DNA of 37,867 nt from a virus: the IMG/VR virus record IMGVR_UViG_3300031565_003022, positions 1 through 37,867 of that record. One strand, given 5' to 3'. Made by a program: the position numbers and the translations under genes. The notes beneath the pieces were generated by a model. That model ran no database searches, was not told the DNA's origin, and saw nothing but the letters and a program-made list of their open reading frames with translations. This document shows positions 1 to 37,867 of this stretch, piece by piece. The stretch's first letter is position 1, and every line of letters begins with the position of its first letter.

Positions 1-574
1 ATCTCTCCTTCGACTCAAGCCTATGAGTCACTGTATTGATGCTCAATGTGCCTACCCTTCTCTTAGCAAGGAGCTCATTGTACTCTCGCATTACCTTATT
101 CTTTTCTCTGGCACAGCTGTTCAGGTCATTCTTGAGGTCGGTCTCTCTTTGCTGTAGCCTAAGGTTTTCTTGCCTTATAGTCTCGTAGGCAGTGTTCTTC
201 TCCTCCATCTTCTTCATCATGCCTTGGAAGGTAAGAACGCTGAGAGTCTCCAAGTCTCCAGCAGCTTTGATAATGTCATCAAGAGTAGGGCTACTGCTAG
301 TCCTAGGCTTGGGTAAAAGTAGGTGTCGAATAAAGTGTGGTTCTACGGTTGCCGTAGCAGGAAGTCCTCTAGCTAAGCCTTTGCCAGACCTCCATCTCTT
401 TATCCATCCGAACACAGTTGAGGCTGCAACTACACTGCCCACTACATCGAGCTGCTTCTTCAGGACTGACCCAGTGATTGTCTTGTCTTGCAGCCATGCT
501 TCAAAGGCAGCCTTGCGAATAGGCTCAAGCTCTTTGCCTCTCCTTGTCTGTTGTACTCCATATAGTTTTGCCAT
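1..574 (-). CDS. HTH / coiled-coil protein, cut by window edge
   Basis: The ATG at 574 follows an AAGGAGG site. The frame stays open for 191 codons to base 1. The first 70 residues are basic and look like a helix-turn-helix (a segment with FEAWLQDKTITGSVLKKQL, then STVFGWIKRW). The rest is strongly helical, with Glu/Lys/Gln-rich heptads from about residue 125, so a DNA-binding head on a coiled coil is likely. If the window is a closed circle, the frame adds Phe-His and stops at TAG at 37862-37860, directly before the helicase gene's ribosome site. This would make it the gene upstream of the helicase, and a replication or regulation role would fit, but I do not recognise the family. The frame is sure; the function is not. 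Confidence 0.75.
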   Translation of the reverse strand, partial: MAKLYGVQQTRRGKELEPIRKAAFEAWLQDKTITGSVLKKQLDVVGSVVAASTVFGWIKRWRSGKGLARGLPATATVEPHFIRHLLLPKPRTSSSPTLDDIIKAAGDLETLSVLTFQGMMKKMEEKNTAYETIRQENLRLQQRETDLKNDLNSCAREKNKVMREYNELLAKRRVGTLSINTVTHRLESKER

Positions 575-598
575 TACTTTTCACCTCCTTCTTATTGG

Positions 599-700
599 CT
601 AACTGCCAAAAAACTGAACCAGATTGGGGACTATGACAGCTGCCAAGATACCGAAGATAGCCACTATAATCAGAATCTCAATGCCACTGATTCCTCTCAT
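599..700 (-). CDS. 33-residue type IV pilin-like peptide
   Basis: ATG at 700 is preceded by GGGAGGT with 8 bases between, a strong ribosome site; TAG is at 599-601. The 33 residues are almost entirely the N-terminal pilin helix. They start MRG, then ISGIEILIIVAIFGILAAV, then a short IVPNLVQFFGS end. If the peptide is cut after Gly3, as prepilin peptidase cuts before a Phe-like residue, Glu falls at +5 and Pro at +22, both hallmarks of type IV pilins. The hydrophobic stretch closely follows the usual LIELLIVVAIIGILAA consensus. There is no globular domain. It lies in a run of small leftward genes. Possible roles are interference with host pili, superinfection exclusion, or simply a membrane peptide. 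The gene call is firm; the pilus link is inference. Confidence 0.75.
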   Translation of the reverse strand: MRGISGIEILIIVAIFGILAAVIVPNLVQFFGS

Positions 701-728
701 TTAGTATTACCTCCCTTTTCAAGATTTT

Positions 729-947
729 CTAGTCTTCTTCATCAATGAACACCTGGTCCTGACATTTCTGACAGAATCCAGAGATAGCATACTCTCTTCG
801 ACTCAAGCCATTTCTGAACTCAGTTGCTGGCTTGCCACACCAGCTACAGATGTCTGCCTTGATAGAGTTGACTCGCTTCCTGCCAGATGGATTGCTGGCA
901 TCTATGAGCTTCTCCATCTCTGGACTCTTCTCTGATGGAACTGCCAT
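729..947 (-). CDS. small zinc-finger protein (two CxxC)
   Basis: A 72-residue protein whose ATG (947) follows TTATAAGGAGGTGAGTA, an ideal ribosome site. Residues 34-64 hold CSWCGK and FCQKCQD separated by about 22 residues with an SRREYAISG segment, a four-cysteine zinc-binding layout. Small proteins with this SRREY-ISG-CQ-CQD pattern are, from memory, common in environmental phages, with no firm function. The N-terminal 30 residues are polar and probably flexible. It belongs to the leftward early-type gene string. A role in binding nucleic acid or a host protein is possible but not shown. Confidence 0.8.
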   Translation of the reverse strand: MAVPSEKSPEMEKLIDASNPSGRKRVNSIKADICSWCGKPATEFRNGLSRREYAISGFCQKCQDQVFIDEED

Positions 948-958
948 TACTCACCTCC

Positions 959-1108
959 TTATAAATCTTGAAATGCTTTTCTAGCAGGAGACAGCGGTGC
1001 TATTGCTGGCGGTGTCTGCTCAGTTGCCGATGATATCTGCTTAGCCTTGCGATTAAAAGCCCGCTGCTTCTTGCTCTGCTTGCGCTTAGGTGGTTGACTC
1101 TTCTTCAT
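959..1108 (-). CDS. 49-residue basic protein, unknown
   Basis: ATG at 1108 follows AAGGAGAAGAGGTAAAGCA; stop TAA at 959-961, just before the ribosome site of the next gene. The protein opens with a dense Lys/Arg stretch (MKKSQPPKRKQSKKQRAFNR) and ends in a proline- and alanine-rich tail. No fold is recognisable. The charge suggests contact with nucleic acid or ribosomes, which is inference. The end-to-start packing with its neighbours and the ribosome site support it as a real gene. Confidence 0.6.
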   Translation of the reverse strand: MKKSQPPKRKQSKKQRAFNRKAKQISSATEQTPPAIAPLSPARKAFQDL

Positions 1109-1112
1109 TGCT

Positions 1113-1265
1113 TTACCTCTTCTCCTTAGTAGTACGTATGAGCAGAACTCTTGGCTTAGTCAGAGTAATCAGCTCTATATCTTCATCAGCCATAAGTACT
1201 TTAGCTTTGCTCAGTAGTTCACTGAGTTCCTGCCACGTTATCTTCAGCTTTCTGAAGGTTGCCAT
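1113..1265 (-). CDS. 50-residue hypothetical protein
   Basis: ATG at 1265 follows AAAGGAGGTGAGTATA, one of the best ribosome sites in the window; TAA at 1113-1115 is 5 bases from the next ATG. The product mixes charged and aliphatic residues with an amphipathic pattern (WQELSELLSKAKVLM, then DEDIELITLTKPRVLL). It probably folds as a helix followed by strands. No family is recognised. Confidence 0.65.
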   Translation of the reverse strand: MATFRKLKITWQELSELLSKAKVLMADEDIELITLTKPRVLLIRTTKEKR

Positions 1266-1286
1266 TATACTCACCTCCTTTCTTAT

Positions 1287-1499
1287 TTACTTTACCTTAA
1301 CTATGATACCATCTACTAACTCTACCTCAGCATACCAAGTATGTGGTGCTGGATAGTGAGGACCTTCAAGGAAAGCAGTGCCAGTGTAACCTGGCTTAGC
1401 AGCTGCTGCATCAAACAGACCGCCAGGTTGGTATATCCTTAGCTCAGCTCCTCTATATACTGCTTCCTTCGTGAGTGTGATACTTGTCTGACTTTGCAT
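1287..1499 (-). CDS. small beta-rich hypothetical protein
   Basis: The frame is open from 1553, but the first 18 codons lie inside the coiled-coil gene at 1453-1605. I therefore place the start at the ATG at 1499, giving 70 residues; the ribosome site there is weak (GTGAGATAT), so the start is uncertain. The C-terminal half (RIYQPGG, GYTGTAFLEGP, WYAEVELVDG) has the alternating strands and Gly/Pro turns of a small SH3-like barrel. Unknown function. The 47-base overlap with the upstream gene is longer than usual here. Confidence 0.5.
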   Translation of the reverse strand: MQSQTSITLTKEAVYRGAELRIYQPGGLFDAAAAKPGYTGTAFLEGPHYPAPHTWYAEVELVDGIIVKVK

Positions 1500-1605
1500 A
1501 TATCTCACTGCGCAGTTCATCCACTGCTCTGCGTAGGTCATAAGCAAGGTCATCTACCTTACGCTCAAGGTTAGATATCTTCCGCTCTATCTCACTAGTA
1601 TCCAT
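1453..1605 (-). CDS. 50-residue coiled-coil protein
   Basis: ATG at 1605 follows AAGGACAGC and overlaps the end of the preceding gene (TAG at 1595-1597) by 11 bases. The 50 residues show clear heptads (IERKISNLERKVDDLAYDLR, then AVDELRSEIYAK) and a short polar tail; TAG at 1453-1455. It is likely a small self-associating helix, perhaps an adaptor or inhibitor. The operon-style overlap and periodicity support it. Confidence 0.6.
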   Translation of the reverse strand: MDTSEIERKISNLERKVDDLAYDLRRAVDELRSEIYAKSDKYHTHEGSSI

Positions 1606-1795
1606 GCTGTCCTTCTTTCTCCTGTATTCCTAGCATTAACTGCCGTAGCATACTATACTGTGGTGCTTTGCTTACATCATATGGAGTTAAGTTCAACTTA
1701 TCCCATGCTTGCTGGATAGTGCGGAACTCATTGAACTGGTGACTACCATACTCAGCCAGCAGTTGGTCATTACCTATGCTAGAGACTATGTCCAT
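1595..1795 (-). CDS. 66-residue hypothetical protein
   Basis: ATG at 1795 lies within the last codons of the gene at 1779-1979, so the two are probably translationally coupled; an AAGGAAG stretch sits just upstream. The product is soluble and helical, with QLLAEYGSHQFNEFRTIQQA and a C-terminal SMLRQLMLGIQEKE helix. No family is recognised. Confidence 0.55.
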   Translation of the reverse strand: MDIVSSIGNDQLLAEYGSHQFNEFRTIQQAWDKLNLTPYDVSKAPQYSMLRQLMLGIQEKEGQHGY

Positions 1796-1979
1796 CTTCC
1801 TTCGGCTTGAATCTGATAAATGCTATTCCATCTATACAGACCCATACTCGACCATCCTTTGCTATCTGAACTCCAAGGTCTCCTTTGATTATCCTTTGTT
1901 CTGGCATATTCTCTATTGAGATTATCCCGACCTGATGAGTCTCAGGGTAGTCCTTTATCTGCTTCCCCTTCTTTATCAT
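1779..1979 (-). CDS. 66-residue protein, likely leaderless transcript
   Basis: The frame extends to 2027, but a near-perfect promoter (-10 at 1991-1986) lies inside that extension, so only the ATG at 1979 can be used from it. That ATG is 7 bases past the -10 hexamer, where transcription should begin, and no usable ribosome site precedes it. The product (MIKKGKQIKDYPETHQ, then strands such as VGIISIENM and GRVWVCIDGIAFIRF) looks like a small beta fold. Function unknown. Confidence 0.6.
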   Translation of the reverse strand: MIKKGKQIKDYPETHQVGIISIENMPEQRIIKGDLGVQIAKDGRVWVCIDGIAFIRFKPKEDGHSL

Positions 1980-1985
1980 ACCCCT

Positions 1986-2014
1986 ATTATACCATACTAC
2001 GTAACTTATGTCAA
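1986..2014 (-). promoter_or_regulatory. consensus sigma-70 promoter
   Basis: Read leftward: TTGACA (2014-2009), 17-base spacer ending in TGG, TATAAT (1991-1986). Both hexamers match the consensus exactly and TGG adds an extended -10. It should drive the small genes from 1979 leftward. The predicted start falls on or next to the ATG at 1979. Confidence 0.85.
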
Positions 2015-2121
2015 CCTTCTGTTGCAATCACATCAACTGAACTATATTGTTTATCGTTCTTATCTGTTGCAGCGTGCAGTACAGTTACTTACTGACTCCC
2101 TCACTTCCTCTAATTTTAGAC

Positions 2122-2156
2122 AAAAGAAAAGGACTAGCTGGCAACTTGCTAGTCCT
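2122..2156 (-). terminator. Rho-independent terminator
   Basis: Read leftward, AGGACTAGC pairs perfectly with GCTAGTCCT (9 bp, 9-base loop, 2156-2130) and is followed by TTTTCTTTTG. It lies about 20 bases after the stop of the 184-residue gene and before the next promoter, so it closes that transcription unit. Confidence 0.85.
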
Positions 2157-2177
2157 ATTCTCTGCGTGACTGCTAAC

Positions 2178-2732
2178 CTATAGTATCCCTTCCTTCTTTA
2201 GCAGCTTCTGCCTTATGGCATATCTCCAGTTCTTATCAGTGCTTGACTCGTAGGCTTGCTGAAAAGTTAAGCCATCTTTGTACTCTTCTGCTCCATGCCT
2301 GCTGAGCATCTCATCTGTGCTTACATCAAATCTCTTACCTCCGCCTCCGCCTCCGCCTGCCCTTACTGCCCTAGGTTGAGTCTTCATGAGTCTCACTACT
2401 GGAGCTTGCTCTCCGAAGTCGTAAGAGTACCAGATTCCATCAGCAGCGTCTAGGTCACCTGATTCTACCAGTGGCTTGACTGCCTTGCTGATAGCGGCTT
2501 TGACCTTCTCGCCTATGGCTTCCAGTGCTGCTCTCTTAGCATCTAGCTCAGCTTTCTCTTTGGCTTTCTGGATACCGTCTATCTTGCGACTGGCGGCGGC
2601 TACTGCCTTGAAGTCCTTTGACTTCAGTGCAGTTTCAAGCTCTGCCATAAGCTCTTCTTCAGTAGGCTCTTTGACCTCAGCTGGCGCTTCTTCAGCTATC
2701 TCAACAGCATTGGCTTCTACTTCGTTAGCCAT
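2178..2732 (-). CDS. 184-residue Ala/Glu-rich protein, own transcription unit
   Basis: ATG at 2732, ribosome site GGAGGA. Residues 1-95 are acidic and helical (runs such as VEIAEEAPAEVKEPTEEEL) with a coiled-coil-like charge pattern. Residues 96-125 contain WYSYDFGEQAP. A glycine run at about 127-133 links to a C-terminal 50-residue domain with HGAEEYKDGLTFQQAYES and NWRYAIRQKLLKKEG. No family is recognised. It has its own strong promoter, a structured 5' leader and a terminator, so it is expressed separately from its neighbours, perhaps at high level or different timing. It borders the repeat-rich possible origin, so a DNA-linked role can be imagined but not shown. Confidence 0.8.
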   Translation of the reverse strand: MANEVEANAVEIAEEAPAEVKEPTEEELMAELETALKSKDFKAVAAASRKIDGIQKAKEKAELDAKRAALEAIGEKVKAAISKAVKPLVESGDLDAADGIWYSYDFGEQAPVVRLMKTQPRAVRAGGGGGGGKRFDVSTDEMLSRHGAEEYKDGLTFQQAYESSTDKNWRYAIRQKLLKKEGIL

Positions 2733-2830
2733 ATTCTTTTATCCTCCGTACTTACGGAGTATGAACGTTGCCGCTTTCACCTCCAGAATCAGATGGTTAT
2801 TTGCTGTGCATCAGCTCATCTGATTACAAT
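2733..2830 (-). promoter_or_regulatory. structured 5' leader of the 184-residue gene
   Basis: About 95 bases lie between the predicted transcript start and the ATG, whereas other promoters here have leaders of 0-16 bases. Two perfect hairpins are visible: 9 bp pairing 2825-2817 with 2795-2787, and 7 bp CTCCGTA/TACGGAG at 2759-2744. The second includes part of the GGAGG ribosome site, so folding would hide it. A GTG frame of 13 codons ends at TAA just after the ribosome site and could couple translation. Regulation is inferred from structure only. Confidence 0.55.
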
Positions 2831-2833
2831 ACC

Positions 2834-2862
2834 ATAATAACAGATAGTACCACGCTTGTCAA
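2834..2862 (-). promoter_or_regulatory. sigma-70 promoter for the 184-residue gene
   Basis: Read leftward: TTGACA (2862-2857), 17-base spacer, TATTAT (2839-2834) preceded by TGT (extended -10 form). It sits upstream of the structured leader. Confidence 0.75.
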
Positions 2863-2893
2863 CCTACCTTGTGGGGAGCTGAGCTAGCACGTT

Positions 2894-2933
2894 CTCACTC
2901 ATGCTCACTCATACTCACTCATGCTCACGCATA
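2894..2933. repeat. four tandem 10-bp repeats
   Basis: Units CTCACTCATG (2894), CTCACTCATA (2904), CTCACTCATG (2914) and CTCACGCATA (2924): four adjacent copies, one helical turn apart, with one or two changes. Such phasing would place bound proteins on one face of the DNA, as with iterons. Confidence 0.85.
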
Positions 2934-2981
2934 CACGTTACCGTGTAACTTGCTAAAAATAATTCTGAACGTGCTCACTTG

Positions 2982-3040
2982 CCAGACAGTGCAGTCAGTT
3001 GCAGTTGCAGACAGTCGCAGTTGCAGTTAGTTGCAGTGTG
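2982..3040. repeat. GTTGCAG repeats with 16-bp period
   Basis: GTTGCAG starts at 2998, 3004, 3020 and 3030, with GTCGCAG at 3014. The alternating 6- and 10-base steps give a 16-bp higher-order unit, and the segment before 2998 is a decayed copy. They lie 50 bases from the 10-bp repeats across an AT-rich patch. Confidence 0.8.
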
Positions 3041-3062
3041 TGGCGATGGACTATCTTTGAAC

Positions 3063-3078
3063 TGTGCCAACTGGCACA
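3063..3078. promoter_or_regulatory. inverted repeat, operator-like
   Basis: TGTGCCA, two bases, TGGCACA: a perfect 7-bp inverted repeat in non-coding DNA, typical of a dimeric DNA-binding protein site. No partner is identifiable. Confidence 0.5.
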
Positions 3079-3229
3079 TACTACCCCTCATTCTGGACAA
3101 AAGACCAGGCGGGTACGGGTGCCTTACTTTGCAGTGTGATATTACTCTCTACTGCCAGATAGAGAATTCTCATTTACAGAAAAGTTACTTACTTACTTTC
3201 ATAGTTCTACGACACTGCTTATACCTCCT

Positions 3230-3616
3230 TTACTGCAGTACGAAAGGACTTGACGGTGCTCCACCATCTCTACCATCTCTGCCCATTCTACGTCTCTGAG
3301 CTCTATTGGGAGGCATCTGAGTCCCAGGAGCTAAGCCCTTCTTGGCATCACTACGGGAAAGGTCTATAGCATAGACACAGCCACAGTCCATGCAGATATC
3401 AGTCATTATTCCATATCCAGGAATCTCAGAGCCAATAGGGATAGCAGACTCCTTGACTTGGTCTACTACAATACCTTGCTTGACATCTAGATGAAAGTTC
3501 CACTCCTCCCTGGCTAGTCCTCTAGCCTTCAACTCATCACCTAGCTGCTCCAGGAATCTGTCCTCACTACCACAGCAAGGGCATTTAGTAAATGTTCTGT
3601 GAAAGTTCTTATCCAT
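3230..3616 (-). CDS. zinc-ribbon-like protein, 128 residues
   Basis: ATG at 3616 follows AAGGAGGAGTA. Two CxxC-type knuckles are about 65 residues apart: KCPCCGSED near residue 12 and ICMDCGCVYAIDLS near residue 75, together enough for one zinc site. Between them is a polar segment (WNFHLDVKQGIVVDQ). The C-terminal 35 residues are Arg/Gly/Pro-rich (PPNRAQRRRMGRDG) and probably disordered. This is a common design in phage genomes without an assigned role. It is the last gene of the leftward operon from the promoter at 4736. A ribosome-site-like AAGGAGGT after its stop leads to no gene. Confidence 0.75.
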   Translation of the reverse strand: MDKNFHRTFTKCPCCGSEDRFLEQLGDELKARGLAREEWNFHLDVKQGIVVDQVKESAIPIGSEIPGYGIMTDICMDCGCVYAIDLSRSDAKKGLAPGTQMPPNRAQRRRMGRDGRDGGAPSSPFVLQ

Positions 3617-3629
3617 TACTCCTCCTTAT

Positions 3630-3983
3630 TTACTTCTCCTTTCTGTCATAATTCCTATCGCTCATTACTTTATCTACTAGTCTAGCAAACTTACGCTTAT
3701 CAGTAGCCTCTGCCTCCATTCTGCCAAGGTCCTGCATTTTTGCTACTATTATCTTAGCTCCTCTATTTCTGTCCAGGTATTCGCAATATCCTTCATCCTT
3801 GCCAGAGGACCTCATCAACTTACCCATGCGCTCAGCTTCATGCTCGCTCAGTGGTAGCCATATATACTTATAGCAGTTCATGCATCGTAGTAGTGAGCCT
3901 TCACAAACCTTTTCAACTTCACGCCAGTAGTGAGGAATTGCCTCTAATTCATCGCAGTAGCTACCTGGATGCACTATTCCCAT
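3630..3983 (-). CDS. Cys-containing hypothetical protein, 117 residues
   Basis: The frame is open back to 4295, but that part is out of frame with the better gene at 3974-4432 and reads as low-complexity Lys/Ser/Gly. I therefore start at the ATG at 3983. It overlaps the upstream stop by 10 bases and has GGAG ten bases before it, in the loop of a GGGC/GCCC hairpin (3989-4001). The protein has YCDELEAIPHYW, CEGSLLRCMNCYKYIWLPL and a later YCEYLDR, so up to five cysteines could bind zinc. The C-terminal 50 residues are helical and basic. Unknown function. Confidence 0.65.
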   Translation of the reverse strand: MGIVHPGSYCDELEAIPHYWREVEKVCEGSLLRCMNCYKYIWLPLSEHEAERMGKLMRSSGKDEGYCEYLDRNRGAKIIVAKMQDLGRMEAEATDKRKFARLVDKVMSDRNYDRKEK

Positions 3984-4432
3984 GTTCTGGGCACTCCGCC
4001 CAATAATCCTATCTTCTCTTTCATGCTTTCTATTCGACTTCCTATCCTTATTATCTCGTCCACGTCTTGCTTGTTTAGTGGAGCGAGCATTAGCTCCTTT
4101 AGTTTTGCCACTGCCCTGGCTCTTTGTCTCAGTACTTTTAGCCGCTCTTCCATTACTGCCTTTGAGAGAACTAGGCTCTTGCGTCCTCTTGTTTCCACTA
4201 TAGGATGTTGTGATAGCCTTTCCAGAGCCTGTTCTAACCAGCAACATTGACTGTCCCTCTTTCTCTTTCCGTGCCACCGAAAGTTCTTCACCCATCTTCT
4301 TGGCTCACCTCCTTCCTCCGTAAATTTCTGCCACAACTTACCACAGACCATAGGTTCGGATAGCTCTATGGTCTCACCGCAGTAGGAGCAGGCAGGAACT
4401 GTCTTTCGACAGGTTGTTAGATATATGTCCAT
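3974..4432 (-). CDS. zinc-finger-like protein with helical tail
   Basis: 152 residues. The ATG at 4432 is reached one base after the TAG of the gene upstream (4436-4434), so translation is probably coupled. Residues 1-65 contain CSYCGETIELSEPMVCG, then a His- and Cys-containing segment (WHGKRKRDSQCCWLEQALE), a likely treble-clef or ribbon zinc site. Residues 75-150 are helices with GRKSLVLSKAVMEERLKVLR. The layout suggests nucleic-acid binding. No named family. Confidence 0.7.
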   Translation of the reverse strand: MDIYLTTCRKTVPACSYCGETIELSEPMVCGKLWQKFTEEGGEPRRWVKNFRWHGKRKRDSQCCWLEQALERLSQHPIVETRGRKSLVLSKAVMEERLKVLRQRARAVAKLKELMLAPLNKQDVDEIIRIGSRIESMKEKIGLLGGVPRTWE

Positions 4433-4433
4433 T

Positions 4434-4715
4434 CTACTTTACTACATCAAGTCTACATTGGTTAGAGGAACTGACCGAGAGCCTATCGGTAGCTTCTGCC
4501 CTATCTTCCTCTGGCATATTGAGGAAAGCCAGTAACTCCCTAGCTTTATCCTCGTGCCACTGTTCGAAGGCTTCTCCACTTTTGTCCTCCATGTAGTTGT
4601 GGTGGAATATCCAGATAGTGCGTGTCAAGAATCTCCTGGTTTGCTCTATTAACTTGGGGGTAATCTTGATTCTACCCTTTTGTCCTTTGGATATGTCTAT
4701 CTCATACTTCTCCAT
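4434..4715 (-). CDS. first gene of leftward operon, unknown
   Basis: 93 residues, ATG at 4715 with AAAGGAG 7 bases upstream and only about 14 bases after the predicted transcript start. The N-terminus is strand-like and basic (KYEIDISKGQKGRIKITPKL); the middle is helical and aromatic (RTIWIFHHNYMEDKSGEAF). As the first gene after a consensus promoter it should be expressed early and strongly. No family is recognised. Confidence 0.75.
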   Translation of the reverse strand: MEKYEIDISKGQKGRIKITPKLIEQTRRFLTRTIWIFHHNYMEDKSGEAFEQWHEDKARELLAFLNMPEEDRAEATDRLSVSSSNQCRLDVVK

Positions 4716-4735
4716 CTTCCATCTCCTTTATTATC

Positions 4736-4765
4736 ATTATACCACATCAGTCCTATCCTTGTCAA
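4736..4765 (-). promoter_or_regulatory. leftward promoter, divergent pair
   Basis: Read leftward: TTGACA (4765-4760), 18-base spacer ending TGTGG, TATAAT (4741-4736). It drives the block that starts at 4715. Between this and the rightward promoter lie about 50 bases, including the imperfect AT-rich palindrome AATAAACAG-A-CTGTT at 4791-4805, a candidate shared operator. Confidence 0.85.
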
Positions 4766-4816
4766 CCTGTCTATTCCACTTGGTCAAAATAATAAACAGA
4801 CTGTTATTTATTATCC

Positions 4817-4845
4817 TTGACGTGGAGCTACATATATGGTATACT
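4817..4845 (+). promoter_or_regulatory. rightward virion-operon promoter
   Basis: TTGACG (4817-4822), 17-base spacer ending TATGG, TATACT (4840-4845). The T-rich segment TTATTTATTATCC directly upstream resembles an UP element and recurs upstream of the promoter at 15862. The predicted start is about 12 bases before the first ATG, so the ribosome site is at the very 5' end. Confidence 0.8.
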
Positions 4846-4863
4846 CAGACTGGAGGATACTGT

Positions 4864-5454
4864 ATGCTTGAGCACACACCAAAGTTGCCTAAGTCCGAGC
4901 CTAAGGAAGTATCAACCGCCGCTACTTTGATTCCTTACCGCAGGAGCGATGACAGAGCCAAGTATCTCAGCTGGATGTCCTGCGGGTTCTCTGATGAAGA
5001 ATCGCTGTATGTTCTAGGACTTACTAGAAGCTGGCTAGAAGTAGCCAGGATGGATAGTAAGTTTAGAGACCTAGAAGAGCGTGTCCCTGAGTTTCGTAAG
5101 CAGCTTAGCCGAGAATACGCTGAGTTGGACTTCTACCGCAACTTCAGGATGGTTCTAGAGAAAGACAAAAGAATACTGCGTAAGTCATTAGAAATGGACT
5201 TAGTAGTAGATGAAGAGACAGGAGAATTAGTGCCTGCCGAGTTGTCCCCTTATGACCAGCAATATTTGCTCAGACTCAGGAGTGCCTATACACCTCAGCA
5301 GTTGCAGTTGCTTGAAGTAGTGGTAGGGGACAAGGATGGTGGCTTTAATTTTGCTGAGTGGGTAAGTAAGAATCAGGAGGTAATCCAGGTTAGTCGCACT
5401 GATACTATATCATTATCTAGAGGACAAAGTGCCCAGAAGACCAGTCACAGCTAA
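4864..5454 (+). CDS. putative small terminase subunit
   Basis: The open frame reaches back to 4597, but the promoter lies inside that extension. The ATG at 4864, 7 bases after GGAGG, is the start. The 196 residues begin with a disordered 25-residue stretch, then a helix-turn-helix-like region at about 30-65 (KYLSWMSCGFSDEESLYVLG, then TRSWLEVARMD), a helical middle and an acidic C-terminal half. Small terminases recognise phage DNA and feed it to the large subunit. The HTH and its place as first virion-operon gene, upstream of TerL, fit that role. Sequence similarity to a known TerS is not evident, so this is a context call. Confidence 0.55.
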   Translation: MLEHTPKLPKSEPKEVSTAATLIPYRRSDDRAKYLSWMSCGFSDEESLYVLGLTRSWLEVARMDSKFRDLEERVPEFRKQLSREYAELDFYRNFRMVLEKDKRILRKSLEMDLVVDEETGELVPAELSPYDQQYLLRLRSAYTPQQLQLLEVVVGDKDGGFNFAEWVSKNQEVIQVSRTDTISLSRGQSAQKTSHS

Positions 5455-5617
5455 AGTAGTAGCAGCTGCGAGAAGAAATATCCGTAGGGCTCAGATAAGC
5501 CGTATAAGGATTAAAGAGCCTAGGTCTCCTGGCAGAGTCTATCGTAGTCGAGCCAGACTTAGCCGACCAATAGTTTTGAGGGCTGGAAGAACCAGAGCGA
5601 GAAGGAGAACGAGATAA
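5429..5617 (+). CDS. 62-residue arginine-rich protein
   Basis: GTG start at 5429 after AGAGGACAAA, overlapping the previous gene by 26 bases; the stop overlaps the next ATG. Roughly a third of the residues are Arg or Lys (ends RAGRTRARRRTR) and acidic residues are nearly absent. This is protamine-like and points to DNA or RNA binding or DNA condensation in the head. It is the first of three tiny basic genes before TerL. No named family. Confidence 0.7.
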   Translation: MPRRPVTAKVVAAARRNIRRAQISRIRIKEPRSPGRVYRSRARLSRPIVLRAGRTRARRRTR

Positions 5618-5859
5618 TGGAAGGAATACTACTGGAGAACTTGGCGACTGGGGGACCTGTAGCTATACTAGCCTGCTTTATTTTCTGGATGTATAGGAAA
5701 GACAGGAAGGATACTGAGGGCAGAATCCATGATGTTCACGGCGCTCATTCTGAGAGGCTAGAGAGCCTACTGGAGAAAGACCAGCAGACTCGTGAGGAGA
5801 ATACTAAGGCTTTAACGGAACTCAATATTGTTCTAAGAAGGATGAACGGAGGGAAGTAA
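5617..5859 (+). CDS. BhlA/UviB-like holin candidate
   Basis: 80 residues; the ATG overlaps the upstream TAA. One hydrophobic segment (residues about 8-25, LATGGPVAILACFIFWMY) is followed by a basic stop-transfer patch RKDRKD and a charged coiled coil to the end. This single-span plus coiled-coil design and length match the BhlA/UviB family of holin-like phage proteins, which sit in the inner membrane and help lysis. Being beside virion genes and away from any lysin is unusual. Holin is the best guess; a membrane anchor is the alternative. Confidence 0.55.
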   Translation: MEGILLENLATGGPVAILACFIFWMYRKDRKDTEGRIHDVHGAHSERLESLLEKDQQTREENTKALTELNIVLRRMNGGK

Positions 5860-5860
5860 T

Positions 5861-6067
5861 ATGCCTAATGGCAGAGCAAGGAAAGCTACCAAGGCTAGGA
5901 CTGCACCAACTAGAGTATCCCAGCACACTCTTAATGTTCTTAGAAGGGCAGGCATAAAGTATAAGGTAACTACTAGAGGAAGGACTACTGTCTTAGGCAA
6001 GGGTAGACCTCCTAAGCAAGTATTTCCTAAGGCTAGATTCAAGATACTGAGGAGAATAACATACTAG
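5861..6067 (+). CDS. 68-residue very basic protein
   Basis: ATG at 5861 one base after the previous stop, with GGAGGGAAGTAAT upstream. Arg/Lys-rich throughout (MPNGRARKATKARTAPTR) with a strand-like centre (YKVTTRGRTTVLGKGRPP). Nearly no acidic residues. Probably nucleic-acid-binding and possibly packaged with the DNA. Unknown family. Confidence 0.7.
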   Translation: MPNGRARKATKARTAPTRVSQHTLNVLRRAGIKYKVTTRGRTTVLGKGRPPKQVFPKARFKILRRITY

Positions 6068-6076
6068 GAGGGCAAG

Positions 6077-6292
6077 ATGGCTAATGCGACTAGAGCGAGG
6101 AAGTCCAAGAGCACTGGAGGTGGGAAGAAGTGGATTGCAGGGGCTATCAAGAGACCTGGTGCATTTACTCGCAAAGCAAAGGCAGCAGGCATGACTGTTC
6201 AGGCATATGCTAGAAAAATGCGTAGTGCTTCAGGCAGGCTAGGTAAACAGGCAAGATTAGCACTCACATTAAAGAAGATTTCTGGGAGATAG
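6077..6292 (+). CDS. 71-residue basic KWIAGAIKRPGA-type protein
   Basis: ATG at 6077 after AGGAGGGCAAG. The core KKWIAGAIKRPGAFTRKAKA and the end SGRLGKQARLALTLKKI follow a pattern I recall from many small phage proteins (KW-I--AIK-PGA then LG--ARLA-TL), usually of unknown function near structural or packaging genes. Net charge is strongly positive. It ends 3 bases before the TerL start, so it is probably translationally coupled to it. Confidence 0.75.
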   Translation: MANATRARKSKSTGGGKKWIAGAIKRPGAFTRKAKAAGMTVQAYARKMRSASGRLGKQARLALTLKKISGR

Positions 6293-6294
6293 CC

Positions 6295-7989
6295 TTGGCT
6301 ACACCTCTATCGCAAGACGAAGCACTTAGAACGCTGTTCTCTGATAGACGGCTTACTCTAAGCACGCTACTAGACATTGACGACAAAAATAGGCAGAGAG
6401 TGCCACTTGTGCCTAATCCTATTCAGGATGATATTATTGTTAACTCTGGTCTGAGAGACATCTATGTAAAACCTGCCTCAGTAGGATTTACCTCTATCAT
6501 AGTTGGCGATTTCTTCCTAGACAATATCACTATCAATGGCACTATCTCAGTCATTATCAGCTATGATGAGTTCAGTGCTCAGCGCCAGATATTGAAGGCT
6601 AAGCGCTTTCATCAGAGCTTGGAGAGAAAAATCCCTACCATTCCTAAGCTAGACCATAAGTCAGCTACCGAACTTAGCTGGGAGGATAAGGCTACCAACT
6701 TCTACTCTACTATGTATATATTCAGTAGTAGAAGCTATGTACTTGGACGAGGCGAAGTTATCCACAACCTTCTACTGGATGAGTATGCCTTCTGGTTGGT
6801 TGGTACTCATGAGGCTATCATGGCATCTGCACTACAGCGGGTTCCACTTAGTCCCAGAACCAAAGTCCGCATAGGTAGCACTGCCAATGGTGAGGACAAT
6901 CCTTTCTGTGATATGTATAGAGCAGCTAAGGAAGGCACTATGATTGGTGACTCAGTATATAAGCATCATTTCTATCCCTGGTTCTTTCATCCTGAGTATA
7001 AGATGTATGCTAATGATATGTTCTGTCTTCCAGGCGATGACCGTGACCCTTTGCTGAACATTCAGTCAGATGAGGCTAGTCTAATACGACTACTGATAGA
7101 ATCCTATGGCTTTGGTGAGTTTGAAACTATGGCTAAGCTTCGGTGGAGGAGATATAAGAAAGCCGAAATATCTAGCCTCCGCCGAGCTGGAGACACTATA
7201 TTTATCTTTGAGCAGGAATTTCCTGAGAATGATGAGACCTGCTTCTTAGTAGCAGGAGACCAAGCCTACAATACTGACATCATAACTACCAAGATTCATG
7301 AGTGCAGACCAGCACCTATACAAAAGGGTATTGTTGCTGTTGATAAGGTAACTAAGGCTACCATAACTGCTACCCTTGACATCTGGCATGATGTAGAGGA
7401 AGGAAAAGGCTATGTTATCTCTATTGACCCAGGTAAAGGTAAGATATCTGAGTCAGTTGGTCATGTATGGAACTTCATCGAGGGCTACAGAGACAAGGAT
7501 GGCAATGAGATTCCTCCAGTAATGCAGCATTGCGCTACTTTGGCAGGTCTCTATGACGAATGGGAGATGGCAGAGCTTATGAAGGAAGTAGGTCATTACT
7601 ACAATACTGGAGTTATCTGCCCAGAAGATAATTTAGATATCGTATCTCACCTGAGAGACTACTCTGACCTCTATTGGCGTGAGGATGTGAGGACAGGTAA
7701 GTCGATGAGAACTGTTGGCTGGCAGACTAATCAATCAACTAAGCCTTACATGATAACAGAGGTTAGCAGGCATCTGGATGATATAGACTGTCAGGACATA
7801 CGCTTCTGGTCTCAGTGCAAGAACATACGGCGTAACAGTATGGTAAAGAGTGGCATACTGGTAGTAGGTGCTGACGACCACCATGATGCAGGTGCTATTG
7901 CTATAGTATGTAGAGATGCTATGCCTATAGCCCGAGGGCTAGTAGGAGATAGCACAGAGGGTGGATGGGGAGATAGCTGGGGTCGGTAA
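6295..7989 (+). CDS. terL: terminase large subunit
   Basis: 564 residues; TTG start at 6295 with GGGAG 6 bases upstream. This is the packaging motor: an N-terminal ATPase pumps DNA into the prohead and a C-terminal RNase H-fold nuclease cuts it. Visible motifs: Walker A-like KPASVGFTS (59-67), Walker B LLLDE (159-163), coupling motif GSTANG (194-199), nuclease acids in ISIDPG (D378), CPEDN (about 443-446) and DDHHDAG (D531). Walker A is the terminase form, lacking the usual GKT. The glycine-rich C-terminal tail (GGWGDSWGR) may contact the portal, whose gene starts 11 bases later. Packaging type cannot be read directly; closed-circle signs suggest headful. Confidence 0.92.
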   Translation: MATPLSQDEALRTLFSDRRLTLSTLLDIDDKNRQRVPLVPNPIQDDIIVNSGLRDIYVKPASVGFTSIIVGDFFLDNITINGTISVIISYDEFSAQRQILKAKRFHQSLERKIPTIPKLDHKSATELSWEDKATNFYSTMYIFSSRSYVLGRGEVIHNLLLDEYAFWLVGTHEAIMASALQRVPLSPRTKVRIGSTANGEDNPFCDMYRAAKEGTMIGDSVYKHHFYPWFFHPEYKMYANDMFCLPGDDRDPLLNIQSDEASLIRLLIESYGFGEFETMAKLRWRRYKKAEISSLRRAGDTIFIFEQEFPENDETCFLVAGDQAYNTDIITTKIHECRPAPIQKGIVAVDKVTKATITATLDIWHDVEEGKGYVISIDPGKGKISESVGHVWNFIEGYRDKDGNEIPPVMQHCATLAGLYDEWEMAELMKEVGHYYNTGVICPEDNLDIVSHLRDYSDLYWREDVRTGKSMRTVGWQTNQSTKPYMITEVSRHLDDIDCQDIRFWSQCKNIRRNSMVKSGILVVGADDHHDAGAIAIVCRDAMPIARGLVGDSTEGGWGDSWGR

Positions 7990-7999
7990 GGAGATGTAA

Positions 8000-9763
8000 A
8001 TGAATAGAAATGCGACTACAATAATTACTCGCTGTAACGAGCTTAAGAAATTCTGGGCTTCCAGGGATGAGGCTATGAAGCGCTGGTATAGGCTTATAGA
8101 GATGATTGACGAACTTAAGACTGAGAAAATGGAGTCATTCGTAGGCAACGACCCGAGGTCTCTATTTAATTTAGTTCTCCACTTACTGGATGCCGATGTA
8201 CCACACAGAGTAAAGGATTATGACTCAGTAGACCCAGAGGTCTCGACTGCTGTGGCTTCTGTCAGCCGATTCTTTCATACTGCCTGGAGTGATGTTCAGA
8301 CCAACTTCCGCCGAACTAACCCTAGACAATCTCTACAGCGAACCTCACTGGGATTTATGCTGGCAACTGGATGGTACGCTGACTTTGCTGTAGTAACAGA
8401 TGATGGTAGCCGCTGCTATGATGAACCTTGGAATCCTATAGATGTCTATCCTATGTGGGATGCAACCTTGGGACTTAGCGAGGTGGCTCACATCTATCGA
8501 ATATCTGCTACCCAAGCTACTAATATAGCTAAGCGTAACAACTGGGGCTTAAGTAATAACTATGCCCAGTGGAGAGCATCAGTAGGAAGGAATGTTAATA
8601 TCTTCGACTACTGGTGGGTAGAGATATCTGATACCTTTCCCTTCTCTAAGGCTATCTGGAACGCTGTAGTTATAGATACTGTACTAGTAAAGTTTGAACG
8701 CACTCGCTTCAAGCGTATGCCTATCTATGTAGCTCCAGTTGGTGGGCTACCTGATATGGGTAGTCTGACAGAGGGTATGATTCCAACTTACTCATCTACA
8801 CTAAAGCTACAAACTCAGGAAGTTAGCACTGAGCGCTGGAAGGCTGAGCTCGGGCAGTCTATCGTAGCAACCAATGAGAACATCTATCGTGTTTGGAATA
8901 AGTGGTGGAGTTTCAGCCTACAACTACTTCGAGATACTGCTCAGCCTAGAGTCTTTGAGCGGAGTAGAACTGGCAAGGCAATAGTTAAGCCAGAGGACCT
9001 CTTCCGTAGGGGTGCTATATTCAGAGGTGGACCTGATGATGATGTCACATTTATTGGCACTCCACCTATACCTCTGGAGCTGAGAAGTACTCAGCTTGAC
9101 TTAGAGGCTATGATGCAGAGAGGTGGAGTTAGTTGGGCTATGTATGGTAGCCTTCAGGGTCAGGTAACAGCCTATGTTATGAGTCAGATAGCTGCCTCTG
9201 CTAACCAAGTAATGAAGCCTTTTCACCAAGCCTTCATCAACCGCTTTGAGGATATAGATAATGACTGGTTATCAGATATCAGAGAACGAGGAGTAAAACC
9301 TTATAGCTGGAGCTACCCAGATGCTCTACCAGACAATGCTTATGTTAGTGCTGACTATGAGGTAGAGATTCCTGGCGACCTGGTACAGAGAGCTACTACT
9401 GCCAGGATGCTCGACCCAGACTTTCGTCTGAGCTACACTTATGTTCTGAAGAAGCTATTTCCTGATATTGGAGACCCGATGCAGGAGAGAGCTCAGGTTA
9501 GAGCTGACAGAGCAGAGATGCATCCTACCAATAGTATAATAGCTCTGATACAGTATTACAGACGTCAGGCTGCTTGGTTAGATAAGACTGGAGATAGAGA
9601 AACCGCTAGACTCTATGATACTGTGGCAGATGCAACTATGGCTATGCTAACTGCTGAAGAAGGTAGGCAGGAACCGCCAGTACAGCCTACTAGAGGAAGA
9701 CCTGAGACTGTACCTCAACGGACTGCTCTACCAGCTAGAGCTACACCTGAAGGAGGAGCATAA
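8000..9763 (+). CDS. portal protein
   Basis: 587 residues, ATG at 8000 after AAGGAGATGTAA. Portal proteins form the dodecameric ring at one head vertex through which DNA moves. The call rests on position (immediately after TerL, before scaffold and capsid), size, and the mixed alpha/beta content: a helical start (NELKKFWASRDEAMKRWYR), a central region with Trp-rich strands, and long helices near 385-430 (QVTAYVMSQIAASANQVM) of stem/crown type. The last 40 residues are Pro/Arg/Thr-rich and disordered. The stop overlaps the next ATG (TAATG). I see no diagnostic motif. Confidence 0.75.
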   Translation: MNRNATTIITRCNELKKFWASRDEAMKRWYRLIEMIDELKTEKMESFVGNDPRSLFNLVLHLLDADVPHRVKDYDSVDPEVSTAVASVSRFFHTAWSDVQTNFRRTNPRQSLQRTSLGFMLATGWYADFAVVTDDGSRCYDEPWNPIDVYPMWDATLGLSEVAHIYRISATQATNIAKRNNWGLSNNYAQWRASVGRNVNIFDYWWVEISDTFPFSKAIWNAVVIDTVLVKFERTRFKRMPIYVAPVGGLPDMGSLTEGMIPTYSSTLKLQTQEVSTERWKAELGQSIVATNENIYRVWNKWWSFSLQLLRDTAQPRVFERSRTGKAIVKPEDLFRRGAIFRGGPDDDVTFIGTPPIPLELRSTQLDLEAMMQRGGVSWAMYGSLQGQVTAYVMSQIAASANQVMKPFHQAFINRFEDIDNDWLSDIRERGVKPYSWSYPDALPDNAYVSADYEVEIPGDLVQRATTARMLDPDFRLSYTYVLKKLFPDIGDPMQERAQVRADRAEMHPTNSIIALIQYYRRQAAWLDKTGDRETARLYDTVADATMAMLTAEEGRQEPPVQPTRGRPETVPQRTALPARATPEGGA

Positions 9764-12700
9764 TGCCAGAACCAATAGAGCTGACAGAGTATGCCAAGAA
9801 AATATTAGGGGAAGAGGGCATAGAGCCGATAAAGCCTGGGAAACCTGTAACTGTTCCTCCTGTAGAGTATCCCGAGTACTTTCCAGGCTTCGGCAGAGAG
9901 ATGTCTCAGCTAGGTGTTGAGTATTACAAGGCTCAGACACGACTAGCCGAGGCAGAGCGTAGGAAATTCCGAGCAGAGCAACTTGGTGTTAGTCGTCCTC
10001 TAACCGAAGTCTGGGGCTTTAGACCTCCTGAAGGCTTTATGGCTCCTACTGCTGGTGGACTTATAAGAATAGAGGACTATGAGCAGCAGCTTGAGCAAGC
10101 TAGACAAGAGTATGACATATCTTTGCAGGACCTGAAGGCTATCCGCTGGAGACAAGAGGTAATGGTAACTATGCCAAACTACCTATCTATCCCAGACTAT
10201 AAACTCCAGAAGGCAGAGGACATATTGCAGTATATTCCACTGGACAGTATGAGGGATGAGGATTCTATCTGGTTATCATCTGTCTTTAACCGTCTGCAAC
10301 ATCTCTCCAATATACTGCCAGAAGGCTTTGATGGGGATGCTATAGAAGCTCAGACTAAAGTACTGAATGAAATCCTTACTGCTCCTAAGCTAGAGCTAAG
10401 AGCAGTGCATAATCTAACCGTAGAGGAAATAGCTAAATCCTTTGCCTTTGGAGTAGCCGAACTACCTCAAGGTATGACTGAGGAGCAGGTTAGAACTATG
10501 CTTAGCAAGATGGACCTGCAAGATGAGGAGATGAAGAGTGCTAAGGACTGGCTATCATCCAGAGCTAAGGATTGGGCAATAGAGTCTGACCGCTTAAATC
10601 TTATCCGAGCAGGAACAGTATTAGCGGAAGCTCCAGAGTTAACTCCACTAGAGTTCGCTAAGCTAACACTCACTCAGCCTATGATGGCTACAGTAGAATT
10701 GCTAGATAAGTACTTCAACTTACTCTCACGACCACTAGTAGCATCTGCCATTGTAGGTGTCCATAGGCTAATCAAAACTCCTGAGGAAACTGCCGCTGCT
10801 AGGCTAGAAGGCGATTACGAATTTTACCGCTCTATGGGAGAGGACAGCTGGGCTGCCTATGCAAAAGCATTTAACGACTGGGATGCTCCCTGGTGGCTGA
10901 AGCTTGGAGCTGAGGCTTTCTTTGACCCAGTTAGCTATATTGGTCTAGGTATGGCTACCGCTGTTAGCTATAAGATAGGTACTGGACTTACTAAAATAGG
11001 ACTTAGAGCAGCAGGAACTAGGATAGGTCCTTGGGTGGGAGCATTTGAAGGTGGCTTTGTAGCAGGTGCAGATGCTATATTCAAGACTGGCATAAAGGTA
11101 GTATTGTCTCCTATCAAAGGTACTTTCTGGCTAACTGGTGCTGGCTATCAGATTCCTCGTACTTTTACCATGATGGCTAGGAACTTTGCTAGAGATAGCT
11201 ATATGAAGTTCAGCTCGGTACTTCAGCGCACTTTCACTGAGGTTCGCAATGTTAAAGGACTTACAGCTAAAGATGCTATTGATACTGGCACAAATGCTAT
11301 TGACCAGGCTATAGCACGTCCTATGGAAGGCTGGGACACTGCGGTTAGAGCAGGAGTGCCAATGCTAGAGTTTAACTACATAGATGAGGCAGCAGCTCTC
11401 AGGCTAACTAAGGGCATAGTTGAGGAAGTGGCATTTCCTACTAATCGTCTATCTCGCCTTAATAATGAGGTACTTAATATGTTCTCTGGTCAAGGCGAGA
11501 GAGTAACAGCTGGTAAAATGATAGCTGACCTTGGGCTGGAGGCTACTGAGGAGACAGTTGATAAGCTATCTACCAGATTAGTAGCCTTCAAGCAGGGTGT
11601 GGTTGATAAGGCTAAGGCTGCTCTCAAAGGTGACTCAGCATCTGATGTCCTTATGGGAGTATTTAATAGGCTAGAAGGAATCCGCTACGGAAATCTGAAC
11701 AGTCCTTTGACTAAGTATATGAATCAGGCAGGTAGGTCAGCTTCCTGGCATAGTAGGGTAGCTGACAGGATACTATATTCCTCTCAGCTAGTAGCTCTAG
11801 AACGCCGACTGGTTCTACCTATAGCCCGCTGGAATCTACTGTTTACTAACTTCGGTCCTTACAACTTCCTTGAGAATATGCAGAGAAGCTTCCTGGGTGG
11901 AGGAGAACTACTCTATCCGAAGAGCTATAGCGGGGTGAATGAGACCAACCGTCTATTCAAAGGAATAGCCAATGCCCCTTATGAGTTACAGATGTTTGAG
12001 CGAGGCGAAGAACGGCTAGCTCAGGCTGTAGTTGACCCTAAGACTGGCAGAACCGCAGTATTTAGAGGCGGCAAAGTGCCATTTATTACTAAAGAAGTAG
12101 TCATACCTGAGAAGGTTCCTTTCCTAGGTGGCAAGACCATAGGAGCCAAGATTAACATAGCGGGCAGAGACCACTACTTGGCTTCCTTCCAAGATGGCTA
12201 CGATATGTGGGCTCACTTTAACAGTATACAGGTAGCCTATGACTACCAAGTCCATTATATGAAAGCACTGGCAGAGATAGCTCCAGACGATATGAGAGGC
12301 TTGACAGAAGTGATAGCTAAGCATAGAGGGGAGCTAGATAACATAGCTGCTATTGTGAAGTCTGATGCTAGGGACATAGAACGGGTACTAATGCAAGATT
12401 CTACTATAGGACCTGAAGCGGTCAGAGCACACTCTAAGCTAGATGTCCTGGAGTTTGAGCGCAGGCAGATTAGCAAAGAGCTGGGTAAGACTTTTGACAA
12501 GTGCACTGATGTAAGAATGGTTACCAAAAAGGGCATTAGAGATGATGTACTGGATGGCAGTATCTTTCCTGATATAGATGGCAAGATGGCAGCTTTTACA
12601 GAGCAGGAGAGAGAGCTTAGCCTTATTAGTCTGAAGAATCAGATTAAGGTATTAGAAGAGGAGGCTGATGCCTTCCTAGCTAATCCTCCTAGGAATCTAG

Positions 12701-15700
12701 ATGAGTTCCTTGGCGATATGCAGAACATCACTGCTATGGTAGAGGGTACTGGTGAGAGGATACACGATTATAGAAAGCTAACTGAGCTGAGAAAAGCTAA
12801 GCTGCTTCCAGGTGAGATGGATGACTTTGAAGTTGGTTCAGCTAAGCTACTGGCAGAGTTTATGGAGACAAGTGAAGAGCAGCTGGTCAGGATAATGAAC
12901 CAGTTGACAAAGAATGCTGAAGCTGCAGGACTGAACGAAGTTCAGATAGCTAGATTAGCTGACCTTGACTCTGTTAGCCGTCTCGAGTTGGAGAACATCC
13001 TTTCAACTCGTAACAAGGTAGCTGAGATTGAAGCTATTATACCTAGAACTCCTAAGAAAGCTAGAAATGACCGCTTCTGGACTCAGCAGCGCTCTCAGAA
13101 AGCTACCATCTGGGATGAGTTTGATACTAATGCTAGGAAGTTTAAGAGCCTACGCCTGAGAGCTAGCCGCAACTTCCTTGGCTCAGTGGACAAGCCACTC
13201 TATATGCCTGACTTCGTACCAGATGTAACTACCGAACTAACTCCTAATCACCTAGCTTATCTGTTTGGTGCTACTGGGGATGACTTATATAGAGGACTGA
13301 CTCGGATACAGCACCATGCTACTATCCGTCCTAGGGAGGACTTCATCTTACACACTGTAGAACAGGCAGATGCATATGCTGCTAAGCTAGGCAAGACAGG
13401 AGCTGATATTGGATTTACTGAAGATGCTATCGGTGAGGTCTATGACCAGCTCTGGCACAATCTAGGGATAGAGTCTACAATACTGACTCCTGATAGCCCT
13501 ACAGTAATGCAGCTGGAGGAGATTAGGCAAGAGCTGACTAGACTCCATGCTGCTAATAAGATTCCTGAGTCTGACGTAGTCAAGTGGCGTCAGTATGTCA
13601 ACTCAGTGGCAGATGATGTAGAGAAACTGCCAATGTACAAGGCAGCTGTTCCAACTAAGCGTATTGAAGGTTTAGAGGTTAGCCATAGTGCCCAGAGGAT
13701 AGCGGGCGACTTCCATATGGAAGCTAAGTTGGAAGGTAAGGTAGCGGGTGCTCTAAACTATTCTGTAAGAGATAAGTACATGACCATCCGAATTATAAAA
13801 GTACCAGAGGCGATGCAGAGACGTGGTATAGCCTCTAGTTTACTTGATGACATTATGGGCAGGGCTAAGGCAGAGAATAAAATATTACTCTCAGGTGAGC
13901 TTACTGATGAGGGTAGGGCGTTACTGGTAGGTATGGAAGAGAGAGGTGTGATTAGGCTCAGTAAGCCTCCTACTGACTTTCCTACATTAGCGGAGTTTGT
14001 TATTGATGTTCCAGAACCTGTAGCTACTAAGTGGTGGGCTACCAAAGAATCTGCTATGACTAAGGCTCGTGAGATGCACGCTCTAGCCTATCCCACCTAT
14101 GACGATGCTAACATCATAGATGAATCTATGCGGTCTCTCTTTCCTTTCTGGAACTACGAAATGTTCAGGTGGCGCTGGATACCCAGGACAGTAATGCGGA
14201 CTCCTGGTACTGCTACAGGCATAGCCCGCTATATGGACTATACAGACCAGGGCTACCTACCAGTCCCTGGCACTGACCTTCAGGCTAATATCCTCAGAGG
14301 CTCTGTCTGGATGGGCGGGCTTAGGTCCTTCTACCTCCGTGACTTCCCTGAGTACTATGACGTAATGCCTGGCATGGAGTTTATAGACTACATTGGCAGA
14401 GCAGGCTTCTTCCCAGGTATCCATGTTATGCTACCGATAGTAGCCTTCGGTGCTGCTGTCGGCAAGCCTGAGGTAGGTCAGCTGGCTCCTGCCTGGATAA
14501 GAACAGGGCTTAGTGGATTAAGAGCTCTATCTCCCCAGCATATAGGAGCAGTACTGGAGCATATCTATCCAGACCGCTTCCGAGACTACATGATTATGCT
14601 TACCTTAGGTGAGGAAGGCTACGATGCTGACGAAATCTGGCGGAAGAAACAAGCTGGTGAGAAGACAACTCCAGAGGAGGATAAACTTTGGCTAAAAGCT
14701 GCTAATCGGGTTGATGGAGTCAAAGGTATCCTGATGCAGCAGACTGGACTCTTCCGTATCCGACCTCAGGAGTTCTCAGAAATCCGTAAGGAAATGAGGT
14801 TAGCTATTGAGGAAGCTACAGGAGTGCCTATTGCTGTCCAGGACCAGATTGACCGCAGATATCCAGTAACAGGTAAGCGCTTTAGTGACTACTACAAGCT
14901 AGATGTTTATCAGCAAAAGCTCCTCTACGAATGGGAGACTTACCGTAGGTGGCAGGGAGTTACTACTCCACTCTACCCTTCTAGCTGGCAGCTACTAGAT
15001 GTCAAAATCAAAGACTACTATGAGGAGCTGGACAGAGTATATGATGAGGCTAGAACAGTTGGCATCTACGAGAATGAAGAACTAATTCGCCCTAGCATGG
15101 TAGAAATGAATCGCCAGCTCGTAGAGGGCGAGATAGGTCCTGACCAGTGGATGGGCTTTCGCAGTGACCTGGTAGGTGGACTGGCAGAGGCGGTCAGGAT
15201 ACTTGGTGAATCTCCAGCCTACAAGGATGTGCCTAAGACTTTTGAGGAGCGGGCTAAGATGCTGGAGGAGCGTAACATTCCTACTCCTACCCAGACGCCA
15301 GACCAGGAGCTACTATACTACTACTACGAACTTAGCCCTGAGTACAAGTACAACTGGGAGTCTCAGCGTATGGAGAGAGACTTTGATACCTACTATGCCT
15401 ACATAGATATACTGCTAGAATCTCTAGATGCTCCTCACCGAGAACGTCTACTCCAACGGATACAAGCTGACTGGACTCCTATGGAAATCCTGTACTGGCA
15501 GACTAGCCGAGATTTTATGAGACCGTACAGGAATCTCCGAGACATAGTACTCCGTGAGTATAGCCCAGAGCAGATACAGCAAATCCGCAGATATGAGGTA
15601 GCACCTGCTGCTGAGCGACAAGAACTGCAGGATATAATAGGTCCTGAGGGAGATAAGCTAATATCAAGTTATCAGAGAAGGCTCAGGGAGGCTAGGCAGC

Positions 15701-15837
15701 GTCTGCGTATCCTTGACCCTGAGACTGATGCGTGGCTTAACTTCTTTGGCACTACTACTAGCCTACTATCAACTGAAGCCGAGCAACTCTACTCTGGGCT
15801 GAGGGAGAAGTATCTGGTGAAAGAGATGATAAAATAA
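9763..15837 (+). CDS. giant 2024-residue virion protein with GNAT-like domain
   Basis: One uninterrupted frame, 16% of the window, coupled to the portal gene by TAATG. Residues 6-15 read ELTEYAKKIL, repeated in the protein at 21561. Residues about 1-330 are helical. Residues about 380-470 hold Gly/Ala-rich hydrophobic segments (YIGLGMATAVSYKIGTGL), as in internal proteins that enter membranes during ejection. Around 1310-1400 is a GNAT acetyltransferase-like segment with VPEAMQRRGIASSLLDDIM, matching the acetyl-CoA pyrophosphate-binding motif A. Another hydrophobic segment lies near 1541-1570 (GIHVMLPIVAFGAAVG). The C-terminal 400 residues are aromatic and helical. The size, place after the portal, and apparent absence of a tape measure suggest an internal or ejected protein of a short-tailed phage; a tape-measure-like role is the alternative. 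Confidence 0.7.
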   Translation: MPEPIELTEYAKKILGEEGIEPIKPGKPVTVPPVEYPEYFPGFGREMSQLGVEYYKAQTRLAEAERRKFRAEQLGVSRPLTEVWGFRPPEGFMAPTAGGLIRIEDYEQQLEQARQEYDISLQDLKAIRWRQEVMVTMPNYLSIPDYKLQKAEDILQYIPLDSMRDEDSIWLSSVFNRLQHLSNILPEGFDGDAIEAQTKVLNEILTAPKLELRAVHNLTVEEIAKSFAFGVAELPQGMTEEQVRTMLSKMDLQDEEMKSAKDWLSSRAKDWAIESDRLNLIRAGTVLAEAPELTPLEFAKLTLTQPMMATVELLDKYFNLLSRPLVASAIVGVHRLIKTPEETAAARLEGDYEFYRSMGEDSWAAYAKAFNDWDAPWWLKLGAEAFFDPVSYIGLGMATAVSYKIGTGLTKIGLRAAGTRIGPWVGAFEGGFVAGADAIFKTGIKVVLSPIKGTFWLTGAGYQIPRTFTMMARNFARDSYMKFSSVLQRTFTEVRNVKGLTAKDAIDTGTNAIDQAIARPMEGWDTAVRAGVPMLEFNYIDEAAALRLTKGIVEEVAFPTNRLSRLNNEVLNMFSGQGERVTAGKMIADLGLEATEETVDKLSTRLVAFKQGVVDKAKAALKGDSASDVLMGVFNRLEGIRYGNLNSPLTKYMNQAGRSASWHSRVADRILYSSQLVALERRLVLPIARWNLLFTNFGPYNFLENMQRSFLGGGELLYPKSYSGVNETNRLFKGIANAPYELQMFERGEERLAQAVVDPKTGRTAVFRGGKVPFITKEVVIPEKVPFLGGKTIGAKINIAGRDHYLASFQDGYDMWAHFNSIQVAYDYQVHYMKALAEIAPDDMRGLTEVIAKHRGELDNIAAIVKSDARDIERVLMQDSTIGPEAVRAHSKLDVLEFERRQISKELGKTFDKCTDVRMVTKKGIRDDVLDGSIFPDIDGKMAAFTEQERELSLISLKNQIKVLEEEADAFLANPPRNLDEFLGDMQNITAMVEGTGERIHDYRKLTELRKAKLLPGEMDDFEVGSAKLLAEFMETSEEQLVRIMNQLTKNAEAAGLNEVQIARLADLDSVSRLELENILSTRNKVAEIEAIIPRTPKKARNDRFWTQQRSQKATIWDEFDTNARKFKSLRLRASRNFLGSVDKPLYMPDFVPDVTTELTPNHLAYLFGATGDDLYRGLTRIQHHATIRPREDFILHTVEQADAYAAKLGKTGADIGFTEDAIGEVYDQLWHNLGIESTILTPDSPTVMQLEEIRQELTRLHAANKIPESDVVKWRQYVNSVADDVEKLPMYKAAVPTKRIEGLEVSHSAQRIAGDFHMEAKLEGKVAGALNYSVRDKYMTIRIIKVPEAMQRRGIASSLLDDIMGRAKAENKILLSGELTDEGRALLVGMEERGVIRLSKPPTDFPTLAEFVIDVPEPVATKWWATKESAMTKAREMHALAYPTYDDANIIDESMRSLFPFWNYEMFRWRWIPRTVMRTPGTATGIARYMDYTDQGYLPVPGTDLQANILRGSVWMGGLRSFYLRDFPEYYDVMPGMEFIDYIGRAGFFPGIHVMLPIVAFGAAVGKPEVGQLAPAWIRTGLSGLRALSPQHIGAVLEHIYPDRFRDYMIMLTLGEEGYDADEIWRKKQAGEKTTPEEDKLWLKAANRVDGVKGILMQQTGLFRIRPQEFSEIRKEMRLAIEEATGVPIAVQDQIDRRYPVTGKRFSDYYKLDVYQQKLLYEWETYRRWQGVTTPLYPSSWQLLDVKIKDYYEELDRVYDEARTVGIYENEELIRPSMVEMNRQLVEGEIGPDQWMGFRSDLVGGLAEAVRILGESPAYKDVPKTFEERAKMLEERNIPTPTQTPDQELLYYYYELSPEYKYNWESQRMERDFDTYYAYIDILLESLDAPHRERLLQRIQADWTPMEILYWQTSRDFMRPYRNLRDIVLREYSPEQIQQIRRYEVAPAAERQELQDIIGPEGDKLISSYQRRLREARQRLRILDPETDAWLNFFGTTTSLLSTEAEQLYSGLREKYLVKEMIK

Positions 15838-15861
15838 TTATCAGGGCTTTATTTATTCTCC

Positions 15862-15890
15862 TTGACAATGCCCTGCGTATGTGGTAGAAT
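15862..15890 (+). promoter_or_regulatory. promoter for scaffold/capsid genes
   Basis: TTGACA (15862-15867), 17-base spacer ending TGTGG, TAGAAT (15885-15890). The preceding TTTATTTATTCTCC closely resembles the sequence before the promoter at 4817. It would boost capsid expression above the genes upstream. The small palindrome GATAA-aataa-TTATC at the end of the giant gene may mark an operator or weak stop. Confidence 0.75.
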
Positions 15891-15912
15891 ATAATCAGTG
15901 GAGGTATGTAAT

Positions 15913-16602
15913 ATGGAAAACGAGAACCAGGTAACTCCTGGTGGTTCTGGCAACGAGCAAGTTACGACTCCGCCTACAACTCCTCCAACTCCACCTTCTG
16001 AGCCAGCGCCTGTAGCACTGACTGCTAAGTTTGAGGTAAAGGAAGGAAGGGTCTTGGTTGATGGCAAGAAGTTTGTAGCGGAATCTGACCTGATTGCTGC
16101 TAAGAACAGTTTGGAAGGGAAGTTGACTCAGCAACAGACATCCCATGAGGCAGCTATTGATGCTGCTAAACTGGAAGCGTCTACTGCTCAGCAGACAATA
16201 GCCCAACTAAACGCTAAGATAACCGAGAACGAACAAGCCCGTCAGGCGGGTGCAGTAACCGATACGGAAGCTGCGAGTATCAAGCAAGAACTGGAGACTG
16301 CTAAGAGCAGTATGGTGACTTTAGCAGCCGATGCTGGTAAGGCACTAGAGTTGAGGAGGGCTAATCTAGTACTACAGTATGGAGTAACCTCTGATACTAT
16401 CAAAGAAAAGACTATGGTAGAGCTTGATTCTTTCGAGGAGGCACTAAAGGCTGTATCTACAGCTAGAGGAAGTGGTGTTGGACCTTATGCTATTGGCGGT
16501 GGACTTGGGGAGGCTGCTCCTCAAACCAATATGGAGAGGGCAGCTAAGATAATAGAATCCACTCCTGTGCGAGGTGTTCGCAACGCTGCTCCTCAAACCT
16601 AG
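15913..16602 (+). CDS. putative capsid scaffold protein
   Basis: The GTG at 15898 lies on the ribosome site itself; ATG at 15913, 8 bases after GGAGG, is the likely start (229 residues). The N-terminal 40 residues are Pro/Thr-rich. A Lys/Val segment (FEVKEGRVLVDGKKFVAESD) follows, then a long coiled coil (about 55-150) and a Gly-rich end. Scaffolds organise capsid subunits during prohead assembly and are typically helical, charged, and encoded directly before the major capsid gene, as here. No protease gene is visible nearby. Confidence 0.65.
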   Translation: MENENQVTPGGSGNEQVTTPPTTPPTPPSEPAPVALTAKFEVKEGRVLVDGKKFVAESDLIAAKNSLEGKLTQQQTSHEAAIDAAKLEASTAQQTIAQLNAKITENEQARQAGAVTDTEAASIKQELETAKSSMVTLAADAGKALELRRANLVLQYGVTSDTIKEKTMVELDSFEEALKAVSTARGSGVGPYAIGGGLGEAAPQTNMERAAKIIESTPVRGVRNAAPQT

Positions 16603-16625
16603 AAATCTATTAAAGGAGAAATAAC

Positions 16626-17714
16626 GTGGCAGACGAATCTGGTGGACATTGGGCTACATTGGCTGCTGCTCAGAAACTGACGCAGTCGATGAAGATACCT
16701 GGTGTCTTTGAAGAAGATATCAAACGCAATAACCTTTTAGACCGAGTCACCGTAGGTCAGGCTGCTCATAGTGGTCTCAAAATAGAGTGGCTAAGGGAGA
16801 AGTCATCTGCAGTAAGCGCCATTGAAGCAGCGGTAGCTGACATAGACATCGGTGAGCAACTTTCCTGGACTGAGGATGTAGACTATGACGAGAAGGAAAT
16901 GACTCTTCGCAGGTGCTACATCCAGAGGAAACTAGACCACTACCTGCCTGGCATCTATGGCACCTACAACAACTATGAGGCACGGACTCTCCTGGAGTCT
17001 GAGAAGGGACTCAAGCGGAAAATAGGTGCCAGAATAGTCTATGCCGACAACACCTATACCAGCGCTAAGCAGTTCGATGGCATCCATGCCTTAGCTGCTG
17101 AGCATGGGACTGCATACTCTACTGCAGCACTCGGCAATGACCCTAAGAACATAGACAACGACCAGAGTGGGTTGAGCCTACACTACCTGAGGGTCTTAAT
17201 GGACTCTATGCTTCACGGTGTGGATGAAATCTGGGCTCCTTACGAAATCATCCGCTGGATGGATGCTGCTTACCAGGAGAAAGGCTTTGTTGGTCTAGCA
17301 ACTGGTACTGCTGGCAGTCTCGGCTTCATCACTATGGGCTTCAATGAGCTGGGCAAGAGAGTGCTCTTCTGGGACGGCTCTCCTATAGTTCGAACTGACT
17401 ATCTGGTAGCAGAGCAAAAACTCACAGGCACTGGAGCTTCCGAGGATGCTCGTGCCCTCTGGTCTAGCTCTGGCAGGATGTACTCCATCTTTGCAGTCAA
17501 GCATGGTAATGTGCTGAACCAGGAGCCTGGTCTAACCTACGCCTATGGTGGAACTGAAGGACTGGGCGACTTATACAAGCTAGTCCGCTTCCCTGAACTG
17601 GAAGACTACGATGCTGGCGGATTAAGGCTCGTCAACTACGGTGCCTTACTACTGGGCTCCAGCCTCTGCCTGGGAAGAATCTTCGACATTGGAGACGCAG
17701 CAATACTAGTATAG
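16626..17714 (+). CDS. major capsid protein (HK97-fold type)
   Basis: 362 residues; GTG start at 16626 after AAAGGAGAAATAAC. Context (own promoter upstream, right after the scaffold) and composition support the head shell protein. It has an extended N-terminal helix, then RKLDHYLPGIYGTYNNYEAR (spine-helix-like), TYTSAKQFDGIHALAAEHG, which resembles the segment around the subunit-contact loop of many coats, and WAPYEIIRWMDAAYQEKGF. The C-terminus has YKLVRFPELEDYDAGGLRLV. No HK97 cross-link signature is identifiable by eye. The alternative, a second abundant head protein, is less likely. Confidence 0.75.
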   Translation: MADESGGHWATLAAAQKLTQSMKIPGVFEEDIKRNNLLDRVTVGQAAHSGLKIEWLREKSSAVSAIEAAVADIDIGEQLSWTEDVDYDEKEMTLRRCYIQRKLDHYLPGIYGTYNNYEARTLLESEKGLKRKIGARIVYADNTYTSAKQFDGIHALAAEHGTAYSTAALGNDPKNIDNDQSGLSLHYLRVLMDSMLHGVDEIWAPYEIIRWMDAAYQEKGFVGLATGTAGSLGFITMGFNELGKRVLFWDGSPIVRTDYLVAEQKLTGTGASEDARALWSSSGRMYSIFAVKHGNVLNQEPGLTYAYGGTEGLGDLYKLVRFPELEDYDAGGLRLVNYGALLLGSSLCLGRIFDIGDAAILV

Positions 17715-17774
17715 CTAGTAGGCTTTGAACGGTGTGCCTTAGAAACACCAAAATATAAAAAGGAGATAAGTAAA

Positions 17775-18641
17775 ATGGCTGATAGAACTTCTGGCGGAAA
17801 CTACGTAAATCACGATATAAGGTCGAACAATGGTAAGTACATAGTGATGCCTCCCTACAAGGCGGGACAGGATGGATGGGGTAACCTGAAGATTCCTAAT
17901 GTCTGCCTTGATGGTGGGGACATTGCTATGCAGTACCCTGTCAACACCAAGTTCGTAGACTTTGACCGCACTCACATCTATGGATACTGTTATTCAAGGG
18001 GTGAAGCGACTGTCAAGGCTAACATTGGTTTGATGAATCAGAGTGTGAAGGAGACTGTTACTTGGGGTGCTACGGCTGGTGTGGCAGGAGATACCTTAGT
18101 TAGCATTGATGGGACTACACTAGATGATGAGACCACTGCTGATGCCAACATCTTTGCTGGTGGGTACTTAATGCCACGAACTAATCCCTACAGCGACTAC
18201 AGAATTATCTCAAATACTTCCTATATTGGTGGTTCTGTATCTGCTACCGAGATGGACATAGTCATTGAGAATGGTCTTACGGCTGCGGTTGTCGCTGCTG
18301 TGGCGAGTTGCTACCTAGACAGAAATCCGTTTGCCAAGATGCGTCATCAGTGGGGAGCAACTGCTGAGTGCCGTAGGTCAGTTGTGGGTGTTACCCTGAT
18401 TGACCCAACTGCCTCTACTTACCAGTGGGTTCAGACCTGGGGACCTATTCATATGCCATCAGATGAACAGATGGGTTCAGCGGATTGGCTGCAGTCAGCT
18501 TACTTTAATAGTGATGGCAGTATCCAGGCTGGAAGCTCCGTTGACCTATCTAGCACTAGACAAGACCAGTATGCTGGTTATGCGATAGGTAGTACCACAA
18601 GTGCAATGACCTGGTTCCTTTGCCTACAGCTTGAGAGGTAA
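17775..18641 (+). CDS. virion protein, likely decoration or fibre
   Basis: 288 residues, ATG at 17775 after AAAGGAGATAAGTAAA. Mostly short strands with Gly/Ser/Thr/Asn (NIFAGGYLMPRTNPYSDYR) and one Ala-rich helix (LTAAVVAAVASCYLD). Placed directly after the capsid gene, it may be a decoration protein or head fibre. The GGTGT/ACACC hairpin at 17731-17749 lies in the gap before it. No family is recognised. Confidence 0.65.
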   Translation: MADRTSGGNYVNHDIRSNNGKYIVMPPYKAGQDGWGNLKIPNVCLDGGDIAMQYPVNTKFVDFDRTHIYGYCYSRGEATVKANIGLMNQSVKETVTWGATAGVAGDTLVSIDGTTLDDETTADANIFAGGYLMPRTNPYSDYRIISNTSYIGGSVSATEMDIVIENGLTAAVVAAVASCYLDRNPFAKMRHQWGATAECRRSVVGVTLIDPTASTYQWVQTWGPIHMPSDEQMGSADWLQSAYFNSDGSIQAGSSVDLSSTRQDQYAGYAIGSTTSAMTWFLCLQLER

Positions 18642-18653
18642 ACTAAACCAAAT

Positions 18654-18679
18654 GAGGGGAGTGGGAAACTGCTCCCCTC
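18654..18679 (+). other. 8-bp GC-rich hairpin between genes
   Basis: GAGGGGAG pairs perfectly with CTCCCCTC across a 10-base loop. No T-tract follows, so it is not a classic terminator. It could stabilise the capsid mRNA 3' end or reduce read-through downstream. Confidence 0.6.
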
Positions 18680-18691
18680 TAAGGTGGAACA

Positions 18692-18988
18692 ATGCCATTA
18701 TACGAATATGAGTGTGAGGGTGGTCATAGGTTTGAGGAGAGACATAGTATAGAGGACAGACACAATGCTTCCTGTCCTATGTGTAGGCAACCTGTCAGAC
18801 TACTAATTTCCCTTTCAGACTATAGGCTTGCTGAACCAATAACAGTCCTTCAAGACTTAGGGGGAGGTAAGGGTTATCAGGTGTTAGGTTGGAAAGCTGA
18901 TAGTGGAATATCTCCCAAACCTGGACAACCTTACAAGACAGCTAAGCAGATAGAGAGGGAAGAATACGGAGGAATTATGGAGGTATAA
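18692..18988 (+). CDS. FmdB-like zinc-ribbon protein
   Basis: 98 residues, ATG at 18692 with AAGGTGGAACA upstream. The start MPLYEYECEGGHRFEERHSI and then SCPMCRQPV match the FmdB small regulatory zinc ribbon found in bacteria and many phages. The first knuckle is C-x3-H rather than CxxC, so the likely ligands are C8, H12, C28 and C31. The rest, with a conserved-looking GGGKGYQVLGW, is phage-specific. FmdB-like proteins in phages have no settled role. Confidence 0.75.
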   Translation: MPLYEYECEGGHRFEERHSIEDRHNASCPMCRQPVRLLISLSDYRLAEPITVLQDLGGGKGYQVLGWKADSGISPKPGQPYKTAKQIEREEYGGIMEV

Positions 18989-18989
18989 T

Positions 18990-19172
18990 ATGCCTAATCC
19001 AAAAATGGATGCGCTAACCAAAGATAGCACTGACCCTCAGATACAGGAGGCAATTAGTGCAGAAATAGAAACCTGTATGGGCGAGCCTGGTGCTGAGCAG
19101 AAAGCCTGTGCTGGCAGAGCCTATGGGATGGCGAGAGAAGCTACAGGCAAAGCTCTGGACTATGGTAGATAA
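18990..19172 (+). CDS. 60-residue helical protein
   Basis: ATG one base after the upstream stop, with GGAGGTATAAT as ribosome site. Two cysteines (ETCMGEPGAEQKAC) and a GRAYGMAREATGK helix. The shape is reminiscent of small phage proteins with an AIAYSMA-type helix, whose function is unknown. Confidence 0.65.
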   Translation: MPNPKMDALTKDSTDPQIQEAISAEIETCMGEPGAEQKACAGRAYGMAREATGKALDYGR

Positions 19173-19209
19173 ATAGAATAATCTAATTCATAGAGGAGGC
19201 AATACGACT

Positions 19210-19518
19210 ATGATTTTACACCACATAGCAAGAGAACAGGTGGCAGTATCTTCTGCTGCAAAAACTTTAACCGCAGCTACTCTCAAAGGGGCAGACAGTC
19301 AGGGCAGACAGCGAACCCTCTATGCTGACATAGATGTTCAGGATGCCAATGTCTACGTTACCTTTGATGGCTCAACTACTCCCTCAGCAAGTGCTGGAGA
19401 AATCTGGTATGTTGGAGAAAAGTACCGTGTCTGGGGTGTTCCTAATCTGTCTAATCTGCAGTTTATCTATGTAACCAGTGATGCAGTGCTTGAGGTAAAC
19501 TACTGGGGGCAGAAATAG
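19210..19518 (+). CDS. small beta-rich virion protein
   Basis: 102 residues, ATG at 19210 after GAGGAGGCAATACGACT. Strand-rich, with Thr/Ala/Val alternation (ANVYVTFDGSTTPSASAGEI) and an aromatic C-terminus. Proteins of this kind in phage tail or head-fibre regions are often small structural adaptors. No family is recognised. Confidence 0.6.
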   Translation: MILHHIAREQVAVSSAAKTLTAATLKGADSQGRQRTLYADIDVQDANVYVTFDGSTTPSASAGEIWYVGEKYRVWGVPNLSNLQFIYVTSDAVLEVNYWGQK

Positions 19519-19519
19519 T

Positions 19520-20269
19520 ATGGTTGCTAGAGAGTACGCTAATAAGCATCTGGTAACTGGAGTAAGGGACACAGGCTACGATGGCGGAGAGTCAGGTGGC
19601 AGAGACCTCAACCTGCCATTCCAAATTAGGAAACCTCTGTTTATCCCAACTTCTAATACTAAGCTATGGCTACCACTTGATGATAATAGAGGTAGCACAG
19701 CTCTAAAAGATAGAAGTGGTAACGGTCTTGATGCCACTGGGATAGGCATAACATGGGTCAGGAATACCAAAGGTATCTGGTGTGCCAGTCTTGACGGTGT
19801 TAATGACTACATTAGTCTCCCAACTAACAGTGCCCTTAACGTAGGAGACTATTGGACTCTGATGGCTTGGATATATGCCAGGGAAACCACTGGTTCTATA
19901 ATTGCTGAGGGCACTGGGGTTGGATTTACTAACGGGCTGGATGTAAACCTTTACACAGGCAAGATTAGGATAACTAAGATAGACGCTGCTCATGTTTTGC
20001 AGGCTACCAACGACTTAACTACTGAGACCTGGATTCTTATAACTACTAGGGAGGATGATGATGACTTTGAAATCTTCTATAATGCTACATCACAAGGGTC
20101 AGTTACTGATGCAGGCAGGGACTTTGATGGTCAGGTAAATCTAGTTGGTAACGGTCAGTACACTTTCTTCAAGACCTACTTATCTATGCTTAGGTGGTTC
20201 AATACTGCAGTGACTGATACCTATGTGGAGCAGGTTTATAACCGAGAAAGAAGCCTTTTTGGAGTTTAG
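19520..20269 (+). CDS. LamG/ConA-like domain protein (adhesin type)
   Basis: 249 residues, ATG one base after the preceding TAG. Residues about 45-245 show the laminin-G/concanavalin A-like pattern: KLWLPLDDNRGSTALKDRSG, then NGLDATG, ASLDGVNDYISLP, WTLMAWIYA, WILITTREDDDDFEIFYN and LSMLRWFNTAVTD. These jelly-roll domains bind glycans or proteins, and in phages they appear on receptor-binding or fibre proteins. The first 40 residues would link it to the particle. A role in host attachment is likely but inferred. Confidence 0.75.
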   Translation: MVAREYANKHLVTGVRDTGYDGGESGGRDLNLPFQIRKPLFIPTSNTKLWLPLDDNRGSTALKDRSGNGLDATGIGITWVRNTKGIWCASLDGVNDYISLPTNSALNVGDYWTLMAWIYARETTGSIIAEGTGVGFTNGLDVNLYTGKIRITKIDAAHVLQATNDLTTETWILITTREDDDDFEIFYNATSQGSVTDAGRDFDGQVNLVGNGQYTFFKTYLSMLRWFNTAVTDTYVEQVYNRERSLFGV

Positions 20270-20270
20270 T

Positions 20271-20510
20271 ATGAAATACAGAATAAAGATGGATTTGTCC
20301 TTTCCTGATGAGGCAACATTGACTGACCTGGAGAATGCAAGGGCACTCATAGCGCCATTGTTTCAAGCATCCGTAGTAGTCAATGAGGGTGAAGATTTTG
20401 AGGAGCGTGGGTTTGTAGAACTGGAGAAATGTTTCCATGATGAGACTCCTATCAAGCCTTGTGTGATACTGGAACGGTGGGAGACTGGAAGAGGTAAAGT
20501 AATTGGCTAG
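20271..20510 (+). CDS. 79-residue hypothetical protein
   Basis: The frame extends to 20223, but ATG at 20271, 6 bases after GGAG and one base after the upstream TAG, is the better start. Compact alpha/beta sequence with DLSFPDEATLTDLENARALI and a C-terminal PIKPCVILERWETGRG. It overlaps the next gene by 8 bases, so the two are coupled. Possibly a small tail or adaptor component. Confidence 0.65.
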   Translation: MKYRIKMDLSFPDEATLTDLENARALIAPLFQASVVVNEGEDFEERGFVELEKCFHDETPIKPCVILERWETGRGKVIG

Positions 20511-21561
20511 GTCTGTTTCGGACACATTCAAGGCAGCTCAGCAAGCTGCTCATAATACTCCTTACTGTAAGCTAGTCTTCACTAACAAAACTGGAGGGAT
20601 TACAGTTGACCTCAGTACTGACAGCACTATTTATGGCAATCGCATTCTGCTGATAGACCATACCGAAGAACCTTATGACGACTTTGCCACTATTATCCTG
20701 CGTAATGTAGACCGTTCTATACCAAACCTAAAAGGTATGTGGACAGAGATTGGCTATGGTTATGTTACTGCTGCTAGCAATGAGTATCTTGGCGATGGCA
20801 CTAACGAGGGTGCTCCTCCTAGGCTCTGGGTAAAGCATCAGCAAACTATCTCAGCTGGAGGTAAGCTATGGGAGCTACTCGAACTTGAAGGTATGTGGGC
20901 TAAGCTGAGGGAGCAAGCTATTAGGCTAGGAGACCCACCGCTATATACTAAGAGCTATACTACTGATACTATCTTCACTATCATAGGCTATGTGCTGGCT
21001 GAGCTTAGTATGTCTCTGAAAGCCTTAGCTGAGGATGATGGTATTATAAGCTCTCTCCAGCCACAGTTTGATATAAACGCTATGCCTTTTGAGTATGCAG
21101 CACCGCTGCTGTATAGATTGCTGAACATGACTTCCAGCTATCTGAAAGCTCTAGATGATTTGCAGTTTGAGATTAAGTATCCTGCATCTGGTGATGCTGT
21201 AGATTTAACATTCTACTCTGACCAAGCTCCTTACTTCTATGAGTACCTGGAGAGGGTGAATGTTCTGGTGCCTAACCACTTCCTCGTCTATGGTAATGAA
21301 GGTGATGACGGTCTATGGGCTAACTATCTGGTTAGTGCTAGTCCTAACGGAGTTGACCAGACTGAGATAGACTGGTATGACGAGGTATATAGGATAGTAC
21401 TGGCAGGTTCACTGACTACTCAGGCTCAGGTTAATAGTAGAGCAGTATCTCTATTAGCTAGAGCTAAGTTTGAGGCTATGGCTGGCAGGATGTATGCTCC
21501 ACACGATGCTAGAGTAGAGATGTATGATAAAGTAAGTGCTGAGGATAGAAGGGGCTTATAA
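20503..21561 (+). CDS. putative tail hub / baseplate protein
   Basis: 352 residues, TTG start at 20503 with AGAGG 8 bases upstream. The N-terminal part (YCKLVFTNKTGGITVDLSTD, then EEPYDDFATIILRNVDR) and later AEDDGIISSLQPQFDINAM and YLKALDDLQFEIKYPASGD look like tail hub proteins of the gp27/gpD class, which bind ligands of the tail tip. Located between the LamG-like protein and the jelly-roll protein, so a tail-tip role fits. The stop overlaps the next ATG. Family assignment is tentative. Confidence 0.5.
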   Translation: MARSVSDTFKAAQQAAHNTPYCKLVFTNKTGGITVDLSTDSTIYGNRILLIDHTEEPYDDFATIILRNVDRSIPNLKGMWTEIGYGYVTAASNEYLGDGTNEGAPPRLWVKHQQTISAGGKLWELLELEGMWAKLREQAIRLGDPPLYTKSYTTDTIFTIIGYVLAELSMSLKALAEDDGIISSLQPQFDINAMPFEYAAPLLYRLLNMTSSYLKALDDLQFEIKYPASGDAVDLTFYSDQAPYFYEYLERVNVLVPNHFLVYGNEGDDGLWANYLVSASPNGVDQTEIDWYDEVYRIVLAGSLTTQAQVNSRAVSLLARAKFEAMAGRMYAPHDARVEMYDKVSAEDRRGL

Positions 21562-22931
21562 TGGCAACTGAGGAACAGACCGTTGCAAATATATATTCCT
21601 CAATTACGAATGGTATTAGTTGGGGTCAACGTGTTACCATAACCAACAGAGTGGTTAGTAAACTATCCTTCTATCTGAGTAGGACTGGTTCTCCTGATGG
21701 AGCTGTCACATTCCTTATTCGGGCTGTTGATGGTGATGCTATTCTAGCCACAAAATTGCTTGGTAACTCCATTGATATATCAACTACACCAGCCTGGTAC
21801 GAGGTTGAGTTTGATACTCCTGTATTGATAAATGAGGAGGTTTATCTACTACAAGTTGCCACAGGGGGAGAAGCTGGTAATCTTATACAAATATATTCAT
21901 CCTATCCAAATGATGTTAAGGAAGATGAGTATCTGGTTACTAGAGGTGGAACTGGTATATACACAAACCGCCCTGACTATGACAGTGACTATATTTACAC
22001 CTACGAAGCCCTTTTGGCACCAACAGTTACTACCCAAGCTGTGACTGCAAAGAAAGGAACAATAGCTACTGGCAACGGTAATATAACTGACCTAGGAGGT
22101 ACGGATGTTACTCAGCATGGGCATTGTTGGGTAGATGAAGCTACCTATGATGGTGGAAATCATCCTCCTACCACTGCGGATGATAAGACAGAGAAGGGAG
22201 CAGCAGCCGAAACTGGAGCCTTTACTTCTAGTATGACTGGCTTAACTAAGGGAACTCTATACTATGTTAAGGCTTATGCTACCAATTCTATAGACACCAG
22301 CTACGGTGCTCTGGTTAGCTTTACAACTTCTAATGTTTATCCTTCTGATACTATTAGTAGAGTATCTTCTATTCGCCACATCTATCGACCTGGCTTCTTC
22401 AGAATGCAAGTAGGACTTGGCGATTTAGGATTTGATATAGATGTAGCAGAATCTGCAGTACGCAGCGCACTGGATACTACTAAGGAAGTGGTAGAACCGC
22501 CAGCTGAGCTACCTGTAACTAAACCATCAGCTACTCGTGCTCCAGCTCCACCTTCACCTCCAGCTCCTGCTCCTTCTACCACCAAGCCAGGGACACCATC
22601 TTATATGGCAGGAACACCTATTACTCCTCCACCAACTGTGCCTGCTCCTCCACCAGTTGAGCTTACCGAATATGCTAAGAAGATACTGGAGACGCCAGCG
22701 GCTAAGGCTTTGTCAGCTAGAGTAGCAGGACTACGACAGGGAGTGGAGGCTGTAGTAACTCCATACGCTATAGAAGTGCTGATGCAGAAGGAGCAAGAGG
22801 CTAAGATTCTGACCGAGTTGCAGCGGGTAACTAAGGCAGCTTCTGCAACTGGTATAACTAGCTATGCTAGGCAAGTACTATTGAAGAGAGCTGTACAACT
22901 TAAGATTCAACTTGAGCAGATGTATAGGTAA
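21561..22931 (+). CDS. jelly-roll + FN3-like protein with helical repeat tail
   Basis: 456 residues. About 10-150: beta-sandwich with RVVSKLSFYLSRTG and PAWYEVEFDTPVLINEEVYL, like carbohydrate-binding jelly-rolls. About 152-256: FN3-like repeat (TVTTQAVTAKKGTIATGNGN to YYVKAYATNSIDTSYG). About 310-365: Pro/Ala-rich linker. C-terminal 90 residues: helices with three copies of a T-x-Y-A motif, ELTEYAKKIL at 367, VTPYAIEVL at 399 and ITSYARQVL at 432, 31-33 residues apart. The first copy matches residues 6-15 of the giant protein exactly. This suggests a surface-exposed adhesin anchored to the same partner as the giant protein. Confidence 0.75.
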   Translation: MATEEQTVANIYSSITNGISWGQRVTITNRVVSKLSFYLSRTGSPDGAVTFLIRAVDGDAILATKLLGNSIDISTTPAWYEVEFDTPVLINEEVYLLQVATGGEAGNLIQIYSSYPNDVKEDEYLVTRGGTGIYTNRPDYDSDYIYTYEALLAPTVTTQAVTAKKGTIATGNGNITDLGGTDVTQHGHCWVDEATYDGGNHPPTTADDKTEKGAAAETGAFTSSMTGLTKGTLYYVKAYATNSIDTSYGALVSFTTSNVYPSDTISRVSSIRHIYRPGFFRMQVGLGDLGFDIDVAESAVRSALDTTKEVVEPPAELPVTKPSATRAPAPPSPPAPAPSTTKPGTPSYMAGTPITPPPTVPAPPPVELTEYAKKILETPAAKALSARVAGLRQGVEAVVTPYAIEVLMQKEQEAKILTELQRVTKAASATGITSYARQVLLKRAVQLKIQLEQMYR

Positions 22932-22941
22932 GGATTGTATA

Positions 22942-23187
22942 ATGCCACTAAGACCTAGACGCCAATCAGTTAGACCAGCGGATGAGCCTATCTTCACTAG
23001 TCCCACTGGCATGGACTTTGAGAAGAGAAGGTTGTTAGTGCCGCCTAGTTTCATTGACTTGGCAGTACTGCAAGGAGGTAATGAGTACGTGAAGGCTGCA
23101 GATTTGGCTGTGATAGTTAATGCGTTTATAGAGGAGATGAATAAGTTACTCCAGCGTCTTGAGGAAATAAGCAAGAAACTAGACTAA
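22942..23187 (+). CDS. 81-residue hypothetical protein
   Basis: The frame starts earlier (22912), but ATG at 22942 with AAGGA 8 bases upstream is preferred. The N-terminus is basic and extended (MPLRPRRQSVRPADEPIF); the C-terminal 35 residues form an amphipathic helix or coiled coil (VIVNAFIEEMNKLLQRLEEI). Probably a small virion adaptor. No family is recognised. Confidence 0.65.
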   Translation: MPLRPRRQSVRPADEPIFTSPTGMDFEKRRLLVPPSFIDLAVLQGGNEYVKAADLAVIVNAFIEEMNKLLQRLEEISKKLD

Positions 23188-23200
23188 AAAGGAGGATACT

Positions 23201-23764
23201 ATGGAGATAATTAGAGACCCAGTAACAGGCATTGGAATGAGAGTTAATGCAGAAGGCTTGGCACAGGTTGAAAGTGTAGAGCGTAATGAGCAGATGCACG
23301 CTGCCCTTGTTCATCAGAGAGCCTTCACTATGGACATTGACGGTGTAGCTGTATCTAGCTCCTACTACATAGTAGCCATCAAGAATACAGATGATGCCAA
23401 GCTGGTAATTGATAAGGTGATTCTATGGGTAGTAACATTCAAGGCTGAGTCGATAGTAGAAGCCAGTGTTGGTGGAACTTTCATCTACGCTGCTGGCGGA
23501 ACAGCAGTAGTTCCTTCCAATGTAGATGCTGAAAGTGGTAAGGCTGGCACTGGTAGCTTCTATGTCAATGATGGTGCTGCTACTGATATATCTACCATCG
23601 TGGCGGGAGATATCACTGGTAGGTTCTTATTTGATACTAAGCCTCTCGTGTGGGAGAAGCTATCTGGTTGGGTACTGCCAAAGAATAGTTGCTTCTTCCT
23701 AAAGCATGATGTTGCTAACGATAACACCTTTCATGGCTATATCTCAATGCACTATGAGGATTAA
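23201..23764 (+). CDS. beta-rich virion protein
   Basis: 187 residues, ATG at 23201 after AAGGAGGATACT. After a short helical start, residues 40-187 alternate strands (SSYYIVAIKNTDDAKLVIDK, then VILWVVTF and SWVLPKNSCFFLKH-like segments) as in a beta-sandwich. It is adjacent to a second small beta protein and may form part of a tail tube, stopper or fibre. Unknown family. Confidence 0.65.
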   Translation: MEIIRDPVTGIGMRVNAEGLAQVESVERNEQMHAALVHQRAFTMDIDGVAVSSSYYIVAIKNTDDAKLVIDKVILWVVTFKAESIVEASVGGTFIYAAGGTAVVPSNVDAESGKAGTGSFYVNDGAATDISTIVAGDITGRFLFDTKPLVWEKLSGWVLPKNSCFFLKHDVANDNTFHGYISMHYED

Positions 23765-23767
23765 GCT

Positions 23768-24235
23768 ATGCTAGGATTTAGCCTAAGAGATGCAGTTGAT
23801 AAGGTAGCTGTCAAGTGCTTCAAGACAGCATTTGGCAGGATGCTTGGTACTACTACTTACCAGAAGGAGCGTAGTGTATTCAAGGCTGTTAGCTGGTCTA
23901 CAGCTCAAGTAGCTGAAACTGCTCTAGTAGATTCTAGAGGCAATGGCAGTATAGAGATAACTGACCTAGTTATCACAACTGACAAGGTTAATCTAGGTAC
24001 TGTAGTCTTACACTGGGATGATGGTACTAATGAGGAGACGGTAATAACCACTAGCCTATCTGACTTACCTATCCGTCTCAATATGCACTTTGCTGGAAAG
24101 GTGCAGGGCTGGCAGGGAGCATCACTGTACTATACAGTAGCAGGAGCTAACAGCACAGGTGCTATAACAGTAGTATATATTAGACATAACAAGGCTAACT
24201 CACTCCCTTATGCTGAGTGGAACGCAAGGAGGTAG
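23768..24235 (+). CDS. beta-sandwich virion protein
   Basis: 155 residues, ATG at 23768, 3 bases after the upstream stop. A helical N-terminus (VDKVAVKCFKTAFGRMLG) is followed by strands (SIEITDLVITTDKVNLGTVV, TVVLHWDDGTNE, GAITVVYIRHNKA). Probably a structural protein of the tail or head-tail interface; the family is unknown. Confidence 0.65.
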   Translation: MLGFSLRDAVDKVAVKCFKTAFGRMLGTTTYQKERSVFKAVSWSTAQVAETALVDSRGNGSIEITDLVITTDKVNLGTVVLHWDDGTNEETVITTSLSDLPIRLNMHFAGKVQGWQGASLYYTVAGANSTGAITVVYIRHNKANSLPYAEWNARR

Positions 24236-24238
24236 ACT

Positions 24239-26110
24239 ATGAGCAAAACAGCATTACAGATAAGGGCTGACCTTAGGATAGACTTAAAAGATAGTGGAGC
24301 TTTGTGGTCAGATGCTGAACTGAACCGCTGCATTGAGAGGTCAGTAGCTGACTTCAATCGCTACCTACCAGATGAAAAGGTTTATGAGGACTCACTGCAG
24401 TTTGCTGTGACTGGAGAGCCAGTAAAATTTCCTAGTGCTGCTAATGCTGCTGCAGTTGTTAATGCTCAGTCTATTGATGTACCAGCTGGAAGCTTACTGA
24501 CCATCTCAGGACAACCAGATGTTCCTAGAACTCTGATAATCACTATTGTTGATGCTGATGATAGCACTTATGGTGCTACCTTCATAATCAGAGGCACTGA
24601 TAAGGATGAGCAGTATCAGGAGGAGATATTCCACTACACCAGAGGAGATAGCAAGACTATTCCAGGCAAGAAAGAGTTCAAGAATGTGTATGAGGTAGAG
24701 CTAAATCAGGACTACGGCTCTCATGCTCTAGATACTGCATCAGTTGGTTATGGACTTTACACTGATGCCTGGATATATCTAGCTAACAGTCCAATCAAGA
24801 AAGGTAGTGAGAGTGCTACCGATGCTGACAGCGCTGCTATAGTTCGTAATACTGACTTCTATATAGACTACGCCAATGGTAGAGTGAAGGCTATTGCTAG
24901 CGCTAAAATAGCTGCTGAGGAAACTTGTACCTTTGCTTATAAGAAGTCTCAGATTGGCATAGACCTTAGCGATTTGCATGGACTGATTAGGGTTCAGAGA
25001 GTGGAGTATCCTGTAGGTCAGGTACCTCAGAACTTTGTTCAGTTTGATACGTTTGGCAAGTATGTTGTAGTAACTGGAAGTGGAGAGAGTGAAGAGCAAA
25101 TGCAGATGGTTGAGGATGAGCAGTATAGGTTATACTATGATGCTAAGCACCATCAGCCTGGAGAGATGTCTCCTGGTACTATACCAGAATTTCTAGAAAG
25201 TACAGTAGAAACAATGACAGGAGCGTATGCACTATATATCTATGCACTGAAGATGGAACATCAGGCAGTAACTGATATGGCTTCTGCTAGGTTAGCTCTA
25301 ATAGCTGCTGCATCAGATGAGGAAGATGGTGCTCATAAGACATTTACTACTGCTTTAACTAACCTTGCAAAGTATCTGGATACTAACACTGTTGAAGAAG
25401 CTGATGAAGATGCTGCTGGCATACTGGCACTTATAACCACTGACATAGCTGAGCTGAGAACTGCTATAGAAACTGCACTCAGTGGTACAGTTGGAGTGGA
25501 AGGTATGAACCCTTACCTAGACCAGGTAGGTAAGGCGACTTCTGGAGATATAGCTCTAGCAGATGCAGTCAAGGCTCTCTATATGGGCACTCCAAACTAT
25601 GTAAATGGCGGTACTGCTCCTGATATTAAAGCTTATCTGGATACTGGCGATGCTCTACTGAACGAGGTAGCCAAAGGTGGTGAAGGTCAGGATGTACCTA
25701 GAGCGTACAGAGAATATGCTCAGGCTGTCAAGGATTCATTGGTAGCAGCCTTTGAGAATGACCGAGCTATGTATCTGCAAAACGCTACTGCCAGAACTAA
25801 TGCTGCTATGGGCTATGCTAACGAGGTAGCTCAAAGGCTTAGTAATCTGCGGAGTTACATAGAGCAGTCAGCAAGTTATATAGCAATATCTAACGCTTTT
25901 GGAGTTGAGGCTGAGCATAGAGCTGCGGACATAGTAGCCTACCTACAGGAGGGTGCTCAGTACTTTGGAGCTGCCGCTAATGATACTGCTCTGGCTGAAA
26001 GATTCAGAGCCGAGGCTGATGAGCGTAGGAATGAAGTGTATAGTATCTGGCGAGACCGCAGGCAATACATTGGCGACTTTACAGCTGGTTCAATGAGGCA
26101 GATGCCTTAA
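24239..26110 (+). CDS. adaptor-like N-terminus fused to long helical domain
   Basis: 623 residues, ATG after AAGGAGGTAGACT. Residues 1-45 (TALQIRADLRIDLKDSGALW, then SDAELNRCIERSVADFNRYL) have the start typical of head-tail adaptor (gp6-like) proteins that dock on the portal. Residues 45-300 are strands, including SSLQFAV-like and TFIIRGTDKDEQ segments. From about 320 to the end it is almost wholly helical and Ala-rich (AYALYIYALKMEHQAVTDMA, AMGYANEVAQRLSNLRSYIE), far larger than an adaptor needs. It may combine connector and tail-shaft or needle functions. The N-terminal match is moderate. Confidence 0.6.
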   Translation: MSKTALQIRADLRIDLKDSGALWSDAELNRCIERSVADFNRYLPDEKVYEDSLQFAVTGEPVKFPSAANAAAVVNAQSIDVPAGSLLTISGQPDVPRTLIITIVDADDSTYGATFIIRGTDKDEQYQEEIFHYTRGDSKTIPGKKEFKNVYEVELNQDYGSHALDTASVGYGLYTDAWIYLANSPIKKGSESATDADSAAIVRNTDFYIDYANGRVKAIASAKIAAEETCTFAYKKSQIGIDLSDLHGLIRVQRVEYPVGQVPQNFVQFDTFGKYVVVTGSGESEEQMQMVEDEQYRLYYDAKHHQPGEMSPGTIPEFLESTVETMTGAYALYIYALKMEHQAVTDMASARLALIAAASDEEDGAHKTFTTALTNLAKYLDTNTVEEADEDAAGILALITTDIAELRTAIETALSGTVGVEGMNPYLDQVGKATSGDIALADAVKALYMGTPNYVNGGTAPDIKAYLDTGDALLNEVAKGGEGQDVPRAYREYAQAVKDSLVAAFENDRAMYLQNATARTNAAMGYANEVAQRLSNLRSYIEQSASYIAISNAFGVEAEHRAADIVAYLQEGAQYFGAAANDTALAERFRAEADERRNEVYSIWRDRRQYIGDFTAGSMRQMP

Positions 26111-26111
26111 T

Positions 26112-26426
26112 ATGAGTAGGATGCCATTCTACAACAGTATGGAGATGTACAAGATGAAGTTCAGTTGGAAGCACTGGCTTGGATTTGACTTGTATAAGAA
26201 GCTATGGAGTCTGATAGGCAAGCGACCCTGGACTTACATCTATCGTGATGTCTGGCATAAGTTAGAGTGGTTTCCGCAGATGCAGTGGCTGTTCACTGGT
26301 ATTCTGATATACTACTTCTTTGGCTGGCACGGAGTGTTAGGGTTCTGTGTGGTGTATACTTACGGCTATATCAATGGTCATTTCTTCTGGGGTAAGAGGT
26401 ACATACCTGGGCAGCAGGGAAATTAG
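26112..26426 (+). CDS. Trp/Tyr-rich small membrane protein
   Basis: 104 residues, ATG one base after the upstream TAA. Aromatic-rich amphipathic N-terminus (KFSWKHWLGFDLYKKLWSLI) and a C-terminal hydrophobic region (about 58-90: QWLFTGILIYYFFGWHGVLG, then FCVVYTYGYING) that could cross the membrane once or twice. Last gene of the virion operon. A holin or a membrane-acting ejection component is possible; no family is recognised. Confidence 0.6.
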   Translation: MSRMPFYNSMEMYKMKFSWKHWLGFDLYKKLWSLIGKRPWTYIYRDVWHKLEWFPQMQWLFTGILIYYFFGWHGVLGFCVVYTYGYINGHFFWGKRYIPGQQGN

Positions 26427-26427
26427 A

Positions 26428-26544
26428 GGGTAGGGACTCGTAGCAGTCTTTTGATATGCTGCGAGCACCTCCAGGGGGCAGTTGAAAGGCTAGTTGCCGA
26501 GCTGAGTAGACTGCCCAGCTTCATGCCTATCTCCAGTCCTTCCC
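26428..26544. other. foldable convergent intergenic region
   Basis: Between the two converging gene arrays. A closing stem pairs 26428-26438 with 26535-26544 (ten positions, one G-T, one mismatch). It encloses GCAG/CTGC at 26443-26446/26459-26462 and a perfect 7-bp GGGCAGT/ACTGCCC stem (26476-26482/26510-26516). No T-tract is present on either side, so it is not a standard terminator. It could be a small RNA, a 3'-end protecting structure, or a bidirectional stop of a different kind. Confidence 0.5.
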
Positions 26545-26551
26545 TTCCTGC

Positions 26552-26728
26552 TCAATCGTTATAGATGTTAAACCAGTTCCAATGGATTAGATTCCAGAGG
26601 AACTCACAATGGCAGAATATCCAGAAGTCTAGTCTTTGCCAGAAACCGTGAGGCATTAGAGCATATACACATTCTTCATCAGTCATCTTACTTATGCTTA
26701 TCTGGTCTTCTAGCGTTGGTCTTTCCAT
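26552..26728 (-). CDS. 58-residue Trp-rich protein
   Basis: Starts at the ATG at 26728 that overlaps the polymerase stop (TGATG), rather than the GTG at 26737. Helical polar N-terminus, then a dense aromatic segment (HGFWQRLDFWIFCHCEFLWN, then LIHWNWFNIYND). It may associate with membranes. Last gene of the leftward arm. Unknown family. Confidence 0.55.
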   Translation of the reverse strand: MERPTLEDQISISKMTDEECVYALMPHGFWQRLDFWIFCHCEFLWNLIHWNWFNIYND

Positions 26729-28389
26729 CACTCCCACCTTAGTGTCTGTTTTACTTCAAACGGTATCCTGAAGCCTGGTATATTCTCTATCTCTTCAACT
26801 GGCAACTCTACATCTCCATCAAATGTTAGACTGTCATGTACTGATGCTGCCATTATTGGAGGACCTAGCCCTCTATTGCGACATAATATAATAGCCCTCT
26901 TCATCACCTCACCATCACTACCTAATACAGGATAGTTAATTGCCTTCCTCTCCATTCCATCTCTGTTCAGTGCACCCCAGCGGTTGAACTCCTCAGGTAT
27001 GTGAATCCTCCTGCCGAACAGCGTAGGCAAAGCCCATCCATCTCTCCATCCTTCTCTTCTTGCATTAGTAATCCAGTCCGCTGCTCCTCTATAGGTCCTA
27101 AACCAATCATCAATGAGTCTCTGGCAGCGGTTTATATCTTTAATCTTTGCCTGCTCAGACACCGTCTTTGCAGTAGCGCCATATGCTACTGCATAGTTTA
27201 GGGTTCTGGCTAGTGGTCGCATTATGTTCATCTTGGCTGCAGTGTGCTTGTGAATGTCATTCTTCTTTGGGTCTGGGTCATAGAGAACTCTCATCAAGTC
27301 TCTATCTTGTGTCATGTTGGCTAGAATATACATATGCTCCTTGCCATAGTCACCAGTTGTAAAGCAACCGTTATCAGGTAGGAATATATGCCTACAGTCT
27401 ACAGGAATGTTTTGTATGTTTCTGTTCCTACTGTTCAGTCTTCCGACAACTGTGTCCAAATAGTATTCTGTATAAAACCTGTCATCGCCCTTGATGGGAC
27501 TTATGTACGTACTGAGCAGTTTTGACTTATGTCGCCAACCTAATGTAGCAGCTGCCATAGGGTCGTCTAGGAATTCCAAGTCAGCCTCTCTGGTAGATAA
27601 TTGCTTCTTGCTTCTGGTCAATGGCAGGAAGTTACCTCTCTTGCCTAGCATATATCCTATCTGCTGGGTGCTACCAGGCTTCTCAACTCCATACACACCT
27701 AGCTGCTTGCGATAGAACTCTACGTCATCTTCCAGCTTAGCCTCTAGCTCTGCTCTTGCCCTCTGGTCTATAGCCAATCCTCTCATGCTAAGGTCTATTA
27801 GTATTGGTATAACTTCCATCTCTACTTTAAAGTATTCAGCATACTGGCTTACTATCTTAGTGTAGTAATCAAGATACAGTGCAAAAGCTACCTTAGCATC
27901 GTTTTGGCACTTATTGGCAAGCTCCATAGCTGGAACATCTAGCATTGTGCTTGCCTTGAACCTCTGCATAATTGACTTAGCACTCTCGGCAAACATACCG
28001 ACTTCATTGGCTAGTACTTCTAAGGATGTCTCTTCTCTGCCTAACAATCTAGCTGCTGTATTAGTATCAAATATGTTACTACGGTCAAAGCCTACTAGCT
28101 GAGGTACTAGTGGTAGGACTGATATATCAAATATAGCATAGTGTGCTATCTTACAAACTCGTGGATTGAAGAGTAGAGGCTTTAGCAGCTCTAGCTCTCT
28201 GGGTGCTTCAGGATATATCTGAAAGTAAAATGCTTCTTGCGGACTAAAAGCAATAGCCAATCCTAGAGGCATCCGCTCAGTTATAGTTGGAGTCTCTATA
28301 TCTATACTAATAGCAGCTGGTGGATTATCTAGGAAGTGCTGAAACCGCTCCTTGGCATTACCAGTACCGTAGTAGAAAACTGGGCTCAT
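26728..28389 (-). CDS. family A DNA polymerase with 3'-5' exonuclease
   Basis: 553 residues, ATG at 28389. Replicates the phage genome. Exonuclease: SIDIET (D30, E32), IAHYAIFD (D88) and QNDAKVAF (D164); the usual Asn of the second motif is Tyr. Polymerase: motif A GDYGKEHMYILA (D347), motif B RPLARTLNYAVAYG (391-404), motif C SVHDSL (D519). Catalytic Asp residues are kept, but motif A normally reads DYSQIELR, so the steric-gate Glu appears to be His or Lys-Glu shifted. Motif B has Arg for Lys and Tyr at the Phe762 position of E. coli Pol I. Motif C has Ser for the usual Glu. It is shorter than T7 polymerase (704 residues). The conserved frame and catalytic Asp suggest it is active. Confidence 0.9.
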   Translation of the reverse strand: MSPVFYYGTGNAKERFQHFLDNPPAAISIDIETPTITERMPLGLAIAFSPQEAFYFQIYPEAPRELELLKPLLFNPRVCKIAHYAIFDISVLPLVPQLVGFDRSNIFDTNTAARLLGREETSLEVLANEVGMFAESAKSIMQRFKASTMLDVPAMELANKCQNDAKVAFALYLDYYTKIVSQYAEYFKVEMEVIPILIDLSMRGLAIDQRARAELEAKLEDDVEFYRKQLGVYGVEKPGSTQQIGYMLGKRGNFLPLTRSKKQLSTREADLEFLDDPMAAATLGWRHKSKLLSTYISPIKGDDRFYTEYYLDTVVGRLNSRNRNIQNIPVDCRHIFLPDNGCFTTGDYGKEHMYILANMTQDRDLMRVLYDPDPKKNDIHKHTAAKMNIMRPLARTLNYAVAYGATAKTVSEQAKIKDINRCQRLIDDWFRTYRGAADWITNARREGWRDGWALPTLFGRRIHIPEEFNRWGALNRDGMERKAINYPVLGSDGEVMKRAIILCRNRGLGPPIMAASVHDSLTFDGDVELPVEEIENIPGFRIPFEVKQTLRWE

Positions 28390-28405
28390 ACTGCTACCTG
28401 CCTAG

Positions 28406-28606
28406 CTACTGACATTTGCTGTATCCGCAACTTTGGCAGTGAGCACATCCTTCCTGAAACCATAGAACTGAGCCACAATCGGGGCAGGCTCCTGCAGCAA
28501 ACTGCTGAGGCTTCTGACTTGCATTGCGAGGCATATGGAAGAACGCTGTATGCACTTTCAGTTCTCTCTCTGTGAGATTATCTCTACCGCAAAGTTCACA
28601 CTTCAC
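28406..28606 (-). CDS. C2H2 finger + NrdJ-tail-like zinc ribbon
   Basis: 66 residues with two zinc sites. Residues 3-24: CELCGRDNLTERELKVHTAF then H, a C2H2-type finger. Residues 41-65: CPDCGSVLWFQEGCAHCQSC then GYSKC, which matches the C-terminal ribbon of B12-dependent ribonucleotide reductase (NrdJ), here without the enzyme. It overlaps the HD gene stop by 4 bases. Possibly a nucleic-acid-binding or reductase-interacting mini-protein. Confidence 0.75.
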   Translation of the reverse strand: MKCELCGRDNLTERELKVHTAFFHMPRNASQKPQQFAAGACPDCGSVLWFQEGCAHCQSCGYSKCQ

Positions 28607-29175
28607 TGACTGTACGCTCTGAACTTAAGTAGAAATTGCTCCTCAGCCTCATCCATGTCTAGTAGTGGCATCTTGTCGTCTAGTGGCAGCTCTGGAATAT
28701 ACCAGCCCTTACCACTACTAGCCATATTATACTCAGCCTCAGTAGCTAGCATTATATCATCTGCCTTCTTAATCAGTCCCCAGTCGACTCCTATGCACCC
28801 AAACTTCCTCATAACCTTTCCTAGTATCTGGTGCTCTAACTCCAGAACTAGCCCAAAGCCGTGGAAGTGCTTGACAGGTCTAGATATGTCTCCGATATAT
28901 GCCTCGGCAGCATCGTGGAGTAGGGCAGCTAGGCAAGTGCGCTGAGCTGACTCTGCACTGCCAGCATAGTTATCTGCCAGCTCCTTGCCTACTACATTTG
29001 CTACTAGTATGCAGTGTTCAGCTATGCTGTAAAACGTAAGGCAGTGTCCTACAAATCTGCACTGCAAGGATAGTGAGTGAGCAATATCCTCTATACATAT
29101 CAGCTCCTCATTCAGGTGCATAGGGTTGACTCTCTTGCCAGTGTATGTTTCTATCCATGTTACTTCTTCAGTCAT
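28603..29175 (-). CDS. HD-domain phosphohydrolase (YfbR-like)
   Basis: 190 residues, ATG at 29175 with AAGGAGAAGGTACTA upstream. Metal-binding residues of the HD superfamily are visible: H33 in DIAHSL, H54 in AEH, H87-D88 in LLHDAAEAYIGD, with E91 and D96. The WIETYTGKRVNP start and RFVGH segment are typical of phage HD nucleotidases, which remove phosphates from dNMPs or dNTPs to shape the nucleotide pool. Same family as DatZ (a dATPase of 2-aminoadenine phages), but no PurZ is present here. Neighbour to the dCMP deaminase, consistent with a nucleotide-pool module. Confidence 0.85.
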   Translation of the reverse strand: MTEEVTWIETYTGKRVNPMHLNEELICIEDIAHSLSLQCRFVGHCLTFYSIAEHCILVANVVGKELADNYAGSAESAQRTCLAALLHDAAEAYIGDISRPVKHFHGFGLVLELEHQILGKVMRKFGCIGVDWGLIKKADDIMLATEAEYNMASSGKGWYIPELPLDDKMPLLDMDEAEEQFLLKFRAYSQ

Positions 29176-29351
29176 TAGTACCTTCTCCTTAATTCCTTAC
29201 GGAGTTCTCCTAACTCCTCTAGGATTTTGCCTTCTGGTGTTCTGGCTTCTTGGTTACAGTACGAGCATGGTCTCGGCTCTATGTGCTCCAAATCTCTGTG
29301 CCAAGTTCCGTGAACACAGCAACCTACCTTGCCTATCCATGTGATGCTCAT
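29175..29351 (-). CDS. 58-residue zinc-finger-like protein
   Basis: ATG at 29351 follows AAGGAGGAAGTAC; TAA overlaps the next ATG (TAATG). CCVHGTWHRDLEH and RPCSYCNQEAR give a Cys/His set (C11, C12, H15; C29, C32) for one zinc site. A basic helical tail follows (ILEELGELRKELRRRY). Coupled to the HD gene. Function unknown. Confidence 0.75.
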   Translation of the reverse strand: MSITWIGKVGCCVHGTWHRDLEHIEPRPCSYCNQEARTPEGKILEELGELRKELRRRY

Positions 29352-29362
29352 GTACTTCCTCC

Positions 29363-29821
29363 TTATGTTATAGATGGGTGGTGTACTACGTTTACGCCAG
29401 CATCTTTGAATAGTAACTCACTTTGTTTCCATCCTGGGTAATTAGTGTACTTGTAGTGGACTGCGACTACTCCAGCGTTTATCAATATCTTGGTACAGAT
29501 AGGGCATGGCATATCCTCAGGGTATAAGTAGAGCTCTGAGTTAATAGTACTTGTACCAATTCTAGCAGCATTAGCTATGCAATTCTGCTCTGCATGAGTA
29601 CCTCTGCATAGGTCTGGTCTCTCGCCAGATTCTAAATGCGCTCGAGGACAGCCTATGTCTTCGCAGTGAAGACAGCCTCTTGGTGCTCCGTTGAATCCAG
29701 TTGTAATGATAGTCTTGTCTCTCACTAGAACACAACCATACTGTCTCCTCAGGCAGGTGCTCCTACCAGAGAATATCCTAGCGGCATCGAAGAAGAAATT
29801 ATCCCAACTTTCTCTAGACAT
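29363..29821 (-). CDS. dCMP deaminase
   Basis: 152 residues, ATG at 29821 after AAAGGAGGTAGACC. Converts dCMP to dUMP for dTTP synthesis. Zinc-catalytic motifs: GTHAEQN (H76, E78) and PCPICTK (C106, C109). Extra Cys (LHCEDIGCPRAH, DLCRG) form the second zinc site common in phage enzymes (T4-type). No thymidylate synthase is visible, so dUMP would be used by the host enzyme. The gene lies inside the end of the methyltransferase frame by 73 bases. Confidence 0.9.
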   Translation of the reverse strand: MSRESWDNFFFDAARIFSGRSTCLRRQYGCVLVRDKTIITTGFNGAPRGCLHCEDIGCPRAHLESGERPDLCRGTHAEQNCIANAARIGTSTINSELYLYPEDMPCPICTKILINAGVVAVHYKYTNYPGWKQSELLFKDAGVNVVHHPSIT

Positions 29822-30624
29822 GGTCTACCTCCTTTCCTTAATATTACTATATCCTCATCATCCACTACTTCTATTCCCTTAGCTCTCCTGGCAGCAGTAT
29901 AAGGCATACCTGGCGCTGCCCACTTGAAGTGCTCATCAGGACTATAACTAAAGCCAACTCTGACACTAGCATCTATAGCTCTCTGCACTAGCTGTACCCT
30001 CTCGCCTTGCTCCATATGGTCTTTGACTATTAGTGTCATACTGCTAGGAGTTTTCAATGTATGATAGCACTTAGCGTAGACTCTCTCCATCTCTTGAGTC
30101 CATAGGAACTCTGACATAGTGCCAAGGTTCAATGGGCTTTTGCTATACTCGGCAAAGTCATATCCAGTATCTACATTCCAGCTATCAGTTCCCTTAGTCT
30201 TCATTATTCCAGCATACTGCGGTGAGAATATAATATGGTCAGCTAGGTCAGGTATAGGCAGATATGTCTGGCAGGGTAAGTTAACTAGACTAATCATACC
30301 GCTGATACCTGGTGCTATCTCCTCAAGATGCTCTAGAGCAGCCAGTTGCATCTGGTGGAACTTCTCGCTAATCTCTATGCATATCACACTTCTGCCCACG
30401 AGTGCTCCTACCATTAGAGTACCTGTCCCTGCCATAATATCCATCAGTACATCGTCTGGCTCTGATACAAACTCAATGATAGACTGAATCAGAAATACAT
30501 TTGCCTTCGCTGGATGCTGGTTAACTTCTGGCGGAAACATCCTCTTACGATACTCAGAGTCTGCTGGGAACCTTATCCAGCCTTGCTCATTTCGACTATA
30601 CTCTGGTGCAAACTGTCTACCCAC
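29749..30624 (-). CDS. DNA methyltransferase (N4/N6 type)
   Basis: 291 residues, GTG start at 30624 with AAAGGAG 7 bases upstream. Motif X-like HPAKANVFLIQSIIEF precedes motif I MDIMAGTGTLMVGAL (62-74) and an acidic CIEIS (E84); motif IV reads FSPQY (134-137), a change from the usual SPPY of N4-cytosine and DPPY of N6-adenine enzymes. No paired restriction gene is visible, so it is probably an orphan protecting phage DNA or altering host control. The C-terminal 25 residues are read from a 73-base overlap with the dCMP deaminase gene. Confidence 0.8.
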   Translation of the reverse strand: MGRQFAPEYSRNEQGWIRFPADSEYRKRMFPPEVNQHPAKANVFLIQSIIEFVSEPDDVLMDIMAGTGTLMVGALVGRSVICIEISEKFHQMQLAALEHLEEIAPGISGMISLVNLPCQTYLPIPDLADHIIFSPQYAGIMKTKGTDSWNVDTGYDFAEYSKSPLNLGTMSEFLWTQEMERVYAKCYHTLKTPSSMTLIVKDHMEQGERVQLVQRAIDASVRVGFSYSPDEHFKWAAPGMPYTAARRAKGIEVVDDEDIVILRKGGRPCLEKVGIISSSMPLGYSLVGAPA

Positions 30625-30862
30625 TGCGAAACTCCTTTATGGCTTGCTTTAGCATTACTGTCTCCGAAGGACTTAGGTCATTTACTGATATATCGAATAA
30701 CTTGAGGAAGACACAGTCTATCAGCTCTATTAGTTCATCAAAACTCTCCTCATCGCTAGGTACATCTGGGTCTCCATATATATCATCTATTACCTTTTGC
30801 TTCTGGCAGTCTAGTAGGAAGTTGCACTTTTGAATACTAATTCTGACATCTTTTAAGCTCAT
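30617..30862 (-). CDS. 81-residue acidic helical protein
   Basis: ATG at 30862, overlapping the nuclease stop by 4 bases; the TAG overlaps the methyltransferase start. Acidic, helical (DDIYGDPDVPSDEESFDELI, then ELIDCVFLKLFD). No family is recognised. May act with the nuclease or methyltransferase. Confidence 0.7.
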   Translation of the reverse strand: MSLKDVRISIQKCNFLLDCQKQKVIDDIYGDPDVPSDEESFDELIELIDCVFLKLFDISVNDLSPSETVMLKQAIKEFRSG

Positions 30863-31677
30863 ATCTCTCTCCCTAAACTAAGTAATATCTTCTCTGCCAT
30901 CTTCCTTCCTATACCTTCCACACTCATCAGTTCAGATACTCCAGCAGTAGCTATGTCTAGCATATTCATAAACTTGCCTGCTATCAACTTTGCCTTTTTC
31001 TCTCCTACACCTAACTGGTAAATACTAGAGAGGAACATTAGAGACTTGGCAAACCTAAACTCCTGCTTCTCAGCCTCGGTCATATCCTTCTCAGTCTTAA
31101 TATGTATCTGTGGTCTGATTACTCTCTGTAGTGTTTTGTGTTCTTCTGGCGGCTTCTGCTCGTTTCTATATATAGCTGATAGTAGCTTGGCAGTATGCAC
31201 CCAGTTTATAGTACAGTAAGTAATAACTCCTGCTTCAGCTAACCTGTGAGTCCAAGCGGCTAGTAGGGAATCATTGACTGCTGAGAAACTATGTCCACTC
31301 TTAATAAACCCGCCTGGCTCAACCTTATAGCAATACAACTTAGCTCCCAAATCTCTGGTACTAACACTACTACCGTGAGCATCTATTGGTACTGTGGCAT
31401 CTTTCATCTTTAGCTTATCAGGACTAATAATGCCCTCGATAATCTGATAGTTCTTATCAGCATTATGGTAGTATTCAGCTAGTTGCTTCTCAGCTTCATC
31501 TATGTTACCTACCAACTCTCCAGCCTGCTTGCGACTGAACTGCAACCTGGTGCCATCGAAGCTACCAAAGAAGTAGTCAGACATATTAGCAATATTTAAG
31601 TCAGCTACAGTAACAGGACAGGATTGCTGTAGGAGTTTTACTATGTTGTCAGGCTCATTTGAGTCAATAAGTAAAAT
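30859..31677 (-). CDS. ERCC4/XPF-type nuclease with HhH, ATT start
   Basis: From the first ATG (31584) the protein is 241 residues and lacks the domain start. Upstream in the same frame, 31 codons read LLIDSNEPDNIVKLLQQS and then VADLNIANMSDYFFGSFDG, the normal beginning of an ERCC4 nuclease domain. No ATG, GTG or TTG exists there before in-frame stops; an ATT at 31677 lies 7 bases after AAGGGA and one base after the upstream stop. So ATT is the likely start (272 residues). The ERK signature is degraded (FSRKQAGEL), IIEGI is kept, and the C-terminus has two helix-hairpin-helix units (QLGVGEKKAKLIAGKF, SVEGIGRKMAEKILLSL). Such enzymes cut branched or flap DNA in recombination. Confidence 0.8.
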   Translation of the reverse strand: MLLIDSNEPDNIVKLLQQSCPVTVADLNIANMSDYFFGSFDGTRLQFSRKQAGELVGNIDEAEKQLAEYYHNADKNYQIIEGIISPDKLKMKDATVPIDAHGSSVSTRDLGAKLYCYKVEPGGFIKSGHSFSAVNDSLLAAWTHRLAEAGVITYCTINWVHTAKLLSAIYRNEQKPPEEHKTLQRVIRPQIHIKTEKDMTEAEKQEFRFAKSLMFLSSIYQLGVGEKKAKLIAGKFMNMLDIATAGVSELMSVEGIGRKMAEKILLSLGREI

Positions 31678-31678
31678 G

Positions 31679-32440
31679 TTACTTTCCCTTATCTATTACT
31701 TTAGCTTTATCCTCTACTATAGGCTTACCATCTTCGCCTCTCTTTATCTCCTTCTCAAATGGCTTCTCTTCAGCCTCAGCTATATCAGGCTCTGGTAACA
31801 GGTCTCTTGCAGTCCTAGTTTGGTCTCTGCCATCTCTAGGGTGCATATCTGACAGTGATGAGCCAGGTCCTATGTCTCCTCCAGGTGGTTGCTTAGGCTG
31901 GCGGAAAGCAGATGACATCTCCTGAATTTGCCTATCCTTCTCCTCATACCGTTCCTTCTCAACCTTATGGACTGATTCTCCAGTGAACTTGCCTGCAGTT
32001 TCTATCCTCTCCTCAGCAGCTTCAGTAAAGGCAGCTCTGGCAGGAGGTGGAGGCTCATCAGGTATTTTATCTTCCTGCTGCTGGCGAGTGATGTCCTCAG
32101 GGGCAGGAGCCTCAGGGGTTGTTTCAAGTTTAGCTATCTGTGCCTTCAGGTCTGCAATCTCATTATCCTTCGCATCCAGTGCTGCCTCTTGCTCTGGAGT
32201 AACTTCAGCTACATCCTTACCGTCTTCAGTAATCTCCACAGCTATCTTATCTAGCGGATGCACATATTCTATTGGTATATCTACTCCGCCTACCTTCACT
32301 GAGGGAAACATAGGAAAGATAATCCTGCTGGGCATTTCGTTCTTGCTATAGAATAGGTAGCTTCTAACATAGGTAGGCAAGATATAGTTTATATCTCTTG
32401 CTTCCATATCCATTGACTTGTTTTCTGAGTTAATTCTCAT
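31679..32440 (-). CDS. 253-residue protein: beta start, coiled coil, disordered tail
   Basis: ATG at 32440 after AAGGAGGCTACTA. Residues 15-70 look like a small beta domain (YVRSYLFYSKNEMPSRIIFP, then KVGGVDIPIEYV). A short coiled coil near 90-108 (ALDAKDNEIADLKAQIAKLE) follows. From 110 to the end it is Pro/Glu/Lys-rich and disordered. It ends two bases before the nuclease start and may tether partners within the replication complex. No family is recognised. Confidence 0.7.
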   Translation of the reverse strand: MRINSENKSMDMEARDINYILPTYVRSYLFYSKNEMPSRIIFPMFPSVKVGGVDIPIEYVHPLDKIAVEITEDGKDVAEVTPEQEAALDAKDNEIADLKAQIAKLETTPEAPAPEDITRQQQEDKIPDEPPPPARAAFTEAAEERIETAGKFTGESVHKVEKERYEEKDRQIQEMSSAFRQPKQPPGGDIGPGSSLSDMHPRDGRDQTRTARDLLPEPDIAEAEEKPFEKEIKRGEDGKPIVEDKAKVIDKGK

Positions 32441-32582
32441 TAGTAGCCTCCTTATATGGACTTATTACTATATTTATATACTTTCTCCACTCACTTACAG
32501 CAGTATCTCTCAGTTTTAGCTCTCCATCTGGAGCTATTACTTTAGCATCTTCCCTGCTAGATTCTCCCCTCTTGGTATCCAT
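32430..32582 (-). CDS. 50-residue hypothetical protein overlapping RNase H end
   Basis: ATG at 32582 with GAGG 9 bases upstream, inside the last 46 bases of the RNase H-like frame; TAA at 32430 overlaps the next start by 11 bases. Basic start (MDTKRGESSRED), then VIAPDGELKLRDTAVSEWRK and a tail. Fills an otherwise empty gap in a tightly packed operon. Confidence 0.6.
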   Translation of the reverse strand: MDTKRGESSREDAKVIAPDGELKLRDTAVSEWRKYINIVISPYKEATNEN

Positions 32583-32992
32583 TGGTACTGTACCTCTACA
32601 TTCTGAGTCATCTGCCAGACTCGTTGTGCTAGATTCCTGAGCCTACTATTAGCAATATGATACTCTCGGCTGAGCTGCTTAACTACTACCTCATTATCAC
32701 AGCATACTAGTACTGGTGGTGGCAGAGGTCTTGGTGTCTCATCTGCTGGAGAAGCTACCTTGGCAAAGTCTTCCTCACCAGTTGCTCTCAGCTTCTCAAC
32801 ATCTAAGTCTCCTTGCCTAGCGTCTAGTTCCTTATTCCACTTTACGAAATACTCGTTGAGTCCGAATATTATAGCTAGATACTCTGCCTCCATACTAGTA
32901 TGCCCTGGTCGTAGTTCGTGGTAGTCACTACCGCCTCCGTCAAGTACATATGCTATCATTCTAGGGTTAGCGTCACAGTACAATCTAGGCAT
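32537..32992 (-). CDS. RNase H-like protein
   Basis: 151 residues, ATG at 32992. RNase HI-type pattern: D7 (YCDANP), E35 (SMEAEYLAIIFGL), D99 (VCCDNEVVVKQLS) and the terminal WIPRGENLAGKML. It would remove RNA primers or R-loops. Two oddities: the fourth acidic residue (usually Asp in N-x-x-A-D) is Gly, and about 40 Pro/Glu-rich residues are inserted between E35 and D99. Could be a weakened nuclease or a nucleic-acid-binding derivative. Confidence 0.75.
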   Translation of the reverse strand: MPRLYCDANPRMIAYVLDGGGSDYHELRPGHTSMEAEYLAIIFGLNEYFVKWNKELDARQGDLDVEKLRATGEEDFAKVASPADETPRPLPPPVLVCCDNEVVVKQLSREYHIANSRLRNLAQRVWQMTQNVEVQYQWIPRGENLAGKMLK

Positions 32993-33212
32993 TACTCGCT
33001 CCTCTCTTTAGTGCTTCAACCTTCCTCTCAATATCGGGAAGCCTAGTACTGACTTTGTCAATAAGGATTTTCAGAGACTTCAAGTCACTTTTGTCTCCGC
33101 TAATCAGAATTCTGTCAAATCGCCATACCATAAATCTCGTTCCTGAGCTGCTTGCTTCTATATCTACAGAACAATCACCATGCACAAATCTATCTGTTAT
33201 AGAAATCTTCAT
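32985..33212 (-). CDS. 75-residue hypothetical protein
   Basis: ATG at 33212 overlaps the end of the Sak4-like gene; its stop overlaps the RNase H start. N-terminal strands (CSVDIEASSSGTRFMVWRFD), then a helix with charged face (LKILIDKVSTRLPDIERKVE). Unknown; likely part of the recombination module. Confidence 0.65.
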   Translation of the reverse strand: MKISITDRFVHGDCSVDIEASSSGTRFMVWRFDRILISGDKSDLKSLKILIDKVSTRLPDIERKVEALKRGASNA

Positions 33213-34099
33213 TGCACTGCTCCTCTCAATAGATTAACTATATTAACAATACCTTCATAGGTTGCTGGAATCTCCAATCCTAAGGCTCTCAATCCTGTAC
33301 CCTCTATGCCGCACTTGGTTATCTTAGCTATTGGATACTTTTCCTCTATCTTAATAGACTTTGGGTTAGAAGGGTCTGAAGGAACCATGTGACTCTTGAG
33401 AGTTAGCCACATAACTAGGTCTGAAAACTTGGTAGTGTCCTTATAGCCATCTATAATAATCTTGCCAGTCTTGGCATCTTGGAAACCACCCTTGCCGTCA
33501 GGCATAGGTCCATAATCATCTGTGGGATAGTGGATTAGAATTAGATTCTTCCTGTATGACCTTGAAGTATGGTAAATCCTTTGTAGTCTGTCATAAACTA
33601 CTCCATACTCTATAGGCTGTAACCTCTCTCTGAAGTCATTAGCGTCAAATTGAGTAGTAGGATGCTCCTTCTTCCATCTGATAAGTTGCTTCTCTTGAAG
33701 CTCCTGCAAGTAGGCATCACAACCTATCTTGTACATCATAGTGGCGGAGTCGAGTATCACCGACTTTAATTCCTTCGTTAAGCAATCCTTAACAAACTGG
33801 TCTATTATGGTCTGCCACAGCTCCTTCATACCTTCTACCTTCTTAGGGATAGCTGCGGCTCTTGTGGATGCTTGAGGTGGGCTTACGATACCTTTCATCT
33901 TGGCTATATCTGCATCTGTCAGAGGCTTAGGGAAGCTATGAGTCTCTATGTCAGCTGTATCTAAACGCCAAGCTGCTCTCTTATACCCACCTACATCTAT
34001 ATCTAGATGTGACTGCGGCTTAGGAAAGGTTAGACCCATCGTAGTCTTACAGGTTCCTTCCTCACCGCAGATGGTAACTATGCCTATGTAGTCATCCAT
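33209..34099 (-). CDS. Sak4/RecA-like ATPase
   Basis: The frame extends to GTG 34120, but ATG at 34099 with AGGAGG 6 bases upstream is preferred (296 residues). Walker A GEEGTCKTT (12-20) and Walker B SVILDSAT (D117) mark a RecA-fold ATPase; NLILIHYPTDD looks like the next core strand. Single-strand annealing ATPases of the Sak4 type are widely paired with a Cas4-like nuclease and an SSB-like protein in phages, which is the setting here (34259 and 35227). Likely promotes strand annealing. Confidence 0.8.
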   Translation of the reverse strand: MDDYIGIVTICGEEGTCKTTMGLTFPKPQSHLDIDVGGYKRAAWRLDTADIETHSFPKPLTDADIAKMKGIVSPPQASTRAAAIPKKVEGMKELWQTIIDQFVKDCLTKELKSVILDSATMMYKIGCDAYLQELQEKQLIRWKKEHPTTQFDANDFRERLQPIEYGVVYDRLQRIYHTSRSYRKNLILIHYPTDDYGPMPDGKGGFQDAKTGKIIIDGYKDTTKFSDLVMWLTLKSHMVPSDPSNPKSIKIEEKYPIAKITKCGIEGTGLRALGLEIPATYEGIVNIVNLLRGAVQ

Positions 34100-34268
34100 C
34101 TTCTTCCTCCTCTTCACCACTGCCCTTAATAGGAACTGCCGTTACCTTTGCCATTGACCTTCTGTAACATGACAATACTCTCTCGTCTATGCAGTAGCCC
34201 TCATATGGGTCAGCGGTATTAGCAGACTTCCAGCTTGGACAGTCCTTCGCTGTGCATTCTAATCCCAT
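34092..34268 (-). CDS. 58-residue Cys-rich protein
   Basis: ATG at 34268 overlaps the stop of the nuclease gene; TGA at 34092-34094 overlaps the ATPase start. Cysteines in LECTAKDCPSWK, YCIDERVLSCYRR give a possible zinc site; the tail is acidic (GSGEEEEEDG). It fills the gap between the nuclease and the ATPase in the same operon and may bridge them. Confidence 0.65.
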   Translation of the reverse strand: MGLECTAKDCPSWKSANTADPYEGYCIDERVLSCYRRSMAKVTAVPIKGSGEEEEEDG

Positions 34269-34963
34269 AGTTTCATATCCTCCTTTGCCTGCTCCTCACT
34301 CATTGTAATTCCTCCTGCTCTAGCTAATGTCTGGCATACTAGCTTATACCTGCAGTACTTACACTCCCAGTCATAGCAGTTCTTGAATGGCTCAGGTGGA
34401 GTGCCAGTGGCTATTGCTTCATCTAGTACCGACTTGTTGTCTAGTATCATCCGCCAATTCTCCTCAAGTTCACTTCTTTCAAACTGCTCAGTCTCAGCAT
34501 ATATGTCAGGAAATGGAGGCGAATAGTTACCCATCATATATAGAATGATGAGGTCATACTCTATCTTTTCCATCATATAGCATCCTCCCATCATATAGTC
34601 TACCCAAGTAACTGGTAGGCTATCATCCAGATAATGATACTTTGCCGACTTCCTTGTAGTCTTAATCTCATTCAGCCTACTAGATAGAATCATATCTGGT
34701 CGGTAGATGATACCATCCTTCCTTATAACTGGGGCATCTGCATCTGGTGGTGTAAGCACATCTTGCAGTCCATATCCCAAAGCAAACAGCATCACTTCCT
34801 CATCAGTAGGTTCTGCAGTCTGCTTTGCATCTAGAAACGATTTAGTTCTGCAGGTAATATAACTGCTAAGATGATTAGCCTCCCTAACTTCCTTGATTTT
34901 ATAGAGGTCGGCTAGGTGGTCTAGTATCTTGCGTTTTAGTTCTGGGTTATCTATGCGTCTCAT
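34259..34963 (-). CDS. Cas4-like PD-(D/E)xK nuclease with Fe-S site
   Basis: 234 residues, ATG at 34963 after AAGGAGGAAG. Nuclease motif YRPDMIL...NEIKTTR (D90, E99, K101). Cysteines C38 near the N-terminus and C201, C204, C210 in ECKYCRYKLVC give the Cas4/AddB-style 4Fe-4S pattern. Such enzymes resect DNA ends; phages use them with annealing ATPases. No CRISPR array is present, so the role is recombination rather than spacer capture. Confidence 0.85.
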   Translation of the reverse strand: MRRIDNPELKRKILDHLADLYKIKEVREANHLSSYITCRTKSFLDAKQTAEPTDEEVMLFALGYGLQDVLTPPDADAPVIRKDGIIYRPDMILSSRLNEIKTTRKSAKYHYLDDSLPVTWVDYMMGGCYMMEKIEYDLIILYMMGNYSPPFPDIYAETEQFERSELEENWRMILDNKSVLDEAIATGTPPEPFKNCYDWECKYCRYKLVCQTLARAGGITMSEEQAKEDMKLWD

Positions 34964-34986
34964 TCTTCCTCCTTATTAGTAACTCA

Positions 34987-35194
34987 GGTGGGGCTGGTGC
35001 TCCTCACCACGTACTCAACGGATTGGCTACCGTCTATTGTGGTCACCCCACCCTTTGCTACTGCCAGCTAGTAGCCCTCGTGTTGCTCCTCTGACTACGA
35101 CTATTCGCCCCTCACCTTTCAGGAGCTATGGGTAGCTGGCAAGCTTGCTGGCTAGTTCAAACACATTTAAGTCGTTTCTCGAACACCAGCAAGC
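34987..35194 (-). ncRNA. candidate structured RNA
   Basis: No gene lies between 34964 and 35226. The region divides into three independent helical domains with perfect complementarity. Domain A: 9 bp pairing 35143-35151 with 35186-35194, with an inner GTTC/GAAC and AAAC/GTTT stem. Domain B: 9 bp 35062-35070 with 35133-35141, enclosing GCTCCT/AGGAGC (35085-35090/35121-35126). Domain C: 7 bp GGTGGGG/CCCCACC (34987-34993/35046-35052), enclosing TGGTG/CACCA (34995-34999/35005-35009) and ACGG/CCGT. Each is helix-within-helix, unlike chance. The strand is assumed from the leftward transcription; folding alone fits either. No tmRNA, RNase P or riboswitch signature is recognised. Confidence 0.65.
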
Positions 35195-35226
35195 ATTACC
35201 ATGCACTTTTCACCTCTGCTACTTAT

Positions 35227-36000
35227 TTAGAACGGGATTTCAGTCTTGTGAAATATCCCTTGCTCATCCTGAACAAACTTCTTTGCTACTAACATGGTGT
35301 TAGCGAATGAGTTTGGTGCTGTAGGTGGCATACCAATAGCCTGTAGTAGAGGAGTGTCATTCCTGATAATTGGATTAGCCAGAGCTTTTGCATTGAACTC
35401 AGCCAATGTCTTGCCATCTAGCATATCCATAGCTAAGTCCATAGGGCTTACCCCCTGACCTCCCGCTACTCCTATGCCCTCAATCTCATATACTGTCCAG
35501 GCTGCTGTAGGTTTATCAGCATCAAGTCTGCCATCGTATAAGTCTGCAGGCTCTGGTCTACCATCCTCCCCATCAGTCAGGACAAAGCCCAACCTCTTAC
35601 CGATGCAGTCTCTCTTGCAGTCCATCCTATCCACTGGCTTAATGTACTCGGCACTGTCTCGGTCGAGTTGCTCTGCGGTGTACTGCTGGTCTGCCACATT
35701 GTTAAAGCCTATGGTGCGGTCTTTCGGAGTCCCCTCCGAGAACACTCCCCAGCGGGACTTCTTCCTATTGGACAGGGATACCTGGATGGTATAGATTGGG
35801 AAGTGATAAGGCTCTGCCGCCTCAATTACTTCTATCTCCTTGGTGTTGACGAAGATACGGGTAGTTGTTCTTGTCTTTTCTCCCTCCCCATAGGTCTGCT
35901 TCTCCGTAGGCATACTGTCAAGCACTCCAGTAAACTTCCGCAAAGGACCTAAGTCAGTCTCTATGAGTCCTCTAGTGGTTACCTCTGCCTCTTCTGTCAT
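35227..36000 (-). CDS. putative ssDNA-binding protein
   Basis: 257 residues, ATG two bases after the acidic mini-gene's stop. Strand-rich middle (PYHFPIYTIQVSLSNRKKSR, then RLGFVLTDGEDG) with aromatic and basic residues and a CKRDC pair; helical C-terminal third ending TEIPF. Found beside the Cas4-like nuclease and Sak4-like ATPase, where phages place single-strand DNA-binding proteins. No OB-fold motif can be proved by eye, so the call is contextual. Confidence 0.45.
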   Translation of the reverse strand: MTEEAEVTTRGLIETDLGPLRKFTGVLDSMPTEKQTYGEGEKTRTTTRIFVNTKEIEVIEAAEPYHFPIYTIQVSLSNRKKSRWGVFSEGTPKDRTIGFNNVADQQYTAEQLDRDSAEYIKPVDRMDCKRDCIGKRLGFVLTDGEDGRPEPADLYDGRLDADKPTAAWTVYEIEGIGVAGGQGVSPMDLAMDMLDGKTLAEFNAKALANPIIRNDTPLLQAIGMPPTAPNSFANTMLVAKKFVQDEQGIFHKTEIPF

Positions 36001-36217
36001 CGTTATTCTTCCTCCTCTTCATCTTTACATTCATCTTTGCCTCCACCCTCTCCTTCATCCTCTCCCTCATCCTCTCTCTCCTTAACTTCTGGTGGGTCTT
36101 GTGGTACTCGTTCTTCTTCCATTTCGACTTTTTCCTCCTATAACTAATTACCTTCAATGCGATGATTGGGACTGATAAGAATAGAACTGCAAGGATAAAG
36201 CATACCACTACTTCAAT
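35972..36217 (-). CDS. small membrane protein, overlaps acidic gene
   Basis: A GTG lies at 36208, but AGGAGG (36231-36226) is 8 bases before an in-frame ATT at 36217, the better-spaced start; it then reads IEVVVCFILAVLFLSVPIIA. One transmembrane helix is followed by about 55 extremely basic residues (YRRKKSKWKKNEYHKTHQ). The second half overlaps the acidic gene (36003-36122) in another frame and 29 bases of the next gene. The membrane part is not covered by any other gene, so it may be real, while the basic tail may be a by-product of the acidic codons. Confidence 0.4.
   Translation of the reverse strand: MEVVVCFILAVLFLSVPIIALKVISYRRKKSKWKKNEYHKTHQKLRRERMRERMKERVEAKMNVKMKRRKNNDDRRGRGNH
36003..36122 (-). 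CDS. 39-residue highly acidic protein
   Basis: ATG at 36122 with AGGAGG 11 bases upstream; TAA two bases before the next ATG, normal operon packing. MEEERVPQDPPEVKEREDEG then mostly Glu/Asp/Gly and ends DEEEEE. Such acidic peptides may mimic DNA or contact an ssDNA-binding partner; the next gene is the putative one. Confidence 0.6.
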   Translation of the reverse strand: MEEERVPQDPPEVKEREDEGEDEGEGGGKDECKDEEEEE

Positions 36218-36252
36218 CTACTACACCTCCTGGGATTTCATTTTACTCCTAT

Positions 36253-36282
36253 ATTATACCACATAGACGATATTCTTGTCAA
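36253..36282 (-). promoter_or_regulatory. consensus promoter with short leader
   Basis: Read leftward: TTGACA (36282-36277), 18-base spacer ending TGTGG, TATAAT (36258-36253). It drives the recombination/replication block. About six bases after the predicted start lies an AGGAG-led mini-frame of six codons, MKSQEV then TAG (36241-36221), which overlaps the ribosome site for the membrane protein and may act as a leader peptide. Confidence 0.85.
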
Positions 36283-36306
36283 TCCCCCAGCGTTCTGATA
36301 CAGTGG

Positions 36307-36325
36307 ATGTTAAAATAAATAACAT
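36307..36325 (+). repeat. left inverted hairpin beside HNH gene
   Basis: ATGTTA-AAATAAA-TAACAT. The 21 bases from 36309 match, in inverted orientation, 19 of 21 bases at 36851-36871 on the other side of the HNH gene. Confidence 0.6.
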
Positions 36326-36357
36326 TATAAGAGATATATACATATCATAATTATTAT

Positions 36358-36807
36358 TTATTCTTCTACCCCTCCTCCATAATGTCTGCTTCTGTCATAG
36401 GCTTCTCTATCTCTATCTACCTCCCTGTACCTATCATCTGGGCTGTCCTTAGTTAGCGTAGTAGGGTCTATGCCAGCGTCAGCCATATACTGCTCATAGA
36501 TAGATATCTTACTGCTAATCCGTTCCCTTGCCTTCTTCAGCCTTCTCCAGTCCCTCACCGTAGCGAACTCCCTGCGAGTGAGTACTACCAGGTTACCAAT
36601 CTCATTATTACTATTATCATCGTCTTTGTGATAGACAATATTATCCCTAGTTAGATTCCTACCAAGATGGGTAGCCATGATAAGGCGAGGCTCTGATATA
36701 TTGCCTTTATTACTGGTTCGGTAGAATGGATGGTCCTTGTTTATACGGATTACTCTGCTCCTGCCAGACTTGCCGTAGTAGCTGGGCGGTATAGTTAGTT
36801 CCTCCAT
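36358..36807 (-). CDS. HNH-type protein, third His replaced
   Basis: 149 residues, ATG at 36807 after AGGAGGTACT. HNH-like core: THLGRNLTRDNIVYHKDDDN then SNNEIGNLVVLTRREF (H60, N67-N68, N72). The usual final His is Phe (F81), so cutting may be lost or the metal site altered. A basic helical segment follows and a disordered Arg/Asp-rich C-terminus. Flanked on both sides by inverted AT-rich hairpins; homing-type HNH genes insert between phage genes, which this may be. Confidence 0.75.
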   Translation of the reverse strand: MEELTIPPSYYGKSGRSRVIRINKDHPFYRTSNKGNISEPRLIMATHLGRNLTRDNIVYHKDDDNSNNEIGNLVVLTRREFATVRDWRRLKKARERISSKISIYEQYMADAGIDPTTLTKDSPDDRYREVDRDREAYDRSRHYGGGVEE

Positions 36808-36855
36808 AGTACCTCCTGGTAATTAAAATATATATGTATGTAATACATTCTATAA

Positions 36856-36872
36856 TGTTATTTTATTTAACA
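36856..36872 (-). repeat. right inverted hairpin beside HNH gene
   Basis: TGTTA-TTTTATT-TAACA, the partner of the hairpin at 36307-36325. Lies in the 68-base AT-rich gap between the helicase stop and the HNH start. Confidence 0.6.
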
Positions 36873-36875
36873 CGA

Positions 36876-37841
36876 CTATTCCAACAGTGCCATATCCAGG
36901 TCGCCTCGGAGCTCCAGTTCCTCATCCTCTTCATATCTAGGCATTATGCGACTCAGTATCTGAGGATGCAGAGTATCTCTATTCCAGCGAATTATCAGTG
37001 TAGGCAGTACATCCTCTGCGTTACGATGCTTAGTGAAAGTAGCAGTCACCTTAGTAAAGGTAGAGTCCTTTGGGTCTGGGTCTATGCGGAGGATGGTGTC
37101 TGCCCATCTTAGTAGTGCTCTAGAACCAGTAGCATCCTGACTCCCCATAGATATAGGTCTACCTGACTCATCTGTCTTTGACTTACGAGTATGGTGTACT
37201 ATGATAAAGGATATTCCTGGGATAACTTTAGATGCATCTTCCATTTCGAGGTCTATCTTGTCTAGCATAGGCTTGACATCTACCTCTGATGATAGGTCTC
37301 GATTGAACATCTTATATAGAGGGTCAAGGATAACTACCAGCGGTAGCAGTGGCATTTCAGCTATGCAGGTCTGGATATTCTTACGCAGAGATTCCCAGCC
37401 GCTGGACTCATCTATGTGGATAAACTGCTCAGTACGATTTACTACCAGTGGATAGGCAAACTTGGTAGCTCTTGTATCTAAACGGTCAAGTTCAGTGGAT
37501 GTTACAGTTACAAGCTTATCCTTTGCGAAGTAAATCTGTTTGCTCCCTGAGCAATATTTTTCCATTCTCTCTCGGTCAGTATACATAGGTAGCTCTACTT
37601 GCATACGGAGAACATTGGATGAGTTAGTACGGAAACCTAGCCAGCGGCTACCTCTAGCAATACAGTGGGCAGTGTGGAGAGCAAGTATAGACTTCCAGGA
37701 GCCTTCATCACCGAAGATTATCATACGGTTCTTGACATTGAGAACGCCTCCAGATATTATACGATAGTTGGAAGGAGGAGTCCAGGCTAGTAGGTCGTGA
37801 ATAGTATAAAGTTGTCTATCTCTCTCGTGAATATCTGACAA
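36876..37841 (-). CDS. RepA-type hexameric helicase
   Basis: 321 residues; TTG start at 37841 with AGAGGA 6 bases upstream. RecA-fold ATPase of the AAA_25/RepA kind: Walker A GDEGSWKSI (44-52), Walker B LVVILDP (D172), then FIIVHHTRKSK (H215-H216), the motif 3/switch region, and GSQDATGSRALLRWADTILR. Such enzymes unwind the replication fork as ring helicases in phages lacking DnaB. Candidate partner of DNA polymerase A; no primase is recognised in the window. If the genome is circular, its upstream neighbour is the HTH/coiled-coil gene. Confidence 0.85.
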   Translation of the reverse strand: MSDIHERDRQLYTIHDLLAWTPPSNYRIISGGVLNVKNRMIIFGDEGSWKSILALHTAHCIARGSRWLGFRTNSSNVLRMQVELPMYTDRERMEKYCSGSKQIYFAKDKLVTVTSTELDRLDTRATKFAYPLVVNRTEQFIHIDESSGWESLRKNIQTCIAEMPLLPLVVILDPLYKMFNRDLSSEVDVKPMLDKIDLEMEDASKVIPGISFIIVHHTRKSKTDESGRPISMGSQDATGSRALLRWADTILRIDPDPKDSTFTKVTATFTKHRNAEDVLPTLIIRWNRDTLHPQILSRIMPRYEEDEELELRGDLDMALLE

Positions 37842-37867
37842 GATAAATCCTCTGCTATCCTAATGGA

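Follow-up and report, generated by a model that had tools for sequence, protein, structure and literature searches.

This study confirmed that the RNA of a non-coding gap in the window, by which we mean the whole analysed stretch of 37,867 nt of the IMG/VR virus record IMGVR_UViG_3300031565_003022, is a real member of a modular RNA family composed of separately folding hairpin modules. Its members are spread over dozens of uncultivated phages that are unrelated to one another, mostly between genes for DNA recombination, and the family is undescribed within Rfam 15 and the literature searched. The leading mechanism, as yet unproven, is that the array may function as a cis-acting element of processive antitermination, for which we estimate a probability of about 0.4.

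The gap comprises 263 nt on the minus strand (34964–35226), from the stop of gene A (35227–36000) to the start of gene B (34259–34963), and it immediately follows the operon's first large gene. As genes A and B both lie on the minus strand, the RNA is complementary to the strand read in the initial annotation, which had correctly described about 260 gene-free bases at this place. Gene B encodes a Cas4/PD-(D/E)XK-like nuclease (PHROG 1706, E 1e-6; weak PDDEXK_1/Cas4 matches), and the next gene in the operon, gene D (33209–34120, minus strand), encodes an AAA_24-like ATPase by a match below the cut-off. A sigma-70-like promoter (36253–36282, minus strand; TTGACA-18-TATAAT, 12/12, with TG before the -10 element) precedes gene A, at a distance of about 1 kb from the array, and the same promoter arrangement was found upstream of gene A in the relative L004. 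Gene A (minus strand) has a strand-rich predicted fold and a tail ending in EIPF, and no Pfam, PHROG or PDB match was obtained for it; we do not claim it as a single-stranded DNA-binding protein (SSB), since comparison of its predicted fold with the PDB gave nothing significant (best E 0.036, Stn1-Ten1). The predicted fold of the gene A family (window 35227–36000) is weakly and non-significantly similar to OB-fold proteins, and the SSB-like tail EIPF is confined to the window copy.

The three stems of the initial annotation are present at 35143–35151/35186–35194 (9 bp), 35062–35070/35133–35141 (9 bp) and 34987–34993/35046–35052 (7 bp). The last of these, GGTGGGG at 34987–34993 against CCCCACC at 35046–35052, gains an eighth pair, U-G, when read on the minus strand. 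The accompanying estimate that two 9-bp matches were unlikely by chance fails, as the window holds 18 perfect 9–10-bp stems with loops of 20–130 nt compared with 6.5 in shuffles. The stretch 34987–35194 folded more stably than shuffled sequence, more clearly so on the minus strand (z -3.67) than on the plus strand (z -2.86), as did the whole gap 34964–35226 (z -4.37 in the sense and -2.66 in the antisense direction); values below -3 are common in the window scan and are reached by many stretches. Because the window is full of such stems and of z below -3, stems and folding energy alone are weak evidence, and it is the conservation in other phages that makes the array more than chance. In the window scan, folding was strongest elsewhere, at 2026–2175 (z -5.4), beside a 14-nt inverted repeat (2125–2138/2148–2161); this stretch resembles a terminator separating gene clusters.

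The description of three adjacent domains forming a structured RNA was borne out, and the domains correspond to the adjacent, stem-closed modules M1, M2 and M4, all on the minus strand. Module M1 (35143–35194) is closed by the stem GCTTGCTGG/CCAGCAAGC (35186–35194 with 35143–35151) around an inner hairpin, and the same arms recur in about 18 distinct M1 copies from other phages. Module M2 (35062–35141), whose stem is separated from that of M1 by 1 nt, consists of the outer helix P1, TGCCAGCTA/TAGCTGGCA (35133–35141 with 35062–35070), and the helix P2, CC/GG (35131–35132 with 35115–35116), around a stretch ending in GAAA, together with the core GUAG and a 3' GGCUAC. Module M4 (34987–35052) is closed by GGTGGGG(U)/(G)CCCCACC (35046–35052 with 34987–34993, plus the U-G pair 35045/34994) and contains inner hairpins.

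Across the family, the pattern of M1 is CTTGCTGGTGTC...GAGCCAGCAAG, that of M2 is GCCAGCTACCCGAAAGG...GGCTACTAGCTGGC, that of M3 is GCCTGAGCC...GGCTCAGGC, and that of M4 is GGGGTGA...GCCCC with a variable outer stem. The module order is fixed where the modules are present, namely (leader UUAACAAYWRAAUA)-M1-M2-M3-M4, and tandem copies of M1, M2 and M3 are possible, as in L036 with three M1 and two M3 and in L070 with two M2. The module interiors vary in length and sequence, whereas the stems and core bases are retained. The family was widened by gene-independent pattern scans of IMG/VR, which added three phages with a divergent gene A (L036, L039 and L042; 23–28% identical) as well as phages with unrelated genes; all relatives are metagenomic contigs. 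At L088:6210–6536 (plus strand), one M2 is preceded by two leader motifs (6210 and 6384) that both lead into an M1-like start, which suggests that the leader-M1 unit was duplicated.

A covariance model of M2 (R1), built from 19 sequences with the window left out, recovered the window copy at 35062–35141 on the minus strand with 38.2 bits (E 1.1e-8), compared with 18.6 for the antisense reading, and detected about 37 further M2 copies in IMG/VR phage contigs. In M2 P1, four pairs are changed on both sides, with 11 such cells compared with 2.6 ± 1.4 in shuffles (0/500 reach this count), and these counts lean towards the structure because the alignment was fitted to it. The arm pairing in the last scan, which left one base of the 5' arm free, is a cleaner test of covariation: GCCAGCCA was paired with TGGCTGG in all four accepted copies (L095, L099, L105 and L106), and GCCAGCTA was paired with TAGCTGG in L100. 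For the M4 stem, whose arms were picked by a rule using the GGGGT/CCCC core alone, changes on both sides occur at 7 of the 12 pairs, with a covariation of 0.335 compared with 0.129 ± 0.023 (17 phages); the closing U-G pair is found in 13 of these 17, and the window itself carries this covarying stem with the GGGGU/GCCCC core. The compensatory changes named in the initial annotation as support for its three stems exist for M4 and M2 P1, and those for M1 are anecdotal, as its arms hardly vary and one clean change (L100) was seen.

Consistent with the initial annotation, which recognised no known RNA class, the window gave no Rfam match at the gathering score. A search of six relatives against Rfam at E<=1 returned nothing credible and one chance IS009 match, and no tRNA or tmRNA was found. 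The window stretch was unmatched among known phages by DNA, and the L036 array gave nothing there beyond chance matches of about 27 nt. The literature search, of incomplete coverage, found no description of an M1-M2-M3-M4 family. A weak R1 match at L004:265–335 (E 0.006) was not trusted, as this stretch is apparently coding, and contigs with a bare M2 string and no module were regarded as chance (e.g., L045, L046, L048, L049, L086, L096 and L097). One of these contigs, L086, is levivirus-like (ssRNA phage) by an RdRp-like open reading frame and lies outside the family. The sole match to the M1-M2 junction in bacterial and archaeal genomes, in Marinospirillum (L068), had no module arms and was likewise taken as chance.

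The initial annotation placed the RNA in a recombination operon, and this holds for the recombination/replication setting of the window; the family is broader and is also found in late structural operons. Arrays stand beside a Gp3-like recombination directionality factor in L044 (Pfam) and L092 (by similar sequence), beside an integrase in L093, downstream of an SSB (PHROG 6243) in L069, and beside an ERCC4/HHH nuclease in L066 (weak match). By our own reading of the open reading frames, the neighbours in L065 and L074 are probably ERF-like and that in L055 VRR-NUC-like, none of them with a Pfam match, and the copies in L072, L073, L075 and L079 appear to have portal- or scaffold-like neighbours. 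In L083, a TTGACA-17-TATGAT promoter opens a leader in which M2 and then a terminator precede a small ORF, with the gene for the terminase small subunit next, and a second M2 lies in another operon of the same contig.

Two statistics point to transcription elongation. The array contigs hold few strong intrinsic terminators (15 in 672 kb of strand), yet one follows within 110 nt of M2 in 3 of 31 copies compared with 0.08 expected, a hypothesis formed on the same data. These terminators (-19.6, -20.6 and -12.2 kcal/mol) are squeezed between M2 and the ribosome site of the next gene, and the phages concerned lack room for a promoter between terminator and gene. Similarly, 10 of 33 arrays are preceded within 35 nt by TTAACAA, compared with 0.12 expected, again a hypothesis formed on the same data, and both sets of numbers overstate independence because several arrays come from related phages. 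Thirteen of 17 occurrences of TTAACAANNRAATA were flagged ahead of a module-like arm, that at L033:82 probably by chance. Five M2 copies found later brought one more leader (L100) and no terminator. In the window the leader is absent, and downstream on the array strand there is no strong terminator and a single weak, chance-level terminator-like site. The array leader CUUUAACA resembles boxA. The boxA element recruits NusB-S10 and nucleates Nus antitermination complexes (PMC10250234).

The conserved, covarying sense-strand RNA occupies operon gaps and leaders, is associated with a leader motif, and stands ahead of terminators as M2 in three phages. From these data we infer an action on RNA polymerase, with read-through instead of attenuation as its outcome. 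During transcription of the gap by RNA polymerase, the modules M1, M2 and M4 would fold in succession, and the stems of M1 and M2, 1 nt apart, could stack. The modules, together in many phages with the boxA-like leader directly upstream, would then modify or bind the elongation complex, which may resist pausing and termination further on, in the style of HK022 put with interchangeable modules. The window copy, leaderless and with no terminator nearby, would act alike, perhaps against Rho or pausing. A wider and more doubtful proposal is that of a hitherto undescribed, modular, RNA-only system of processive antitermination shared among unrelated phages of uncultivated bacteria, with exchangeable hairpins often nucleated by a boxA-like leader and used in the replication and late operons of one phage.

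The foremost rival is mRNA processing or stabilisation, in which RNase III cuts or a block to exonucleases would let the mRNA of gene A and the nuclease/ATPase mRNAs decay differently; we regard it as a serious and, on balance, rather unlikely explanation. Searches with both flanking proteins yielded about 30 viral loci, and each of the 19 distinct A-B gaps examined (60–575 nt) contains at least one stem despite differing sequence. The mean z of these gaps is -2.61 in the sense and -1.96 in the antisense direction, compared with -0.74 and -1.42 in the flanking coding DNA; four gaps (L003, L009, L023 and L025) were no more stable than shuffles. The best stems of most single-hairpin relatives have 10–19 bp with 1–4 G-U pairs, and A-C pairs are practically absent, which, like the conserved closing U-G pair of M4, indicates that the sense transcript is the folded strand. 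In close relatives, one long hairpin of unrelated sequence fills the gap, so that any stable hairpin may do, a point against antitermination. The place of the gap directly after the first large gene, and a window copy with neither leader nor strong downstream terminator, are also in line with processing. However, processing does not account for the conservation of the M2 core, for modules that keep a fixed order, for the leader motif, or for the occurrence of M2 ahead of terminators and in a promoter-proximal leader.

Terminator placement taken alone fits attenuation as well as antitermination, and an attenuator or riboswitch-like element, in which the M2 fold would sense a signal and decide whether the next terminator forms, is conceivable from the order promoter-M2-terminator-gene in L083/L090 and M2-terminator-gene in L073 and L075, the latter two with no promoter identified ahead. 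We consider it improbable, as 28 of the 31 arrays have no terminator behind them, the strongly variable interior lengths are unlike a ligand pocket, and no overlap was seen between M2 and terminator stems. Least probable is a site through which a recombination or ssDNA-binding protein of the phage would autoregulate the upstream gene, or else a structure that works as ssDNA, as suggested for STAXI, since the upstream genes, which do include those for an SSB, Gp3-like directionality factors and an integrase, belong to unrelated families, other copies stand beside portal-like, scaffold-like and terminase genes, and G-U pairing and sense-strand bias favour RNA.

Among known systems, the closest published analogue of the array by anatomy and setting is STAXI (RF01728), a repeated pseudoknot of Enterobacteriales with unknown function (Weinberg et al. 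2010; PMC2864571). Both are tandem compact structures near genes for ssDNA-binding proteins, integrases and topoisomerases, but the present family has, in place of a repeated pseudoknot, four distinct stem-closed modules whose order is fixed and whose stems covary, and the window is unmatched in Rfam, which includes STAXI.

The nearest functional model of the antitermination reading is provided by putL and putR of phage HK022, two stem-loops of a phage leader RNA whose effect on RNA polymerase is exerted in cis and requires no phage protein (PMC9378689). HK022 carries two copies, like the two M2 sites in L083, whereas the arrays here can contain far more modules, are often placed after the first gene and in many cases have a leader. 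In put, antitermination in cis goes through the beta' zinc-binding domain. A put-like placement, with a promoter upstream and a terminator downstream, is complete in L083/L090; in the window, the promoter lies 1 kb upstream and there is no strong terminator. The best R1 score on the complete HK022 genome, with filters off, was 10.5 bits (E 0.44), which does not support homology. The order of a boxA-like linear element and then a hairpin within an operon also recalls lambda nut and rrn boxA-boxB (PMC10250234). Here, however, long multi-domain hairpins take the place of the small boxB, no N-like protein was identified, and many array copies, including that of the window, are leaderless. In the early mRNA of phage T7, RNase III sites are stable hairpins between operon genes. 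The arrays are likewise stable hairpins between phage operon genes, but simple cleavage sites are not expected to show conserved cores, a module order, a leader and an association with terminators.

To our knowledge, protein-free RNA control of RNA polymerase is known from very few phages. If the antitermination reading is true, a family of dozens of members that combines conserved cores with exchangeable modules would be a testbed for RNA-only reprogramming of elongation and would offer a handle on the coordination of early and late operons in phages. Even as a device of mRNA stability, it would be a new searchable RNA family marking the recombination and late operons of uncultivated phages.

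Several further observations concern the genes around the arrays. In the window, gene A is preceded by an HNH-type endonuclease gene (36358–36807; Pfam HNH_3), and a putative one, read from the sequence alone, lies inside the A-B gap at L012:5760–6236. Nuclease-like genes ending in a helix-hairpin-helix recur in array operons, as at 30859–31584 of the window and in the weakly ERCC4-like downstream gene of L066. An insert of about 700 nt splits the gene B homologue near residue 147 in L029 (1378–2829) and L030 (5001–6467), and could be an intron, an intein or a homing element.
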